This document shows positions 1-64,000 of a DNA stretch of 64,000 nt, piece after piece; positions within the stretch are counted from its first letter, which is position 1; the number at the start of each line of letters is the position of its first letter. The notes beneath the pieces are model-generated. The model searched no databases. It was not told the origin of the DNA and saw only the letters and a program-made list of their open reading frames with translations. The stretch spans positions 28,201-92,200 of the forward strand of contig JAMCVO010000026.1 in assembly GCA_023475715.1 (NCBI GenBank), read 5' to 3'. A program made the translations under genes and the position numbers. The DNA is from Actinomycetota bacterium (lineage in GTDB: Bacteria; Actinomycetota; Humimicrobiia; Humimicrobiales; Humimicrobiaceae).

Positions 1-887
1 CCTACTTCAATGAATTTGGTAAAACCGGAATTTAGTAAGTTCTCGATACTTTCTACCCATTGCACAGGATTTATAAGCTGTCTTACAAGAGTACTTTTTA
101 CTTCATTTTCCTTAATATATGCAACTTCAGTAGAAGAAAAAAAATCAATTTCGGGTTTACCAAAAACTATGTGATTAGCGTCAAAATATTCAGCAAGTTT
201 TTTAGAAGCTTCACTCATTAAAGGACAATGTGATGCTATATTTACCTTCAGCTCTATTACTCTTTTGGCACCGGCAGATTTCAATTCTTCACTGGCTTTT
301 ATTATATCTTCTTTAATACCACTGATCACTATTTGTGAATAATCGTTGTAGTTAGCCAAAAATACTGAATTTTTATATTTTTCAAGGACATTTTCAACTG
401 CAGAAATTTCTGCACCAAGAACTGCAGCCATTACCATCTCGTTGCCTGTCTTGTTTTGAAGTTCTTTCCCAATGCTTCCCATCATTTTTCCTCTATAAAC
501 AACTATTGATGCGCCCTGACTGTAATTGAAAACTCCGCTGCTGTAAAGTGCACTATAATCACCAAGGCTGTGTCCGATAACTGCACCAATGTTATCCTTA
601 TCAAAATTAAGGTTATCTTTAAGATAATCATTCAGTGCGCAGCTTAGACTGTAGATTGATATCTGACAGAATTGTGTCTGGCTAAGAAATCCTGCGCTGC
701 CGTCTTTATTATTTATGATATCCAGCAAGTTCCTGCCAATTATTTCACTTGAGATTTCAAAATACTTCAAATACTTGCTATGAGTATTTAAAAAATCACT
801 TCCCATTAATTCATGCTGTGATCCCTGTCCGGGAAACATCAGGATAAATTTATTTTTATTTTTATTTATGCTGCAGTGGCTGTTCAT
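1..887 (-). CDS. fabD: Malonyl-CoA:ACP transacylase, C-terminus cut by window edge
   Basis: This enzyme loads malonyl groups from CoA onto acyl carrier protein for type II fatty-acid synthesis in the cytoplasm. Reading the minus strand from the ATG at 887 gives an open frame to the window edge. It carries the family hallmarks: an N-terminal FPGQGSQ motif and the nucleophile elbow GHSLGDYSA, whose serine is the acyl-enzyme residue. About 295 residues are visible and the last part (stop codon) lies left of base 1. A second in-frame ATG at 839 (MFPGQGSQ) is an alternative start; neither has a strong ribosome-binding site. It follows fabZ by 12 bases on the same strand, so the two are probably cotranscribed. 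The family call is firm; only the exact start is uncertain. Confidence 0.93.
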   Translation of the reverse strand, partial: MNSHCSINKNKNKFILMFPGQGSQHELMGSDFLNTHSKYLKYFEISSEIIGRNLLDIINNKDGSAGFLSQTQFCQISIYSLSCALNDYLKDNLNFDKDNIGAVIGHSLGDYSALYSSGVFNYSQGASIVVYRGKMMGSIGKELQNKTGNEMVMAAVLGAEISAVENVLEKYKNSVFLANYNDYSQIVISGIKEDIIKASEELKSAGAKRVIELKVNIASHCPLMSEASKKLAEYFDANHIVFGKPEIDFFSSTEVAYIKENEVKSTLVRQLINPVQWVESIENLLNSGFTKFIEV

Positions 888-899
888 ACTTTTATAAGC

Positions 900-1337
900 T
901 TAACTTATTGCAAACATTGCTTCCGAGTAGCAGGCAATATTGCCATCAACTCTTGCGGTTCCGCTGGCCTTCCCGATGTTTCGCCTGAAATCTGTGATTT
1001 CCACTTCGATTTCAAGCTTATCTCCGGGCCTGACTATTTTTTTGAACCTTGCCTTATCTATCCCGGCGAATAGCACCAGCTTTCCTTTGTTTTCCGGCAA
1101 TAATAATACTGTAATCGCACCCGCCTGTGCAATTGCTTCAATCATTAATACACCTGGCATTACGGGGTTGCCAGGAAAGTGGCCCTTAAAATAATATTCA
1201 CTTTCGTCAACATTTTTTACTGCCTTAATACTCTTTCCAGGCTCCACTTCAAGAACTTCATCTATCAGCAAGAAGGGTTCCCTATGGGGTATAATTTTTT
1301 TAATATCTTCTTTATTTAATTTTTTTAAATTATTCAA
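900..1337 (-). CDS. fabZ: 3-hydroxyacyl-ACP dehydratase FabZ
   Basis: This hot-dog-fold dehydratase removes water from 3-hydroxyacyl-ACP in each elongation cycle of fatty-acid synthesis. The 145-residue product has the expected length. It shows the IIPHREPFLLIDEV start typical of FabZ, then the active-site stretch HFPGNPVMPGVLMIEA, with the catalytic histidine and the downstream glutamate. The frame opens with TTG at 1337-1335, preceded by a weak GGTAG ribosome-binding sequence; no ATG lies nearby upstream. The gene is divergent from the biotin ligase gene, with 82 bases between them, and sits directly before fabD. The biotin-dependent carboxylase genes about 8 kb away would supply malonyl-CoA to the same pathway. 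Identification is secure; the TTG start is inferred from alignment to the usual N-terminus. Confidence 0.95.
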   Translation of the reverse strand: MNNLKKLNKEDIKKIIPHREPFLLIDEVLEVEPGKSIKAVKNVDESEYYFKGHFPGNPVMPGVLMIEAIAQAGAITVLLLPENKGKLVLFAGIDKARFKKIVRPGDKLEIEVEITDFRRNIGKASGTARVDGNIACYSEAMFAIS

Positions 1338-1419
1338 ACTACTACCTTTTTTTAATATTTTGATTTAAAGTAACTTTAAAATAGACGACACCATAAATTT
1401 ATGGTTTCATAAATGGAAT

Positions 1420-2100
1420 ATGATGTTATTTTTAAAAATGGAAAATTTTAATAAAGAACAATTCAATAAAAAATTAAGGACCCAATTTATTGGTAAAAAT
1501 TTAATACATTTTGATAGATTAAATTCAACCAATGATTTTGCTTGTGAAATTGAAAAAAAATCCGATTACATCAATTTAAAAAAAGATTTAAACGGCACTG
1601 TAATAATTTCAGAGATACAGGAACAAGGACGCGGCAGCTTTGACAGATACTGGTTATCGCCCCGGGGCGGTTTATGGTTTACAATAATACTGGTAACTAA
1701 AATAAGGCATAAAGATCTTCCCAAAATGAATTTGATCGCAGCTATTTCAGTTGCAGAAATTCTCATAAAAAAATACAGTTTAAAAGTAACTGTAAAATGG
1801 CCGAATGATATTTACTGTAATGAATACAAACTTGCAGGATTTCTTTCAGAAACTGAAAAAATCAATAATCTATTATATTTAAATATTGGAATTGGAATAA
1901 ATTTAAATATAGATTCAAGTGTCTTTTCAGGTCTTAATTTAAAAGCAATTTCGATTATGGATCTTTTAGGCAGAAAATTAAAAAGGGAGATTTTTCTGGC
2001 AGAGATTCTGCTCTGCTTTGAAAATAATTATAGATATTTCGAGAAAACTCAGGATTTTAAGAATATTTTTAATAAAATTAAAGATAATATCATATATTAA
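1420..2100 (+). CDS. birA: Biotin--protein ligase, catalytic domain only
   Basis: It activates biotin with ATP and transfers it to the lysine of carrier domains such as the AccB domain at 10.7-10.95 kb. Visible motifs are GRGSFDRYWLSP (a variant of the GRGRxGR adenylate-binding loop), KWPND with its catalytic lysine, and GIGINLN. At 226 residues it lacks the N-terminal winged-helix DNA-binding domain of bifunctional BirA. It also appears to lack most of the C-terminal SH3-like domain, so it should be a ligase and not a repressor. The start at 1420 has only a GGA upstream, and an in-frame ATG at 1438 (MENFN) is equally possible. It is divergent from fabZ and convergent with the Lon-type protease gene. 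The GRGRR-to-GRGSF change is unusual but lies in a variable part of the loop. Confidence 0.88.
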   Translation: MMLFLKMENFNKEQFNKKLRTQFIGKNLIHFDRLNSTNDFACEIEKKSDYINLKKDLNGTVIISEIQEQGRGSFDRYWLSPRGGLWFTIILVTKIRHKDLPKMNLIAAISVAEILIKKYSLKVTVKWPNDIYCNEYKLAGFLSETEKINNLLYLNIGIGINLNIDSSVFSGLNLKAISIMDLLGRKLKREIFLAEILLCFENNYRYFEKTQDFKNIFNKIKDNIIY

Positions 2101-2150
2101 AAATATTAAAATAATACCTTAACTAGACCGTAAACTTTACTTTAATTTTG

Positions 2151-4595
2151 TTAATTTTTTATTTTTAATTTAGATTTATTCTTATTTTTTGCTTCTGACT
2201 CCACTGCAGCAGGTCCCGATAGTGCCTTATATTTTTCCATGAATTCTTTTATTTTATTATCAACTTTGTAATTTATGGAATCTTTTTCGAAGGTGCCGTC
2301 TGGTTTTAATTTACCTGCACTTACGCCGGTTAAAATTTCAATGCCTTCATCAATTGTTCTGACAGAATAAATATGAAATTTCTTTTCCTTTACAGCTTTT
2401 ATGACTTCATCTTTAAGCATTAAATTGCGGACATTGCTTTTAGGAATAATAACACCTTGTTCCCCTGTAAGTCCCTTGGCCCTACAGACTTCAAAAAAAC
2501 CTTCTATCTTTTCATTGACTCCACCTATAGCCTGAACTTCCCCTCTCTGATTGACAGAGCCTGTTACAGCAAAATTTTGGTTTATGGGAACTCCGGAAAT
2601 AGCCGACAGTAGTGCATACAGCTCGGCTCCCGATGCGCTGTCTCCTTCAATCTCGCCATAGCTCTGTTCAAAAACTATCCTCGCAGATAAATTCAAAGGT
2701 TTATCCTTGGCAAATCTTCCAGCCAGAAACCCGCTGAGGATTAATACCCCTTTTGTATGAATGGGACCCCCAAGCTTGGTCTCTCGTTCAATATCTATAA
2801 TACCTTCTTTCCCCATTGCGATTGAGACCGTGACCCTTGAAGGCCTTCCGAAGGAAAAATCTCCCAGGCTGAAGACGGATAATCCGTTAACCTGGCCGGC
2901 GGTTTTTCCGGAAGTATCTATTAAAATTGTTCCATCACTGATGTATTCCTTAATTTTTTCAGCAATCAAGTTTGACCTGTATATTTTTTCTTCAACAGCT
3001 TTTATAATATGTTTGTCGCTGATATATTTTGACCTATCCTGTTCCGCATAAAAATTTGCTTCAGTTATCATGTCTGAAGCTTCTGCAAACTTTGTTGAAA
3101 TTTTATTTTTATCTTCAGCCAGCCTTGAGGCATATTCAATCATTTTTAAGATTGCCGAAGATTGAAGATGTTTTAATCCTTCCTTATTGCATATTGTACA
3201 AATAAAAGATGCATATTTTTTTATATTTGCATCGTTTCTATTCATTTCAAGGTCAAAATCCGCTTTAACCTTGAAAAGCTTTTTAAAACCATCGTCCATA
3301 GAATACAAAATGGAATAATGAATCGGTTTTCCGATAAGAACTACCTTTACATTTAATGGAATTGGCTCGGGTTTTAAGCCCTTGGTAGTTATAAAACCTA
3401 ACTTTTCCCCTGCTTCTTCGATAATTATTTTTTTATCTGTTAGAGACATTTTTAAGCTGTCCCAGGAAAAAATATTTTTAAAAAGTTCTTCAACAGGTAT
3501 TACAAGAAAACCATTATTTGCTTTATGAAGAGACCCTCCTCTTATCATTGTAAAATCTGTGGTAAGAACACCGAACTGTGCCTCTTTTTCAACCCTTCCA
3601 AAGAGATTCTGGTAAGTAGGGTTTTTTTCAATAATGACAGGCGCACCCTTCAACTGGGAATTATCAACCAGTAAATTGACTTCATATTTTTTAAAAGGCA
3701 CTTCCTTCATCCATGGAAAAATATATTGTGAAGCTGATTCAGCCTGATGGCTTGCAATAAAAATATCAACATTTTTTAATATATCTTCTTTGACTTCATC
3801 AATAAATTCAATAACTTCATGAATTTCTTTATACTTCTCTTTTATATCATTAACAAATTTTTCTATAGTATAAAGTGCAACATCATGGTTGAGTTTTTTT
3901 ACTGCTTCATTGGTTTTTTTATCAAGGTCTCTTACAGAATCCATTGTTTTTTTGAGTTCATCATTTATTTTTTCCTTTTTTTGCTGTATTTCTTTCTTTT
4001 TTCCTTCATCGAGTTTAAAAAATTCATCCTCGCTTAAAATCTTGCCATCAACAGTCGGAACTATAAAAAGACCAATTTGGGTTGACCTGAGCACAAAACC
4101 TTCGTCTTGAGCTCTCTTATTCAATCCGTTTAATAATTTTTCTTTTTCCTGTTCAATGTCTTTAATTACTCCAGCCTTCTTCTCTGAATAATCTTTGCTT
4201 TCAAAAGTTTTTGGCAGTAGATTTCTTATAGAACTAATAAAATTTGCCGTGTCTTCCTGGAAAATCTTACCCTTTCCTGCGGGTAATTTTATGGCATTAG
4301 GCTCATATGAATTTTTAAAGTTATTTATATAGCACCAATCCAAAGGAACCGGTCTTTTTCTTGCTAGCTCTTCAACAAATCCTTTTACACCAGTAGTTCT
4401 GCCGGTGCCGCTATACCCTGCAACAAAAATATTGAAACCGCCATCTTTTATGTTTAAACCGAACTTTAATGCTTTTACAGCTCTTTCCTGTCCTATGATT
4501 CCTTCGAGAGGAGTCAATTCCTCGGTAGTTTTACATTTCAGCTTCTTGCTGTCATATTCTATCTTTAATTCCTTGAGAGATAGTTCTTTTTGCAT
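2151..4595 (-). CDS. Lon-related ATP-dependent protease (LonB/COG1067 type)
   Basis: This is a cytoplasmic AAA+ serine protease with a Ser-Lys dyad, expected to degrade misfolded or regulatory proteins. The 814-residue product begins with an ATPase region carrying a P-loop-like GYSGTGRTT, with Arg in place of the usual Lys; as I recall, this is common in the family. A long helical insertion spans about residues 130-330. The C-terminal Lon protease domain contains GDSASGAE with the nucleophilic serine and GGVNEKIEGF with the catalytic lysine. A strong GGAGG lies 6 bases before the ATG at 4595. The C-terminus ends in a lysine-rich tail. It is transcribed alone, convergent with birA and downstream of the etf operon across a 150-base gap. 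It is not the classical LonA, since there is no N-terminal LAN domain. Confidence 0.9.
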   Translation of the reverse strand: MQKELSLKELKIEYDSKKLKCKTTEELTPLEGIIGQERAVKALKFGLNIKDGGFNIFVAGYSGTGRTTGVKGFVEELARKRPVPLDWCYINNFKNSYEPNAIKLPAGKGKIFQEDTANFISSIRNLLPKTFESKDYSEKKAGVIKDIEQEKEKLLNGLNKRAQDEGFVLRSTQIGLFIVPTVDGKILSEDEFFKLDEGKKKEIQQKKEKINDELKKTMDSVRDLDKKTNEAVKKLNHDVALYTIEKFVNDIKEKYKEIHEVIEFIDEVKEDILKNVDIFIASHQAESASQYIFPWMKEVPFKKYEVNLLVDNSQLKGAPVIIEKNPTYQNLFGRVEKEAQFGVLTTDFTMIRGGSLHKANNGFLVIPVEELFKNIFSWDSLKMSLTDKKIIIEEAGEKLGFITTKGLKPEPIPLNVKVVLIGKPIHYSILYSMDDGFKKLFKVKADFDLEMNRNDANIKKYASFICTICNKEGLKHLQSSAILKMIEYASRLAEDKNKISTKFAEASDMITEANFYAEQDRSKYISDKHIIKAVEEKIYRSNLIAEKIKEYISDGTILIDTSGKTAGQVNGLSVFSLGDFSFGRPSRVTVSIAMGKEGIIDIERETKLGGPIHTKGVLILSGFLAGRFAKDKPLNLSARIVFEQSYGEIEGDSASGAELYALLSAISGVPINQNFAVTGSVNQRGEVQAIGGVNEKIEGFFEVCRAKGLTGEQGVIIPKSNVRNLMLKDEVIKAVKEKKFHIYSVRTIDEGIEILTGVSAGKLKPDGTFEKDSINYKVDNKIKEFMEKYKALSGPAAVESEAKNKNKSKLKIKN

Positions 4596-4745
4596 TTAGT
4601 CCTCCAAAAAAATTAAAATTAAATATATGTTTCTTGCATTGTCAATAATAGCAATAAAATCTTTGACTGTGCTATATTATATTACTACCTCAGTACAATT
4701 AATATTTTAAAACGCCCTTAAACATAATTTTTCTTTTTTTTGATC

Positions 4746-5954
4746 TTATATGATTCCTTTAGCTGTTTTTATCTTCTTGATTAATTTGGGTAATACTTCA
4801 AACAAATCACCAACTATTCCATAATTGGCTATTTTAAAAATAGGCGCTTCCATGTCTTTATTTATTGCTATTACAAGATCTGACGTTTGCATTCCTGCGA
4901 GGTGCTGTATCGCACCGGAAATACCGCATGCGATATATAGCTTTGGATTTACGGTCTTCCCGGTTTGTCCCACCTGGTGCGGATAGGATATCCAGTTAGA
5001 GTCCACTGCAGCTCTGGATGCTCCGACAACTCCGCCAAGCAAGTCCGCAAGCTCTTTTAAAAGCGCAAAACCTTCGCTACCCCCAAGTCCCCTTCCGCCT
5101 GAAACTATTATGTCATAATCAGTAATATTTATTGCTTCACCGGCTTCTTTTTCCGTATTTATCAGCTTATATCTTGTTTTGAATTTTGACTGGTCTATAT
5201 CAATAAATTCGATTCTTGCCATCGGAATTTCCGATTCTGCACTGCAAATCTTTTTTTTCTCCATGACATGCGGCCGTACTGTTGCCATTTGAGGTCTTGC
5301 ACCCTTTGTTATTATTGTTGCAAGAACATTACCTCCGAATGTGGGCCTTGTCTGAAGAAGTATCTTTTTTTCTTCATCAATGGCAAGCGCCGTACAGTCG
5401 GCAGTAAGTCCAGTTTTTATTATTGCCGCAACCTTCGGGGTCAAAGATCTTCCAAAGCTTGTTGCGCCTGCAAGAAATATCTCTGGTTTATATTTATCAA
5501 TAATTTGAACCAATGCCTTGGCATAAATATCATCAAGCTGATTAGAAAATATAGGATTGTCAACACAGTAAATCTTGTCAAGCCCATATTCAAATGCCTG
5601 TGAAAAATTATCTTCTACTTTATTTCCAATTAATACTCCCGACAGTGGTACACCCAGGATTGATGCCAGTTTTCTTCCTTCAGTGGCAAGTTCATATCCA
5701 ACATCAAGTACCTTGCCTTCAATAGTTTCCAGAAACACCATTACACCATTATAATTCGAAAAATCCATGTGTTTGTCTGACAAACCTGTAATTGCTATGG
5801 ATTTGAACTTACATGCATCTATGCATGAACCACAGAAAACACAGTTGTCTTTAACTGAGGCTTTGCCATTTATTATCTCTATTGCGTCATACATACAGAA
5901 ATTTTTACATAAACCGCATCCGGTACACGTACTTTCATCAACATTTATATCCAA
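4746..5954 (-). CDS. etfA: Electron transfer flavoprotein alpha subunit with N-terminal ferredoxin domain
   Basis: This is the FAD-binding alpha subunit of an electron-transfer flavoprotein. Residues 1-58 form a two-cluster ferredoxin module, with CTGCGLCKNFC and CVFCGSCIDAC giving two CxxCxxCxxxC motifs. The EtfA body follows, with the C-terminal FAD signature (SGGRGLGG, then HQVGQTGKTVNP and CGISGAIQH). EtfA proteins with a fused ferredoxin are known from the caffeyl-CoA reductase and electron-confurcating lactate dehydrogenase complexes of acetogens. A bifurcating or ferredoxin-linked role is therefore likely but is an inference. The start is TTG at 5954, preceded by AAAGGA. It is the last gene of the acyl-CoA dehydrogenase-etfB-etfA operon, about 100 bases after etfB. 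Confidence 0.94.
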   Translation of the reverse strand: MDINVDESTCTGCGLCKNFCMYDAIEIINGKASVKDNCVFCGSCIDACKFKSIAITGLSDKHMDFSNYNGVMVFLETIEGKVLDVGYELATEGRKLASILGVPLSGVLIGNKVEDNFSQAFEYGLDKIYCVDNPIFSNQLDDIYAKALVQIIDKYKPEIFLAGATSFGRSLTPKVAAIIKTGLTADCTALAIDEEKKILLQTRPTFGGNVLATIITKGARPQMATVRPHVMEKKKICSAESEIPMARIEFIDIDQSKFKTRYKLINTEKEAGEAINITDYDIIVSGGRGLGGSEGFALLKELADLLGGVVGASRAAVDSNWISYPHQVGQTGKTVNPKLYIACGISGAIQHLAGMQTSDLVIAINKDMEAPIFKIANYGIVGDLFEVLPKLIKKIKTAKGII

Positions 5955-6058
5955 TATTCAGTTCCTTTCGAAGGTCTGCTAATATTTTATAATCAGAACA
6001 TATTTTATTTCCAAACTATTTGCTGCCAGGTTATATTTATAGTCTGCTAATTTTTACA

Positions 6059-6880
6059 TCAGACGATATTTAATTCCTTCAACTTGCCATAAATCTCGTC
6101 AACCTGCTGGTCCGGGCTGCCTTCAAACATCTTAACATCATAGTGATGCTCAGGCATAAAAATCCTGATCACCTGAGTGTAGGAACCTTCTAAACCAACC
6201 TGGCTTTTATCAATGTTAAGATAATTCTTATCCCATACAGGAATAACCTCATTCTTGGCTCTAAGCTTCCCCCGAAGCGATGGTACCCTTGGAATATTTA
6301 TATCTTTACCTACGGAAATTGCTGCAGGAAGCTTTATTTCGAAAGTTTCATACCTGTCTTCCATAAGCCTTTTTATTGTCATTCTGTTTTTATCTATATC
6401 CAAAATACTGCTTGCATAACCAATAAAAGGAATATTTAGCTTATGGGCAAGCTCAGGGCCAACCTGGCCGGTATCACCATCAAGGGTCTGCTTGCCAAGT
6501 ATTATTAGTTTCCAATCATTAAACTTCTTAATTGCTTCGGCAAGAGTAAGTGCTGTGGCCCACGTATCGGCTCCGGCAAAAGCCCTGTCTGAAAGAAGCA
6601 CAGCTTTATCTATTCCCAGTGATATTACTTCTTTTAACATTTCGTTTGATTGAGGCGGACCCATTGTGAGTGCAATTGTTTCAATCTCTTCACCTGTTTG
6701 ACTAAATATGGGCGCCAGCTTTTCTTTTAGTCTTATTCCCTCTTCAATGGCATAAGTATCAAAGGGATTTATTACAGTTTCAACACCTTCTCTTACAAGG
6801 GTATTTGTTTCAGGATTAATTTTAATTTCTGTTGTTCCCGGAACTTGTTTTATGCATACAATAATTTTAATATCTATCAC
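6059..6880 (-). CDS. etfB: Electron transfer flavoprotein beta subunit
   Basis: This is the partner of the ferredoxin-fused EtfA. The 273-residue protein begins IIVCIKQVPG, typical of EtfB. It contains the nucleotide-binding loop GKQTLDGDTGQVGPE, which resembles the NAD(H)-binding version of anaerobic, bifurcating EtfB and not the AMP-binding version of mitochondrial-type ETF. The start codon is GTG at 6880, preceded by AAGGTC. It lies 75 bases after the acyl-CoA dehydrogenase gene and about 100 bases before etfA, the standard bcd-etfB-etfA order. The complex probably couples an acyl-CoA (de)hydrogenase to NADH and ferredoxin; the reaction direction cannot be read from sequence. Confidence 0.94.
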   Translation of the reverse strand: MIDIKIIVCIKQVPGTTEIKINPETNTLVREGVETVINPFDTYAIEEGIRLKEKLAPIFSQTGEEIETIALTMGPPQSNEMLKEVISLGIDKAVLLSDRAFAGADTWATALTLAEAIKKFNDWKLIILGKQTLDGDTGQVGPELAHKLNIPFIGYASSILDIDKNRMTIKRLMEDRYETFEIKLPAAISVGKDINIPRVPSLRGKLRAKNEVIPVWDKNYLNIDKSQVGLEGSYTQVIRIFMPEHHYDVKMFEGSPDQQVDEIYGKLKELNIV

Positions 6881-6955
6881 CTGACCTTGAAATATTTTTA
6901 AACATATAAATAATTATAAACATGATTTATTATTATTTTAATAGCATGAGCGGAT

Positions 6956-8107
6956 TTAAAGTACTCCCCTTTTAATTAAATCCAGGGCAATAATATTTCG
7001 CTGAACTTGATTTGTCCCTTCATAAATCTGGGTTATTTTAGCATCTCTCATCATTTTTTCCACAGGGTATTCTTTCATGAAACCATATCCGCCAAATATT
7101 TGAACGGCGTCAATTGTTACCTTCATTGCCACATCGGAAGCAAATAATTTGGACATTGCCGACAGTCTGGATACATTCTTTTCTCCACTATCAATAACTT
7201 TTGCCGCATGATAAACAAGTGCGCGAGCAGCTTCTATCTGTGTAGCCATGTCAGCCAGCATATGCTGGATAGCCTGCAGAGATGAAATCGATGCACCAAA
7301 TTGTCTTCGCACTTTTGAATAATTTATTGCTTCTTCCAGGGCCGCTTGCGCCACTCCGACTGCCTGTGCACCTACGGCAGGCCTTGATTGATCAAAAGTT
7401 CTCATAGCTGCAATGAAACCCATGCCTTCTCCTGCTATCAGATTTTCCTTTGGAACCCTGCAGTCTGTAAAAATCAATTCCCTGGTAGCAGATGCTCTTA
7501 TTCCAAGTTTGTTTTCTTTTTTACCAAAGTCAAAACCTTTTGTTCCTTTTTCGACTATGAAAGCACTTGCACCTCTTGCACCTTTAGAAGGATCAGTCAT
7601 TGCAAAAACAGTATAAATATCGGCTTCACCACCATTTGTAATCCATTGTTTGGTGCCATTTAAGATATAGAAATCACCATCTTTTACTGCTTTTGTTCTG
7701 ATATTGCCTACATCACTGCCTGCTTCAGGTTCAGTAAGTCCGAATGCAGCAAGTTTTTCTCCGCTTGCCAGCAGTGGAAGATATTTTTTCTTTTGCTCTT
7801 CGCTGCCAAGCAATATTATAGGAATAAAACCCAGCCCGCTTGCGGCATAAGTTGTAGCAACACTTAAATCACCTCTGCTCAGCTCCTCAGTTGCAAGGCA
7901 TACCTCGAAAATTCCTGTTCCCATTCCACCGTATTGTTCAGGAACAAAAAGCCTAAACAAATCACTTTTCCCTATTTCCTTTATTATTTCCGCAGGAAAT
8001 ATGCAGTTCTCATCCATTTCAGCCCTTTGGGGTTTAATTCTCTCATCAACAATTTGCCTGCATATATCTACAATCATCTGCTGTTCCTCTGTTAAAAAAT
8101 AATGCAT
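6956..8107 (-). CDS. Acyl-CoA dehydrogenase (short/medium-chain, butyryl-CoA dehydrogenase-like)
   Basis: This flavoenzyme oxidises acyl-CoA to enoyl-CoA, or runs in reverse as an enoyl-CoA reductase when paired with a bifurcating ETF. The protein of about 383 residues shows the family signatures: AFGLTEPEAGSDVGNIRT in the FAD/substrate region, QWITNGGEADIY, and near the C-terminus QIFGGYGFMKEYPVEKMMRDAK followed by QIYEGTNQVQRNIIA. The glutamate of YEGT is the usual catalytic base of short-chain enzymes. I place the start at 8107 because GGAGG precedes that ATG. The frame stays open for 14 more codons upstream, but there is no ribosome-binding site there. It leads the operon with etfB and etfA. 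Substrate specificity is not readable. Confidence 0.93.
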   Translation of the reverse strand: MHYFLTEEQQMIVDICRQIVDERIKPQRAEMDENCIFPAEIIKEIGKSDLFRLFVPEQYGGMGTGIFEVCLATEELSRGDLSVATTYAASGLGFIPIILLGSEEQKKKYLPLLASGEKLAAFGLTEPEAGSDVGNIRTKAVKDGDFYILNGTKQWITNGGEADIYTVFAMTDPSKGARGASAFIVEKGTKGFDFGKKENKLGIRASATRELIFTDCRVPKENLIAGEGMGFIAAMRTFDQSRPAVGAQAVGVAQAALEEAINYSKVRRQFGASISSLQAIQHMLADMATQIEAARALVYHAAKVIDSGEKNVSRLSAMSKLFASDVAMKVTIDAVQIFGGYGFMKEYPVEKMMRDAKITQIYEGTNQVQRNIIALDLIKRGVL

Positions 8108-8137
8108 AAAAATCCTCCGATAAAAAGTTAATTTTAT

Positions 8138-8209
8138 AAAAAGACGCACCTGACACTATGTTAGTTTCACAAATTGTGAAACTTTATATACCCGGCAGCG
8201 TCTTTTTTT
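8138..8209. repeat. Long imperfect hairpin with nested palindrome in the acd-bioY divergent region
   Basis: Arms AAAAAGACGC (8138-8147) and GCGTCTTTTTTT (8198-8209) are complementary and flanked by A- and T-runs. Between them is a 21-base palindrome (8163-8183, arms AGTTTCACAA/TTGTGAAACT around one base). The left arm continues into ACCTGACACT. That resembles, from memory, REP-type ends associated with RAYT transposases. The element lies 30 bases upstream of the dehydrogenase start and could act as a terminator in either direction, a leader hairpin or a mobile remnant. No transposase is present. Confidence 0.5.
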
Positions 8210-8290
8210 AAACCTGACCATGATTAAATACTGGTTATACTTAAAATCTAGCTATGCTAAATATAAAGAATATGAATATGAAGGTGAAAA

Positions 8291-9049
8291 ATGAATAATA
8301 ATACAAATCCTGATATATCGAAAAAGTTTTTGTCTTCCGGAAGTGTAAATATCGCAGACGATTCGAACTTTTATATGGAAATAGGTTCGATTTCTATTCC
8401 GGCTGCTGAAAGTCAAAGCAAAACTGCAAAGATATCTTACACTCTGGCATTTGCGGTACTTATGGCAATTTCAGCAAATACATTTGTTTATCTTCCATTT
8501 ACACCTGTACCGATTACCATGCAGGTATTGACTGTTCTGATGTCTGCAATTGCTTTAGGCAGCAGGTTGGCCTTTTTAAGTCAGATGCAATACATATTGG
8601 CAGGATTGCTGGGAGCGCCGGTATTTGCTGGTTTTAAAAGCAGATTTTCAGCAATCATGGGACCCACAGGAGGTTACATAATTGGATTCCTGGCAGCATC
8701 ATTTATTGCCGGATATATTTATGAAAATAATATAGTTGGCACGATTGTAAAATCCTTTAGAATGACAAAGCCAAAAAATTATGCAGAATTTCATGACACC
8801 AGAACTATTTCAATGTTTTTTTCCTGCATCGCGGGGCTTTTAGTCATATATTTGTGTGGTTTTATCCATCTGTATGGTTTTATCTATATGAGTGGAAAAG
8901 CTGGAGGTTTACTCAATATTTTTGAAAAAACCCTAAAGTTAGGAGTTATACCTTTTGTAATTATTGACTTTTTAAAAATACTGATAATCATTAATTTAGA
9001 CAAAGTATTTAGAATAAAGGATAGCTTAGCAAAAGACATACATAACTGA
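8291..9049 (+). CDS. bioY: Biotin transporter BioY (ECF S-component)
   Basis: This is the membrane substrate-binding subunit for biotin uptake. The core from about residue 45 carries the BioY signature: PFTPVPITMQVL, then GAPVFAG, and GPTGGYIIGF, with the aspartate/glycine-rich loop region and about six hydrophobic helices. At 252 residues it is longer than the usual 180-200. A soluble N-terminal extension of about 45 residues precedes helix 1, and an extra loop (about residues 160-175) lies between helices. AAGGTG sits 6 bases before the ATG. No bioM/bioN ATPase or T-component is adjacent, so it may work alone or with a shared energising module. The downstream gene starts 5 bases after its stop, which ties biotin uptake to the carboxylase genes. 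Confidence 0.88.
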   Translation: MNNNTNPDISKKFLSSGSVNIADDSNFYMEIGSISIPAAESQSKTAKISYTLAFAVLMAISANTFVYLPFTPVPITMQVLTVLMSAIALGSRLAFLSQMQYILAGLLGAPVFAGFKSRFSAIMGPTGGYIIGFLAASFIAGYIYENNIVGTIVKSFRMTKPKNYAEFHDTRTISMFFSCIAGLLVIYLCGFIHLYGFIYMSGKAGGLLNIFEKTLKLGVIPFVIIDFLKILIIINLDKVFRIKDSLAKDIHN

Positions 9050-9054
9050 AAAAT

Positions 9055-10950
9055 ATGAGAAAAATAAAAATAAACGATATAACGATCCGGGATTTATTTC
9101 AGAGTATTGATCCAAGATACATAAACCTGCAGGTTATTGATGAACTTCTAAGGCACATGGATAAAATCAAATTTGACAGCATCGAGATATTTGGTGGTTC
9201 TGCTTTTGAAAAAATGCTTCAAAACAATTTCAACAAATCACCTTTCCAGATCGCAGAATATATTAAAAATAAATTGCCGGCAGCAAAATTACAAGCTTTA
9301 TTGGGGGCGCGAAATCTTGCAGGAATAGAAATTTATCCTAAAGACATTATTTCACGATTCATCAAACAATCTGTACAGCATGGTATTAGTAATTTCAGAG
9401 TTTATGATACCTTAAATGATATTGAAAATTTAAAATTTACAATTTATGAAATTGTTAAAAACGGAGCAGCCTGCCAGGGGACAATTATTTATGATAACTT
9501 CAGAGATATTGATTTTTATATTCGGACGGCAAAGGAATTATCTGATGAGGGATGCAGTAGCATTTGTATCAAGGATGTTGAATCAACACTAATTCCAAAT
9601 AAAACGGAACAGATTTTTAAAAATCTTACGACAAGTGTGGATAAACCATTTTATTTCAGTGTTTACAACTTAAGAGGTTTGCAGGTTTCAAATTACTACA
9701 GCGCTTGTATGGCAGGCTGCAGCGGTTTTGACTTTAGCTTTATACCCTCGTCATACAATGATTTTAATCCTTCCATATTTCCATTCATCTTAAGCCTTAA
9801 AGATACAAAAATCGAAAATAACCTTGACTATCTTAAAATCCTGGAACTTTATGAATGGGTAAAAAAATATATATATCCATCGATAAAACAGGATTTAATA
9901 AATTCAAGTTATTTCTACAGCAATAAAAACCAAAATTTATTACCCAAGTGGCTGCTCTCAAGCATCAGCCACCAGTTAAATGAAATTGGAGAAATTGACA
10001 AACTGGATAATGTTCTCGAGGAAGTTTTTAAGATAAAAAATGAAATGGGAAATCCGCCGCTTGCAACACCGGTTGGCCAGATTATTGGAAGTCAGGCCAT
10101 CCTTAATATAATCATTTCTGATTATAGATGGGAAATTATAAATGATGAAATCAAAAAGTTAATTTTCGGATATTACGGACAGCTTCCCAGGGACATAGAT
10201 CCTGATATAAGATCAAGGATTTCCGGAGGAGAAGACGAAATAACAGATGTTATTAAAAATCATGATTATGAGGCTGAAAACACCTATAATCATTGCTCTT
10301 CTGAGCTTAAAGGCATTACAAATAAAGAAGTGGATATTATTACTTACTGCCTTTTTCCTGAAGAAACAATGAAATTTTTAAATAACAGAAAATCCAAAGC
10401 ATCTGGTGTAAGTAAAATCGAAGATCAAAAGGCACAACTTCCCGCACCCAATGTTTTGCTTGGTGAAACAATTTCAGGCAAACAGAATATTTCACTTGAA
10501 GCTATAGATATCAGAAAAATAAGAGAGATAACAGATCTTGTAGAAAGCAGCAATATCGATGAAATAAAACTTGAAATTGATGGTGTTAAGATATCAATTA
10601 ACAAAAGGTCACAAAAAACAACAGATATAAAAAATGCTGAACCTGCTGGTGAAAATATTTCATCCAAAGCTGGCTCTGGCTCAAAAGAAACTGCAAGAGA
10701 TGTAAATTTAGTTCCAATTAAATCTCCGATAGTAGGAACTTTTTACAGGTCTCCGAGCCCGGGAGCTCCACCCTTTTTAAACATTGGAGACCTTGTAAAA
10801 AAAGGCGATACAATTTGTATAATAGAAGCCATGAAGTTAATGAATAAGATAAATTCAGAATACAATGGAGAGGTAATGGAAATACTCGTACAAAATGAAG
10901 AAGCAGTCGAGTATGACCAGATACTGGCTATTATAAAAGTCAATAAATAA
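9055..10950 (+). CDS. Degenerate carboxyltransferase domain fused to complete AccB biotin carrier
   Basis: Residues 1-460 align by eye to the carboxyltransferase/conserved domain of pyruvate carboxylase B and oxaloacetate decarboxylase alpha: ITIRDLFQS, FRVYDTLND, CIKDVES, then TPVGQIIGSQAILN. Residues about 478-631 form a whole AccB: an N-terminal IRKIREITDLVESS segment, an Ala/Gly/Ser-rich linker, and a biotinyl domain with SPIVGTFYRSPSPGA and the acceptor EAMKLMN. The Asp of IRD and the carbamylated-Lys position of CIKD remain. The metal-binding HxH region (LHLHCHATTG in OadA) reads FYFSVYNLRG here, so both ligand histidines are gone. The carboxyltransferase is probably inactive for pyruvate/oxaloacetate. 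The AccB part should work with the accC product encoded 23 bases downstream. The start has no clear ribosome-binding site and may be coupled to bioY. Confidence 0.82.
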   Translation: MRKIKINDITIRDLFQSIDPRYINLQVIDELLRHMDKIKFDSIEIFGGSAFEKMLQNNFNKSPFQIAEYIKNKLPAAKLQALLGARNLAGIEIYPKDIISRFIKQSVQHGISNFRVYDTLNDIENLKFTIYEIVKNGAACQGTIIYDNFRDIDFYIRTAKELSDEGCSSICIKDVESTLIPNKTEQIFKNLTTSVDKPFYFSVYNLRGLQVSNYYSACMAGCSGFDFSFIPSSYNDFNPSIFPFILSLKDTKIENNLDYLKILELYEWVKKYIYPSIKQDLINSSYFYSNKNQNLLPKWLLSSISHQLNEIGEIDKLDNVLEEVFKIKNEMGNPPLATPVGQIIGSQAILNIIISDYRWEIINDEIKKLIFGYYGQLPRDIDPDIRSRISGGEDEITDVIKNHDYEAENTYNHCSSELKGITNKEVDIITYCLFPEETMKFLNNRKSKASGVSKIEDQKAQLPAPNVLLGETISGKQNISLEAIDIRKIREITDLVESSNIDEIKLEIDGVKISINKRSQKTTDIKNAEPAGENISSKAGSGSKETARDVNLVPIKSPIVGTFYRSPSPGAPPFLNIGDLVKKGDTICIIEAMKLMNKINSEYNGEVMEILVQNEEAVEYDQILAIIKVNK

Positions 10951-10973
10951 TTTTTTCTATAATTTAATTTACT

Positions 10974-12317
10974 ATGTTCAAGAAAATTCTTGTTGCAAAC
11001 AGAGGTGAAATTGCTGTCAGGATAATAAGAGCCTGCAGGGAACTTGGAATTGAAAGCGTGGCGGTTTATTCTACTGCCGATAAGGATTCTATCCATACGT
11101 CACTTGCGGATTCAAGCATTTGCATTGGCCCTCCCCCGCCAAATAAAAGCTACCTTAATATTAACAATATAATAAGCGCGGCACTTGTTACAAATTGTGA
11201 CGCTTTGCATCCAGGTTATGGATTTCTTGCGGAGAACCCTTCTTTTGAAGAAAATTGCAGTGATAATAATATAACTTTCATCGGGCCGCCGGCTGAGGCT
11301 ATATCTCTCTCGGGAAACAAATCAATGTCTATTGAAGTGATGGAGAAGCATAAGATACCTGTAATTCCTGGTTCAAGCGGAAACGTAGAAAATCTGCGGC
11401 AAGCTTTGAATATAAGCCGCAAACTGGGTTATCCGATAATAGTAAAAGCATCCTTTGGCGGCGGCGGTAAAGGTATGAGAATCTGTAACAACAGCCGTGA
11501 CCTGGAATCACTTTTTCCGCTGGCAAAATCAGAGTCGCTTTCCAGCTTTGGAAAAAGCGAAGTTTATATCGAAAAATATATACAAAAACCCAGACATATT
11601 GAGTTTCAAATAATTGCAGACAACTATGGTAATATCTCATGCGCCGGTGAGAGAGAATGTTCAATTCAGAGGAGACATCAGAAGCTGGTTGAAGAAGCCC
11701 CTGCTGCTAGGCTTTCACAGAAAACCAGAAGAGTTATAAAAGAATATGCTCTAAGAGCCGCCCGTGCAATTAATTATAAAAATTTGGGCACCATCGAATT
11801 TCTTGTTGATAATAATGAAAATTTCTTCTTTATAGAAATAAATTCCAGAATTCAGGTCGAACATCCGGTTACCGAAATGGTAACGGGCATTGATCTTATA
11901 AAAGAGCAGATAAAAATATCCTCCGGAGAAAGAAATGCTTTTATTGGAAAGGATATCATGACCAGTGGAAATGCGATAGAATTCAGGATTAATGCTGAAA
12001 ACAGCGAAAACAATTTTGCTCCATCCCCTGGTAAAATAACCGATTGCTTTCTCCCGGGTGGCCCCGGCATAAGGGTCGATACTTTCATTCATTCAAATTA
12101 TACCGTTCCGCCTTTTTATGACTCTCTTATTGCAAAATTGATTGTATGGGCAAATTCAAGAGAAGAATCAATAAGCAGAGCTTCAAGAGCATTGGATGAA
12201 TTCAAAATTGAAGGTATTAAGACTACTATACCCTTTCATAAAAAGATTCTCTGCAATGAAAATTTTATAGCCGGTGAAATTCATACACACTTTATAGAGG
12301 AAGAGTTCACTGTTTAA
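10974..12317 (+). CDS. accC: Biotin carboxylase AccC
   Basis: It carboxylates carrier-bound biotin using ATP and bicarbonate, the first half-reaction of acetyl-CoA carboxylase. The 447-residue ATP-grasp protein begins FKKILVANRGEIAVRIIRA and carries HPGYGFLAENP, the glycine-rich ATP loop KASFGGGGKGMRI, and the active-site stretch EINSRIQVEHPVTEMVTG. The length is normal, and all the motifs I can check are intact. It is the third gene of bioY-(CT-AccB)-accC and begins 23 bases after its neighbour, without an obvious Shine-Dalgarno. No accA/accD carboxyltransferase genes lie in the window, so the acceptor (acetyl-CoA or another acyl-CoA) depends on subunits encoded elsewhere. Confidence 0.95.
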   Translation: MFKKILVANRGEIAVRIIRACRELGIESVAVYSTADKDSIHTSLADSSICIGPPPPNKSYLNINNIISAALVTNCDALHPGYGFLAENPSFEENCSDNNITFIGPPAEAISLSGNKSMSIEVMEKHKIPVIPGSSGNVENLRQALNISRKLGYPIIVKASFGGGGKGMRICNNSRDLESLFPLAKSESLSSFGKSEVYIEKYIQKPRHIEFQIIADNYGNISCAGERECSIQRRHQKLVEEAPAARLSQKTRRVIKEYALRAARAINYKNLGTIEFLVDNNENFFFIEINSRIQVEHPVTEMVTGIDLIKEQIKISSGERNAFIGKDIMTSGNAIEFRINAENSENNFAPSPGKITDCFLPGGPGIRVDTFIHSNYTVPPFYDSLIAKLIVWANSREESISRASRALDEFKIEGIKTTIPFHKKILCNENFIAGEIHTHFIEEEFTV

Positions 12318-12335
12318 GAAGGTAAGAAGGTAAAT

Positions 12336-12364
12336 TTGACAATATGACCCTTTTTTGATAAATT
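12336..12364 (+). promoter_or_regulatory. Sigma70-type promoter for the metV-like gene
   Basis: TTGACA at 12336-12341 and TAAATT at 12359-12364 are separated by exactly 17 bases. Transcription would start near 12371, leaving a leader of about 60 bases that contains AAAGGAG just before the ATG at 12432. Confidence 0.6.
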
Positions 12365-12431
12365 AACTTGATTTTTAATTTTTATTTTTTAATTTAGCTT
12401 GTAATTTAACTATTTTGTTAAAGGAGAAGCA

Positions 12432-12965
12432 ATGGCCCAGGAAATAAAAGTACCTGTATTTGATCCAAAACCAAGAAAAACATTTCACCTCAGAGGCATT
12501 TATAAACCTCTTTACTTTTTTGAAGAACTTTTCAAAAGAAGCGTTTTTGACTGCAGGTCATGTGGCCAGTGCATCCTGAGTACTACAGGTTTTGTTTGTC
12601 CGATGAGATGCCCCAAAACTCTTAGAAATGGTCCGTGCGGGGGCTCAAAAGACGGAATGTGTGAAGTGAATAATACAAAGAAATGCGTCTGGAATGAAAT
12701 TTTTGAGGGAGCCGACAGTTTAAATAGAGCAGACATGCTTTATAAGTTTCAACCGCCCATAGACAATCAGCTTCATGATACATCTGCCGTTGTCAACTGG
12801 CTTGATAATAGGATTGAGGGGATGCACCTGGCATTGCCCGGAAAAGGAAATGCTTTTGTTCAGCTCATAAAAATGGCAATTCATATAATAGCTGTAAGAT
12901 TCAGGAAGTTTATACACTCTCCAAGATACTGGCAGAAACAGGAATCTCATTATGAGGGAGCTTAA
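12432..12965 (+). CDS. metV: MetV-like methylene-THF reductase C-terminal zinc/cluster protein
   Basis: It belongs to the family of the small subunit (or C-terminal domain) accompanying MetF in methylene-tetrahydrofolate reductase of acetogens (PF12225-type). Residues 38-80 are cysteine-rich: CRSCGQCILS, VCPMRCPKTLRNGPCGG, then MCEVNNTKKCVW. This is the characteristic pattern that feeds electrons or metal binding in the complex. The 177-residue length fits a stand-alone subunit. AAAGGAG precedes the ATG and a good promoter lies upstream. MetF, its usual partner, is not adjacent; the neighbours are accC (upstream) and a convergent nitrilase. Part of its 3' end reappears as a decayed copy at 14.1 kb. 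The family call is strong; its role in this organism's C1 pathway is inferred. Confidence 0.85.
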   Translation: MAQEIKVPVFDPKPRKTFHLRGIYKPLYFFEELFKRSVFDCRSCGQCILSTTGFVCPMRCPKTLRNGPCGGSKDGMCEVNNTKKCVWNEIFEGADSLNRADMLYKFQPPIDNQLHDTSAVVNWLDNRIEGMHLALPGKGNAFVQLIKMAIHIIAVRFRKFIHSPRYWQKQESHYEGA

Positions 12966-13017
12966 GATATTGATTGCTGTTGACCGGCTGATAAAAAGCT
13001 TGACTCCGAATCCTAAT

Positions 13018-13824
13018 TTAGTAAATCTCTTCTCTTCTATGTTTTAACAATGGCAGTTGATTTCTTACTTTATTTATTAAATCAAGATCTATATTTCCAT
13101 ACAAAATTTGTTCACTCGAACCAGCTTCTACAATTATGGTCCCCCATGGGTCAACAACTAAAGAATGACCATAAGCAATATATTTAGCTTTTCTGTTTCT
13201 GGCTGGTGATGCACCAATAAAATAAATTTGATTATCAAGTGCTCTTGAACGACTTGTCAAATGCCAGTGTGCGGGCCCCGTTGTCATATTAAATGCTGCT
13301 GGGATGATTATTATTTTAGCCCCTTTCAGGGTCATTTTTCTAATAAGTTCCGGAAATCTCATATCATAACAAATGGCTACTCCTATTTTTCCAAATTCGG
13401 TATCAAATATTGTTGCATCTTTTCCTGGAGTAAAAGTATTTGATTCCTTAAAATTAATACCATTTTCAATGTTGACATCAAATAAATGAATTTTTCTATG
13501 TCTTGCTATTAAATTCCCATCCCTGTTAAAAGTAAAAGAAGTATTGTAAATATTACCATTTTCTTTTTCGGGTATAGAGCCGCCAACAATGTATACAGAT
13601 AGCTCTCTTGCAAGGTTTGATAATAATTGGGTTGACTCTCCAGGATAATATTCTGCAAACATTGGGAAATATTTATTATCATAAGGACAATTAAACATTT
13701 CAGGTAATATAATTATTTCTGCACCATTCTTTGCAGACTCTTTAATCATAACCGAAGCTTTTTTTAAATTTAATACTTTTTTGTGAAGTACCCTAATCTG
13801 ACAGATTGCAATTTTTACTTTCAA
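13018..13824 (-). CDS. Carbon-nitrogen hydrolase (nitrilase superfamily, omega-amidase-like)
   Basis: This cytoplasmic amidase has the Glu-Lys-Cys catalytic triad of the nitrilase superfamily. In the 268-residue protein the triad sits in LPEMFNCPYD (Glu), RHRKIHLFD (Lys) and GVAICYDMRFPEL (Cys). The HLFD and YDMRFPEL contexts resemble NIT2/omega-amidase and deaminated-glutathione amidase more than true nitrilases, though substrate cannot be assigned. The ATG at 13824 has no strong Shine-Dalgarno. It is transcribed toward metV (convergent, 52 bases apart). It lies between metV and a fossil of metV's 3' end, so it may have been inserted between, or outlived, duplicated metV copies. Confidence 0.88.
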   Translation of the reverse strand: MKVKIAICQIRVLHKKVLNLKKASVMIKESAKNGAEIIILPEMFNCPYDNKYFPMFAEYYPGESTQLLSNLARELSVYIVGGSIPEKENGNIYNTSFTFNRDGNLIARHRKIHLFDVNIENGINFKESNTFTPGKDATIFDTEFGKIGVAICYDMRFPELIRKMTLKGAKIIIIPAAFNMTTGPAHWHLTSRSRALDNQIYFIGASPARNRKAKYIAYGHSLVVDPWGTIIVEAGSSEQILYGNIDLDLINKVRNQLPLLKHRREEIY

Positions 13825-14093
13825 TATAAAACACTTTCATAAATATTTACTATTAGATCACATTATTCCAGCTCTGGTTCTTTTATATTTCCAATTATAA
13901 ATATGGGAATGGATTTTTCTTCTGATTCTTACCATACATAGTTTAATATTATCAATTTTTTCTCTGAATTCTATTTAATTGCAGATAATAAACTATTACA
14001 AAACTCATGATATATATTTATAAATTGTAGTGAATTTTTATGAACTCTTTAAAGTAAAAGTAGCACAAAAAATTATGTTGTCAATATTTTTAG
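13825..14093. other. AT-rich intergenic stretch, no gene seen
   Basis: Together with the following metV relic this is the only gene-free stretch over 300 bases. It is very AT-rich and has no open frame with coding character, RNA gene or clear terminator. It presumably holds the nitrilase promoter on the minus strand. The upstream part of a decayed metV copy may be buried here, but I could not align it convincingly. Confidence 0.5.
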
Positions 14094-14184
14094 ACAATTC
14101 ATATAAGATTTGTAAGGTTTAAGAAAGTTTATACATGCTCCAAGGCACTGACAGAAACAGGAATATCATTATCAGGAGGCTTAA
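14094..14184 (+). pseudogene. Relic of the 3' end of a second metV-like gene
   Basis: The bases match the end of the metV-like gene (about 12873-12965) at roughly 80% by eye. Translation gives TIHIRFVRFKK, a one-base shift, then FIHAPRH, a stop, and QKQEYHYQEA with a terminal stop. The intact gene reads AIHIIAVRFRK, FIHSPRYW, QKQESHYEGA. Differences fall largely at changes that keep similar residues. This implies a diverged, once-functional copy that later suffered a frameshift and a nonsense mutation. It ends on the stop codon of the convergent nuclease gene. Confidence 0.75.
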
Positions 14185-15029
14185 TAATTATATAGTTCAA
14201 CTAAAAGACCATCTTTGTCTCTTAAGTAAAGAGCATCATGATCATTATTCCATATTGGTTTAGACGAATTCCAGTAGAATTTATTTTCCAAGTCGTTTCC
14301 ATTACCGCTAAATAAGATGAGGCTTGAACCACTTTTAAAAATCATTTTTCCAAAATCATAGATATTTGCAGAAAGATCTTTTACGGTCCATCCAGCCAGA
14401 TTGATATTATAATCGTTATTATTTTTAAATATAATATATTCCCCATTCAGATTAAGCCTATCATCACCTTCAGCATCATAATTTATGCTGATTTCGATAT
14501 TGCTTGAATTTGATTTTTCCCATAACCCAATTTCTTTTTTGCGAGCTTCTCTCTCAGCTTCAATAAATTTATCAGTATATTTGATATTTGGGGGAAAAGT
14601 AAAAACATTTGCAAAACCTCTTTTTACCATTTCCAGATTGATAAAAAGATTTCCCAGATACACATATCTCAGCAGTCTTCCATAAGCATCTTTATCTTCA
14701 ACATCTTTTTCAAGCCTTACATTTTTATTCAGCACCAACAACTTCAGGACTTCTTTTGCCTCTTCGTAAAAATACCTTTCACTTTCCGGGGTATTGATGC
14801 CAATCAGTCTTACATGCTCATTATTTGATAATACAAAAGTGTCTCCGTCTATTACTTCGATAACATTATATTCAAGGATTGGTTTAGTAATACCAGTGTC
14901 TTCAATATCGGAATAATAAAGCCCGCAGCCGGATAAGAAAAAAACAACTGGCGGAAGGATTAGGAAAATTGTCAACACAAATAGAAGAATACCTGAGGTA
15001 TTAAAAATAGGCTTGGCTGGTTGATTCAA
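14181..15029 (-). CDS. Lipoprotein thermonuclease with C-terminal lamin-tail domain
   Basis: This is a predicted surface-anchored nuclease. An N-terminal hydrophobic helix (about residues 12-35) ends in the lipobox LSGC. Residues about 55-170 are a staphylococcal-nuclease fold: VIDGDTF, VRLIGINTPE (Arg and Glu of the active site), DKDAYGRLLRYV (second catalytic Arg) and EAREARKKEIGLW-like ending. Residues about 175-282 form a lamin-tail domain (LNGEYIIFKN, LAGWTVKD, LILFSG, DALYLRD). This domain is often found on secreted nucleases. The start is TTG, overlapping the TGA of yacP as TTGA, so translation is probably coupled. It closes the cysE-cysS-rlmB-yacP operon, an unusual place for a secreted nuclease. 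Confidence 0.88.
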   Translation of the reverse strand: MNQPAKPIFNTSGILLFVLTIFLILPPVVFFLSGCGLYYSDIEDTGITKPILEYNVIEVIDGDTFVLSNNEHVRLIGINTPESERYFYEEAKEVLKLLVLNKNVRLEKDVEDKDAYGRLLRYVYLGNLFINLEMVKRGFANVFTFPPNIKYTDKFIEAEREARKKEIGLWEKSNSSNIEISINYDAEGDDRLNLNGEYIIFKNNNDYNINLAGWTVKDLSANIYDFGKMIFKSGSSLILFSGNGNDLENKFYWNSSKPIWNNDHDALYLRDKDGLLVELYNY

Positions 15030-15553
15030 TTTCTATTTTCTCTTAATTTATCAAATTTTTCTTTAGTATTTTTATCAAGCCTTTTACCAACCGAGTAAAA
15101 AGATTTGGAAGACTCGCTGCTGTTTTCAGCTATCTTTTCTCTGAGTTTTTTCTTAAAATCATTAAGCTCGATTGTGAATTCCCGGATTGATTTTCTGTAA
15201 ATATTGTTTTTAAAAACTACTTTTTGCTGCATATAATCAGAAGTTATTACATAAATATTTTTAAAATCAGATTTTTCATGAACAAGTTTTTCGACAATTG
15301 CATCTGCTGTTTCCCCGCTAACGGAATAAATAATCTCGATTTGTTCATAAAATTCCCGGCCTTTATTATTATTTCGGCCCTTTTTTGCATCAAAAACTAC
15401 TATTATGCCGCAGCCTTTATAACTCTTATACTGTGAAAGATCCGATATAAGCCTGTCTCTAAGGTAAGCAAGGTTATCTCTGCTTATTTTTTTCGCTTTA
15501 TTGCAGTTGAATATAAAATTATAACCATCTACAATGATCAGATCTTTTTTCAA
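15026..15553 (-). CDS. yacP: YacP-type NYN-domain ribonuclease
   Basis: This is a PIN-like NYN ribonuclease, called Rae1 in Bacillus, where it cleaves mRNA in the ribosomal A site. The 175-residue protein starts LIIVDGYNFIF, the acidic nucleotide-binding strand of the family. It continues with VVFDAKKG and YVITSDYMQQ, which carry the other conserved acidic residues. It sits directly after rlmB, as in the Bacillus cysS-mrnC-rlmB-yacP order, here without mrnC. The start is TTG overlapping the rlmB TGA. The C-terminus is charged and probably flexible. The family call is firm; a Rae1-like role is inferred from homology. Confidence 0.88.
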   Translation of the reverse strand: MKKDLIIVDGYNFIFNCNKAKKISRDNLAYLRDRLISDLSQYKSYKGCGIIVVFDAKKGRNNNKGREFYEQIEIIYSVSGETADAIVEKLVHEKSDFKNIYVITSDYMQQKVVFKNNIYRKSIREFTIELNDFKKKLREKIAENSSESSKSFYSVGKRLDKNTKEKFDKLRENRN

Positions 15554-16338
15554 TTTTTTATTGCGGTTTTTTTATTATGTTGAGTGATAATGTAAAGCAT
15601 TATGCCGGCGGCAGTTGCAACATTTAATGACTGCATTGTTCCAGGCATATCAATCCTTACCATAACGTCGCACTTTTCCTCAGTGAGCCTCCCAATACCT
15701 TTGTCTTCACTTCCCAAAACAACAGCCAGTGGAAAAGTAAAATCAACCTGATGGGCCAGCTTAACAGTAGGATTTGATTGGAGGGTGGTACCATAGATCC
15801 AAAAACCTTTTCTCTTTAGTTCATCTATCGCCCTGGAGATATTTGTTACCCTGTACAAGTTTACCTCTTCAAGGGCACCTGAAGAAATTTTACTGACTCT
15901 CCTGTTGACTTCAACGCTTCGGTTTTTTGAAATTATAACTCCTGCCACGTTAAAAGCACTGCAGTTCCTAAGTATTGCACCAAAATTTCCAACATCTGTT
16001 ATCTCATCAAGGATTATAAAAACACTGCCATCACCTGAGTTTTTAACTGTAATTTGTTCAAAATCTTTAAAGCTGTAATTTGAAACATGAGCAATAATTC
16101 CCTGAGTGCTTTCAATTTCTTCCTTATAAAAATTATCTGCTGCAAAGCCTGCAAATTTATTTGGTTCAAGTTTTCTGGTATGAATATTTTTTTGTTCCGC
16201 TTTTGATATGACTTCACGAATTCTGGATGAATTAACCTTTCCTGAATTTAAAATTATTTCAAAAATTTTTCTTTTCCCTGAATTGGCTGCGATCAGTGAA
16301 GATACAGTGTTTATCCCGTATAAAAATTCCCCTTCCAT
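15550..16338 (-). CDS. rlmB: 23S rRNA 2'-O-methyltransferase RlmB / TrmH family
   Basis: This SPOUT-class methyltransferase modifies a guanosine in 23S rRNA. An N-terminal substrate-binding domain begins FLYGINTVSSLI. The knotted domain follows, with LDEITDVGNFGAILRNC, LGSEDKGIGRLTEEKCD and the C-terminal knot VRIDMPGTMQSLNVATAAGI. All three SPOUT motifs are intact, and 262 residues is normal. The ATG directly abuts the stop codon of cysS and lies in the expected Gram-positive gene order. The ribosome-binding sequence (GGAAA) is inside the cysS end. The exact rRNA position modified is by analogy. Confidence 0.93.
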   Translation of the reverse strand: MEGEFLYGINTVSSLIAANSGKRKIFEIILNSGKVNSSRIREVISKAEQKNIHTRKLEPNKFAGFAADNFYKEEIESTQGIIAHVSNYSFKDFEQITVKNSGDGSVFIILDEITDVGNFGAILRNCSAFNVAGVIISKNRSVEVNRRVSKISSGALEEVNLYRVTNISRAIDELKRKGFWIYGTTLQSNPTVKLAHQVDFTFPLAVVLGSEDKGIGRLTEEKCDVMVRIDMPGTMQSLNVATAAGIMLYIITQHNKKTAIKN

Positions 16339-17862
16339 TTATTTTTTCCGTTTCCAGACTGTACCTTCTTTTCTATCATCCAGCAATATACCAAGGCTTT
16401 CAAGTCTTTGCCTTATTTCGTCAGCTTTAGCAAAATCTTTTCTCTTTCTTTCCAAATTTCTTTCATCAATAAGCCTGGTAATTTCTTCAACATCCAGTAC
16501 AAGAGAATTTGAAAATGATTTGGATCTCTTTTCACTATCTGCGCTAATCCCTTCTTCAAAATCAAAACTTAAAATCCTGCCGGTTTCCAATACTATTAAA
16601 TATGCAAGGTTTAAGCTTTCTTTAACAGGCACATTTATTGTAAAATCTGAGCTTTGTATGATCGAATTTATATTTCCTACAAAATCAAAAATATCACCAA
16701 TTGCTTTTGCCGAGTTAAAATCATCATCCATCGAATTTTTAAAATTTTCCTTAAATGATTTAATAAAACCATAAATTTCTGCAGAAACCGTATCCTGACT
16801 GTCAAATTTTTCTATAGTTTCATTGAACCTTGACAAATCCGATCTTCTTTCAACACCTTCTTTATCAGTTAAAAATTTAATATTTCTTAAAAAATTATTT
16901 ATTTTATCCAGTGATTTTTCCGCTTCATTGAGTTTGGATATACTAAATTCCAACGGACTCCTGTAATGCGTGGAAAGAATATACATCTTTATGACGTTTG
17001 AAGAATATTTTTTCAGCAGATTTTTTAAAATCCAGTCTTCTTTCAATCCATTGGATTTTGACATCTTTTCATCTTTGACTTCTATCATTCCATTATGCAT
17101 CCAGTACTTTACAAAATCACCTTTTTGAGGAAAGGCCGCCTCGGATTGAGCTATTTCATTTTCATGGTGCGGAAATATTAGATCTATACCGCCCCCATGT
17201 ATATCCAATCCGTAATTCAGGTACTTTATAGACATTGCGGAGCATTCAATGTGCCACCCGGGTCTTCCGTTTCCCCAGGGACTGTCCCACGACGGTTCGC
17301 CTGGTTTTGCACTTTTCCATAATGCAAAATCGACCGGTGATTTCTTTTCAAAATTTCCTTCATCCTGTCCCTGCATTTCATTGACTTTCTGACCTGACAA
17401 TCTGCCATATTTGGGAAATTTTTCAACATCAAAATAAACGCTGCCTTCAATAACATAACCATATCCATTTTCTATTATCTTTTTTATTATGGAAATTATT
17501 TCTCCTATCATTTCAGAAGCAAGCGGCATAGCTGAATATTTACCCAGATTCAGATCCTTTATATCATCTTTAAATGCATCAATATACCTTCTGGTAATTA
17601 TCGAAAAATCAACACTTTCTTCATTTGCCTTATTTATTATTTTATCTTCTATGTCAGTTATATTCTGAACAAATTCAACTTTATATCCTAAGTGCTCCAG
17701 ATAGTTTCTTATCATGTTAAATACGATTACCGGTCTGGCATTGCCTACTGAAATATAATTATAGACTGTAGGACCGCAGACATACATTCTGACTTTGCCC
17801 GCCTTCAATGGTTTAAAATCCTGTTTTTTTCTGTAAAGCGTATTATATAATTTTAATCCCAA
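16339..17862 (-). CDS. cysS: Cysteinyl-tRNA synthetase
   Basis: This class I enzyme charges tRNA-Cys. The 507-residue protein has CGPTVYNY at the N-terminus (first zinc cysteine), QNITDIEDKI, GWHIECSAMS and HHENEIAQSEA (remaining zinc ligands) and the KMSKS loop as EKMSKSNG. The first signature, usually HIGN or HIGH in this family, reads SVGN: the leading histidine is replaced by serine. That residue normally stabilises the adenylate transition state, so this is worth checking. TTG at 17862 is the start, preceded by GGAGAAC. It follows cysE by 26 bases, the typical pairing of cysteine synthesis with its charging enzyme. The rest of the protein looks fully functional. Confidence 0.94.
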   Translation of the reverse strand: MGLKLYNTLYRKKQDFKPLKAGKVRMYVCGPTVYNYISVGNARPVIVFNMIRNYLEHLGYKVEFVQNITDIEDKIINKANEESVDFSIITRRYIDAFKDDIKDLNLGKYSAMPLASEMIGEIISIIKKIIENGYGYVIEGSVYFDVEKFPKYGRLSGQKVNEMQGQDEGNFEKKSPVDFALWKSAKPGEPSWDSPWGNGRPGWHIECSAMSIKYLNYGLDIHGGGIDLIFPHHENEIAQSEAAFPQKGDFVKYWMHNGMIEVKDEKMSKSNGLKEDWILKNLLKKYSSNVIKMYILSTHYRSPLEFSISKLNEAEKSLDKINNFLRNIKFLTDKEGVERRSDLSRFNETIEKFDSQDTVSAEIYGFIKSFKENFKNSMDDDFNSAKAIGDIFDFVGNINSIIQSSDFTINVPVKESLNLAYLIVLETGRILSFDFEEGISADSEKRSKSFSNSLVLDVEEITRLIDERNLERKRKDFAKADEIRQRLESLGILLDDRKEGTVWKRKK

Positions 17863-17888
17863 ATCAGTTCTCCTATCATATTTAGATT

Positions 17889-18542
17889 TTAGTTCTTTCT
17901 TTCTTTTAGCTCTTCCAGTTCTTTTTCAAGATTTTCAATACGTAAACTGCATGTGTTTAAAATCTCACTTACCGGGTCCGGCAAATGCATCTGGTGAAAC
18001 TCATCTGAAAGCACTTTCTCCCCTTTAATCCTTACAATCCTGCCTGGCACTCCTACAACAGTACAATTATCGGGGACAGCATCAATAACAACTGCGCCAG
18101 CTCCAATTATTACATTATTGCCTATGGTAATTGAACCAAGCACCTTCGCTCCTGCGGAAATCACTACATTATTTCCTATAGTGGGATGCCTCTTGCCTCT
18201 TTCCTTTCCTGTACCGCCAAGAGTAACACCCTGGTAAAGCGTAACTCCATCTCCTATTATAGTTGTTTCACCAATTACGACACCCATCCCATGATCGATA
18301 AATAATTTTTTTCCAATCTCAGCACCCGGGTGTATTTCTATCCCTGTATAGAACCTGCTTATTTGAGAAATGGCTCTGGGTAAAAAAGGTACTTTGTGCC
18401 TGTAGAGCCAATGGGTAACCCTATGGCAAAGGACAGCATGTACCCCTGCATAAGTAAGAATAATTTCAGCAGTGCTTACCGCAGCAGGATCTCTTTCTTT
18501 TGCAGAAATGACAAGTTCTTTTAAATCAGCAATTAAACCCAT
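17889..18542 (-). CDS. cysE: Serine O-acetyltransferase
   Basis: It makes O-acetylserine, the precursor of cysteine. The 217-residue protein has a short N-terminal helical part with [12 protein letters not shown]. The left-handed beta-helix hexapeptide repeats follow: [20 protein letters not shown], then [20 protein letters not shown] and [19 protein letters not shown]. The catalytic DHG histidine region is present. The C-terminus ends in a charged helix without the usual Ile tail that binds cysteine synthase, though I am not certain of this. A 250-base gap upstream suggests that cysE heads its own operon with cysS, rlmB, yacP and the nuclease. Confidence 0.94.
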
Positions 18543-18598
18543 AAATCACCTTTTCAGAAAAATAACATTTTATCAAGTTAAAAAATAAATTATGACTT

Positions 18599-18612
18599 GG
18601 ATCAACTGATCC
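18599..18612. promoter_or_regulatory. Palindrome upstream of cysE, possible operator
   Basis: GGATCA and TGATCC face each other around two bases, 57 bases before the cysE start in an otherwise very AT-rich 254-base gap. A cysteine or sulfur regulator could bind here, but no regulator gene is nearby and one short palindrome may be chance. Confidence 0.25.
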
Positions 18613-18796
18613 GGTTAAATTTTTTTAAATAATAATTTTCGATAATAAAGCTAATTAATTAAAATTTAGAATCTATAACTTAATTTTAAAGTTTCTTGTA
18701 ATTTTTTACTATGATTTATTTAACAAATTTAAATAATTCAATGTCTGATGGTGCAAATCTGAAACGAGGTTTTATATTTTCCTTAATCATCTTTTT

Positions 18797-19264
18797 CTAT
18801 TCCAGGAGAGCAATACTCTGGACTGCTATACCTTCTTCCCTGCCACAAAACCCAAGTCCCTCGGTTGTGGTAGCTTTTAGGCCTATGCGATCAGGATTCA
18901 TCTCCAGAGTATCCGATAATTTCTTTATCATTGCGGGTATATAAGCAGAAACTTTTGGCTTTTCAAGTATAAGCGTACTGTCTATATTTATTATTTCAAA
19001 TCCCTTATCTTTTATTATCTTTTTAACTTCTTTCAAAAGAAGCAGACTTGATATATTTTTATATTTGATATCATTATCCGGGAAATATACTCCTATGTCC
19101 CTCAAGCCGGCAGCACCAAGCATAGCATCCATAATTGCATGGATAAGAACATCTGCGTCAGAATGGCCCTTAAGACCTTTTTTATATTCAATCTCGACTC
19201 CGCCTAATACCAGCCTTCTGCCTGTTTCAAATTGATGGACATCAAAGCCAATTCCTGCTCTCAT
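18797..19264 (-). CDS. ispF: 2-C-methyl-D-erythritol 2,4-cyclodiphosphate synthase
   Basis: This is the fifth enzyme of the non-mevalonate isoprenoid pathway, forming the cyclic diphosphate with release of CMP. The 155-residue protein begins RAGIGFDVHQFE, with the metal-binding Asp and His. It has GHSDADVLIHAIMDAMLGAA (third ligand) and ends with KATTTEGLGFCGREEGIA, the CMP-binding signature. Length and motifs are complete. It follows ispD by 22 bases, the usual pairing. The operon upstream includes disA and clpC. An unassigned 254-base gap separates it from cysE. Confidence 0.96.
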   Translation of the reverse strand: MRAGIGFDVHQFETGRRLVLGGVEIEYKKGLKGHSDADVLIHAIMDAMLGAAGLRDIGVYFPDNDIKYKNISSLLLLKEVKKIIKDKGFEIINIDSTLILEKPKVSAYIPAMIKKLSDTLEMNPDRIGLKATTTEGLGFCGREEGIAVQSIALLE

Positions 19265-19286
19265 ATTTTTATATTTATCCCTTCTT

Positions 19287-19997
19287 TTACTTGTTATTTT
19301 TACTAATTATAAGCTCAGCCAGGAACAAGTCCAGCGGAGTTGTGATTTTAATATTTTCATGACGGCCCAAAACTACTTTTACCTTCCAACCAAGTCTTTC
19401 AAATAATCCTGCGTCGTCTGTTCCTGTAAAATGATCTTCCAGGGCCTTTTTATGTGCTTCGAGGATAGAATTAAAAAAGAAGGTCTGGGGTGTTTGTGCA
19501 AAACAAACCTGGTTTCTTGAAATTGTAGTATCAATAAGATTATCCTCGCCCATTTTTTTTACTGTTTCATATGCAGGAGCAGCCATAATTATGCCTTTTA
19601 GTTGAGGGTCTTTTTTATTAAGTCTGACAAGGCTGCTTATAAGCATATTAACTTCAGATGTTGTAACCAATGGTCTTACACCATCATGTATTGAAACGAT
19701 TCTACAGTTTGAAGATACTCTCTGCAGCGCGTTAAATACGGATTCCTGTCTTGTATTTCCGCCACACACCAGCTCTTTAACTTTTGTAAAAGAGTATTTT
19801 TCAATTATAGACTCTCTGCAAAAGTCCATGTATTCTTTTGGAACTGCTACATAAATTTCTTGAATTTTTGATGAATTTTGGAAGATATTTATAGAATGTG
19901 CGAGTATCGGCTTGCCGTAAATATTCATAAACTGCTTGCTGATATTGCTTTTCAGCCTTGTGCCTTTTCCGGCTGCTGTGATTATTGCTGCAATCAT
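19287..19997 (-). CDS. ispD: 2-C-methyl-D-erythritol 4-phosphate cytidylyltransferase
   Basis: It couples CTP to methylerythritol 4-phosphate in isoprenoid synthesis. The 236-residue protein starts AAIITAAGKGTRLKSNISKQ, the nucleotide-binding loop. It continues with VAVPKEY, SIHDGVRPLV (metal-binding Asp) and ITTPLDLFLAE near the end, which contacts the substrate. The ATG at 19997 follows disA by 11 bases, so it is within the same transcript. Standard Gram-positive order disA-ispD-ispF is conserved. Confidence 0.95.
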   Translation of the reverse strand: MIAAIITAAGKGTRLKSNISKQFMNIYGKPILAHSINIFQNSSKIQEIYVAVPKEYMDFCRESIIEKYSFTKVKELVCGGNTRQESVFNALQRVSSNCRIVSIHDGVRPLVTTSEVNMLISSLVRLNKKDPQLKGIIMAAPAYETVKKMGEDNLIDTTISRNQVCFAQTPQTFFFNSILEAHKKALEDHFTGTDDAGLFERLGWKVKVVLGRHENIKITTPLDLFLAELIISKNNK

Positions 19998-20008
19998 TTA
20001 TTTTATCT

Positions 20009-21118
20009 TTAAAATCTTATTTTTGGGACTATTTCTCCCTTATGATTGTAAGGTTCATTATATAAATAATATTCAGAAAATTTCTTAAGCTTATCAAAAA
20101 GAAGTCCCGCCTTTGTCTTGCCCATACCGGGAACATCCGCTAGTTCATCAGCGCTGCAATCCAATATATTTTTCAAATTACCAAATTTTTCAAGTAAGCT
20201 TTTTAGCAGTGCTTCCGGAAACCTGCTAATTTCTGTAATAATTCTTATGCCTTTGGGATGGACACTGAATTCCTTAAGATTTTCCTCAACTTTATAACCA
20301 AGGATTTTTGCTGTGCTGGATAAATCCAGAAGTGCATCCGTATTAAGCGAACTGATTTTATCTTTTAATTCAACCGATTTAATTTTATCACCGACATTTT
20401 TGTAATCTTCTATAATTTTAAGGCTTTCATCTGCAACATTTACCATAAGTTCCTGAACCTGCATGTTAAGCAACCTTCCGTCAGTACCAAGCTCATAACT
20501 ATATTTTCGAACTTCTTTCTCGGTCTTGCCGACTATACTGGCTCTCTGAAGGACACTTGCAACATCATATAAAGTAACCATATCTTCCAGCTCTCTTATG
20601 GTAAGATTAACCAACAAATAGTCGAGACTTTCCTTATACTTGCTTAAAGTCTGAAGTGCCTGGTTTGCTTTTGACAGTACAACCCTGGGTTCTTCCAGTA
20701 CATATTTGATCGTATCTATAAAAATCGCAACAACACCTCTTTTTTGTGATATTGAAATAACCAGCACTTTTGTTTGTTTTCCAACTCTTTCTGCGGTCCT
20801 GTGTCTTGTACCTGTTTCAGAAGTTTTAATTTGGGGATTTGGAAAAAGATGTGTATTAGCATATAAAATTCTGCTTGCATCATTACTTAATATAATTGCT
20901 CCATCCATTTTTGCAAGTTCATAGAATTTTGCCGGAGTAAAATTACATCCTATGTAAAACCCTCCGTCTACAAGTTTAAGAACCTGCTCCGAATCTCCGA
21001 CAACAATAAGTGCGCCTGTTTTGCCTTGTAAAATATATTCGATTCCCGCCCTGAGATCGGTACCCGGAGCAATCCTTTTAAGACTATTTAATAATAATTC
21101 TTCTTCTTTCTCTTTCAT
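20009..21118 (-). CDS. disA: Diadenylate cyclase DisA
   Basis: This DNA-integrity scanning protein makes cyclic di-AMP from two ATP. The 369-residue protein has an N-terminal DAC domain with the active-site motifs DGAIILSND and GTRHRTAER. A helical linker (about residues 150-290) follows, and the C-terminus is an HhH DNA-binding domain (PEALLKSLLEKFGNL, DVPGMGKTKAGLLFDKL). It starts 15 bases after the clpC stop with no strong ribosome-binding site, consistent with translation within the mcsA-mcsB-clpC-disA-ispD-ispF transcript. No radA gene lies between clpC and disA, unlike in Bacillus. No c-di-AMP riboswitch or phosphodiesterase was seen in the window. Confidence 0.95.
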   Translation of the reverse strand: MKEKEEELLLNSLKRIAPGTDLRAGIEYILQGKTGALIVVGDSEQVLKLVDGGFYIGCNFTPAKFYELAKMDGAIILSNDASRILYANTHLFPNPQIKTSETGTRHRTAERVGKQTKVLVISISQKRGVVAIFIDTIKYVLEEPRVVLSKANQALQTLSKYKESLDYLLVNLTIRELEDMVTLYDVASVLQRASIVGKTEKEVRKYSYELGTDGRLLNMQVQELMVNVADESLKIIEDYKNVGDKIKSVELKDKISSLNTDALLDLSSTAKILGYKVEENLKEFSVHPKGIRIITEISRFPEALLKSLLEKFGNLKNILDCSADELADVPGMGKTKAGLLFDKLKKFSEYYLYNEPYNHKGEIVPKIRF

Positions 21119-21133
21119 AAGATATTAAAGAAA

Positions 21134-23602
21134 TCAGACCTTTAAAACACTTGGTGTTATTTTTATAATTTTAAAGCACATTTCATCATTTTCATTGGTA
21201 ACTTCTATATTATCTCCTACCTTTATTTCCCCGCTGATAATTCTTTCCGAAATCGGATCCTCTATCAAAGATTGAATGCTTCTCCTCATGGGCCTTGCGC
21301 CCATTGCCGAATCATAACCTTTTGCCAGTAATAATTCTTTTGCATCATCTTTCATCTCAATCGTTATGCCTTGAAGCTCCAGCTGCTTCTGGATCCTGAA
21401 TATCATCAAATCTATGATTTGATAAATTTCTGATTTCGTTAATTTATGGAAAACTATAACCTCATCCAGCCTGTTTAAAAATTCAGGTCTGAAAGCTTTT
21501 TTAAGCTCGCTCATTACCTTATTTTTTATATCACCGTACGAAAGGTCTTCGTCTTCAGCTTTTCTAAAACCCATAGGATTGTTTTTATGTATTTCTCTGG
21601 CGCCAAGATTTGAAGTCATTATAATAACGGTATTCTTAAAGTCTACCCTTCGCCCCTGTGAATCAGTCAGATGGCCATCCTCAAAAATTTGCAGAAGTAT
21701 ATTGAAAACATCCGGATGGGCCTTTTCTATTTCATCAAGAAGTATGACGCTATAAGGCCTTCGTTTTATTTTTTCTGTCAGCTGTCCTCCTTCATCATAA
21801 CCAACATAGCCCGGAGGAGAACCTACCAGTTTTGAAACCGAGTGCTTTTCCATATACTCAGACATGTCTATCTGTATGAGGGCATCTTCCTTGCCAAATA
21901 AAAATTCGGCTATTGTTTTTGCCAGCTCTGTTTTTCCTACTCCTGAAGGACCGAGGAATATAAATGAGCCTATGGGCCTTTTAGGGTCTTTCAAACCAGA
22001 CCTGGACCTTCTTATTGCCCTCGAAACCGTCTTTATTGCTTCATCCTGTCCAACAACTCGCTTATGCAGTTCGTCTTCCATTTTAAGCAGCTTCGCAGAT
22101 TCAGACTCATTAAGTTTGTACACTGGAATTCCTGTCCAGTTCGAAAGCACTTCAGCTATTTCATTTTCATCAACTTTTTCTTTTATGCACTTACCTGTCC
22201 TGCCCCAATTTTCTTCCAGCTCTATTTTTTCCTTTATAAGCTGTTTTTCCTTGTCCCTGAACTGTGCCGCTTTTTCAAAATCCTGAGAATTTATAGCTTC
22301 CTCTTTTTTGCTTATAATTTTTTCGATATTTTTTTCAAGATCCTTCAGATCAGGAGGATTTGTAAGAGTCCTGAGTCTTACCCGGGATGCAGCCTCATCG
22401 ATTAAATCAATAGCCTTATCCGGCAGGAATCTATCCGTAATATAACGATTCGACAGCTTTACGGCTGATTTTATTGCATCTTCGGTTATTATTATTCCAT
22501 GGAATGCTTCGTATTTATCTTTTAACCCTGTTAAAATTTCAATAGTTTCATATTCGTTTGGTTCGTCGACATAAATTGGCTGGAATCTTCGCTCTAAAGC
22601 TTTATCCTTTTCCACATATTTTCTGTATTCATTTATTGTGGTTGCCCCAATTGTCTGAATTTCTCCTCTTGACAGCATAGGCTTTAATATACTCGCGGCA
22701 TCAATGGCACCCTCAGCAGCTCCGGCACCAACCAGAGTATGAACTTCATCAATGAATATCATTATGTCTCCATCTTCCTTTATTTCCTGAAGCACTTTTT
22801 TCAATCTTTCCTCAAAATCCCCCCTGTATCTTGAACCGGCAACCAGTGCCCCAAGGTCAAGCGTAAATATTTTCTTGCCTCTTAAGTTTAATGGGACCTC
22901 TTTTGCAATAATAAACTGTGCAAGACCCTCAACAATTGCAGTTTTACCTACGCCGGATTCTCCAATCAATATTGGATTATTCTTAGTTCTTCTGGATAAT
23001 ATCTGCATTACTCTTTCTATTTCTTTTTTCCTTCCTATTACAGGGTCAAGCTTGCCTTCTTTTGCAAGCTGAGTAAGATCCCTGCCATATTGTGTAAGCA
23101 TTTTCAGGTTTCGTTTTTGAGTTTTGTCTGTGTTGTAGCTCTCATCCTGAGTGTAATAAGGATATTTATTCAGTGTTTCTCTTATTTTTTCTTTTGATAT
23201 CTCGAGGTTGATTCCGAAAGAATTCAACACCCTTGCCGCAACTCCTTCACCTTCACGAAGCAATCCAAGAAGGATATGCTCTGTACCAATATAATTATGA
23301 CCCATTTGCAGCGCTTCCCTAAGGGATAACTCGAGAACTTTTTTTGCGCGTGGCGTAAAGGGTATGTGCTCATAAGATTCTGAAGAACCTTCTGTTACTG
23401 AATCTCTTACGGCAACTCTTACGTCATCAAGTGAAATATTCAATGCTACCAGTACCTTTGCAGCTATGCCTTCTTTTTCATCGATCAACCCAAGCAGCAA
23501 ATGCTCTGTGCCTATATAGTTTTGCTTTAAAAATCTTGCTTCATCCTGAGCCCTGACAACAACCTTACGAGCTCTTTCTGTAAATCTTTCAAACATTTTC
23601 AT
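21134..23602 (-). CDS. clpC: ATP-dependent Clp protease ATPase subunit ClpC
   Basis: This AAA+ unfoldase delivers substrates, including McsB-phosphorylated proteins, to ClpP. It has two N-domain repeats (about residues 1-145, with [12 protein letters not shown] twice). AAA-1 carries the P-loop [17 protein letters not shown]-containing middle domain lies around residue 430, with the pattern [21 protein letters not shown]-2 carries [12 protein letters not shown], and a ClpP-binding loop is expected in this domain. About 822 residues is normal. I prefer ATG at 23602 (AAAGGAT upstream) over the TTG one codon earlier. Its start overlaps the mcsB end by 14 bases. clpP is not in the window. Confidence 0.96.
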
Positions 23603-24689
23603 CAAATCCTTTTAAAATTCTTTCTCTTATAAGTGATGCTCTAATCTTATCAATATCATCGCTTTTAAGCTTAATATTTTTACCATAACTGGCTAATATA
23701 TTAGAATCTCCCAGGATGCCTATCAAATTATGAAAATCAAAAGGTTTTATATTTTTGATTACATCAATATCAAGTCCCAGCTGCAGCATTGATAAAAGCT
23801 CCAGAGACTCTCTGAACGAAAGCATCTTAGCATATTTTAGCATACCATATGATCTAAAAATACTGTCTTCAACATTTTCATGTTTATTCTGCTTTAGAAA
23901 ATCCTTTGCACTTTTTTCTTCATCTATCATATTCAAACAAATTGCATCCATTTCATCTATTATTTCATCTTCATATTTTCCCAGAGAAATCTGATTTGCG
24001 ATTTGAAATAAATTGCCAATCACTTCTGAATTTTCCCCAAAGTAACCTCTTATCGTACAGTTTATTTTACTGAGTTTTTTTATAAAATCTTCAATTCTTG
24101 AGCTGACAACTATTGCCGGAAGATGTGCTATAACTGATACCCTCAGTGATGTGCCCAGATTAGTAGGGCATGCAGTAAGATATCCAAAATTTTTGTCATA
24201 GGAAAAATTTAATTTTTTCTCAAGATCTTTTTCGACTTTCATTACTTCATTATAAGACCTGTAAATATTCAGCCCCGGAATTATGCTCTGTATGCGCAAA
24301 TGATCTTCCTCATTTATCATTATTGAAATTGCTTTTCCCATCTCGCTTGAATCCCCGCGAAGAATAAATCCTTTTCCTGAAAGTTTTAAAGTCATTTCAT
24401 AACTGACTAAATGCCTTTCGACAAGCAGCCTGCGCTGTGTTCTGGACAGCTTATTCATAGTATGGAAACTATATCCCTTATTCTTGCCGGCACTGAAAAA
24501 AGTATTTTTTACCAGATCCAATATCTCTTTTCTTTCAGCTTCATTATTAATACTGCTGAATCTGAAGCCTGCAATATTCCTGGCAACCCTTGCGCGGGTA
24601 GTTAAAATAATCTGGTTAACATCTCTATAACCTGATTTTTTAGTTTTTCGGCTTTTACTTTTATAAATTGTAGGATTTTGTTCGTTCAT
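23589..24689 (-). CDS. mcsB: Protein arginine kinase McsB
   Basis: It phosphorylates arginine residues on proteins, marking them for ClpCP. The 366-residue phosphagen-kinase-like protein has ILTTRARVARNIAGFRF (nucleotide-binding arginines), INEEDHLRIQ (the catalytic Glu region of McsB) and CPTNLGTSLRVSVIAHLPA, which corresponds to the active-site loop. These indicate an active kinase. Its activator mcsA is just upstream and its effector clpC overlaps downstream. The classical repressor and substrate of this system, CtsR, is not encoded at the head of this operon. Confidence 0.94.
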   Translation of the reverse strand: MNEQNPTIYKSKSRKTKKSGYRDVNQIILTTRARVARNIAGFRFSSINNEAERKEILDLVKNTFFSAGKNKGYSFHTMNKLSRTQRRLLVERHLVSYEMTLKLSGKGFILRGDSSEMGKAISIMINEEDHLRIQSIIPGLNIYRSYNEVMKVEKDLEKKLNFSYDKNFGYLTACPTNLGTSLRVSVIAHLPAIVVSSRIEDFIKKLSKINCTIRGYFGENSEVIGNLFQIANQISLGKYEDEIIDEMDAICLNMIDEEKSAKDFLKQNKHENVEDSIFRSYGMLKYAKMLSFRESLELLSMLQLGLDIDVIKNIKPFDFHNLIGILGDSNILASYGKNIKLKSDDIDKIRASLIRERILKGFDENV

Positions 24690-24726
24690 TTTTTTATAAT
24701 CTTAAAATTAAATTTATTTTCTTTGT

Positions 24727-25278
24727 TTAATTTACATTTTTACCTATGTATAGCTTTTTTTGAAGTTTCTTAATCGTATCTCTCAGTTTTGCAGCCACTT
24801 CAAAGTTTTCAACTGTAACTTCTTCTTTCAGCTGATATTTAAGGTCCCTTATTTCCTTTTCGATTTTAATATCGTTACTTGATTTAACGGGCACCTTTCC
24901 CTTATGCTCAAGGCTGCCGTGGATTGTTTTTACGATAGGGTTAAGGACATCTCTAAATTCATTATAACAGTTTGCACAACCAACTCTGCCAATTGATTTT
25001 ATTGTATTTAAATCAATATTACAAAAAGAACATTTCTTATTATCATTGACACTAACATTTTCAAATAATTTGTCATTCTCCTCTTTGGCGCTGATTTTTA
25101 TATCTATTTCAAAAAATTTTGAAAGTATTTTTGTTAAATCAGTGAAAAAATCCTCTGTTGAAAAAAAAGAATAATTCTTTATGCAGTCCATGCATAAGTT
25201 AATCTTTTCAACATTGTTATTTGTTACTTTAATCAAATGTATACTGGCTTCATTGCTTTTACAAAAATCACAAATCAT
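24727..25278 (-). CDS. mcsA: McsA, zinc-finger activator of McsB
   Basis: It activates the arginine kinase McsB. The 183-residue protein has two treble-clef-type zinc modules, CDFCKSNE with CMDCIKN and CSFCNID with CANCYNE. The C-terminal UVR motif (about residues 140-180, LKEEVTVENFEVAAKLRDTI) matches the ClpC middle domain type. GGAG precedes the ATG, and a recognisable promoter sits about 45 bases upstream. It is the first gene of the stress operon, with lysS as its upstream neighbour where ctsR would be expected. Confidence 0.92.
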   Translation of the reverse strand: MICDFCKSNEASIHLIKVTNNNVEKINLCMDCIKNYSFFSTEDFFTDLTKILSKFFEIDIKISAKEENDKLFENVSVNDNKKCSFCNIDLNTIKSIGRVGCANCYNEFRDVLNPIVKTIHGSLEHKGKVPVKSSNDIKIEKEIRDLKYQLKEEVTVENFEVAAKLRDTIKKLQKKLYIGKNVN

Positions 25279-25323
25279 TTTAACTCCAAATCAATAATCT
25301 TAGATTATTTAAATATCAGCTAA

Positions 25324-25353
25324 ATTATACCATCTTTTATTTCAAATATTAAA
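25324..25353 (-). promoter_or_regulatory. Sigma70-type promoter for the mcsA-mcsB-clpC operon
   Basis: On the minus strand TTTAAT (25353-25348) and a perfect TATAAT (25329-25324) are 18 bases apart, about 40 bases before the mcsA start. No CtsR heptad repeats or CIRCE element are visible around it. Confidence 0.5.
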
Positions 25354-25392
25354 CTGATGGGTTTGTTTAAAAAGTGTCTGGTCTTATTGAAA

Positions 25393-26919
25393 TTAGCTGT
25401 CTTTGTCCGGACGCATTAGGGGAAATAGGATTACATCTCTGATTGACCTGCTGTCTGTCATGATCATTACAAGTCTGTCTATGCCAATACCTTCTCCGGC
25501 AGTTGGAGGCATGCCATATTCAAGAGCTTTAATGAAATCTATATCTATTTTTCCTGTTAATCTTTCCTCTTCGATTTTACTTTTTACCTGCTGCTGGAAT
25601 CTGATCATTTGATCTCTTGGGTCTATAAGTTCGGAAAAAGCATTCGCAACCTCTTCTCCACCTATAAAAAGTTCAAACCTCTCAGTCAGATTTTCATTTG
25701 CAGGGTGCTTTCTTGCAAGCGGGGAGATTTCAACAGGATAATCCTTTATGAATGTAGGTGCAATAAGTTTTTCTTCAACAACTTTTTCAAAAATCTCGTT
25801 TATCAATTTACCTTTGCCAAAGCTTTCATCTGTTTCTACCTGTAAATCCTGTGCTGTTTTTTGTAATTTTTTTAAATCCATATCAAAGCTTACTTCGATA
25901 TTCCCGTACTTTTTTATGGAATCTATCATAGTGATTTTTTCCCAATTTCCGTCAAGACTGATTGCATTATCCCTATAATTTAACTCAAGAGTTCCGATCG
26001 CATTCAGCGCAACAAACTTTAACAGCTCTTCAGTCAATATCATTAAATCATTATAATCTGAAAAAGCCTGATAAAATTCGAGCATTGTAAATTCAGGATT
26101 ATGTTTATGAGATATCCCTTCATTCCTGAAATTCCTGTTAAGCTCAAAAACTTTTTCAAACCCTCCGATAATAAGTCTTTTAAGGAAAAGTTCGGGTGCT
26201 ATTCTTAAGAATAATTCCATATCTAGCGCATTATGGTGCGTTATGAAAGGTTTGGCTGCGGCACCTCCGGGAATTACCTGAAGCATCGGAGTTTCCACTT
26301 CAAGGAATCCTTTGCTTATTAGAAATTCCCTGAAAAATTGGATCATCTTAATTCTTGTCAGAAATATTTTTTTAACTTCCGGATTTACAATAAAATCCAG
26401 ATATCTTTGCCTATACCTTAGCTCGATATCTTTAAGTCCATGCCACTTTTCAGGCATTATTCTTATGGATTTGCTAAGAAGTTTAAAATTCTGGACATTT
26501 ATCGAAAGCTCACCCTTATGGGTAACAAATGCATTTCCCTCGACACCAATCCAGTCGCCAATATCAAGGTTGAGAAATTCATTATATTTCTCCTCACCAA
26601 CACTTTTTACATTAATATAAAGCTGAACTTTTTCATCCTGATCCTTTATATCACAAAAAGCAGCCTTTCCGTGAACCCTGAAAATCATTATTCTCCCTGC
26701 TACTTTAAGAAAGTCTTCCGATTTTTCACCGGAATTAAGGTTTGAATATTTTTTTTGCAGTTCCGTTATTGAAATATTTCTTTTAAAGTTAGCAGCATAA
26801 AGTTCTTTTCCCTGAGCAGCAAGCGATTTTATTTTATCCAGCTTTAATTTCAGAGGTTCACCAAGGTTATCTTCAAACTCCAGGAGATAATCATTTTTGC
26901 CATTATCTTTTTGACTCAT
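25393..26919 (-). CDS. lysS: Lysyl-tRNA synthetase, class II
   Basis: It charges tRNA-Lys. The 508-residue protein has an N-terminal anticodon-binding OB domain (AGRIMIFRVHGKAAFCDI). The class II catalytic core follows, with motif 1 (FREFLISKGFLEVETPML), motif 2 (FRNEGISHKHNPEFTMLEFY) and motif 3 (GIGIDRLVMIM). It follows greA by 8 bases, as in many Gram-positives. The ATG has a weak AAAGGG site. The enzyme looks complete and normal in length. Confidence 0.96.
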   Translation of the reverse strand: MSQKDNGKNDYLLEFEDNLGEPLKLKLDKIKSLAAQGKELYAANFKRNISITELQKKYSNLNSGEKSEDFLKVAGRIMIFRVHGKAAFCDIKDQDEKVQLYINVKSVGEEKYNEFLNLDIGDWIGVEGNAFVTHKGELSINVQNFKLLSKSIRIMPEKWHGLKDIELRYRQRYLDFIVNPEVKKIFLTRIKMIQFFREFLISKGFLEVETPMLQVIPGGAAAKPFITHHNALDMELFLRIAPELFLKRLIIGGFEKVFELNRNFRNEGISHKHNPEFTMLEFYQAFSDYNDLMILTEELLKFVALNAIGTLELNYRDNAISLDGNWEKITMIDSIKKYGNIEVSFDMDLKKLQKTAQDLQVETDESFGKGKLINEIFEKVVEEKLIAPTFIKDYPVEISPLARKHPANENLTERFELFIGGEEVANAFSELIDPRDQMIRFQQQVKSKIEEERLTGKIDIDFIKALEYGMPPTAGEGIGIDRLVMIMTDSRSIRDVILFPLMRPDKDS

Positions 26920-26927
26920 TGGACCCT

Positions 26928-27392
26928 TTATAAAATATCAATAATTTTAAAATTCTTGCTGGATTGAGGAGCCTTAATTAAAACAACTTCTCCTATTTTT
27001 TTATGGAGCAAAGCCTTACCGACAGGTGATTCATCGGAAATTTTGCTTTTTTCAGGATCGGATTCAATTGAACTTACTATTTTAAATTTTTTCTCTTTTT
27101 TATCCGCCATATCTCTAACTATAACAGTTGAACCCAAATCTACTTTTCCTTTTTCTTCCTTTTCGATAATTATATGATTTGACATTATTTCATTTATCTG
27201 TTCTATTCTTCCTTCAATAAAGGCCTGGTCATTTTTTGCATGTTCATATTCAGAATTTTCAGTTAATTCTCCGCCAAAGTCCTTTGCTTCCTTAAGTCGT
27301 TCTGCGACTTCTTTCCTTTTATTTTTTATAAGGTCATCAAGCTCTGCAACAAGCATGTCATGGCCCTCTTTGGTTAAACGATATTCTTTCAT
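26928..27392 (-). CDS. greA: Transcription elongation factor GreA
   Basis: It rescues backtracked RNA polymerase by stimulating transcript cleavage. The 154-residue protein has the N-terminal coiled coil with the acidic tip (DFGGELTENSEYEHAKNDQA). The C-terminal FKBP-like domain ends SPVGKALLHKKIGEVVLIKAP. GAGGTGA lies 8 bases before the ATG at 27392. It begins the greA-lysS transcription unit; an AT-rich 120-base region upstream separates it from pstB. Confidence 0.95.
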   Translation of the reverse strand: MKEYRLTKEGHDMLVAELDDLIKNKRKEVAERLKEAKDFGGELTENSEYEHAKNDQAFIEGRIEQINEIMSNHIIIEKEEKGKVDLGSTVIVRDMADKKEKKFKIVSSIESDPEKSKISDESPVGKALLHKKIGEVVLIKAPQSSKNFKIIDIL

Positions 27393-27514
27393 AAGAAAAA
27401 ATCACCTCAAGTTTTGAATTGTTTAATATATTCCTTGTGGAAATTAAAAACTGTTTAATTGAGGTATTATATTGTAAGAGATATTAGATGTCAAAAATAA
27501 TCTATCCGAATCTT

Positions 27515-28297
27515 CTATCCAAATCTTCCGGTTATATAATTCTCGGTTCTTTTATCACCGGGATTCGTAAAGATCTTATTTGTATCATTATATTCTATAA
27601 GTTTTGCAGGTTCACCAAATTTCTCCATAAGCAAAAATGCAGTTTTTTGTGAAACTCTGGCTGCTTGCTGCATGTTATGGGTTACTATGATTATCGTGTA
27701 ATTATCCTTAAGCTCATCCATCAAATCTTCAATTTTTTGAGTTGAAATGGGATCAAGTGCAGATGCCGGTTCATCCATCAATATTACCTCCGAATCAACT
27801 GCCAGTACTCTTGCAATGCAAAGCCTCTGCTGCTGTCCCCCCGATAAATCAAGTGCCGGAGAATGAAGCTTGCCCTTCACTTCATCCCAGAGAGCGGCCT
27901 TTTTTAAGTTATTTTCAACTAAATTGTCAAGTTCCTGCCTTCTATATTTCTTATGCAACCTTGGACCATAAACAATATTTTCATAAATTGTCTTCGGAAA
28001 AGGATTTGGCCGCTGGAAAACCATGCCGACCCTCCTTCTTAAATCAACCGTATCTATGTTTTCCTTATATATATCTATACCGTCAATCCTTACCTCACCT
28101 TCAACTGTTGATGATCTGGCTATCAACTCATTCATTTTATTAAATGTTCTCAAGTAAGTGGATTTTCCGCAGCCTGAAGGTCCGATTATGGCCGTTATCG
28201 TATTTTTTAGTATGTCCATATCGATACCAGCCAGTACCTTAACTGTACCATAATAAAAGCCATAGTTTCTTACTTTAATTTTTATACCATCATCCAT
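27515..28297 (-). CDS. pstB: Phosphate ABC transporter ATP-binding protein
   Basis: This is the ATPase of the high-affinity phosphate uptake system. The 260-residue protein has Walker [16 protein letters not shown], the Q-loop [16 protein letters not shown], signature [17 protein letters not shown] and Walker [14 protein letters not shown]. The PNPFP sequence and the RTFNRMN-like RTFNKMN are hallmarks of PstB. No pstS, pstC, pstA or phoU is nearby, so it is an isolated gene between purE and greA. Whether the other subunits occur elsewhere in the genome is unknown. A perfect inverted repeat lies 130 bases upstream. Confidence 0.93.
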
Positions 28298-28401
28298 TTA
28301 TATTTATTTTTATCTATTTTTTATAAGAAAAATACCGGGAAGGCAGCATCTTCAAGAATGATAACAAAAAAACAGCATGCTTTTAAACCTGCAGCCAAAA
28401 T

Positions 28402-28456
28402 TTAACAATTTTTTAATAATTCCTGGTAATTATCCCCTTGATGTAGGGATAATTAC
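28402..28456. promoter_or_regulatory. PhoP-box-like repeats and perfect inverted repeat between purE and pstB
   Basis: The arms GTAATTATCCC (28426-28436) and GGGATAATTAC (28446-28456) form a perfect 11-bp stem with a 9-base loop. No T-run follows on either strand, so it is not a typical terminator. Overlapping it on the plus strand are TTAACA, TTAATA and TGGTAA with 5-base spacing, which recalls the Bacillus PhoP box. The position between purE and pstB fits phosphate control, but the evidence is slight. Confidence 0.35.
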
Positions 28457-28464
28457 TTGATTCT

Positions 28465-28929
28465 TTAACTATTTTCAAGATTCTTTTTATATGCTTCAAA
28501 CTTACTTCTTATTTCAGGATATTTCAGGGAAAGTATCTGCAATGCCAGAAGACCTGCATTTCCGGCGCCATTTATCGCAACCGTTGCTACCGGCACTCCA
28601 GGAGGCATTTGCACCATTGACAACAATGAATCCACCCCCTGAAGGTCATCAGTTTTGATTGGAACTCCAATTACAGGAAGCACCGTATATGAGGCAATAA
28701 CACCGGGAAGATGGGCAGCTTTACCTGCGCCTGCAATAAAGATTTCTATTCCTCTTGCTGCGGCGCTTTCTGCATATTGTCTGGTTTTATTCGGCATCCT
28801 GTGAGCAGAAAGTATTTTTATTTCATAACCTACAGAAAACTGATCAAGGATATCTGAAGCGGCTTTCATTACAGATTCATCAGATTTGCTTCCCATAATA
28901 ATCGCAATTTTTTTTATATCATCCAGCAT
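28465..28929 (-). CDS. purE: N5-carboxyaminoimidazole ribonucleotide mutase
   Basis: This purine-biosynthesis enzyme rearranges N5-CAIR to CAIR. The 154-residue protein has the class I PurE hallmarks: IIMGSKSDESVMKAA, LSAHRMPNKT with the conserved His, and IAGAGKAAHLPGVIAS. GGGAGGA precedes the ATG at 28929. It lies 94 bases downstream of purA on the same strand. purK is not in the window. A large perfect inverted repeat follows the stop and may end the transcript or regulate pstB. Confidence 0.95.
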   Translation of the reverse strand: MLDDIKKIAIIMGSKSDESVMKAASDILDQFSVGYEIKILSAHRMPNKTRQYAESAAARGIEIFIAGAGKAAHLPGVIASYTVLPVIGVPIKTDDLQGVDSLLSMVQMPPGVPVATVAINGAGNAGLLALQILSLKYPEIRSKFEAYKKNLENS

Positions 28930-29023
28930 ATGTCATTCCTCCCATTCGTAATGTTATGTTTCTCTTATCAACTGCAGTATAAATCTTATTTTTTCTGCTT
29001 CTCCAGAAGACGATGTCCGGATT

Positions 29024-30352
29024 TTACATTACCAAAAGTGGCTTTTTATTTATATTGAAAAATCTTTGCGCGAAACTTTCATTTCTCATTATAATCTGAC
29101 TTCTTTCAGGTCCGACACTAATCATGGAAACAGGAACTTTTATAAATTTTTCTATTGCTTCAATATATTTTTTTGTATTTAGTGGAAGATCTTCAAAAGA
29201 TTTAATGCCGCTTATGTCTTCTTTCCAGCCTTCCAGTATTCTATAAACCGGCTTACATTTGTGCATGATTGTTTGATGCGGCGGCATTTGCGAATATTCC
29301 GTGTTATCATATACATACCCAATACACATTTTTACTTCATCCATGCCTGAAAGCACGTCCAATTTTGTAATTACAATTGTATCTATTGAATTCAGCATTA
29401 TTGAATATTTTAATATGATAGCATCGAGCCATCCGCATCTTCTTGCTCTTCCGGTTGTAGTTCCATACTCATGGCCCTTTTCTCTCAGAACATCACCAGT
29501 GGAATTATTCTCTTCTGTGGGAAAAGGTCCCGAACCGACACGCGTAGTATAAGCTTTAGCTACACCGAGAATTTCATTTATTTTCTTTGGTCCTATTCCG
29601 GCACCAACACAGGCTCCTCCGGCAGTAGTTGAAGACGAAGTAACAAAAGGATAAGTACCGTGATCAATATCAAGAAGCGTTCCCTGTGCACCTTCGAATA
29701 ATACATATTTATTATTCTCAAGTGCATTATTGATTAAAAATGCGGTATCCACTATATATTTGCCTATTTTGTGAGCATACCCTTTATATTTTATGAAAAT
29801 ATCATCCAGTTTCAGTGTCTCCAGTCCGTAAATTTTTTCAATAATAGCATTTTTTAATTTCAGAGCTTCTTCAAGCTTTGTTTTAAATATCTTCAAATCA
29901 AGCAAATCCTGTGCTCTTATCCCGGACCTTGATGCCTTATCCGCATAAACAGGACCAATACCTCTATGTGTTGTACCTATTTTTGATTTTCCGAGGCTAT
30001 GCTCCCCTTCTTTATCCAGTATGATATGATAAGGCATGACCAGATGGGAATTCCCGCTTATCCTTAGATTGTCAGTATTTATTCCTCTATTACCCAGCTC
30101 TTCTAGTTCTTCAATAAGCACCCCGGGATTAAGCACGACTCCGTTCCCGATCACACATAGAATTTCAGGATAAAGTATTCCGGAAGGTATAAGATGAAGC
30201 TTGAATTCCTGATTCCCTGTCACTACCGTATGCCCCGCATTGTTGCCACCCTGGAACCTTACAACCATATCCATATGACTGGCGAGTAAATCAGTTATCC
30301 TGCCTTTACCTTCGTCTCCCCATTGGGTTCCTAATATTATAATTCCTGGCAT
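29024..30352 (-). CDS. purA: Adenylosuccinate synthetase
   Basis: It converts IMP and aspartate to adenylosuccinate using GTP. The 442-residue protein starts IILGTQWGDEGKGRITDLL, the GTP/phosphate loop with the catalytic Asp. It has QGGNNAGHTV with the catalytic His, YGTTTGRARRCGWLD, and TKLDVLSG (guanine recognition). GGGAG precedes the ATG. It follows dnaB by 57 bases, and the purE-purA-dnaB-rplI order is a conserved Gram-positive neighbourhood. All key residues appear intact. Confidence 0.96.
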   Translation of the reverse strand: MPGIIILGTQWGDEGKGRITDLLASHMDMVVRFQGGNNAGHTVVTGNQEFKLHLIPSGILYPEILCVIGNGVVLNPGVLIEELEELGNRGINTDNLRISGNSHLVMPYHIILDKEGEHSLGKSKIGTTHRGIGPVYADKASRSGIRAQDLLDLKIFKTKLEEALKLKNAIIEKIYGLETLKLDDIFIKYKGYAHKIGKYIVDTAFLINNALENNKYVLFEGAQGTLLDIDHGTYPFVTSSSTTAGGACVGAGIGPKKINEILGVAKAYTTRVGSGPFPTEENNSTGDVLREKGHEYGTTTGRARRCGWLDAIILKYSIMLNSIDTIVITKLDVLSGMDEVKMCIGYVYDNTEYSQMPPHQTIMHKCKPVYRILEGWKEDISGIKSFEDLPLNTKKYIEAIEKFIKVPVSMISVGPERSQIIMRNESFAQRFFNINKKPLLVM

Positions 30353-30409
30353 TGTTAAAACACTCCCTGTTTATTTTATTATTTTTTTACTATTAATTGT
30401 TTTTTGCAA

Positions 30410-31813
30410 TTACCCTATTGACTCTTCCTGATTTTTCGCTGCATTAACAAATAAGGTATATTCTTTGAAAAATTTTAACTGAAACTTACCCGTAGGTCCG
30501 TTTCTGTGTTTTGCGATATTGATTTCAGCAAGCCCTGCCTCCGTACTATTTTCATCATAATAATCATCTCTGTAAATAAACATTACAAGATCCGCATCCT
30601 GCTCGATAGCACCGGATTCTCTTAAATCCGCAAGTTGCGGTCTCTTTCTGTCTCTTTTTTCTACCTCTCTTGACAGCTGTGAAAGGGCAACAACAGGTAT
30701 TTTCAGTTCTTTTGCAATACTTTTTAAATTTCTGGAAATTTCAGTAATTTCAAGTACCCTGTTCTCCCGGTAATCAGTGCCTGACTGCATGAGCTGAAGG
30801 TAGTCTACAATAAGCAACTTTATGCCATAAGAGCTTACAAGCATCCTTGCCCTTGAACGCAAATCCATTATTGTCAGGGATGCGGCATCATCTATGTAAA
30901 TCTTGCACTCGGCAAGGTTTTCTATCGCCCTTGCAAGTTTTGGCCATTCGTCATCTCTCAGATTCCCGGATCTGAGCCTCTGCAAATCAATTCTTGATTC
31001 CGTACACATAAGCCTCTGAGCCACTTGCTGTTTGGACATTTCGAGAGAAAAAATTGCCACTGGAATTTTTTCTTCCATGGCAGCATACCGTGCTATGCCA
31101 AGAGCAAAAGAAGTTTTACCCATACCCGGGCGTGAAGCTATGATTATTAAATCTGATTCCTGTAATCCTGATGTTTTTTTGTCCAGGTCGGCAAAACCAG
31201 TAGAAATTCCTGTATATTTTGATTTTTTTTCATATAGGTTTGCAATTTGTTCATAAACTTCAGATAGTATTTCTTTAACTGCAGAAAACTTGCTCCTGTT
31301 TGAATCCGAATTTAAATCCTGATAAATTGAAAAAATAAGCTGTTGGGATTTATCTACAGTCAAATAGAGATCTTCCGGAACTTCATAGCCCATTGTTGCA
31401 ATCTCTGTTGCAGCATAAATTAATTTTCTAAGTACTGAATTATGTTTAACAATTCTTGCATAGTATTCTGCATTTGCGGCCAATGGAAGATTGCTGACAA
31501 GAGAATGTATATATGTATTATCTCCGGTTTCTTCAAGAATATTCTTCTTTTTTAGAAGATCAGCCACAGTAATTGGGTCTACTGGTTCTCCTTTTGAAAA
31601 AAGTTCGAATACAGCTTTAAATATTTCCTGATTGGCTTTCCTGTAGAAATCCTCATCATTAATTATTTCAAGAATCGTAATTATGGCTTCCCTTGAAATA
31701 AGCATTGAGCCTAAAACTGATTCTTCAGCTTCAAGATTATATGGTGGTATTCTTTCCAGCTTGCTTGTATCAAGAGGACTTAGTCGTCTGTCTTTTTTTG
31801 CTTGACCGGGCAT
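30410..31813 (-). CDS. dnaB: Replicative DNA helicase DnaB
   Basis: This hexameric helicase unwinds the replication fork. The 467-residue protein has an N-terminal helical domain (PPYNLEAEESVLGSMLI), a linker, and a RecA-like motor. The motor carries Walker A ASRPGMGKTSFALG, then FSLEMSKQQVAQRL, Walker B LLIVDYLQLM and the arginine-finger region LSREVEKRDRKRPQLADLR. There is no intein. It follows rplI by 43 bases in the rpsF-ssb-rpsR-rplI-dnaB arrangement shared by many bacteria. Confidence 0.96.
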   Translation of the reverse strand: MPGQAKKDRRLSPLDTSKLERIPPYNLEAEESVLGSMLISREAIITILEIINDEDFYRKANQEIFKAVFELFSKGEPVDPITVADLLKKKNILEETGDNTYIHSLVSNLPLAANAEYYARIVKHNSVLRKLIYAATEIATMGYEVPEDLYLTVDKSQQLIFSIYQDLNSDSNRSKFSAVKEILSEVYEQIANLYEKKSKYTGISTGFADLDKKTSGLQESDLIIIASRPGMGKTSFALGIARYAAMEEKIPVAIFSLEMSKQQVAQRLMCTESRIDLQRLRSGNLRDDEWPKLARAIENLAECKIYIDDAASLTIMDLRSRARMLVSSYGIKLLIVDYLQLMQSGTDYRENRVLEITEISRNLKSIAKELKIPVVALSQLSREVEKRDRKRPQLADLRESGAIEQDADLVMFIYRDDYYDENSTEAGLAEINIAKHRNGPTGKFQLKFFKEYTLFVNAAKNQEESIG

Positions 31814-31856
31814 AATATGTTTAAAATTGTTAAATAACTATCCGAAATAATTAAAA

Positions 31857-32378
31857 TTATTTATTTTCGGAATCGATATCATCACTGCTCTTTATTTCTT
31901 CGGCGCTCTGGTTTTTATCTTCTACTATAATATCTTCGCTTACCACTGAAATCTTTATATCTGCCTTAACATCCTTGTAAAGCTTGACCTCAACATCGTA
32001 TTCGCCAACTTCCTTGATATGCTCCGCAAGTTCTATTTTTTTCTTATCAATCTCAACTTTTCTTTCTTCAAGAATTTTCTCAGCAATATCTTTGTTGGTA
32101 ATGGAGCCATACAGCTTGCCTTCAGGGCTTGAATTCACGGTAAATGTCAGTTTAAGATCCGTAAGCAGAGCAGCTACCTGCTTTGCATCCTCAATATTTT
32201 TTACTTCCTTTTTAACAAGGGATTTTTTTACTATTTCCATCTGGTTTATATTTCCTCTTGTTGCAAAAAGTCCAATATTATTTGGAATTAAAAAATTTTT
32301 TGCGAAACCATCCTTTACATTTACAATGTCTCCTGCGTTCCCTAATTTTTCGTAATCTCTTGTCAATATTATTTTCAA
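31857..32378 (-). CDS. rplI: Ribosomal protein bL9 with acidic C-terminal extension
   Basis: It binds 23S rRNA and spans the 50S subunit near the L1 stalk. The N-terminal domain MKIILTRDYEKLGNAGDIVNV-type and the GFAKNFLIPNNIG signature are clear. A long connecting helix and the C-terminal domain follow, ending around residue 148. The last 25 residues are an acidic, serine-rich tail that most L9 proteins lack, giving 173 residues in all. The start codon is TTG with GGAGG 5 bases before it. It follows the YybS-like membrane protein gene. Confidence 0.95.
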   Translation of the reverse strand: MKIILTRDYEKLGNAGDIVNVKDGFAKNFLIPNNIGLFATRGNINQMEIVKKSLVKKEVKNIEDAKQVAALLTDLKLTFTVNSSPEGKLYGSITNKDIAEKILEERKVEIDKKKIELAEHIKEVGEYDVEVKLYKDVKADIKISVVSEDIIVEDKNQSAEEIKSSDDIDSENK

Positions 32379-32434
32379 GTCATCCTCCTGTCTGTTTTGA
32401 ACAAATACAGTTTTTTATCTTTTAATATTTCTTT

Positions 32435-33418
32435 TTAGCTTCTATTAAGCTTCCTGAAATTAGCCCATATATCTATCAGGCCGATTACAGGCAGTAATAG
32501 AATAAAAGCCGGAGTTAAAATTATTACAAATAAAATAAAATATCTCCAGAATACCGTTAAATTAAATCTCTCAAAAATACCCCATAAAGTTGAAGCTCCT
32601 AAAATCAGATATAAGCTTCCAAAAACTATAATAAGGTTGTATCCTATAACATCAATTAAAACATCATACCGGGAATTCATCTGCGGAATTATTGCCAATA
32701 TGATACCCAGAATTACTCCCCAACACCAATACCACGAAATATCCCATTCCTTAAATTTTGGTAACACTTTCAGCTTAATATTGTATCTCCCCAGGATGGT
32801 TGTACTAGCAATATAATTGATTAAACTCGTAGCGCCAAAGAAAACACAAAAAATGCCCGGCAGCAGTTTTGGAAAAAATCTTAGGAATGATTGCATCTGT
32901 TTCAAAACTATGCTGAATTGAGCCGGCTCTGCCGAGAACATGCTCTGGTACATTTTAATCATTGGATCATTCGGTAAATTATTTATATAACTGTTATAAA
33001 TCTTAGAAATTTCACTCATCAGGTTATTTCTAACCACAAAAGATTCTATTAAAAAATATAAAATGGCTGCAGCTATAAAAATTATAAATATCGAAAAAAC
33101 TATTATTGGTATTTTTCTGTCTTTATCAAAAAAATACTTATAATCAAAAGAAATTGCAATTATTGCAATAAGTACTATTGCAGCAAAGGCATAATTCAAA
33201 AAGAATAATAGTACCACTCCTGCTACAGCACAAATGACAGCATCTCTTTTTCTTCCCGACAGCAGCAATAAGATACATGGAATTGGAAGCATTGCCAGAC
33301 TTACAAAACCCACAAAGGGTAAGAAATAAGTTATCATTAGCGCCAGGAAAGTAAATAATATCAAAATTGCCAGATTTGCTTTTCTGGTACCTGTATTTTC
33401 TAAATTATCAAAGGACAT
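32435..33418 (-). CDS. YybS-like DUF2232 membrane protein
   Basis: This is a multi-pass membrane protein of the DUF2232/YybS family, which in Gram-positives is recurrently found between rpsR and rplI, as here. The 327-residue sequence has about eight hydrophobic segments, starting with ANLAILILFTFLALMITYF. A conserved central region (SFLRFFPKLLPGIFCVFFGAT) precedes the last four helices. Function is unknown; membership is inferred from the topology and the gene context. The ATG at 33418 has a weak ribosome-binding site. Nothing suggests recent transfer: its base composition is like that of its neighbours. Confidence 0.8.
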   Translation of the reverse strand: MSFDNLENTGTRKANLAILILFTFLALMITYFLPFVGFVSLAMLPIPCILLLLSGRKRDAVICAVAGVVLLFFLNYAFAAIVLIAIIAISFDYKYFFDKDRKIPIIVFSIFIIFIAAAILYFLIESFVVRNNLMSEISKIYNSYINNLPNDPMIKMYQSMFSAEPAQFSIVLKQMQSFLRFFPKLLPGIFCVFFGATSLINYIASTTILGRYNIKLKVLPKFKEWDISWYWCWGVILGIILAIIPQMNSRYDVLIDVIGYNLIIVFGSLYLILGASTLWGIFERFNLTVFWRYFILFVIILTPAFILLLPVIGLIDIWANFRKLNRS

Positions 33419-33467
33419 TTGTGATATTTAAAGATTTTTTATAAATTTTATTTAAAGGCATTTTCTT

Positions 33468-33758
33468 CTATCTTTTGTAATATGACATCAAAGCCATTTC
33501 TCTTGCTCTTTTAATTGCAGCAGCTATCATTTTTTGATGCTGAACACAATTGCCTGTAGATCTTTTGGGCCTGATCTTACTTTTGTCTGATACAAATTTT
33601 TTTAGCATACTGACATTTTTGTAGTCAATAGTATTTATATTCTCCTTACAAAAATAACAAAATCTTTTTCTTTGTCTTAAATTGAGAGATGATTGCTGCT
33701 GCTGTCCCGATGAGCTCTTTTCCTTTTCTCCCATTGACTTATTTGTTTTTTTACCCAA
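33468..33758 (-). CDS. rpsR: Ribosomal protein bS18, cysteine-ribbon form
   Basis: This small 30S-subunit protein pairs with bS6. The 96-residue protein begins with a lysine- and glutamine-rich extension of about 30 residues. The core follows with RQRKRFCYFCKENI, then the RPKRSTGNCVQHQK region, and a basic C-terminal helix. The CxxC and CxxH residues form the metal-ribbon variant (C+). The start is TTG, with GGAG upstream. It sits between ssb and the YybS-like gene, in the standard rpsF-ssb-rpsR order. Confidence 0.95.
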   Translation of the reverse strand: MGKKTNKSMGEKEKSSSGQQQQSSLNLRQRKRFCYFCKENINTIDYKNVSMLKKFVSDKSKIRPKRSTGNCVQHQKMIAAAIKRAREMALMSYYKR

Positions 33759-33825
33759 TTAAATCTCCTTCATCATAAATTTAAATTATTTAATACTTTT
33801 ACTTTATAATTTTTTCATTTTTATT

Positions 33826-34269
33826 TTAAAAAGGAATATCGTCATCCGTAAAATCAAGATCTTCGTCTGCTGATATTTCAGATGGAGCTGCGCCTGATTC
33901 CAGTTTCGGATTTTTTTCAATTTTACAGGAAGCAAATTCCAAACTTGGCGCAATGATATTTGCAATTATCTTACAAGCAGATCTTTTCTGCCCTGACTTG
34001 TCTTCCCAATTATCCTGAGATAGTCGGCCGGAAATTAAAACTCTATCACCTTTTGTTAAGCTTTGTGCACAATTTTCAGCAAGTTTGAACCATGCAACAA
34101 TATTAAAAAAATCGGCGCTGCTGGTCCATTCGCCGGTATCTTTATTTTGTATGCTTTTGTTTACTGCCAATCCAAAACTGGCAACCGGAGTTCCACTAGG
34201 TGTAAATCTAAGTTCAGGATCTCTTGTTAAATTTCCAACTATTGTTATATTATTAATACCAATAGCCAT
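33826..34269 (-). CDS. ssb: Single-stranded DNA-binding protein
   Basis: This tetrameric SSB protects single-stranded DNA at forks and recruits partners. The 147-residue protein has an N-terminal OB fold (NNITIVGNLTRDPELRFTPS, VLISGRLSQDNWEDKSG). A disordered linker leads to the acidic tip DFTDDDIPF, the conserved partner-binding tail. GGGG precedes the ATG. It lies between rpsF and rpsR, the usual place. Confidence 0.96.
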   Translation of the reverse strand: MAIGINNITIVGNLTRDPELRFTPSGTPVASFGLAVNKSIQNKDTGEWTSSADFFNIVAWFKLAENCAQSLTKGDRVLISGRLSQDNWEDKSGQKRSACKIIANIIAPSLEFASCKIEKNPKLESGAAPSEISADEDLDFTDDDIPF

Positions 34270-34302
34270 AATTTTCCCCTTTGTTGATTAATAAATAAAA
34301 AA

Positions 34303-34596
34303 TTAATTACTTTCATTGCTTTTTACAATGAAATGCCTGAGGATTTTATCATTAATTTTGTTTAATCTATCCAGCTCTGCAAGTGCCCCTACGCCTGAAT
34401 TGAAATGCAACAATACGTAGAATCCATTATCCTGGTGCTTGATTGGATAAGCAAGTTTTTTTACTCCCCAAATGTCTGTGCTTTGAACTTTCCCTTTGTC
34501 TTTTTCAATAATTGAGGTTATTTTAGAAAGTTCTTCGTTTATGGCCGGGTCTTCTAACAAAGAATCGAAGATCAGCATTAACTCATAATTTTTCAC
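34303..34596 (-). CDS. rpsF: Ribosomal protein bS6
   Basis: It binds the central domain of 16S rRNA together with bS18. The 97-residue protein begins with the MKNYELMLIFDS-type strand and contains DIWGVKKLAYPIKHQDNGFYVLLHF, typical of S6. The start is GTG at 34596 with a strong AGGGGGA 6 bases upstream. It is the first gene of the rpsF-ssb-rpsR-yybS-rplI-dnaB cluster. Two short inverted repeats lie in the leader, where S6:S18 autoregulatory structures occur in other bacteria. Confidence 0.95.
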   Translation of the reverse strand: MKNYELMLIFDSLLEDPAINEELSKITSIIEKDKGKVQSTDIWGVKKLAYPIKHQDNGFYVLLHFNSGVGALAELDRLNKINDKILRHFIVKSNESN

Positions 34597-34618
34597 GCAA
34601 TTTCCCCCTTCGGACTAA

Positions 34619-34659
34619 AATTATTTTTAAATAATTAGGTTCTATTTATTTAATAGAAC
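34619..34659 (-). repeat. Two adjacent hairpins in the rpsF leader
   Basis: On the minus strand, GTTCTATT pairs with AATAGAAC (34659-34639, 5-base loop). Immediately after, AATTATTT pairs with AAATAATT (34636-34619, 2-base loop). They precede the rpsF ribosome-binding site by about 15 bases. They could be an autoregulatory leader, but I cannot match the known S6:S18 binding motif with confidence. Confidence 0.35.
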
Positions 34660-34752
34660 AGAAGGAAAATATCCAATTATTCAATTTTTAAATCGTAAAT
34701 ACTTTCCGATGGGATAATATAATAATTATGATTATTAATCAACAACTAATTT

Positions 34753-35628
34753 TCAAAGCTTGATCATCCTCCTCCATATTGCATCCTTCACTCTGTCTGG
34801 TAGCATTGGCATAATTTTCAGCATAATTCTGGCATCAGGAGTTGCTGCATAACGGCTACGCGGCCTCTTTAATGTCAGTGCACTGTATATTACTTTGGCT
34901 ACAATTTCCGGCGGCGAGCCTTTTGCCGTAGATTTATTAACGAATTCATTGAATCCCTTGTAGTACGGAAAGTATGGCGATTCTGAATCATTGTTAAAGC
35001 GTTGAGCTCGCAATGCAGCTATATTATTGAAATTAGATTCTACGGCACCCGGTTCAACTACAATTACTTTTATACCAAAGGGCTCTGACTCCATACGCAA
35101 TACATCACTCATTGACTCCAGGGCAAATTTGCTGGCATTGTATAATCCCAGAAAGGGAATTGAAACTTTCCCGCCTATTGTACTAACGTTGATAATCCGG
35201 CCCCTGCCCTGTTTTCGCATAGTCGGCAAAACTAGCTGGGCCATTCTTAGCGGTCCAAATGTACAAGTTTCAAATTGGCAGTATGTTTCTTCAATAGATG
35301 CTTTTTCCAGAGGCCCAATCTCAGAATAACCGGCGTTATTAACCAATGCATCTATCCGTTTGGTTTGTGCAAGGACTTCATTTACTGCAGAGATTCTGCT
35401 TTCTTCTTTTGTAACATCAAGCTGCAATGGTACAATATTATCTATTTTTGCACTTCCCAAATCTTTTAACCTTCCAATCTTCCTTGATGTGGCAAAAACA
35501 TGCCAGCCCTTTTCTGCCAGAAAAACAGTTGTAGCCCGCCCTATTCCGCTTGAAGCTCCTGTAACAATAACAACAGGCTTGCTAAAGTTTTCATTGCCTG
35601 GATGTATATTTATTCTATTCACTTTCAA
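34753..35628 (-). CDS. Short-chain dehydrogenase/reductase
   Basis: This is an NAD(P)-dependent oxidoreductase of the classical SDR family. Of its 291 residues, VVIVTGASSGIGRA is the dinucleotide loop and LVNNAGYSEIG the NNAG motif. VSTIGGKVS carries the catalytic Ser region, YNASKFALESM the catalytic Tyr-Lys, and VEPGAV follows. About 16 residues precede the Rossmann fold. The likely start is TTG at 35628 or GTG two codons later, both served by AAAGGAGA inside the marR end; the genes overlap by 14 bases and are surely cotranscribed. The C-terminal basic region and the RYAATPDARIM stretch resemble retinol-dehydrogenase-like SDRs. Substrate is unknown. Confidence 0.88.
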   Translation of the reverse strand: MKVNRINIHPGNENFSKPVVIVTGASSGIGRATTVFLAEKGWHVFATSRKIGRLKDLGSAKIDNIVPLQLDVTKEESRISAVNEVLAQTKRIDALVNNAGYSEIGPLEKASIEETYCQFETCTFGPLRMAQLVLPTMRKQGRGRIINVSTIGGKVSIPFLGLYNASKFALESMSDVLRMESEPFGIKVIVVEPGAVESNFNNIAALRAQRFNNDSESPYFPYYKGFNEFVNKSTAKGSPPEIVAKVIYSALTLKRPRSRYAATPDARIMLKIMPMLPDRVKDAIWRRMIKL

Positions 35629-36085
35629 CTATCTCCTTTCTTTCTGATTCTGTAACATTAATTATTTTTTCCAGAATACAAATAAAATCCTCTTGTTCTT
35701 TTCTTGTAAGTATATTCATAATACTGGTCATAATTTTTTTTTGTTCTTGCCGGTAAATTAAGAGTCCTTCCTTGCCCTTTTTAGTTAGCTTAACTCTTAC
35801 TATCCGGCGATCACCGCCATTCCTTTCACGTTTAACAAGCTTCTTTTCAATCAACCGGTCAATAATTCCGGTTACAGTACTAAAACTAATATCCAGTCCC
35901 TTGGCTATTTTACTCATAATAAGTTCTTCCTCTTTGAAGATTAGATCCAATGTCAGAATTTCAAGCTTGCTTAAACTTAAATCTCCGGAAAAACTCTCAA
36001 GGGAAGCAAAAACTTTGCCTATTTTATTAAAAACTGCCAAGGTTCTATTTATATTAATTTCGTCTGTCATACTTGTTACCTCCAC
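35615..36085 (-). CDS. MarR-family transcriptional regulator
   Basis: This dimeric winged-helix regulator probably controls itself and the overlapping SDR gene. In the 156-residue protein the DNA-binding part has ISFSTVTGIIDRLIEKKLVKRE followed by the wing NGGDRRIVRVKLTKKG, with the DR pair typical of MarR proteins. GGAGG precedes the ATG. A perfect 14-base palindrome lies 8 bases upstream of the start and could be its operator. The ligand is unknown. Confidence 0.87.
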   Translation of the reverse strand: MEVTSMTDEININRTLAVFNKIGKVFASLESFSGDLSLSKLEILTLDLIFKEEELIMSKIAKGLDISFSTVTGIIDRLIEKKLVKRERNGGDRRIVRVKLTKKGKEGLLIYRQEQKKIMTSIMNILTRKEQEDFICILEKIINVTESERKEIVESE

Positions 36086-36092
36086 TTAGGTT

Positions 36093-36106
36093 AATATTAT
36101 AATATT
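36093..36106. promoter_or_regulatory. Candidate MarR operator
   Basis: AATATTATAATATT is a perfect palindrome 8 bases before the marR ATG, overlapping TATAAT sequences on both strands. A dimeric repressor here would block transcription, but AT-rich palindromes arise easily by chance in this genome. Confidence 0.35.
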
Positions 36107-36319
36107 ACTTCGCATCAAAAATATTTTTATATAATAAATATTACACTATTCTAAATATTTTTCAAGTAAATAATATTTTTATTTTATAAATTTTACCTTT
36201 TGTGAAATTGCTATCTGAAAATACTGGTAAAAAATGATAATTATTTAAGATTGATTTGGGATAAGATAGAAAGAAGATGCAGAATTGCTGATTTTTAATT
36301 TATTTAATTTTTTAATTTT

Positions 36320-36994
36320 TTATTCTTTATCTTTAAGCTTACTGTATATTTCAATAACTTTATCTTCATTTTCATCATATACCGGCTTTAGATGCCCCGT
36401 ATAATTTATCTGCGAAATGTATGGGAATTTTTTATCTATAACAACAACATTTATAGCCCCCTGTCTTTGGATCAGGGATCTCCAGCACTGGCTGGGTATT
36501 TGAAGCCAATTAATCAGCAGGGCAATTATTACTCCGCCGTGCGTTACAACTCCGACATTGCTTCCTTCAGCATTTTCGTCAACTATTTTATTTATTTCAT
36601 TTCCTGCTCTTTCCAAGAGAACTTTGAAGCTTTCCCCGCCTGGTGGTGAATTATTGTAGGGATCAGAAAGCCAATTCTGATAGTCCCGTTTGTAGCTGGT
36701 ATTTATATCTTCGAATGTCATGCCTTCCCATTTTCCAAAATTAAGTTCTTTGAGACTCTCTCTGATATTTATTTTAATGTTTAAGCCTTCGGTAATTATA
36801 TTTGCCGTTTGAAGTGCTCTCTTCATAGGACTGCTGTAGAAATTTGTAAAATTAACCCTGGACAGATATTTCTTGGCAAGCTTTGCTTGTTTTATTCCAG
36901 TCTCTGTCAGGATAGTATCCTGCGCCCCCTGATAACGTCCTTGAGAATTCCATTCGGTCTGTCCGTGCCTTATTAAAAACAATTTTACACCCAT
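36320..36994 (-). CDS. Histidine phosphatase (phosphoglycerate mutase-like)
   Basis: This is a branch-1 histidine phosphatase. The 224-residue protein has LFLIRHGQTEWN (phosphorylated His), YSSPMKRALQTA, ELNFGKWEGMTFEDI (catalytic Glu region) and VVTHGGVI (second His). Such proteins are often annotated as CobC, GpmB or a broad-specificity phosphatase; no cobalamin genes surround it. GGAGGA lies before the ATG. It stands alone between the marR gene and the toxin-antitoxin pair. Confidence 0.9.
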   Translation of the reverse strand: MGVKLFLIRHGQTEWNSQGRYQGAQDTILTETGIKQAKLAKKYLSRVNFTNFYSSPMKRALQTANIITEGLNIKINIRESLKELNFGKWEGMTFEDINTSYKRDYQNWLSDPYNNSPPGGESFKVLLERAGNEINKIVDENAEGSNVGVVTHGGVIIALLINWLQIPSQCWRSLIQRQGAINVVVIDKKFPYISQINYTGHLKPVYDENEDKVIEIYSKLKDKE

Positions 36995-37046
36995 TAGCCT
37001 TCCTCCAGGATTTGAAAATATCTTTTGTATACTTAATTATTGATAA

Positions 37047-37319
37047 TCAGCGGAAAAGATCAGTATGTGTTCCGGTTCGAATCAAGAATAAAGTTTCTTC
37101 ATCATGTTTATAAATTAGTACCCAGTCTGATTCTATATGACAATCTCTGCAACCATAATAATTTCCCGTCAATTTATTGTCCTGATATATTTTATCTAAC
37201 TTTTCTCCAGACACAAGAGAACGTACTACGGATTTAAGCTTTTCCATGTCCTTATTTCTTCTAATCAGCCTTTCAATATCTTTTTCAAAAGCTGTACTGC
37301 TATGGACCCGCTTCATCAT
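37047..37319 (-). CDS. yafQ: YafQ-family mRNA interferase toxin
   Basis: This RelE-superfamily ribosome-dependent mRNA endonuclease has 90 residues. YGCRDCHIESDWVLIYK and RTGTHTDLF match the YafQ core closely. They keep the histidines of the DCHI segment, the following aspartate and the C-terminal GTH catalytic histidine, so the toxin should be active. It overlaps the antitoxin gene by 4 bases in the standard antitoxin-then-toxin order. The module is probably accessory and mobile, though its base composition does not stand out. Confidence 0.92.
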   Translation of the reverse strand: MMKRVHSSTAFEKDIERLIRRNKDMEKLKSVVRSLVSGEKLDKIYQDNKLTGNYYGCRDCHIESDWVLIYKHDEETLFLIRTGTHTDLFR

Positions 37320-37591
37320 ATACCAAGATGCTTGAATAATTCATCTGCATTATCGAATTTCTTACCGCTACCATTCTCTATTTCTTTCATAGCATTTATA
37401 GTTTCGGCATTAGGAATATTTATTTCAAAAGGCAAGCCGTGATGAAGTTCGACTTGCTTAAAGAATAATGTAATTGCTTGCGTAGTTGATAGGCCTAGAA
37501 GGTCAAAATATTTTTCCGCTTTTGTTTTTAATCCTGGCTCAATACGGGCGCGAACCGTAGCACTTTTTATTTTAGCCGTTGTTTTAGTCAT
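37316..37591 (-). CDS. dinJ: DinJ/RelB-family antitoxin
   Basis: This ribbon-helix-helix antitoxin neutralises the YafQ toxin and represses the pair's promoter. The 91-residue protein carries TVRARIEPGLKTKAEKYFDLLGL-type RHH sequence, then the LPFEIN segment typical of DinJ, and a C-terminal toxin-binding tail. I place the start at 37591 because GGAGGG lies 9 bases upstream; an open frame 11 codons longer lacks a ribosome-binding site. A strong promoter precedes it. Confidence 0.9.
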   Translation of the reverse strand: MTKTTAKIKSATVRARIEPGLKTKAEKYFDLLGLSTTQAITLFFKQVELHHGLPFEINIPNAETINAMKEIENGSGKKFDNADELFKHLGI

Positions 37592-37614
37592 AATTTTATC
37601 CCTCCATGCAGTGA

Positions 37615-37643
37615 AATGTAGCACATACGGGGTACATTGTCAA
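37615..37643 (-). promoter_or_regulatory. Promoter of the dinJ-yafQ operon
   Basis: On the minus strand TTGACA (37643-37638), 17 bases, then TACATT (37620-37615). TGTA and TACA half-sites flank a 10-base spacer within the promoter, a plausible target for the RHH antitoxin. Confidence 0.6.
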
Positions 37644-37797
37644 ATGTTCAAAACAGTCTTTTATTTAAAGTTAAAAGTGCACCTGTCTTTAAATAAATAT
37701 GTTATGTACAATATCAATTAAAGCTATACAAATAAAAGTTTTTAATTTAATATTTATATGGTAAAGAAATAATTACATTTGTTTACTTAAAGTCAAA

Positions 37798-38343
37798 ATG
37801 AACAGAATTAAAAAAACCTCAATTTATTTAGTTTTATTGGCAGCACTGATTGCATCACTTTCTTTTTATGCCTGTACCCCTAAAATTGATGTTTCTATTT
37901 ATTTTGCCAAATATTCTGATAACCAGGCATATCTTGATCCGGAAATTCGAAAAATTTCCAAAGATACAAATTTTTATAAAACAGTTATTGAAGAATTAAT
38001 AAAAGGTCCTGTAAGCAAAGAACTTTATCCTACAATTCCATCCGATACAAAAGTCAATTACGTTACTGTCAAAGATAATCTGGCAACAGCTGATTTCAGT
38101 AAAGAAATTATTACAAGTGAGCAAATACCTCACAGTTCCACAACAGAAATACTTGCAATTTATTCAATTGTAAACACTTTGACAAATTTTGAAGAAATAA
38201 AAAAAGTCAAAATTACGGTGGAAGGTAAAGATAAGGGGCAGATTGACGGGCTGTATATTGAAGATTTTTGGGGACATGTCGGAATTTCTGATACTTTCGA
38301 CCGCAACGAAGAAGTCATTGGAAAGAATATAATTCAACAATAA
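37798..38343 (+). CDS. GerMN-domain lipoprotein
   Basis: This is an exported lipoprotein with a GerMN (sporulation/germination-type) domain, also found in non-sporulating bacteria. The signal peptide (residues 1-26) has a basic start, a hydrophobic core and the lipobox FYAC. The domain runs from about residue 32 to 145, with KTVIEELIKGPVSKELYPTIP and ATADFSKEI, the usual GerMN strand pattern. Function is unknown. No clear Shine-Dalgarno precedes the ATG. It lies 12 bases upstream of the dehydratase genes, perhaps in the same transcript, though a functional link is doubtful. Confidence 0.82.
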   Translation: MNRIKKTSIYLVLLAALIASLSFYACTPKIDVSIYFAKYSDNQAYLDPEIRKISKDTNFYKTVIEELIKGPVSKELYPTIPSDTKVNYVTVKDNLATADFSKEIITSEQIPHSSTTEILAIYSIVNTLTNFEEIKKVKITVEGKDKGQIDGLYIEDFWGHVGISDTFDRNEEVIGKNIIQQ

Positions 38344-38354
38344 CTCTTTTAAAC

Positions 38355-39512
38355 ATGACAGAACCTGAAAGTCAGATAAGAAACATTGGTAATCATTTTT
38401 CCAATTCATTTAAAACAGTAAAAGATGAAAGGCTTCGTATCGGATGGCTTTGTACTTATATGCCGGAAGAAATAATTATTTCTGCAGGATTTACTCCCGC
38501 CAGAATACTTGGTGAAAACAGGGTTAATAAAGCCGAAGGTTACTTCCCTACAAACTTCTGCCCTTACTTAAAGTCAAGTTGGGAAAGCATATTAAATGAT
38601 ATAAGCAGCGGGTTAAGCGCAATTATTTTTACCAATTCCTGCGACGGTATGCGAAGATTGTATGATATCTGCAAAAAATACAAACCACAGACTCCGTCAT
38701 TTATGTTGGATGTTCCCAGAATAAATACAAATGCTGCAATAAAGCATTTCTCCAATAATTTATTTGAACTTTCAGATTTTTTAGGTGAACTTAATAAATC
38801 TAAAATTGAATTTGATTTTTTAAAGAAATCTATTGAGCTTGTTAATAAGAAAAGAACTCTTTTAAAAAAATTGAACCAATACTACAGTGAGAGCAGCGGT
38901 CGGATTGACAATTCAGATTATTTTGATATTTTAAAATTATCCATGATATCAGAGACAGAAATATTTATTCAGGATTTGCACACTTACCTGGAAAAAATTT
39001 CAGAAGAATCAACAGCATTTAAAAGTAGCGGCAATAGTGAAAATGAAAGCCCTGCGCCCAGAATAATGATTATTGGTAACTTCATAAACGAAGATAAATT
39101 ATGGAAAAGTTTTAAAGAGTTAAATTGTAAAATTGCTGCTTCTGATCTTTGCAATTCAAGCAGGTATTACGAAGGACTTGTGGAAGTTATGGAAAATACT
39201 TCTAAAAAAAATAACATTGAAATCCTGCTTGGATCAATTGCAGCAAGATATTTAAAAAAGCCTCAATGCATGAGAATGGCAAATCTTGGAATTAAATTAA
39301 ATGAAATTAAAGAAAATGTTATTGGCAACAATATAAAAGGCGTTATTTTCCTGAGTATGAAATTTTGTGATAATACCCTTCTTTTTTATCCGCTTTTAAG
39401 GCAACAGCTTAGTGAAATAGGTACACAGAGCTTATTTCTGGAAATTGAACATAATAATTTCTCGGAAGGCCAGATAAAGACAAGAATTCAGGCATTCCTG
39501 GAAATTTTATAG
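38355..39512 (+). CDS. 2-hydroxyacyl-CoA dehydratase D-type Fe-S subunit, first
   Basis: It belongs to the HgdB/BcrC family (PF06050), whose subunits hold [4Fe-4S] clusters and remove water from 2-hydroxyacyl-CoA, or reduce substrates, after one-electron activation by an ATPase. In 385 residues the conserved cysteines lie in GWLCTYMPEE, TNFCPYLKS, FTNSCDGMRR, KKPQCMRM and MKFCDNT. The EILLGSIAARYL stretch and the RQQLSEIGTQSLFLEIEHNNFSEGQ-type ending (E plus GQ...TR) are also family marks. A second subunit and the activator follow. Whether the substrate is a 2-hydroxyacyl-CoA, benzoyl-CoA or a small molecule, as in double-cubane proteins, is open. Confidence 0.85.
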   Translation: MTEPESQIRNIGNHFSNSFKTVKDERLRIGWLCTYMPEEIIISAGFTPARILGENRVNKAEGYFPTNFCPYLKSSWESILNDISSGLSAIIFTNSCDGMRRLYDICKKYKPQTPSFMLDVPRINTNAAIKHFSNNLFELSDFLGELNKSKIEFDFLKKSIELVNKKRTLLKKLNQYYSESSGRIDNSDYFDILKLSMISETEIFIQDLHTYLEKISEESTAFKSSGNSENESPAPRIMIIGNFINEDKLWKSFKELNCKIAASDLCNSSRYYEGLVEVMENTSKKNNIEILLGSIAARYLKKPQCMRMANLGIKLNEIKENVIGNNIKGVIFLSMKFCDNTLLFYPLLRQQLSEIGTQSLFLEIEHNNFSEGQIKTRIQAFLEIL

Positions 39513-39543
39513 AATCATGCAGTAAAAAAGAAAGTAATAGAAA

Positions 39544-40878
39544 ATGGGGTTTACTGAAAATATTAAAGAAACATTAAAAATTAAGATTCAAAAAAATCTT
39601 AACAGAGATTATATAGAAAAAATACTTGGTATTATTGGAAGCTGGCCGGTTCTTCCTGCTTATGGGATGACATTTGCATCCAAATCTGACAAATATTTAA
39701 ATATGGCAACCATTAAAAATATAAAGAAAGCTTATTCCAAAAAATATCCAGTGGCTTATGGTTCTCTTTTTCTGCCATATGAATTGCTGCATTCCCTTGA
39801 TTTGATACCTTTTTTGCCTGAAGTAATGGCAGGATTTACTGCAGGATTGGGACTTACGGATAAAACTCTGAAAGAAGCTTCATCACAGTGGTATACACCC
39901 GACCTCTGTACTTTCCACAGAAGCGCATCAGGTGCAGTTGAACTTGATTTGTTTCCATTACCACAGTTTTTGATTTGTTCAAGTCTTGCATGCGATGCTG
40001 CACAAAAAACTTTTTATATTGATGCAAAAAAATATAACATCGAAGATAATTTTTATCTTGTAGATGTTCCTTATAAAAAAACTGCTGATTCCATTAAATA
40101 TCTGGCGTCTCAGCTTGAAGACATTAGTGTAAGCATCTGTAAGAAAATGGGAAAACAGCTTGATATGGATAAGTTCAGGGATACATTGAGATTGTCAAAT
40201 GAATTCAGGTATTGGGCCGCAAAAGTGAACGATATAAGGAAAGAACTTTTAATTTATCCGAAACATTTCAATGGATTAAATTTTATTCTTCCGTTTCACG
40301 GTTTGGCCGGAACAAAAGATGCAGTGATTATCTATAAAAATATCTATTTTGAGCTTAAAGATTTTCTTGAAATACAAAATAGACCGTCCCATAATAAAAA
40401 AAGTAATTCTAATATTAAAGAAAAACAGAAAACCGGAAAAGTTAAAAGGATATTGTGGCTTCACCTTAAACCATATTATAAAAACAATATCTTTGAAATT
40501 CTGGAAAATAATAATTACAGGGTTGTCTTTGAAGAGATCAATCAAGTTTACTGGCCGGAACTGGACACTGAAAAACCTTTTGACAGCCTGGCATTGAAAA
40601 TGTTATCACACCCGCTTAATGGAAGCGTTGAAAACAGGATGGCGGCCATACTTGAAATGGTTAACAACTATAGAATAGACGGCGTAATTTTATTCGCACA
40701 TTGGGGATGCAGACACAGTAATGGCGGCGCGAGAATAATCAAAGATACTCTAAGAGATAATAATATTTCTACCCTTATTCTTGATGGTGATTGCCTTAAT
40801 AAAAATAATTCTTCAGAGGGTCAGATCCTTACCAGAATTCAGGGTTTTATGGAAATAATTAACTCTAAACAAAATTGA
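39544..40878 (+). CDS. 2-hydroxyacyl-CoA dehydratase D-type Fe-S subunit, second
   Basis: This is a second, divergent member of the same family (444 residues), the likely heterodimer partner of the preceding protein. Family traits are PVAYGSLFLPYELLHSLDLIP near the N-terminus, cysteines in PDLCTFHRS, LICSSLACDAAQ and HWGCRHSNGGAR, and the C-terminal LDGDCLNKNNSSEGQILTRIQ. A 50-residue lysine-rich linker (about 280-300) separates the two halves. It begins 31 bases after subunit 1, with the activator 43 bases further on. The gene order subunit-subunit-activator resembles the dehydratase systems, but no CoA-transferase is adjacent. Confidence 0.83.
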   Translation: MGFTENIKETLKIKIQKNLNRDYIEKILGIIGSWPVLPAYGMTFASKSDKYLNMATIKNIKKAYSKKYPVAYGSLFLPYELLHSLDLIPFLPEVMAGFTAGLGLTDKTLKEASSQWYTPDLCTFHRSASGAVELDLFPLPQFLICSSLACDAAQKTFYIDAKKYNIEDNFYLVDVPYKKTADSIKYLASQLEDISVSICKKMGKQLDMDKFRDTLRLSNEFRYWAAKVNDIRKELLIYPKHFNGLNFILPFHGLAGTKDAVIIYKNIYFELKDFLEIQNRPSHNKKSNSNIKEKQKTGKVKRILWLHLKPYYKNNIFEILENNNYRVVFEEINQVYWPELDTEKPFDSLALKMLSHPLNGSVENRMAAILEMVNNYRIDGVILFAHWGCRHSNGGARIIKDTLRDNNISTLILDGDCLNKNNSSEGQILTRIQGFMEIINSKQN

Positions 40879-40921
40879 CTTTATTAAAAACCAACTATAT
40901 ATCAAAAAAGAAAGGGCAGGA

Positions 40922-41707
40922 ATGTATACTTGCGGAGTGGATGTAGGTTCAGTTTCAACTGAAGCTGTTATTTTATCACGGGACAATAAGGATCCGTATA
41001 TCAAAGGCAAAATTGTTGCCTATGTTATTATTCCAACAGGCGCAAGCAGCAAAGATGCAGCACTTAGAGCTTTTGATGAAGCCTGCCTGAAAGCATCTAT
41101 AAGCAAAGAAGATATTTCTTCGATAATAGCAACCGGATATGGCAGGATAAATATTCCTTTTGCAAATAAAAATATAACCGAGATAAGCTGCCATGCACGT
41201 GGTGTTCTTAATTATTTTACAGGAATAAAGACAGTAATTGACATCGGAGGTCAGGACAGCAAAGTAATAAAGCTTGACGGATCAGGAAATCCTGTAGATT
41301 TTTTAATGAACGACAAATGCGCCGCAGGCACAGGAAGATTTTTGGAAGTTATGGCACGTGCACTTGAAATAAAACTTGAACATTTTGGTGATATTTTTAC
41401 AAAAACAAATGAAAAAGTTGACATATCTTCTACGTGCACAGTTTTTGCAGAATCAGAAGTTGTATCTCTTATCGGCCAGGGAATCGATAAGAATAAAATT
41501 ATAAAAGGATTGGTCTACTCAATTGTAAATAAAATTGTATCGATGGTTGAACGCATCGGGCTGGAAAAGCCTGCATGCATGACAGGAGGTGTAGCAAAAA
41601 ATCTTGCAGTTGTAAAAGCCCTTGAAGAAAAGCTTGGAGTCAAAATAAATATACCTGAGCAACCCGAGATTACAGGAGCCCTGGGAGCAGCCTACCTGGC
41701 TAAATAA
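40922..41707 (+). CDS. ATP-dependent activator of 2-hydroxyacyl-CoA dehydratase (HgdC/BadF family)
   Basis: This homodimeric ASKHA ATPase with a bridging [4Fe-4S] cluster injects high-energy electrons into its partner. The 261-residue protein begins TCGVDVGSVSTEAVIL (phosphate loop) and has IDIGGQDSK, the cluster cysteine in MNDKCAAGTGRFLE, a second conserved cysteine in DISSTCTVFAESEVVSL, and MTGGVAKN (adenosine motif). The length matches the compact HgdC form. GGGCAGGA precedes the ATG. With the two upstream subunits it makes a complete activator-dehydratase set. Strict anaerobiosis is implied, because these clusters are oxygen-labile. Confidence 0.92.
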   Translation: MYTCGVDVGSVSTEAVILSRDNKDPYIKGKIVAYVIIPTGASSKDAALRAFDEACLKASISKEDISSIIATGYGRINIPFANKNITEISCHARGVLNYFTGIKTVIDIGGQDSKVIKLDGSGNPVDFLMNDKCAAGTGRFLEVMARALEIKLEHFGDIFTKTNEKVDISSTCTVFAESEVVSLIGQGIDKNKIIKGLVYSIVNKIVSMVERIGLEKPACMTGGVAKNLAVVKALEEKLGVKINIPEQPEITGALGAAYLAK

Positions 41708-41770
41708 CAATTCATTTCTAAATAGTGGATGGATATCCTTGAAATAAAAATAACTGCAAAATAATTATTA

Positions 41771-42964
41771 TTACTTATAATTTTCTATAAGGTTTTTAAT
41801 TCTTCTTAACCCCTCAATTATATTTTCTTTGGATGTCGCATACGAAAGTCTTATATACTCTTCTTTTTCCCCAACATTTTTTATTCCAAAAGACGTTCTT
41901 GGAAGAACTGCAACATCAGCCTTGTGTAAGATTAGCTGCTGCAGCTCTCTTGAATTCTGCAATCCAAGATTTTTACATACTCTTGTCACATTTGGAAATA
42001 CGTAGAATGCTCCATCAGGAACCAGACAGTTAATGCCTTTAATATCATTCAAACCTTTAACAATCAGATCTCTTCTTTCTTTAAATTCTTTAACCATCTC
42101 ATAAGTAGCGTCCTGCGGTCCCCTATAGGCTTCTATTCCGGCATATTGCGTAAATGTTGCACTACAGGTATCAACATTTGTCTGGAGCCTGATTGCCTGT
42201 TCTGTCAACTCTTTTGCCATTACTCCATATCCCAGTCTCCATCCTGTCATGGCATATATTTTTGAAAAGCCGTCAAGAATGATAGTATGCTCTTTCATCC
42301 CGGGAATTGAAGAAATACTTTTAAACTGCCCGCTGTATATTATCCTGCTGTATATTTCATCTGATAAAACCCATATATTGTTTTTAATTGCTATTTCAGC
42401 AATTCCTTCAAGATCTTCCTGGCTTAAAATTCCACCTGTGGGATTCTGCGGTGAATTTATAACAATCATTTTAGTTTTTATCGTTACTGCATTCTTTAGA
42501 TCATTTATGTCAAATGAGAATTTTTTTTCTTCAAGCAAAGGCAGCGGGATAGATTTACCGCCGACAAAATTTATAATGGATTCATATATAGGATATCCGG
42601 GATTTGGATAAACAACCTCGTCACCTTCATTAACAAGGGCATGTATTGCATAAAAAATCATAGGTTTTACGCCTGAAGTTATTAAAACTTCATCAGGGTA
42701 AACATCAATCCCCCTTGTTTTGCTTACATATTTTGCTACTTCTCTTCTAAAGTCAGGGATACCGGCGGGAGGACCGTAATGAGTCTTATTTTCTTCGATA
42801 GCAGCAATACCTGCTTTTTTTATATTTAAAGGAGTATCAAAATCGGGTTCACCAACTCCAAAATTAATAATATCTTTGCCCTCTTCCTTGAGCTTTGTAA
42901 CCTGTGCCAGTACCATAAAAGCATTCTCAATACCAAGCCTGTCCATTCTTTTTGCAAATTGCAT
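41771..42964 (-). CDS. Class I aminotransferase (aspartate aminotransferase-like), full-length copy
   Basis: This is a PLP-dependent aminotransferase of fold type I. Its 397 residues include NFGVGEPDFDTP, SPQNPTGG, LSDEIYSRIIY and the PLP lysine in LDGFSKIYAMTGWRLGYG. The C-terminus is EEYIRLSYATSKENI (substrate-carboxylate Arg). It resembles AspB/DapL-like archaeal-bacterial enzymes; amino donor and acceptor are not determined. Bases 41999-42964 are repeated exactly upstream. Its own start follows directly on the stop of the truncated copy (TAAATG), without a ribosome-binding site of its own. Expression would need translational coupling. The glycine riboswitch lies about 1 kb upstream, in front of the truncated copy. 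Confidence 0.92.
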   Translation of the reverse strand: MQFAKRMDRLGIENAFMVLAQVTKLKEEGKDIINFGVGEPDFDTPLNIKKAGIAAIEENKTHYGPPAGIPDFRREVAKYVSKTRGIDVYPDEVLITSGVKPMIFYAIHALVNEGDEVVYPNPGYPIYESIINFVGGKSIPLPLLEEKKFSFDINDLKNAVTIKTKMIVINSPQNPTGGILSQEDLEGIAEIAIKNNIWVLSDEIYSRIIYSGQFKSISSIPGMKEHTIILDGFSKIYAMTGWRLGYGVMAKELTEQAIRLQTNVDTCSATFTQYAGIEAYRGPQDATYEMVKEFKERRDLIVKGLNDIKGINCLVPDGAFYVFPNVTRVCKNLGLQNSRELQQLILHKADVAVLPRTSFGIKNVGEKEEYIRLSYATSKENIIEGLRRIKNLIENYK

Positions 42965-43942
42965 TTAAACTACGTAGAATGCTCCATCAGGAACCAGACA
43001 GTTAATGCCTTTAATATCATTCAAACCTTTAACAATCAGATCTCTTCTTTCTTTAAATTCTTTAACCATCTCATAAGTAGCGTCCTGCGGTCCCCTATAG
43101 GCTTCTATTCCGGCATATTGCGTAAATGTTGCACTACAGGTATCAACATTTGTCTGGAGCCTGATTGCCTGTTCTGTCAACTCTTTTGCCATTACTCCAT
43201 ATCCCAGTCTCCATCCTGTCATGGCATATATTTTTGAAAAGCCGTCAAGAATGATAGTATGCTCTTTCATCCCGGGAATTGAAGAAATACTTTTAAACTG
43301 CCCGCTGTATATTATCCTGCTGTATATTTCATCTGATAAAACCCATATATTGTTTTTAATTGCTATTTCAGCAATTCCTTCAAGATCTTCCTGGCTTAAA
43401 ATTCCACCTGTGGGATTCTGCGGTGAATTTATAACAATCATTTTAGTTTTTATCGTTACTGCATTCTTTAGATCATTTATGTCAAATGAGAATTTTTTTT
43501 CTTCAAGCAAAGGCAGCGGGATAGATTTACCGCCGACAAAATTTATAATGGATTCATATATAGGATATCCGGGATTTGGATAAACAACCTCGTCACCTTC
43601 ATTAACAAGGGCATGTATTGCATAAAAAATCATAGGTTTTACGCCTGAAGTTATTAAAACTTCATCAGGGTAAACATCAATCCCCCTTGTTTTGCTTACA
43701 TATTTTGCTACTTCTCTTCTAAAGTCAGGGATACCGGCGGGAGGACCGTAATGAGTCTTATTTTCTTCGATAGCAGCAATACCTGCTTTTTTTATATTTA
43801 AAGGAGTATCAAAATCGGGTTCACCAACTCCAAAATTAATAATATCTTTGCCCTCTTCCTTGAGCTTTGTAACCTGTGCCAGTACCATAAAAGCATTCTC
43901 AATACCAAGCCTGTCCATTCTTTTTGCAAATTGCATTTAAAC
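41999..43942. repeat. Perfect 972-bp tandem direct duplication
   Basis: Unit 1 (41999-42970) and unit 2 (42971-43942) are identical as far as I can compare. Both begin TACGTAGAATG and end GCATTTAAAC, and the coding content matches residue for residue. 972 is a multiple of three. There is no microhomology at the joint. The unit covers the first 321 codons of the aminotransferase plus its last six leader bases. It is either a very recent duplication or an assembly artefact. Confidence 0.9.
42965..43936 (-). pseudogene. Truncated 5' copy of the aminotransferase, created by the tandem duplication
   Basis: The reading frame is identical to the first 321 residues of the full-length copy, then runs two junction-derived residues (ending YVV) into a TAA. 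It lacks the last 75 residues, including the substrate-carboxylate arginine region, so it should be inactive. This copy keeps the original control region: AGAGAGG 6 bases before the ATG, a terminator and a tandem glycine riboswitch. Transcription of the intact downstream copy therefore has to pass through it. Confidence 0.85.
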
Positions 43943-43980
43943 CTCTCTTTCCCTTTAATAAAAATAAAAAAATGTAAAAA

Positions 43981-44034
43981 TAAAAAAGACAGAATAATAC
44001 CTAACATTACAGTTAAGAACTATTCTGTCTTTTT
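43981..44034 (-). terminator. Riboswitch-linked intrinsic terminator
   Basis: On the minus strand GACAGAATA (44029-44021) pairs with TATTCTGTC (43996-43988), followed by TTTTTTA. A-runs before the stem extend the pairing. The left arm contains CAGAAT, which is also the 3' strand of the second aptamer's P1 stem. Terminator and ligand-bound aptamer should therefore exclude each other, which predicts a glycine ON switch. Confidence 0.85.
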
Positions 44035-44175
44035 ACCTGAGAGATTTTATCCCCTTCGGTATTTGAATAAATCCATAATTTATTCAAATTTCTCCAGAAT
44101 AAAATTTACAGCAATCTTTTTGCCTGAGATTATAAAACCTTCGGCTCCAGTTTTTTCAACCGGCATCTCTTGCTG
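44022..44175 (-). ncRNA. Tandem glycine riboswitch
   Basis: Two glycine aptamers lie in series on the minus strand. Aptamer 1 (44175-44109): P1 CAGCAA/TTGCTG, core GAGATGCC, GCCGAAGG, then TCTCAGGCAAAAAGA. Aptamer 2 (44100-44022): P1 ATTCTG/CAGAAT, core GGAGA, ACCGAAGGGG, then CTCTCAGGTAAAAAGA. These match the known consensus (CCGAAGG and CUCAGGxAAAAxGAC). The linker is 8 bases, as usual for cooperative tandems. It precedes an aminotransferase, not the common gcvTHP or alanine/glycine symporter genes. Confidence 0.93.
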
Positions 44176-44231
44176 GTAATATTATTTATTATTTTAATAT
44201 TTTTTGCAATCTTTGAAGTTCAAATAGAGCT

Positions 44232-45446
44232 TCAAAAAAGCTTTATTTTTTTAGCATTTTCTAAAAAATCTTTCTTAACATCTTCCAGAAAGTCTGCATC
44301 CATTAATATTCTGACTGCAGTCATTGCTATTGATTTCATTCCAATCATCATGCCGTGATAGGCAGTTTCAGTTTTGCCGTAATTTAAAAATTCAACAGTG
44401 TGAAGAGCACATCCTTCTTCCGCAGTTTTTACCATAGGCTCTATTGCAGGAATATGATAGCTCAAATTTCCGGTATCAGTTGAACCTAATAGAAATGGCC
44501 GTTCATCAAGTTTTTCTCCGATTGATTCAAAATTTTCTTCATATTCCTTAATTAAAAAACTATTTTTCAGAAGGTCATTTCCAGAATCTTCGAAAACTGA
44601 TATGGTTAATTGTGCTCCGGTTTGGAGCGCTGCTCCCCTGGCACAATTCTTTACTTTTTCTACAACTTCATTTAAATACTTTCGGTGCTGTGACCTTATA
44701 TAAAATCTTGCTGAAGCAGATTCGGGTATGATATTTACCGCATCCCCGCCTTTGATTATGTTTCCATGGATTTTTACATCTTCCCTCAACTGCTGTCTTA
44801 ATGCATTTACAGAAGTGAAAAGCAGTATAACTGCATCAAGAGCATTTATACCTTCGTAAGGTGCCACAGCCGCATGGGCAGATTTTCCTTTATAGCAAAA
44901 TTCAAGAGCGTCAAAGGCAAGTATAGTCGGCCATGTATTATTTCTTGAACCACCGTGAAACATCAAAGCCGCATCAATACCATCAAAGGCTCCATTTTTT
45001 CTCATTATGCCTTTTGCATCCATACATTCTTCGGCAGGCGTTCCCATGCATACAATTTTTCCACAAAGATCCTTGTCAAGTTTGCTCATTGCAATTGCAG
45101 CGTTTGCCAAAGCAGAGGCAATTATGTGATGATGACATGCATGACCAATGTTTGGAAGCGCATCATATTCTGCAATAAATGCAACTGTCGGACCTGGCTT
45201 TTCAAAACTGAACTGAGCTTTAAATGCAGTGTCAAGCCCACCTATACTTTCTTGAATTTGAAAATCATTTTTTTTAAGTTCGGTGCTAAGATAGTCTCTG
45301 GCCTTAAATTCTTTGGTGCCGGACTCCGGATTATCAAATATGTGGTTTGCCATTTCAATAGCGCGTTTCCGAAACTTCTCAGTTTCAGTTGCTGCTTTTT
45401 CTTTAATTAATTTTATTTTTATTATTTCATCCTTGCTGGCTGTCAT
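44232..45446 (-). CDS. M20-family amidohydrolase (PM20D2/AbgB-like)
   Basis: This metallo-amidohydrolase is predicted to cleave N-acyl amino acids or small peptides. The protein of about 404 residues has AFIAEYDALPNIGHACHHHII (Asp and His metal ligands), MGTPAEECMDAKG (Glu-Glu), MFHGGSRNNT and the dimerisation lid KSAHAAVAPYEGINALDAV. The C-terminal ligand His lies in TAYHGMMIGM. I use ATG at 45446 (GGA upstream); TTG three codons earlier is possible. It is the gene upstream of the riboswitch-aminotransferase unit on the same strand. A short inverted repeat after its stop (TTTGAAG/CTTCAAA, about 44215-44238) may end its transcript. Confidence 0.87.
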   Translation of the reverse strand: MTASKDEIIKIKLIKEKAATETEKFRKRAIEMANHIFDNPESGTKEFKARDYLSTELKKNDFQIQESIGGLDTAFKAQFSFEKPGPTVAFIAEYDALPNIGHACHHHIIASALANAAIAMSKLDKDLCGKIVCMGTPAEECMDAKGIMRKNGAFDGIDAALMFHGGSRNNTWPTILAFDALEFCYKGKSAHAAVAPYEGINALDAVILLFTSVNALRQQLREDVKIHGNIIKGGDAVNIIPESASARFYIRSQHRKYLNEVVEKVKNCARGAALQTGAQLTISVFEDSGNDLLKNSFLIKEYEENFESIGEKLDERPFLLGSTDTGNLSYHIPAIEPMVKTAEEGCALHTVEFLNYGKTETAYHGMMIGMKSIAMTAVRILMDADFLEDVKKDFLENAKKIKLF

Positions 45447-45507
45447 ATTTTCCAATCACTATTAAATCTTTTAAATAAAATTTTTAGTAACGACCTATAT
45501 TATATTA

Positions 45508-46746
45508 TTATTTCTGTTTCTTATACTCAGCATTAATCCTGATATAGTCGTAAGATATATCAGCCGTATATATTTTAGCATCAGAGTTGCCGGAGTTTAA
45601 ATCAACTGTAAATTTAAGATGCTTGTTTTTCATAAGCTTGTTTGCATTTTCTATGTCAAACTGCACTGCCTGACCTTTTTCCATTACTGCAAAATCTTCA
45701 AAATAAATATCTACATTATTTTGATCAATCTGGTTTTGGACTGAACCTATTGCAGCAGCAATTCTACCCCAATTTAGATCTTCACCAAACATTGCAGATT
45801 TGAATAAAATTGAATTGGCTATTAATTTACCAATTTTTCTTGCTTCATCTTTATCTTTTGTCCTTATTACATTTATTTCAATTATTTTTGTTGCTCCTTC
45901 GGCATCTTCGACAACTTTAAGTGCCAAGGATTTCAATACATGGTAAAGAACGCTTTTAAAATTTTCAAATTTTGCATCTTTTCCTGTTATCTCTATTCCA
46001 CTCGCACCGTTAGCTATTATGATTATCATATCATTTGTACTCTGACATCCATCCGTGGAAATGCAGTTAAAAGTGCTGTCAACGCACTCAAACAAAGCTT
46101 CGTCAAGAAGTTCACTTGGTATTTTTATGTCTGTTGCTATAAATGACATTGTGGTTGCCATATTTGGTTCAATCATAACCGAACCTTTACCTATCCCGCC
46201 TATAACTACTTCTGCACCATCTTGCTTAAATTTTACTGCAATCTCCTTTGGATTTCTGTCAATTGTAAGTATTGCTTTGGCAGCATTATGACCATTATGC
46301 TTGTTCAGATTCCTGCTGCAAATAATTATACCTTTTTCAATCTTCTCCATAGGAAGCTGTTTACCGATCCTTCCTGTCGATGCAACCAGAATATTCTCTT
46401 TGTTTAAATTTAAATATTTTGATGCAAGTTCAACAGTTAACATAGAATTTTCAATTCCCTGGCTGCCAGTACATGCATTTGATATTCCGCTGTTTATTAT
46501 TATTGCCTTTATATCCCTGCTCTTTTTTAACTGTTCCTTGTCTAGAACAACAGGTGCAGCAGCAAATTTATTTTTTGTAAACGTTCCGCTGCAGGTTGAT
46601 TGTTCAGGAGTGAATAAAATGCAGAAATCTTCTCTAAATTTTCGTATGCCGCAATGGCATGATGAAGCAAAAAAATTTCTTACGTCTGTAATTGTTCCTT
46701 CATGAATTAATTCAAATTCACCATTTACCTTATTGTCGAGCTCCAT
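45508..46746 (-). CDS. argJ: Bifunctional glutamate N-acetyltransferase/ornithine acetyltransferase
   Basis: It recycles acetyl groups in the arginine pathway and can make N-acetylglutamate. The 412-residue protein has SGISNACTGSQG, the self-cleavage region GKGSVMIEPNMATTMSFIATD (the proprotein cuts before the Thr of the MAT motif), and a C-terminal half with NWGRIAAAIG. All these are ArgJ signatures. GGAG precedes the ATG and a good promoter lies 50 bases upstream. No other arginine gene is in the window. The Val in KGSVMI replaces the more common Gly, probably without consequence. Confidence 0.93.
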   Translation of the reverse strand: MELDNKVNGEFELIHEGTITDVRNFFASSCHCGIRKFREDFCILFTPEQSTCSGTFTKNKFAAAPVVLDKEQLKKSRDIKAIIINSGISNACTGSQGIENSMLTVELASKYLNLNKENILVASTGRIGKQLPMEKIEKGIIICSRNLNKHNGHNAAKAILTIDRNPKEIAVKFKQDGAEVVIGGIGKGSVMIEPNMATTMSFIATDIKIPSELLDEALFECVDSTFNCISTDGCQSTNDMIIIIANGASGIEITGKDAKFENFKSVLYHVLKSLALKVVEDAEGATKIIEINVIRTKDKDEARKIGKLIANSILFKSAMFGEDLNWGRIAAAIGSVQNQIDQNNVDIYFEDFAVMEKGQAVQFDIENANKLMKNKHLKFTVDLNSGNSDAKIYTADISYDYIRINAEYKKQK

Positions 46747-46801
46747 ATTTACTCCAAATTTGATTACTTATAATCGAGATATTTATAAATATAATTTGCA
46801 T

Positions 46802-46830
46802 ATTATACAAATTTATTAAATAATATACAA
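46802..46830 (-). promoter_or_regulatory. Promoter for argJ
   Basis: On the minus strand TTGTAT (46830-46825), a 17-base spacer and a perfect TATAAT (46807-46802), about 55 bases before the argJ ATG. Confidence 0.6.
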
Positions 46831-46912
46831 TATTTACTCACAAAATTTTATTTATTTTATAAATTGAAATTCTGGTTTTCCTGAAAATTTTTCTTAAATG
46901 CTGACTCAAGAA

Positions 46913-49501
46913 TTACTCATCGGAGTTTAATATTTTCCGTGCCATGGATAACTCATCTTCTCTGGTTTTTAACCTGCCACCCAGCTTGAGCTCCAGCAGC
47001 TTTTCGAGAACTATTTTAAATTCTTTTGAGGGCCTGTATCCTAAATTTTTTAAGTTTTCTCCGGTAATCTCCAATCTGATATTAGAAAGTTTTTTTAAAT
47101 ATCTTTGGATATTGTGATTATGAATGCTGCTTTCACTGGCAATCATAGCTAATAATTCCCCCGATAAATTATGTACCAGTTTAAATAATTTTGAATTACT
47201 TGCAATTTTTTCCGAAAGGCTCTTTCTGACATTTTCAAACTTTTTAATAGATTCAATTATGACCGAAGAATCTTTATTCTTAATTTTCATTTCAAAGCAC
47301 CATTGTTTTACAGAATTTATACTGCTCCCCATAAATATCGCTGCAATTATAAGCCGCCATTTTTCAATTCTTTTTCCAAGTAAAGTTTCTAAATTTGAGC
47401 ATTTCTTCAGTATTTTTTCAATATAATAAATGAATTCACTTGTTATATCTCTTTTTATGCCAATTTTTTTCAATGCCCCAAGCTCATAAAGCCTTCTTAA
47501 AGCTTCCCATGATTTTTCTTCACTCAAGATCGAAATGAGCTCATCTCTTATCCTGATCCCTATAAGTTTGGAAACGATATTCATTTCAATCGCAGAAATT
47601 GCCAACTTTTCAGTTTGGCTGTCCATTTTAAAACCAAGTCTCTGTTCAAACCGCACAGCTCTGAATATTCTTGTGGGATCTTCTATGAAGCTTAATTTAT
47701 GCAATACTTTAATTCTTTTTGCAGCAATATCCTTACGGCCGCCAAAGAAGTCAAGAATTGAACCTATATCATCTTTATTTAAGGATAAAACCAAAGTATT
47801 TATTGTAAAGTCTCTTCTGGCCAGATCCTGTTTAATGCTTCCCATCTCAACATCCGGAAGTGCTGCCGGCTTTTCATAATATTCAATTCTTGCTGAAGCT
47901 ATATCAATATGCTGCCCATTTTTTAAAATAAGAACTGCAGTTTTAAATTTTTCATAACTGTCAATACGGGCATTTAGTATCTCACCCAATTTCCGGGCAA
48001 ATATAATTCCGTCTCCTTCCACAACGATATCGATATCAAAATTTTGTTTACCTAAAATTAGATCACGTACCATTCCTCCCACAAGATATGCTCTGTATCT
48101 GAGTTCTCTTGCGGTGTTTGAAACCGCTTCAAAAATATTTTGAATATCCCTTGGAAACAAATCAAATAATCTTTTATAATTCTGTTGTTTGAAAGGATAC
48201 TTCAGTAAAGCAAGTCCATGCAGATATCTTAATATATCTTTTCTGGTAACTATCCCAACAATTTTACCTTTATTGATTATCGGTATCCTGCCTATTCCAT
48301 TTTCTATCATTAGATTCTGAATTTCATCTATTGTTGTATTAAGATTTGCAGTAATTATGCCATGAGATTTGAAGCCTTTTACAGGAGCATGTGACAAGCC
48401 ATGCTTTATAGCTTTATCTATATCTTTGCGGGTAATAATCCCAACAAGATCTCCCCTGGCATCGACGATCGGCATTCCTGAATGACCGTACTTTTTTAAA
48501 ATCTCATTTACGCTGTAAATGCTTTCTTCCTCATTTATTACTCTTATAGGATAGGACATTATGTCTTTTGCAGTTAAAGGTTGTTTTATATATTTTTGCA
48601 GTGAAGAAATTATTTTGCTCTCAATTTCACTAAAACTTAAATCCTTTGCAATGCCGGACGAAGCCTGGGGATGCCCGCCGCCTCCTACTGCCGCCAATAC
48701 CTTGGATACATCAACATTCAAATCATCGCTTCTTGCTACAATATACGTCTTCTCTTTCATTTTTACCCAGCAAAAAACTATTGCAATATCTTCAACCTGC
48801 GCAAGTTTTCTGGTAAGAACTGAAAGACCTTCAATAAACTTATCGGTAACTGCATAAGATATTATTATTTCTTTTTCGTTTATTTTTAATTTTCTGCAGT
48901 TGGATATTAATTTTTCAAGCAATTTGTGCTGCTCATCCGAAAGTGACAGATTTAAAAACTTTGATATGATAAATAAATCAGCCCCATTTTTTAAAAGATA
49001 TGATGAAACATTGAAATCTTTCTGACTGGTGGCGGGATAAGTAAATGATCCTGTATCTTCATAAATGCCTAGTGCAAATAAAGTAGCTTCAAGTGGCGTA
49101 ATTTTTATTTTTCTTTTTTTAATTATATCTACAAGTATGGAAGTTGTGGCACCTATTTCTTCAGAATAATCAAGCCCATAACTTATATCTTCCCTGGATT
49201 TTTTATGATGGTCGTATATCATTATTTCAGCTTTTTTTATCTCAATTAATTCTTTGATCCTTCCAAGTCTTCCAGGTATCTTGGTATCAATCATTATGAC
49301 TTTTTTTACATTTTTTAAGTCAATATCTGCAGATTCTTGAAATACAGGCAGAGAGTCTTCGTAAAGGGCCAAAAATTTTCTTACGTTTTGATTGATAGAG
49401 GTTGGTAATACTATTTTTGCATCGGGATATATTTTACTTGCTGCTATCATGCCAGCAAAAGAGTCGAAATCGGAGCTAACATGAGTTACAATAATTTCCA
49501 T
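46913..49501 (-). CDS. DHH phosphoesterase-CBS-CCA-nucleotidyltransferase fusion
   Basis: This is a three-part protein of 862 residues. Residues 1-300 are a DHH/DHHA1 phosphoesterase (DFDSFAG, the IYDHHKKS motif at about 96-103, GGGGHPQASSGIA). Residues about 310-430 hold two CBS repeats, each ending in a (G)IVTRKDI-type strand. From about 450 on is a class II poly(A)/CCA polymerase: LVGGMVRDLILGKQNFDIDIVV with catalytic acidic residues, then RRDFTINTL and EDPTRIFRAVRFEQRLGF. This architecture is known in several anaerobes as an A-adding or CCA-adding tRNA nucleotidyltransferase. The DHH part may trim or hydrolyse nucleotides. It ends 10 bases after the nitroreductase stop. The length is normal for the fused family. 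Confidence 0.9.
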   Translation of the reverse strand: MEIIVTHVSSDFDSFAGMIAASKIYPDAKIVLPTSINQNVRKFLALYEDSLPVFQESADIDLKNVKKVIMIDTKIPGRLGRIKELIEIKKAEIMIYDHHKKSREDISYGLDYSEEIGATTSILVDIIKKRKIKITPLEATLFALGIYEDTGSFTYPATSQKDFNVSSYLLKNGADLFIISKFLNLSLSDEQHKLLEKLISNCRKLKINEKEIIISYAVTDKFIEGLSVLTRKLAQVEDIAIVFCWVKMKEKTYIVARSDDLNVDVSKVLAAVGGGGHPQASSGIAKDLSFSEIESKIISSLQKYIKQPLTAKDIMSYPIRVINEEESIYSVNEILKKYGHSGMPIVDARGDLVGIITRKDIDKAIKHGLSHAPVKGFKSHGIITANLNTTIDEIQNLMIENGIGRIPIINKGKIVGIVTRKDILRYLHGLALLKYPFKQQNYKRLFDLFPRDIQNIFEAVSNTARELRYRAYLVGGMVRDLILGKQNFDIDIVVEGDGIIFARKLGEILNARIDSYEKFKTAVLILKNGQHIDIASARIEYYEKPAALPDVEMGSIKQDLARRDFTINTLVLSLNKDDIGSILDFFGGRKDIAAKRIKVLHKLSFIEDPTRIFRAVRFEQRLGFKMDSQTEKLAISAIEMNIVSKLIGIRIRDELISILSEEKSWEALRRLYELGALKKIGIKRDITSEFIYYIEKILKKCSNLETLLGKRIEKWRLIIAAIFMGSSINSVKQWCFEMKIKNKDSSVIIESIKKFENVRKSLSEKIASNSKLFKLVHNLSGELLAMIASESSIHNHNIQRYLKKLSNIRLEITGENLKNLGYRPSKEFKIVLEKLLELKLGGRLKTREDELSMARKILNSDE

Positions 49502-49510
49502 ATCGGGTTT

Positions 49511-50050
49511 TTAGTCTACATATTTTTCATAGCAAACTACTTCTGACAAAGATTTCCTTCCTCTTTTGGATGGGTCAACTGTAGAAGCAGGATATCCAAC
49601 AGGAGTAAGGGTAACAACTCTTATGCTTTCCGGTATTCCCAGGATTCCTTTTACGAGATTTTCTTTAAATGATCCGATCCAGCATGTTCCGAGTCCCAGT
49701 TCCGTTGCTGCCAAAATAAGATGTTCCATTGCAATCGCAATATCGATTGGATAACTATTCATGTAGCCTCCCATAATTCCATATGCTTCTTCTTCCTTTG
49801 CACAAGCAACTATTATAATGGGGGCCTCTGAAATGAAAGACTGGTTGTTACATGCAATTGCAAGATCTCCCTTTTTTTGCTTACTCTTTACAATGACGAG
49901 TTTCCAGGGCTGAAGATTTTTTGCTGATGGCGCTTTTCTGAATGCTTCCAATATGTAATCCAGCTTATCATCTTCCACTTTGTCGGATTTATAGGATCTG
50001 ATGCTTCTTCTGTTTGTAATTATTTCCATGAGACAATTAAATTTTCTCAA
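49511..50050 (-). CDS. Nitroreductase-family FMN protein
   Basis: This FMN-dependent oxidoreductase has 179 residues: NRRSIRSYKSDKV (FMN phosphate contacts), APSAKNLQPWKLVIV, and GLGTCWIGSF with PVGYPAS at the C-terminal side. Such proteins act on quinones, flavins or nitro compounds; the true substrate is not readable. I take the TTG start at 50050 because GGGAGTG lies 9 bases before it. An ATG seven codons later lacks any ribosome-binding site. It is followed 10 bases later by the DHH-CBS-polymerase gene. Confidence 0.9.
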   Translation of the reverse strand: MRKFNCLMEIITNRRSIRSYKSDKVEDDKLDYILEAFRKAPSAKNLQPWKLVIVKSKQKKGDLAIACNNQSFISEAPIIIVACAKEEEAYGIMGGYMNSYPIDIAIAMEHLILAATELGLGTCWIGSFKENLVKGILGIPESIRVVTLTPVGYPASTVDPSKRGRKSLSEVVCYEKYVD

Positions 50051-50174
50051 ATACGTGCACTCCCTTTATAGAGTTGATCTATTCACATTAAGGAATAACT
50101 TTTATGGTAATTATGAAAAATGGTACTCAGACTTAATAAACCTTTTTATATTATATAGTTTATGTTTTTAATTG

Positions 50175-51044
50175 CTATAAGGAATTTTCTATTTCTTTTT
50201 TATACAGCTCCATTAATCTGTTGGTGACAGAGCCTGGAATTTTCTCTTCAACCTTATGAATATCGATTTCTTTTACCGGCATTATTTCCATTATGGAATT
50301 AGTTAGAAAAATTTCATCAGCTTTGATTATATCAAAATAGTGGATTCTTCTTTCACTGATTTTTATATTGTTTTCTCTGCATATGTTGATTACAACCTGC
50401 CTTGTAATACCCGGCAGGATATTCTGAGTTATTGGAGGAGTAAATACTGTGCTGTTTTTTATATAAAAAATATTGGACATGGAACCTTCGAGAACCAGTC
50501 GGTCCCTTGTTAAAAAAATTCCCTCAAATGACTGCTTGCCGTAAGCTTCATTTCTTGCATATATATTTTCAAAATAGTTCAGCAGTTTGAACTTGTAAAG
50601 GCCATTGCCAATTGCATTTCTTTTCAAATCTGAAGCAGTTATTTTTATACCATTTTTATAATAATCATCAGGATAAGGATCCAATTTTTTTGCAATTATT
50701 ATCAAATTCGGTCTAATTTGCAGGTCGTAGTGGAACCTATTGCCATATCTGTTTCGTGTAATTATTATTTTTACATATGCATCATTTTGCGAAAGTCCGT
50801 TTTTGGACAGTAATTTATAGACAGCAGATTTAATATACGTCTTATCAAAATTTGGACTATACTTTAATTGTCTAAGAGAAGAAAATAGCCTGCCGATATG
50901 TTCTTCCAGTTTAAAAGGCTTCCCTTTATAACACCTTATAGTCTCAAATATCCCATCACCGTATAGGAACCCGACATCTTCTATGGAAATCCTTGCACTG
51001 CTGCCAGATCTAAATTTACTATTGATAAAGATATAATCAAACAT
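50175..51044 (-). CDS. pabC: Class IV aminotransferase, likely aminodeoxychorismate lyase
   Basis: This is a PLP fold type IV enzyme. The protein of about 289 residues has ISIEDVGFLYGDGIFETIR (PLP-phosphate region), KFKLLNYFENIYARNEA (catalytic Lys in the K-LN context), FEGIFLTRDRLVLEGSMSNIF and LPGITRQVVI. Branched-chain and D-amino-acid aminotransferases share these motifs. The gene immediately after pabB argues for 4-amino-4-deoxychorismate lyase in folate synthesis. I use ATG at 51044; the frame extends four codons to a TTG, with no ribosome-binding site for either. Confidence 0.78.
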   Translation of the reverse strand: MFDYIFINSKFRSGSSARISIEDVGFLYGDGIFETIRCYKGKPFKLEEHIGRLFSSLRQLKYSPNFDKTYIKSAVYKLLSKNGLSQNDAYVKIIITRNRYGNRFHYDLQIRPNLIIIAKKLDPYPDDYYKNGIKITASDLKRNAIGNGLYKFKLLNYFENIYARNEAYGKQSFEGIFLTRDRLVLEGSMSNIFYIKNSTVFTPPITQNILPGITRQVVINICRENNIKISERRIHYFDIIKADEIFLTNSIMEIMPVKEIDIHKVEEKIPGSVTNRLMELYKKEIENSL

Positions 51045-51112
51045 TGGACCACGCAAATACTTTTATATTATTGATAACTAAAATTATAGCACAAAGTCTC
51101 CTTGGGGTTTTA

Positions 51113-52741
51113 TCATCTTATATTTAAAAGATTCTTTAACTCAAAAAACTTCAAGGCTTCCTGAAGTGCCTTTCCCTTATCAAGGGTTTCCTGATATTCG
51201 TCTTCAGGGTTTGAATCTTCCACGATACCGCCGCCAACATTATAATAAAGCTCCCTGCCTTTTATTATAAAAGTTCTTATTGCTATATTAAAATCCATCG
51301 TTTCATTTATGCCTGCATATCCTATTGCTCCCGTGTAAATGCTTCTTGTTGTGGGCTCAAGCTCATCTATAATCTGCATCGCCCGTATTTTTGGGGCACC
51401 GGTTATCGAACCCCCGGGAAACATTGATTTAATTATGTCTGCAAAATCATAACCTTTTTTAACTTTTCCGGTAACGGTTGATACGAGGTGAAAAACCCGG
51501 GCATACTTTTCGATAATGGCATGCCCTTTTACATTTACACTGCCGTATTCGCAAAATTTTCCAAGATCATTCCGTTCAAGGTCGACTATCATATTCAACT
51601 CAGCGTGATCCTTGATACTATTCTGCAGCTCAGTCATATATTTTACATCTTCGCTTTCGTTGTTCCCTCTGGGTCTTGTGCCCTTTATTGGCCTGGTTTG
51701 AATAAAACTATTTTTTAAAAATAAAAACCTTTCGGGAGAAGAGCTGCCTATTTTAACTTCAGGGAAACTCAGGAATGCTGAAAAGGGAGCAGCATTTTTT
51801 TGTCTTAATATGTAATATAAACTGTAAGGATCAACATCCAGAACGCATCTAAACCTCTGCGTTATGTTTACCTGATAAATATCACCGTTATGAATGTGTT
51901 CTTTTGCTTTTTTTACAGCTTCCAGATAATCGGTTTTAGTAAAATTTGAATCTAGGACAACTTTCTTGATTTCTTTTTTAATGCAGTTCTTCACTATCCT
52001 GCTTTCTATCTTTTCTGAGCTTATTACTTTGCCATATGTGCAAGCAATTTTTTCTATTTCCTTTATTAATCTTATTTTTTCCTTGTTTATAATTTTAGCA
52101 ATTTCACGATCGCTAATATCTTTGTAAATCAAATTCATTTCATCTTGGAAGCAATCCCGAAAATAATCAGGAACAGATTTGCTTGTTTTGCCCATTTCCT
52201 TATTATCCACTACAAAATTTTTTATGAAAAACCACCTTTTATTATCAATATCATAAGCCATCAGGTTATCGTAGTATGCCATTATATATAAGGGTAAGAA
52301 AATGTCATCTCTTGCTTTTTGCGGTAATCTCTCAATATAATTTTTCAGATCGTATGAGATATATCCGGCAAGTCCGCCTATAAAATCGGGCAGGTTGTTC
52401 TTTCCGGTATTGGCAGAATAATTTTCCGAAGCAAAGTGATAAATTATATTATTTTGAGCAATTGCTGCATTCGAGATTTCTTTTAAAAATAACAAGGGAT
52501 TGGTATTAAAGGTTTGATGTTTTCCTGACAAGCAATTTAAAAATGTACTTGTCTTTTCATCGCTTTTTATAATAAACCTGGGTTTCCAGCATACATATGA
52601 AAATTTTGAATATTTGTTTGGTACCAGGCTTGAATCAAAAAAGCATATGTAGCCGTACTTTCCAGTGGAGTTTAAAAGATAAACCAGGTTTTCAGGTAAA
52701 ATATTGATTTTAATTGGAATTATTGTTGAAATGACATTCAT
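51113..52741 (-). CDS. pabB: Para-aminobenzoate synthase component I
   Basis: It makes aminodeoxychorismate from chorismate and ammonia for folate. The 542-residue protein has the chorismate-binding core: DIYQVNITQRF, then TRPIKGTRPRG, where the Lys of PIKGT marks PabB as opposed to TrpE (PIAGT). It also has VDLERNDLG, MFPGGSITGAPKIRAM and IGYAGINETMDFNIAIRT. It is longer than typical because of an insertion around residues 190-250. pabA, the glutaminase, is not in the window. pabC follows after 70 bases. The upstream region is shared with the divergent ABC exporter. Confidence 0.91.
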   Translation of the reverse strand: MNVISTIIPIKINILPENLVYLLNSTGKYGYICFFDSSLVPNKYSKFSYVCWKPRFIIKSDEKTSTFLNCLSGKHQTFNTNPLLFLKEISNAAIAQNNIIYHFASENYSANTGKNNLPDFIGGLAGYISYDLKNYIERLPQKARDDIFLPLYIMAYYDNLMAYDIDNKRWFFIKNFVVDNKEMGKTSKSVPDYFRDCFQDEMNLIYKDISDREIAKIINKEKIRLIKEIEKIACTYGKVISSEKIESRIVKNCIKKEIKKVVLDSNFTKTDYLEAVKKAKEHIHNGDIYQVNITQRFRCVLDVDPYSLYYILRQKNAAPFSAFLSFPEVKIGSSSPERFLFLKNSFIQTRPIKGTRPRGNNESEDVKYMTELQNSIKDHAELNMIVDLERNDLGKFCEYGSVNVKGHAIIEKYARVFHLVSTVTGKVKKGYDFADIIKSMFPGGSITGAPKIRAMQIIDELEPTTRSIYTGAIGYAGINETMDFNIAIRTFIIKGRELYYNVGGGIVEDSNPEDEYQETLDKGKALQEALKFFELKNLLNIR

Positions 52742-52838
52742 AATAAAAATATCCTAAATTAAACCAAAACTTATAAAACCCTTTTAGAAAAATGTTTTAA
52801 TAAAAATGTTTTAATAATAATATACTATTTTTATTTTT

Positions 52839-52867
52839 TTGAAAAAACAGCAAATATTTAATATAAT
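52839..52867 (+). promoter_or_regulatory. Promoter of the ABC exporter, predicting a leaderless transcript
   Basis: TTGAAA (52839-52844), 17 bases, then a perfect TATAAT (52862-52867). The ATG is at 52876, so transcription would begin within about two bases of the start codon. No Shine-Dalgarno is present. Confidence 0.65.
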
Positions 52868-52875
52868 ACTCCGTT

Positions 52876-53787
52876 ATGATTCACGTTGAAAATTTAACAA
52901 AAAAATTCGGTAATATTACTGCAGTTGATAATATTTCTTTCAATGTTCAGGAAAGTAAGATTTTTGGATTCCTGGGACCAAACGGGGCAGGTAAAACAAC
53001 AACCTTAAGGATGCTTTCTACTTTAATTCAGCCCACAAGCGGGCGTATCATCATAAATGATCATGACTCCCGAAAAAATGGTGAATACATAAGATCAATC
53101 ATTGGACTTCTCACAGAAACGCCCGGAATGTATGAAAAAATTTCTGCTTATGAAAACTTGAATTATTTTTCAGGATTTTACAAAATTGATGAACAGAAAA
53201 GAAAATCAAATATTGTGAAATTTTTGAAAATGTTTGACCTCTGGGACCGAAAAGACAGTCTTGTAAGCACTTTTTCAAAAGGCATGAAACAAAAGCTGGC
53301 ACTCGCGAGAGCTCTAGTGCATGAACCCAAAATATTATTCCTTGACGAACCTACTGCAGCACTTGACCCTGAAAGTGCATATCTGGTCAGGAATTTTATC
53401 GAGAGTCTTAAGAATGAAAAAACTACTGTTTTTTTATGTACCCATAACCTTGAAGAAGCTTCGAACCTGTCAGATGTCGTATGTATAATTAAAAGTAAAA
53501 TCATAAAAATCTCAACTCTTGACAAGCTTCAAAAAAATAAAAGAGAAAAGAAGATAGAAATAGTGTTTAAAGAAGATGCCAAAAAATACATTGGCTTGCT
53601 TAAGGCATTCAAAGAAATTGAATCATTTGAATTTAAAGAAAATAAAGTAGTATTTGCACTTGAAAATCCGGAAATTTTAAATCCAAAAATAATAAAGCTT
53701 CTCGTTGATAATGGTTCGGAAATCATATATTTCAACGAGATAAAGGCAAGTCTTGAGGAAATCTATCTGGACCTGATTAAAGGATAA
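52876..53787 (+). CDS. ABC transporter ATP-binding protein (NatA-like)
   Basis: This is the ATPase of an ABC-2-type exporter. The 303-residue protein has Walker A LGPNGAGKTTTLRML, Q-loop LLTETPGMYEKI, signature FSKGMKQKLALARAL, Walker B ILFLDEPTAALDP and the H-loop CTHNLEEA. The C-terminal 80 residues form the accessory domain common in NatA/DrrA-type exporters. The permease gene follows by 21 bases. Exported substrate is unknown; sodium, antibiotics and lipids are all handled by relatives. The start codon appears to lie at the mRNA 5' end. Confidence 0.92.
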   Translation: MIHVENLTKKFGNITAVDNISFNVQESKIFGFLGPNGAGKTTTLRMLSTLIQPTSGRIIINDHDSRKNGEYIRSIIGLLTETPGMYEKISAYENLNYFSGFYKIDEQKRKSNIVKFLKMFDLWDRKDSLVSTFSKGMKQKLALARALVHEPKILFLDEPTAALDPESAYLVRNFIESLKNEKTTVFLCTHNLEEASNLSDVVCIIKSKIIKISTLDKLQKNKREKKIEIVFKEDAKKYIGLLKAFKEIESFEFKENKVVFALENPEILNPKIIKLLVDNGSEIIYFNEIKASLEEIYLDLIKG

Positions 53788-53808
53788 TATTTAGGGAAAA
53801 ACAGATTA

Positions 53809-54597
53809 ATGAAAAACGCATTAAAAATATTTAGAAAAGAAATAAAAGAAATTATAAAAAACAGAAGCATATGGCTTCCCATACTTCTTGTAAGCTTTAT
53901 GTTTTCCATAGCATTTCCGGCAATACTTACCATGTCGGTTGAAGCCATTGTAAAAGATCCCGATACTGCAGGATTCATGGCAAAATTCTTCGGTGCTTCT
54001 ACAAATGTTTATGAATCTATGATTTCATTTATGATTAAGCAATTTATAATATTTCTACTGCTTATACCTGCTATGCTCCCCAGCCTGATCGCACCTGCAT
54101 CTGTTGTTCTTGAAAAAGAAAGCAATACTCTGGAACCTCTGATTGCAACTCCCATAAAAACAAGCGAGCTTCTTTTAGGAAAGACCTTGACAAGCATGAT
54201 ACCATCTTTGATCATTTCTACGATTAATTTTATCTTAATTACTATAGTGGTCGATGTTTTTGCTTATATGAAGATAGGTATTACCCCCCTGCCTACATGG
54301 GAATGGGTAATTGCTGCTTTTATTTTGAGTCCGGTGATCTCTTTTATAATAACAATGATAAGCATAATTGTTTCTTCAAAATCAACAGATATCAGATCCG
54401 CACAAGGTATTGGAGCAGTGGTGATATTTCCGATTTATGCAATAATCGGATTTCAAGTTGCCGGATTTTTCATGCTTAATATTAAATATCTTCTGATAGG
54501 CTGCCTGGTTTTAATTGCATTTTGCCCGCTGATTCTCAAACTTGCAATTAAAGTATTCGATAGAGAGAATATTCTCACCAAATGGAAAATGAAGTAA
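53809..54597 (+). CDS. ABC-2-type transporter permease
   Basis: This is the membrane partner of the preceding ATPase. Its 262 residues have a cytoplasmic N-terminus (ALKIFRKEIKEIIKNRSIWLP). About six hydrophobic helices follow, with the loop EKESNTLEPLIATPIKTSELLLGK after helix 2, a hallmark of ABC-2/NatB permeases. The protein ends with a basic tail (DRENILTKWKMK). No ribosome-binding site is evident, so it may be coupled to the ATPase gene. Substrate is unknown. Confidence 0.88.
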   Translation: MKNALKIFRKEIKEIIKNRSIWLPILLVSFMFSIAFPAILTMSVEAIVKDPDTAGFMAKFFGASTNVYESMISFMIKQFIIFLLLIPAMLPSLIAPASVVLEKESNTLEPLIATPIKTSELLLGKTLTSMIPSLIISTINFILITIVVDVFAYMKIGITPLPTWEWVIAAFILSPVISFIITMISIIVSSKSTDIRSAQGIGAVVIFPIYAIIGFQVAGFFMLNIKYLLIGCLVLIAFCPLILKLAIKVFDRENILTKWKMK

Positions 54598-54617
54598 AAA
54601 TTTAAGATTTTGTTTTA

Positions 54618-54944
54618 TTAAACCTTTATGTCTTTCTGCTTCATTATCAATTCTTTGATAAGATTGATTTCTTTTTCTGTAAAATCTTTTACCTTTTTAT
54701 AATTATCAATGACAGTATTGACGATATCTTCATATTTGTCTTTTGTTAAATCCTTTATCTTGCTGGCTTTTTCTTCAACTTTATCCTTTATTTCAACAGC
54801 AATTCTCTTCACGTCCGACCTCAATTCTTCACCGGTTTTTGTTGTAAGAAAAAGAGCAGCTAAGGCACCTACGACTATACCAAGACTGAAACCAATTATT
54901 CCACCCTTAATTGTTGAAAATCCGTTATCTGAATTACCGCACAT
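54618..54944 (-). CDS. YtxH-domain membrane-anchored protein
   Basis: This is a small stress-type protein of 108 residues. The membrane segment IIGFSLGIVVGALAALFLTTKTGEELR (residues about 16-42) has the glycine-rich YtxH pattern. A long charged amphipathic helix follows, with repeated Lys-Asp/Glu heptads that should form a coiled coil. GGAGG precedes the ATG. It is convergent with the exporter permease. Function is unknown; relatives are general-stress proteins. Confidence 0.85.
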   Translation of the reverse strand: MCGNSDNGFSTIKGGIIGFSLGIVVGALAALFLTTKTGEELRSDVKRIAVEIKDKVEEKASKIKDLTKDKYEDIVNTVIDNYKKVKDFTEKEINLIKELIMKQKDIKV

Positions 54945-54980
54945 ATAATCCTCCTTAAATATTTCTTAAAGTTCTACTTT

Positions 54981-55018
54981 CTGCTATTATAATTTAATTC
55001 TATTTTAAATTATAGCAG
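54981..55018. repeat. Inverted repeat in the ytxH-hydrolase divergent region
   Basis: CTGCTATTATAATTTAA faces TTAAATTATAGCAG around a 7-base loop, with a three-base bulge in one arm. The right arm is followed by a second TTATAGCAG. It lies between two divergent starts, so it could be an operator or overlapping promoters. Confidence 0.35.
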
Positions 55019-55052
55019 AATTATAGCAGAAAAATTTTTAAACCATAAATCA

Positions 55053-56036
55053 ATGAAGTTATACAGTTATGCTAACGACATTAAAACAAATCTAAAGATC
55101 AGAGAAGTCATGGCCTTTCCTGATATTGGAAAACCGCCAGTTGGTTTTAAGAAATATATTTTAGAATATGATTCCCCTTACAGGACCGGAATTAAAGAAA
55201 ATGATTCTGTTTATGCAGAACTTTTTCTGGGTAAAAATGACAAGCTTCTTGTATTCGTTCATGGATTTGCTGCAAACCAAAAGAAGATTGTCAACTATAA
55301 TAGCTTCATATACAATCTGGTCAATAAGGGTTTTAACTGTGCATTCATAAACCTTCCTTTTCATCTTAACAGGGCACCTGGTGTTGAATTGAGCGGCCAG
55401 AGGCTCATTAGTTATGATGACAAGGAAACACTTTTATTTTTCCATCAAAGTGTCGTTGACATTAGAAAACTTATCGACATCAGTCTTGATTTGCTCCCCT
55501 TGAAAAAAATAATAATATGCGGCGTTAGTCTTGGTACCATGGTTTCTGTAATATCCATGTCCTGCGACAGCAGAATTTCAAAGGGTATATTTTTAATTGG
55601 AGGAGGAAACTGGAATGAAATCCACTGGAAGGGTTTTCTGAGATTTCTTCTCAAAGGCAATTGCAGCCAGGAAGGCTTTATAACGAAAGAAAAATGCAGC
55701 CAATATTACACCCGCTTTCCCGATTTTTTAAAAGATTTCAAAGAAATTAAAATTGAAGACTTAACATGGGATCTGGAAAATTATCCCGAACTTAAACAAA
55801 AAGTGCAAAAAATGTGTTTTCTTTGCGACCCTGTGGCTTTTGCAAATAAAATCAATCCTGAAAACGTACTTATGATCAATTCAAGATTTGATCATTATTT
55901 TTCGAAAAAATCTACTAAAGAATTATGGGAGGCTCTTGGAAAACCTCGGATTTACTGGTTTAACAGACTGCACACAAGTAAATTGATTTTAAATCCCAGG
56001 ATATTTGAAAAAATATATGAATTTATTACACGGTAA
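55053..56036 (+). CDS. Alpha/beta hydrolase
   Basis: This is a serine hydrolase fold of 327 residues. Its oxyanion-loop region is VFVHGFAANQKK, its nucleophile elbow is CGVSLGTMVS, the acid is in NSRFDHYF and the base in RLHTSKLI. There is no signal peptide. The sequence between residues 190 and 260 forms a lid with several cysteines (CSQE, KCSQYY, CFLCD). Esterase, lipase or peptidase activity cannot be distinguished. No Shine-Dalgarno precedes the ATG. It is convergent with the cyclase-repeat gene by only 11 bases. Confidence 0.8.
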   Translation: MKLYSYANDIKTNLKIREVMAFPDIGKPPVGFKKYILEYDSPYRTGIKENDSVYAELFLGKNDKLLVFVHGFAANQKKIVNYNSFIYNLVNKGFNCAFINLPFHLNRAPGVELSGQRLISYDDKETLLFFHQSVVDIRKLIDISLDLLPLKKIIICGVSLGTMVSVISMSCDSRISKGIFLIGGGNWNEIHWKGFLRFLLKGNCSQEGFITKEKCSQYYTRFPDFLKDFKEIKIEDLTWDLENYPELKQKVQKMCFLCDPVAFANKINPENVLMINSRFDHYFSKKSTKELWEALGKPRIYWFNRLHTSKLILNPRIFEKIYEFITR

Positions 56037-56047
56037 GAAGTTTTACT

Positions 56048-56986
56048 TTAGGTTTTAATATATCCTGATTTTAAAAGTGTTTTTAAGGCAAAAAATGTGA
56101 CCCACTTGCTGGGTTTATTCTTTTTTTCTATGTCAACAAGCATTCTGCCGTTTAATGAAAACTCCATTTTCCATGTCCCGTCCTTTTGCCTTTTGGCGGA
56201 AATATATTTCAATGCAGCCTTGAGATTGGATACATTTTTGCTGCAGCCTGCATCCACCAATGCAGAAGTCATCTCCAGAATGTCACTCTGATAACCTCTT
56301 GGAAAACCAAATAAAAACCACTGGTTGCTTCTTGGTTTTTTTCTTGGATATTTTGCTTCCACCATATTATGGCTTAAGAGAAATTTTATTGCCCTGTTTG
56401 CTGCGCTGAGGATCGCATCATCTCTTTTATCTTTAGATATTAAATTAAGAGCCTTAAGAATTTTAATAGTACCCCAGGGACATCTGAAATTTTGCCTGTA
56501 TTTGCACCTGTAATCAGTCCTGAAAACAAAATCAGTTATAAAATTTACGGTTTTTTTAGTGAAATCCTCGTCCATATATCCCAGCCGTAAAAGCATTTCA
56601 AGTGTTATTCCTTGCATGCAGGCAAGATTGCCTGAATACCTTCCTAATGAAGGGAAAGAACCCTTATCATTCTGCATATGTTTTATTATAAGATGTGCAG
56701 CTTTGTCTATAGTCTTATTTTTATTATTTATTCCAAACTGTGAAAGGAAATAAAGCTGCCAGAATGTATTTTTATAAAGAGGGTTAAAAGTAAAATTATC
56801 TTCGTACCACCAGCCCTGGGAATTTTGAAGTTCCAGAATAGATTTTATTGGTTCGCTTTTTAGTATCTCTCCGTTTAAAGTATTGACTTCTTTTAAGCTA
56901 AGTTCCTCCCCAAGGATATCTTTTCTGGTAAAATACTTAACGGAAGGATTATCGTCCTCTAAAAGCCAGCTTACAGTTTCTTCCAT
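56048..56986 (-). CDS. Terpenoid-cyclase/prenyltransferase-repeat protein
   Basis: It has alpha/alpha-toroid repeats like those of squalene cyclase and prenyltransferase beta subunits. The 312-residue protein starts SWLLEDDNPSVKYFTRKDILG and holds several QxxxGxW-type turns (LQNSQGWWYED, MQNDKGSFPSLGRY, KRQKDGTWKME). Members are often mis-annotated as nitrogen-fixation protein NifH. The catalytic DxDD of true cyclases is not visible, so it is probably not a triterpene cyclase; function unknown. There is no good ribosome-binding site. It stands alone. Confidence 0.75.
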   Translation of the reverse strand: MEETVSWLLEDDNPSVKYFTRKDILGEELSLKEVNTLNGEILKSEPIKSILELQNSQGWWYEDNFTFNPLYKNTFWQLYFLSQFGINNKNKTIDKAAHLIIKHMQNDKGSFPSLGRYSGNLACMQGITLEMLLRLGYMDEDFTKKTVNFITDFVFRTDYRCKYRQNFRCPWGTIKILKALNLISKDKRDDAILSAANRAIKFLLSHNMVEAKYPRKKPRSNQWFLFGFPRGYQSDILEMTSALVDAGCSKNVSNLKAALKYISAKRQKDGTWKMEFSLNGRMLVDIEKKNKPSKWVTFFALKTLLKSGYIKT

Positions 56987-57071
56987 AATGAAATTTTGGT
57001 ATTTTTAAAAAAGTTAATATTAAGTAAAAAGTATTATAACAAATATTAATATTTTTTTTAAAGTAAAATTT

Positions 57072-57203
57072 TTAAAATCTCCAGCCTTTGACTTTTATCC
57101 AAAGATAAGTGCCTTTGGTCTTTGGACCATCCATGCCTTTTGTTTCACCAACTGTAAAAAAAGCAGGAGCTTCTGAAATTGGATGCTCCTGCTTTAAAAT
57201 CAA
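57072..57203 (-). pseudogene. Small open frame, possible remnant of a protein C-terminus
   Basis: The minus strand reads 43 codons from a TTG at 57203 to a TAA at 57074-57072. The residues have protein-like composition, such as AFFTVGETKGMDGPKTKG and a TYLWIKVKGWRF ending. No ATG start or ribosome-binding site exists, and the frame is blocked four codons upstream. It overlaps the terminator hairpin of the neighbouring gene. I do not recognise a family. It could be a gene fragment or chance. Confidence 0.3.
57156..57195 (-). terminator. Intrinsic terminator downstream of the small membrane protein gene
   Basis: GCAGGAGC (57163-57170) and GCTCCTGC (57185-57192) form an 8-bp GC-rich stem with a 14-base loop. 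Seven A bases (57156-57162) give a T7 tract on the minus strand. It lies 80 bases after the stop of the gene at 57276. Confidence 0.8.
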
Positions 57204-57275
57204 TGCAGCTATTTACTGAATAAAGCTCCGAAACGATTAGCTTTCACCAATCAACCACTCTATCGGTTCTATTCC

Positions 57276-57758
57276 TTATTTGGTTTTTTCTTTATCAACT
57301 TCTATTTTAGGTTCTTCAGTTTTAACCTCTTCTGCTTTAACCTCTACGGGTTTTACATTATTGGTTTTGCTTTCTTCAGTCATTGCATAATTCAAATACT
57401 TTTTAGCAGCGGGGTCATTTATTCTTTTCCAAAGTATTGCACCAAAGATTGTGCCGATGGGAAAGAAAACAACCATTGCTACTACCAGTCCTGCTCTTCC
57501 CAGAGGTACGGCCCAGGCTTTTCTCATGTAAAGCCCAACAAGTTCAGCTACATAAAGCGCAAGAAAAATCCATGTAGTATTCGGAGATGGAAGTCCAATA
57601 TCAACCGGACCCCAGTTAAAACCATGTACAAATCCCGGCAGCCAGTTAAGCGATGTCATTCCAAGGCCCACAATTACTGCTATTACCCAGAAAAGAATAA
57701 ATATTCCTCCCAGTACTTTCTTCCCCTGATCTAATTCTTCTTTTGTTAATTCAGTCAT
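57276..57758 (-). CDS. Small membrane protein with acidic-basic repeat tail
   Basis: This is a predicted inner-membrane protein of about 160 residues with four hydrophobic segments. These are GIFILFWVIAVIVGLGM, TTWIFLALYVAELVGLYM, the PLGRAGLVVAMVVFFPIG segment and IFGAILWKR. A soluble C-terminal tail has repeated Val-Glu-Lys units (VEVKAEEVKTEEPKIEV). I place the start at 57758, where AGGAG precedes ATG; a longer frame begins with a lysine-rich stretch that is probably not translated. The family is not recognised with confidence. A terminator follows. It lies upstream of no other gene on its strand. Confidence 0.7.
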   Translation of the reverse strand: MTELTKEELDQGKKVLGGIFILFWVIAVIVGLGMTSLNWLPGFVHGFNWGPVDIGLPSPNTTWIFLALYVAELVGLYMRKAWAVPLGRAGLVVAMVVFFPIGTIFGAILWKRINDPAAKKYLNYAMTEESKTNNVKPVEVKAEEVKTEEPKIEVDKEKTK

Positions 57759-57908
57759 TTTTTTCTCCTTTTCTTGTTTTAACTTTCTTGTCTTAATATT
57801 ATTATCTTTTTCCGCTATCAATTATCTTTATTTTCTTCAAAAACTTAGTTGCCGCTGCTGCAAAATATCAGCATGTATATTGCTCGACATTGCATGATGC
57901 CATCAGTC

Positions 57909-58744
57909 TCAATCAATACTTTTTATAGACCCTGCTCCCGATATATTCTGGGTAATTGTTGGATTTCCAACATAATCAATTTTTCCAAATCCACTCATTT
58001 TTATATCAAGAGTCTGTGTTGCATTTACAACTGCCTTGCCGGCGCCGCTTATGTTGATTTCACAGTTTTTACTGACAAGCTCTTTGGCATCATAAGAACC
58101 TACACCTGATATATTTAACTGCTGAGTGTCAACTTCGCCGGATAAGTTTACTTTCCCTGCACCGGATATGCCAATTTCAAGATCCTTTGCGTGAATATTT
58201 ACTTTTATGCTCCCGGCTCCGCTGGAATCTATTGATAGTGATTCAACATTAAGATTATCACATTCAATGCTTCCGGCTCCTGAAAGTTCTATATTTTTTA
58301 TATCCTTGACCTTGAGATGAAAAATAATATCTTTTGTTGGAATTACATTAATGAACCTGCTTTTAAAACCAATTTCCAATGTACTGGCACTAGTATTTAT
58401 CTTTAAAGCATCTATTACATTACTTTGATAGTTAAAACACCATTATTTAAATCAGTCACCATCTCAGGTTTGCCTGCAGTCAGATTTGTAGTAATGTTTC
58501 CATAGAAATTCAATTCTACTTCTTTACCAACAACCGGAATGATATTAACATCAGTATTAACCACATCGATAACTATCTGATTAATCTCATTGACCTTAAA
58601 AAATTCCTGGGATTTTATTTGGGAAGAATTCACAGTAACTGCTGTAATACCCCCTGTTGTATAAAGAATAGTAAATGCAATCAGGAAAGATAATGCCATT
58701 ATCGAAGCTAAAACTATTATAAATTTCTTCATACTAGATTCCAT
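57909..58744 (-). pseudogene. GIN-domain (DUF2807/DUF4097-like) membrane-anchored protein, split by a frameshift
   Basis: Two frames form one gene. The first (58744-58415) has a signal anchor, KFIIVLASIMALSFLIAFTILY, and strands ending LTIKVM before a TAA. The second, in another frame, runs from about 58425 to 57909: SNVIDALKINTSASTLEIGF followed by repeated SGAGSI/ISGAGK beta-helix units. One lost or gained base near 58416-58428 (AAAGTAATGTAATAG) joins them into a protein of about 275 residues. GIN-domain proteins form right-handed beta-helices under PadR/DUF1700 control, as here. It is either a true pseudogene, a sequencing error or a programmed shift; the last is unlikely without a slippery heptamer. 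Confidence 0.75.
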
Positions 58745-59324
58745 CTTGCTGCCTCCTTCCTCTTATGATGCTTAAGTTAAACCTCAAATACTTTACAACA
58801 AGCCTGTAAATAATTTTTGCAAGGTACAGATCTCCGATAAAGAAAAGAATTCCAAATGATCCCAGTCCGATAAATGCAAAGATCTGAGCTGCAATATTAA
58901 CTTTAAAGGTAATATATTGTGAATACAGGGGATAAAAAAAGCTCCCTACGGTTCCCGTAATGCCTGCTGCGCCTATTGAAACTGCTGCTGCAAACAATGC
59001 AATGGTTGCTGCAAAAATTACCATAAAGGGCGGCAAAATAAAGATAAGGTTAAAGAAGCTAAGGCCGACTGATGTAAAAACTGCTCTTCCAATATTTGCA
59101 GCACTTGCTGTCTGTTCCGCTTTTTTTATATAAGATTCCAATCTTATCTCTTTTGCAAGAGTTTTTGGATTACCGAGTGAAATAGAAAGTTCTTCCTCTT
59201 TCCTGCCCCTCTCTTTTCCAATTTCAAAATGTTCATCAAAATCATTTAAAATATCTTCTATCTCTTCCTTGGGGAGACCTTTCAGATATCTTGCCAGTTT
59301 TTCAATATACTGCTTTTTATTCAT
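58734..59324 (-). CDS. DUF1700 (HAAS-type) membrane protein
   Basis: This protein of about 196 residues begins MNKKQYIEKLARYLKGLP-like. It has the conserved DFDEHFEIGKERGRKEEELSISLGNP segment of the HAAS signalling domain (about residues 25-55). About four transmembrane helices follow. The family partners PadR regulators in envelope-stress cassettes. The start at 59324 lies inside the padR end (GGTGGTG upstream, 8-base overlap) and its stop overlaps the GIN-protein start. A longer frame to 59372 lacks a ribosome-binding site and would overlap padR further. Confidence 0.85.
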   Translation of the reverse strand: MNKKQYIEKLARYLKGLPKEEIEDILNDFDEHFEIGKERGRKEEELSISLGNPKTLAKEIRLESYIKKAEQTASAANIGRAVFTSVGLSFFNLIFILPPFMVIFAATIALFAAAVSIGAAGITGTVGSFFYPLYSQYITFKVNIAAQIFAFIGLGSFGILFFIGDLYLAKIIYRLVVKYLRFNLSIIRGRRQQDGI

Positions 59325-59640
59325 TAGTATCACCACCCTCAAGAATATGATTGACCTTTCCAACAAAATCATACCAGTCCTTTTTTAAGTCTTCTGTTAT
59401 TTTCTGGCCCAAAGCTGTTAATTTATAATATTTTCGAGGAGCTCCCTCCTGAGATTCCTGCAGATATGTGGTCACATATTTAACATTTTTAAGCCTTCTT
59501 AAAAGCGGATATATGGTTCCTTCTGAAAATTCTATATTTTTGGATATCTCGTTTACCAGATCGTAACCATATCTGTTTTTTTTCGTCAGCAAGGCAAGGA
59601 CACAGAGCTCAAGAACTCCTTTTTTAAACTGTATATTCAT
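59317..59640 (-). CDS. PadR-family transcriptional regulator
   Basis: This winged-helix regulator of 107 residues has the full PadR pattern: FKKGVLELCVLALL, RYGYDLVNEIS, EGTIYPLLRRLKN and GAPRKYYKLTALG. It is predicted to repress its own cassette with the DUF1700 and GIN genes that overlap downstream. AAAGGA precedes the ATG. A canonical promoter and a 17-base palindrome lie upstream. The inducing signal is unknown; related cassettes respond to cell-envelope stress. Confidence 0.92.
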   Translation of the reverse strand: MNIQFKKGVLELCVLALLTKKNRYGYDLVNEISKNIEFSEGTIYPLLRRLKNVKYVTTYLQESQEGAPRKYYKLTALGQKITEDLKKDWYDFVGKVNHILEGGDTNE

Positions 59641-59675
59641 GACTTAAATCCTTTCTATTGCCTATTGTTGAGAGT

Positions 59676-59727
59676 ATAATAACACAATGTATCTTATAAT
59701 GCAAGGTACTAATAAAATAATTTTATT
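59676..59727 (-). promoter_or_regulatory. padR promoter and upstream palindrome
   Basis: On the minus strand TTGCAT (59704-59699), 17 bases, TATTAT (59681-59676), then a leader of about 30 bases to padR. AATAAAATAATTTTATT (59711-59727) is a palindrome around one base just upstream of the -35 and may be the PadR site. Confidence 0.5.
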
Positions 59728-59765
59728 GGTGATTTAACAATACTGGTTTATGGTGCAGTGAGCCT

Positions 59766-60983
59766 TTATAAAGATATTTTTTTTCTTGAAATAATTCTCT
59801 GTATGGAAAGAATAATTAAGCTCACAAATATCATAAGGATAAATGAAAGAGATAGCGAGAAAATCATACTTACTGAGGAAGAAAATTTTGTTAAGAATGG
59901 TGCAATAGCAATGCCTGTATTTGCTCCTACAAACAAACCTGTTGCAAGAAGCCCCCTGCCCCTGTCATATAAGGTACTGCCAGTTGATATAATCAACGGA
60001 AATATGGCAGAATATCCAAGGCCCGCGGCTGCGATAAAAACGTATATTAAATTCTGGCTATGCAGAAATACAACTACAGCCATGGAAATTATGGCAAGAA
60101 TTGATATAACAAGTATTATTTTTATAGCTTTGATTCTGCCTGCAATAAATAAGGTTATCCCCCTGCCTATAATTATAAATGACCAGAATAAAGTCAAAGC
60201 ATAGCCTGCCGATCGTATGTCCAGATTTCTTGATATTCTGAAGAAAGTCGGAGCCCAAGTTGCAACTACTGTTTCGGAAGCACAATAAAAAGCAATTGAT
60301 AATAAAGCCAGAATAAATATTATATTTTTTGTCTTGTCGGTAAATATTTCTTTAAAACCAAGCTTAGAATTTGAATCGTTTTTGGACCCTTCTTTTCGCC
60401 TCGCCAATATTAAAATATAGAGTATCATGTTTAACACTATTAAAAAGACAACAATATAATATGCAAATCTCCAATTAAGGTTCATCCTGATAATCTTTGA
60501 TGAAATAAAAGGTGAGACAATTGCTCCTATCGGATAAAAACTAAGCAGAATTGTGACTATCCTGTCTTTATTCTTAACTTTATTTTCAAGCACAAACTGG
60601 TTCGCTTGAATCCAGATAACACCAAGCAAATATCCGGAAATCAAATAAAGAATATAAAATAATATGATATTTGAAATGAAGCTGATAGCGATTGTTGCGG
60701 GAATTACAATCAAATATCCTATAAGTATTATTTGGATCTTTTTGAATTTCCTGTTATAGATTACAGATGTAAGCTGTCCTGTGACCGCACCAACAGTAAA
60801 AAATGTAAAGACCAGGCTCAAATTTGTAGTTGCAATTCCCGTAGACTTGCTTATTTCCATAAGCATCAAGCTGGCAACATTGTAAAATATTGAAAAAATA
60901 AAAATTGACAAAAAATTGGGGAATTCTGCAAGGTAATCTATAAATCTGTCTTTTTCAAGCAATTTTCTTCCTGTCTGATACAA
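59766..60983 (-). CDS. Major facilitator superfamily transporter
   Basis: This is a predicted 12-helix secondary transporter of 405 residues. It has the two-halves topology with a charged central loop (LARRKEGSKNDSNSKLGF) between helices 6 and 7, and a motif-A-like GQLTSVIYNRKFKK after helix 2. The substrate cannot be inferred; relatives include sugar and drug transporters. The start codon at 60983 is TTG. It follows the SbcC-like ATPase gene by 4 bases, so the two are likely cotranscribed, although no functional link is apparent. Confidence 0.85.
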   Translation of the reverse strand: MYQTGRKLLEKDRFIDYLAEFPNFLSIFIFSIFYNVASLMLMEISKSTGIATTNLSLVFTFFTVGAVTGQLTSVIYNRKFKKIQIILIGYLIVIPATIAISFISNIILFYILYLISGYLLGVIWIQANQFVLENKVKNKDRIVTILLSFYPIGAIVSPFISSKIIRMNLNWRFAYYIVVFLIVLNMILYILILARRKEGSKNDSNSKLGFKEIFTDKTKNIIFILALLSIAFYCASETVVATWAPTFFRISRNLDIRSAGYALTLFWSFIIIGRGITLFIAGRIKAIKIILVISILAIISMAVVVFLHSQNLIYVFIAAAGLGYSAIFPLIISTGSTLYDRGRGLLATGLFVGANTGIAIAPFLTKFSSSVSMIFSLSLSFILMIFVSLIILSIQRIISRKKISL

Positions 60984-60986
60984 TTT

Positions 60987-63158
60987 TTAGGTTGTCAGAT
61001 TAAAGCATTTGTACTGGCTGCTTTTAAATTCTTTACCTGCTGCATCAAACAATTCCTTGATATGATCATCCATGGTAAGATAAATTATCTGCCAGCCAGT
61101 CTTTGCAATATCTGAAAGCTGTTTTATAAGGATTTTTCTTCTATCCCAATCTGAATGCTGAAATGCATCATCGAGTATAAGAAAAAGAGCATCTTTTTTT
61201 AATAGTTTTGAACTAAAACCAATCCTCAGCGCCAGCATTATCTGTTCCCTTGCACCTGTACTCAATTCCTGAAGATAAAAATTCCTGTATTCATCGGATA
61301 CAATCAGTCTTTCTCCATCCAATGAAAGCTTATTATAATGATGCGTTATGTCTTTTAATGGTTTTAAAACCACCTCTGATTGCAGTCCCTGAAGTATTTT
61401 TAAATCTTCTTCCTGCCTCAGTTGAGAGATTATATCATGAACGATAATTCCTGCAGTTATTTTAGCTTCCAAGACATTTAAATCATTTTGTTTTTGAAGT
61501 CTCTTCTTCTTTAGATTCTCAAAGAGCTGTTCCCAATCAATACTCGGGTCATCTTTTGTCTCATTGCAAACAGCATATTTTAAATTACTGATGTCCTGTT
61601 CCTTATCTAAAATCTTTACACTGATCTCATCAAGATTTGCCTGGACCTCTTCGAATTCTTCACAACTAAATCTTTCCTGCATATCCTCATGATGAAGCAA
61701 ATATTCTGCTTCGCTGACCTTTAGCTCGATCAATCGGGATTGAAGATCTTCTTTGTCAGCCTTTAAGTTTCTGCTTTCTGTAATTTTTTCATTCAGGATT
61801 AAATGCCAATCTTCTTCCTTGATTTGCTCACCTGTAAGACTTGAAAATTTTTGTTGAATTGAAAAATTATTTTTTTCGTTTTCACTTTCCAGCATATCAA
61901 TCTGGCCTTTTAAAAATTTTGCCTTATCATAAGAATCTCTCTGTTTGTCCAGCTCTACTCTTAAAGTGACAACATCGGTAAGTTCTATGCCCATCCTATT
62001 TTTATATTCTTTTTTAATTTTGTTTAATTCTTCATTTGAACCGGAATATTTTAAATAATTAAAGAGATGACTGATATAGAAGACAATTAAACCAAGAAAT
62101 GCCAGAAAAGATGCGACTGCAGCAATCGGAAATATGGCTTTTTCCGCTCCAAATGGCATTACAAGCAAAATAAAAGCTATTGTTGCCACTGCAAAAATAC
62201 CGGATGAAACAGGAATTATTATTTTTGGTTTTTTAATAGGGCTTGAAGTTAATTTTTCATATACCGGCAGTGCTGCCTGCAGCCATTCAAAATTCCTGCA
62301 GCCGGACTGCATCTGTTTAAGCACATTGCTATTGGTCATAAAATCATTTTTTTTACCTTCGTAGATGGCAATGTCAGTTGATATTTCATTTATTTTTTCT
62401 TCGGGACTTTGTTTAAGCTTTTCACTTATCTCTTTTATTTTTTCTGAGGTTAGATAAGCTTGATGGCATTTTGCTTTATAAAGTTTTTCCAGATGCTCTT
62501 TTAAAGCCGCTTGCTGCGCCTTTAAAGATTCCAAAATACCTCTGGTATATTTTGATTCTATTTCTGCAAACAATCCGTCAATCTGTTCAATCTCTTTTTT
62601 CAACTCCCTGTAAGTTTTACCTTCTCCCGTATCCTTTATATCTATACTGCCATTTAAGAGTTGGGCGGATTTTACAGTTTTTGAAATATTATTATCGCTG
62701 TCTATTTTGTCAAGAAGGCTTATACCTGAAAATATTTCCCTGACTAAACTCTTGTCAATTCCCTCTCCAGTATTTTCTATTGATGCCTCTCCTCCCTTTG
62801 ATACCAGTAATTTGACCATTGAAGCCGGCAATCCCTTATCATCTCTTTCCCAGTAATCTTCCAGCTTTTTACGTGAAGCCGGCGAAAATTCAACTGATTC
62901 AGTATTTTTGTCTACATTTTTACCTATGTTTGTTAAGCTGCCAAGCCCGCTTACCAGGACCTTTCCAGTACCCCCCTCCCTTAAATTCCATCTCTTTATA
63001 TTTATGTTTTTAAAAAGCGAGCGTATGATAAATTCAGTTAAAAATGTCTTTCCGCGTTCGTTTTTGCTGTAAATGAGATTTAGCAGGCCAAATTTTTCGT
63101 AAAAACTCTGTATCGGCCCCAGATTTTTTACACTTATTTTTTCAATCCTAATTCCCAT
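60987..63158 (-). CDS. SbcC/YhaN-like AAA ATPase with coiled coils and a membrane hairpin
   Basis: This is an SMC-like ATPase of 723 residues. The N-terminal half-site has Walker A-like SKNERGKTFLTEF. The C-terminal half has the signature ELSTGAREQIMLALR and Walker B LFLILDDAFQHSD. Long coiled coils lie between, interrupted at about residues 310-370 by two hydrophobic helices (AVATIAFILLVMPFG, FLAFLGLIVFYIS). These are seen in YhaN proteins but not in SbcC. With the phosphoesterase encoded upstream it forms an SbcCD/YhaNO-type DNA-end-processing or envelope-linked pair. Position of the membrane hairpin suggests a bilayer-attached hinge; this is inferred. Confidence 0.85.
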   Translation of the reverse strand: MGIRIEKISVKNLGPIQSFYEKFGLLNLIYSKNERGKTFLTEFIIRSLFKNINIKRWNLREGGTGKVLVSGLGSLTNIGKNVDKNTESVEFSPASRKKLEDYWERDDKGLPASMVKLLVSKGGEASIENTGEGIDKSLVREIFSGISLLDKIDSDNNISKTVKSAQLLNGSIDIKDTGEGKTYRELKKEIEQIDGLFAEIESKYTRGILESLKAQQAALKEHLEKLYKAKCHQAYLTSEKIKEISEKLKQSPEEKINEISTDIAIYEGKKNDFMTNSNVLKQMQSGCRNFEWLQAALPVYEKLTSSPIKKPKIIIPVSSGIFAVATIAFILLVMPFGAEKAIFPIAAVASFLAFLGLIVFYISHLFNYLKYSGSNEELNKIKKEYKNRMGIELTDVVTLRVELDKQRDSYDKAKFLKGQIDMLESENEKNNFSIQQKFSSLTGEQIKEEDWHLILNEKITESRNLKADKEDLQSRLIELKVSEAEYLLHHEDMQERFSCEEFEEVQANLDEISVKILDKEQDISNLKYAVCNETKDDPSIDWEQLFENLKKKRLQKQNDLNVLEAKITAGIIVHDIISQLRQEEDLKILQGLQSEVVLKPLKDITHHYNKLSLDGERLIVSDEYRNFYLQELSTGAREQIMLALRIGFSSKLLKKDALFLILDDAFQHSDWDRRKILIKQLSDIAKTGWQIIYLTMDDHIKELFDAAGKEFKSSQYKCFNLTT

Positions 63159-63167
63159 ATACTTTTT

Positions 63168-64000
63168 CTATTCATTAAGCATAATATTAAGAGCTTGCTC
63201 CAATATGTTATCTTTTTTCGCTAAAGAATACCCGGAATTTTCATCCATTTTATTTATTCTTTCTTTTACTCTCTCAACTATACCTATTCTTTCAGGATCA
63301 TTAAATAACAAGACTTCTGTCGTATCAGGCTCTTCATTATTATAAAAAGTAAACATTGATAGTGTTTCTTTTAGAACAGAGTCAAGATTTTTTTTGTCTG
63401 ATGTATAGCCTTTTATTTTTAATCGGATTCTTGCTTTAGGGATTTCATTTTTACTGAGCCGCCATGACCTGGTTAAATCCGAAACCTTATCCTTCAAATC
63501 TTCAAACTCGTTTGAAGTTGGAAACGCAATCAGGGTCTCATTAAAGAATATGTAATCTGTGTCAATTGTTTTTGAGGTAATGTCCAGGTTGTTTGAATCC
63601 AAGATCAAAAAGCTTTTTTTCCCTGTTTCATTAATATCCATTCCACAGGGTGAACCTGTATAATGAACCTTACCGAGATCCATTTTTTTATGTATATGCC
63701 CAAGTACGACTTTAGCAGGTTCGTAAAACTCTATATCAGACCTGCTCAGCGGCATATATATTCCTGATTCATAAGTATTTAATTCCCGCATACCGGAAAG
63801 ATAATCCCCGTGTCCAATCAGAACCCAGATCTTTGAAAACGCATCTTTGTGGCTTGCTTTATAATCGGCAATAACCTCTCCCATTGATTTGCCCGGCAGA
63901 TATGGTATAAAAAAGAATTCTACGCCGGTATCTCCAAAAGTCATTATTTCAGGTTTATTAAATACCTTTATGTTGTCAGAAGTAAAATATTTTGGGCTGA
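63168..64000 (-). CDS. SbcD/YhaO-like metallophosphoesterase, N-terminus beyond window edge
   Basis: Partner nuclease of the ATPase. The open frame runs off the right edge without a start; an internal ATG at 63944 is not the real one. The visible part of about 277 residues has VLIGHGDYLSG and VVLGHIHKKMD (metal-binding His motifs), then VHYTGSPCGMDINETGKKSF, like the Mre11/SbcD cap junction. The remaining residues form a C-terminal cap. The first metal motifs (DxH, GDxxD, GNHE) would lie outside the window. It ends 9 bases before the ATPase gene starts. Confidence 0.85.
   Translation of the reverse strand, partial: SPKYFTSDNIKVFNKPEIMTFGDTGVEFFFIPYLPGKSMGEVIADYKASHKDAFSKIWVLIGHGDYLSGMRELNTYESGIYMPLSRSDIEFYEPAKVVLGHIHKKMDLGKVHYTGSPCGMDINETGKKSFLILDSNNLDITSKTIDTDYIFFNETLIAFPTSNEFEDLKDKVSDLTRSWRLSKNEIPKARIRLKIKGYTSDKKNLDSVLKETLSMFTFYNNEEPDTTEVLLFNDPERIGIVERVKERINKMDENSGYSLAKKDNILEQALNIMLNE

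Follow-up and report, generated by a model that had tools for sequence, protein, structure and literature searches.

Here, we describe a fused carboxyltransferase (CT)-AccB gene in the window, by which we mean the whole stretch of 64,000 nucleotides that was analysed. The open reading frame occupies positions 9055-10950 of the forward strand and encodes 631 amino acids from an ATG start. Residues 1-290 (9055..9924, + strand) are a CT-like TIM barrel homologous to OadA, PycB and the 5S subunit, with its metal site dismantled, and residues 301-481 (9955..10497, +) are the PYC_OADA conserved carboxylase domain (Pfam PF02436, 91.3 bits against a cut-off of 27). Behind these lies AccB (BCCP) in full, its N-terminal segment and thumb included (residues 484-628; 10504..10938, +), which matches TIGR00531 at 139.4 bits (cut-off 115.2) over model positions 1-155 of 156. 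The Biotin_lipoyl match scores 67.9 bits, and the sequence places the biotinylation lysine at K594, in EAMKLMN (10834..10836, +). The PF02436 model and the alignment identify the front part as a PycB/OadA-type TIM barrel fold followed by the PYC_OADA domain, and it falls under the cut-offs of the curated CT models (TIGR01108, 291.6 versus 756.5 bits; PRK09282, 380 versus 402), with an HMGL-like match of 26.6 under the cut-off of 29. As both the reading frame and the alignment are clear, we could rule out that the fusion is due to chance or misreading.

Directly upstream of the fusion is bioY, for biotin uptake (8291..9049, +; PF02632, 121.4 bits, no NCBIfam match), and directly downstream is accC, encoding biotin carboxylase (10974..12317, +; TIGR00514, 640.6 versus 626.5 bits). 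After accC comes a protein of 177 amino acids with an MTHFR C-terminal domain (12432..12965, +; PF12225), and proteins of the same length and like sequence occupy the same place in L016, L017, L174, L183 and L185. The left end of the window holds a fabD-type acyl transferase cut by the window edge (33..857, − strand; PF00698, 91.3 bits; 42% identical to the FabD-type protein of L016, whose TIGR00128 score of 233.8 is below the cut-off of 260.9), fabZ (900..1325, −; PF07977; 79% identical to L002 FabZ, which matches NF000582 at 178.6 bits against a cut-off of 113) and a birA-type biotin protein ligase (1420..2100, +; PF03099, 67.8 bits; 40% identical to L016 BirA, which scores 131.9 with TIGR00121). 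From left to right, the order is fabD-type, fabZ, birA-type, a Lon-type protease, acyl-CoA dehydrogenase and ETF-like genes, then bioY-fusion-accC.

The acyl-CoA dehydrogenase lies with EtfB-like and EtfA-like proteins (Etf named by likeness) at 4746-8149, divergent from bioY; these genes could, we presume, be an electron-bifurcating set. The EtfA-like protein starts with a ferredoxin-like cysteine stretch, and like genes stand beside the fusion in several relatives. At 14181-15029 the window encodes a Staphylococcal-nuclease domain fused to a Lamin Tail Domain, and proteins with a like start occur downstream of accC in several relatives.

Gene order in relatives links the fusion to fatty acid and biotin genes. 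Locus L016 reads fabG, fabD, fabZ, birA, bioY, fusion, accC; fabG, fabZ and birA score above NCBIfam cut-offs, and bioY, which lacks a model, was named by likeness. By likeness, L010 and L011 have this order too, the L010 data ending before accC. Also by likeness, L171 and L173, which belong to a clade without the catalytic lysine described below, carry fab-type and birA-type genes ahead of the fusion, and in L170, where the site is intact, aroC, aroK, aroB, aroQ, pepP and efp-type genes precede the fusion, which is followed by accC. The order efp-accB-accC is a usual place of accB, and efp lies upstream of the fusion in 25/25 loci checked outside the window's own group.

Alignment to 2nx9, 5ks8 and 1u5j places the former HxH metal-ligand motif at S202-V203-Y204 (9658..9666, +), where S202 and Y204 (nt 9658-9660 and 9664-9666) align with H207 and H209 of OadA (2nx9). 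We take the metal ligands of OadA to be D17, K178, H207 and H209. Additionally, in the alignment to three references, the Arg of ATR is replaced by Y22, and the Arg of LLRG, in active CTs presumably the other arginine lying close to the substrate, by G84. The barrel therefore differs from the CTs of PycB, OadA and transcarboxylase 5S (PDB 5ks8, 2nx9, 1rqb) in having neither metal-ligand histidine and neither R22 nor R84. The 50 listed rows of VIA-align comprised the PC/OadA/5S family and four aldolase-dehydrogenase entries.

Other parts of the site are retained in the window protein, namely R12, D13, Q16, K173 and T338. K173, the Lys of IKD (9571..9573, +), stands where we take the carboxylated lysine of active CTs to be, and T338, the Thr of the TPxSQ motif (10066..10068, +), sits in LATPVGQIIGSQ. 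Judging by the alignment offset and the motifs, R12, Q16 and T338 would match Arg548, Gln552 and Thr882 of R. etli PC; the available text of the respective papers gives Arg548 and Gln552 as binding pyruvate (PMC10653868) and Thr882 as catalytically essential (PMC5895798). The initial annotation of this gene, which had the HxH ligands replaced within a retained CT fold, a complete AccB with its own N-terminal segment behind it, and bioY and accC on its flanks, agrees with these results on every one of those points, the fold being borne out by the PYC_OADA match and the alignment; the Lys of IKD and the Asp of IRD (D13) are still there. It erred in calling the active-site Thr region unrecognisable, since T338 lies in a segment that the same annotation listed as retained.

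To place the gene among its relatives, we used a family set of the window protein and 124 others, from a search that found 181 proteins, 120 of which were listed, and a second, profile search that found 171, again with 120 listed; the profile search returned nearly the same proteins, with four new ones among its 120. Both HxH histidines are absent from 125/125 listed family rows, and so are R22 and R84, position 84 being G in 122/125. By contrast with these losses, the retained residues are kept widely among the listed rows: K173 is K in 124/125 and T338 is T in 119/125, position 13 is D in 108, E in 14 and N in three, R12 is kept in 118/121 rows and Q16 in 121/121. The carrier end is equally stable, with K at position 594 in 122/122 listed rows that have a residue there (125 rows in all), and with the thumb and lysine motif in 121/124 listed family proteins, the remaining three being truncated. 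Both the HxH loss and the AccB fusion, whose conservation in relatives the initial annotation had proposed to check, are thus general among the listed proteins.

No conserved substitute HxH was found in the CT part (residues 1-449) across the 125 listed rows, where only columns 34 (67 rows) and 255 (49 rows) reach at least 30% His. Column 34, the sole one with His in most rows, lies on a helix, and relocation of the ligands was rejected.

The loss is also seen at the DNA level, where 15 of 19 genome loci cover the HxH motif and 15/15 are without it; L018 was not counted, as it has the AccB part alone and its letters are misaligned there. No stop was found inside the match in any of the 19 loci, several of which are partial. 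For the barrel, the window and its nearest DNA relative, L012, give dN 0.036, dS 0.591 and dN/dS 0.061 over 280 codons, and two other divergent pairs give similar ratios (L002/L006, 0.049; L003/L007, 0.063, with dS saturated). Five very close pairs are less supportive of constraint, with noisy ratios of 0.16-0.58 at dS 0.04-0.14; very close pairs such as L004/L005 (0.58) and L003/L008 (0.32), both at dS below 0.07, do not indicate strong constraint. The pattern would fit a pseudoenzyme: catalytic residues are lost throughout the family, and frame and fold are under purifying selection. A lone decayed allele was rejected, given that 125/125 listed rows share the loss, and the earlier judgement that purely erosive decay is unlikely holds up on the same count and on the ratio of 0.06 to the nearest relative. 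We did observe an extra copy of a fusion-type gene with internal stops, L180, on contig C204 of G003.

We assign the window to a class of 40 genomes in our collection because L012, from class member G012, is 93% identical over 280 residues; 37 of the 40 match the family profile, some only partly. Within this class, the site of G020 is complete (HCH, K, R, R, T), as is its AccB. In G037, G038 and G039, HCH is retained and IKD reads IMD, so that the catalytic lysine is replaced by Met; the Arg of RD has become Gly in G037 and G039, and the G038 sequence is cut there. Altogether, 16 stretches from divergent members comprise one intact, three Lys-less and nine HxH-less sites, and three that do not cover the site. 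We found no clear case of a shortened accB in the class: the short pieces in G018, G019, G028, G030 and G034 end at contig ends, and G021 has a stop 13 residues from the contig end.

Intact fusions are common beyond this class. With the G020 protein as query, 7997 candidates were scored, 7996 of which passed an E-value of 1e-3, and the best 120 of these were listed; all 120 have the intact site D,R,R,K,H,H,T, and 114 carry the thumb and biotin lysine by the motif pattern that we applied. These Actinomycetota CT-AccB fusions share the architecture of the window protein and differ from it by the complete site. The idea that the fusion itself is new was therefore rejected. Source names for the genes are ‘oxaloacetate decarboxylase alpha subunit’ or ‘AccB’, and for an intact one ‘2-oxoglutarate carboxylase large subunit’.

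Trees were built on representatives chosen by identity thresholds. With the site columns removed, 47 representatives recover the HxH-less family as a single clade (100/100); its sister group is the Lys-less clade (100/98), and intact G020 comes next (99/93). The intact neighbour of the window's clade is the pair G020/P0127.

A second lineage with dismantled sites emerged from 246 genomes drawn from the phylum, in which TIGR00531 matched 232 (100 above the cut-off) and PYC_OADA matched 133. Three genomes, G230, G200 and G142, have weak PYC_OADA matches (47-58 bits) and encode CT-AccB fusions in which D13, K173, both histidines and T338 are replaced. We refer to the class of G142 as class Y; its 199 genomes were searched, 145 matched at an E-value of 1e-30, and we read 83 sequences from 82 genomes (G306 twice), which are best matches and picks rather than a random draw. 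Among these 83 rows, 17 are intact, 62 have lost the site and four (G323, G274, G344 and G325) stand outside the count for a missing site column. Five of the 17 intact rows (G283, G301, G345, G415 and G273) have no biotin motif by pattern and may be unfused or motif-variant. One of the 62 lost rows, YG439 of G439, is a CT on its own with no carrier attached; we excluded it from the topology test and pocket analysis described below.

Leaving aside the duplicate and the unfused G439, 60 class Y genomes have a lost site, of three types. Type 1 (41 genomes) has L, I or V in place of D13, mostly H or N in place of K, and mostly YxQ in place of HxH; type 2 (17) keeps D13 and has K mostly changed to S; and type 3 (G335 and G295) has HxH changed to DxN. 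EAMK is kept in the lost fusions wherever the end is present and in frame. The operon place is kept as well, with efp upstream in 24/24 loci and accC downstream in 23/24 (G319 is cut before accC), and 20 of these 24 loci have the lost site. AccA (PF03255) was found in all 32 lost-site genomes checked of the 60. This large set of dismantled class Y fusions corresponds to L233, L234, L235 and loci L245-L342, and one of its three types has diverged so far that the PYC_OADA Pfam model misses it in at least one genome (G053).

In a tree of 55 rows, the lost class Y fusions form one clade (100/98) apart from the window's clade. Constraining all lost fusions to a single clade costs 25.4 log units in the AU test (p-AU 0.0355), a modest rejection of a single loss, with long branches in play. 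Because there are two separate loss clades, the comparison supports at least two dismantlings of the metal site, one in the window's class and one in class Y.

In a barrel that had become no more than a leftover, drift would be expected at the old pocket before anywhere else. The window's family shows the opposite pattern: the barrel strand tips, on the active-site side, have a mean entropy of 0.66 bits versus 1.56 at the strand bottoms, and 0/10000 random sets were as low. Comparing the HxH-less family with the intact set, for which the CT columns alone were used and the AccB half was left unaligned, we found 18 positions within residues 1-250 that are nearly fixed in both groups yet differ between them. 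Thirteen of these lie in loops on the active-site side (F15, E52, A85, D147, E176, S177, N205, R207, S228, S232, S233, Y234 and D236). Because the strand tips are the most conserved and 13 of the 18 group-specific positions are on that side, the pocket face in the window's family is, by this measure of conservation, rebuilt rather than abandoned. The ratio of tip to barrel entropy is 0.31 in intact fusions, 0.49 in the window's family, 0.64 in the class Y L-type and 0.85 in the class Y D-type, with 1/5000 random sets as low for the L-type and 277/5000 for the D-type.

Exactly one biotin carboxylase C-terminal domain was found in 35 of the 40 class genomes and none in five; by coordinates, 34 of the 35 have it on a contig that also bears all or part of the fusion, the exception being G029. 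Matches of accA/accD type (Carboxyl_trans), ordinary and separate from the fusion, occur in 34/40 genomes, and in eight (G010, G011, G015, G024, G025, G026, G037 and G039) lie on a contig bearing the fusion or a piece of it; the 64-kb window itself has none. Among 61 biotin/lipoyl matches in 19 relatives of the window's class, we found no second AccB-type carrier besides the fusion: 18 matches are the fusion (the carrier part of G012 lies beyond the contig), two are of PycB/OadA type (L121 and L134), 31 are lipoyl and 10 are weak matches without an AccB motif. By likeness, the weak matches are six RnfC-like proteins and four GcvH-like ones with ETMK; as observed in L345, L348, L349 and L350, this lysine motif is unlike the usual lipoyl motif. 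The carrier also has the form of an AccB, being thumb-type with a motif-to-lysine spacing of 37, whereas the PycB/OadA-like P0121 and P0122 have a short carrier and a spacing of 30. A second, PycB-like chain also occurs in seven genomes of the class, including L121 (G002) and L134 (G009); the site of L134 is wholly intact, and that of L121 is intact in the part present.

Taken against AccB (BCCP) as known from TIGR00531, the fusion is alike in the full model match, the thumb, the EAMKLMN lysine, the adjoining accC and the nearby fab genes, and differs by about 480 extra N-terminal residues of pyruvate-type CT. We consider it probable that the fusion is the AccB subunit of an otherwise ordinary acetyl-CoA carboxylase, with a former pyruvate-type CT kept in front as a non-catalytic scaffold. 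AccC, the product of the adjoining gene, would load CO2 on the biotin that K594 carries, from which separate AccA/AccD would pass it on to acetyl-CoA, to supply fatty acid synthesis. An active pyruvate/oxaloacetate-type carboxyltransferase would be the ancestor of the first 480 residues, and the ancestral CT-AccB chain probably served two enzymes with one AccC: a pyruvate-type carboxylase, using its own CT, and acetyl-CoA carboxylase, using AccDA. The window's lineage would then have abandoned the CT half, losing both metal-ligand histidines and the two arginines, and kept the domain, which may dimerise and hold the carrier near AccC and AccDA as a non-catalytic scaffold. Since conservation in the barrel is highest at the old active-site face, which has a new residue set, this face probably binds a ligand or a partner surface. 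We infer the AccB function, the dual ancestral use, the dimer and the combined scaffold and ligand role from these comparisons. Several findings count against this best reading: D13, K173, T338, R12 and Q16 are kept, which is more than a pure scaffold needs, seven class genomes have the second PycB-like chain, barrel dN/dS is higher in the very close pairs, the AU rejection of a single loss is modest, and the window has no accA/accD.

The alternative that fares best is that the rebuilt pocket is a sensor, binding a 2-oxoacid or another metabolite and thereby tuning acetyl-CoA carboxylase. It would account for the strongest constraint lying on the active-site face, and R12 and Q16, which align with the pyruvate-binding Arg548 and Gln552 of R. 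etli PC described in the available text of PMC10653868, are conserved (118/121 and 121/121 rows, respectively). However, the position of R84 is G in 122/125 listed rows, and the conservation could just as well reflect a surface where AccB or AccC docks, so we hold the sensor to be a tentative possibility. A broader version, in which an ancestral hub of one biotin and one AccC served two carboxylases, dropped its pyruvate half at least twice and turned the pocket into a metabolite sensor gating fatty acid synthesis, is somewhat more doubtful still.

It is very unlikely, in our view, that the barrel is an active CT with metal-free or differently liganded chemistry, passing carboxyl groups from the carboxybiotin of the same chain to another acceptor. 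The retained K173, T338, R12 and Q16 would suit such an enzyme, as would the pocket face, the most conserved part of the barrel, and a new polar set nearly fixed on or beside it (D147, E176, S177, N205, R207, Q210, S232, S233, Y234 and D236). Yet R84, R22 and both histidines are gone from all 125 listed rows, the surrounding genes serve fatty acid synthesis, and class Y lost its site in different ways, D and K being among the residues replaced, at the same operon place, with a D-type pocket that is no longer specially conserved (0.85, 277/5000). That the barrel is an inert leftover, a tolerated N-terminal passenger of AccB, is the least probable reading of all: a domain may be hard to lose once fused, the class Y D-type pocket looks relaxed, the very close pairs have higher dN/dS and G003 has an extra copy with stops, but the 19 loci (several partial) have no stop inside the match, the three divergent pairs, one of them dS-saturated, have barrel dN/dS of 0.05-0.06, the new residues are invariant in the family, many species of two lineages retain the domain, and the window's class offers no clear shortened accB.

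The initial annotation had left the choice among a scaffold for acetyl-CoA carboxylase, a regulator and new carboxyltransferase chemistry; of these, scaffolding or regulating acetyl-CoA carboxylase fits best, and new chemistry is the weakest option because class Y dismantled its site otherwise while keeping the fusion and the operon place. We conclude that the role common to both lineages would be structural, inside acetyl-CoA carboxylase, to which the window's lineage appears to have added a ligand site or docking face.

Non-catalytic parts of carboxylases have precedents. The available text of PMC7835884 describes AccE of Actinobacteria and plant BADC, which is also named in the accessible part of PMC11926652, as non-catalytic parts that assemble or tune acetyl-CoA or acyl-CoA carboxylases. 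AccE is small (8.7 kDa in T. fusca) and of other origin than the window's barrel, and neither protein is described in that text of PMC7835884 as a dead CT fused to a carrier. The Chloroflexus acetyl-CoA carboxylase, as far as the available part of PMC11077971 goes, resembles the present case in having a carrier fused to a partner, there as a BC-BCCP fusion, and separate CT subunits; the partner there is an active biotin carboxylase, whereas here it is a dismantled CT. Lombard and Moreira proposed, in the part of PMC3199775 available, an ancient BC subunit shared by a pyruvate carboxylase of CT-BCCP type and a CoA carboxylase, the carriers being separate. The chain described here would go beyond this, as it would put both uses on one carrier.

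The claim that a metal-less CT joined to AccB is an undescribed architecture stands in part. The fusion is widespread and often intact, but a search of the open-access literature found no description of the dismantled form. The novelty is the dismantled site, not the fusion. A whole catalytic domain has seemingly been retired yet kept, in parallel lineages, within the carrier subunit of another enzyme. This makes it possible to test whether two carboxylases formerly shared a single biotin chain, and how an active site that has died becomes a structural or sensing part. The CT-based names that dismantled fusions carry are probably wrong, and their naming matters for metabolic models of uncultured Actinomycetota.
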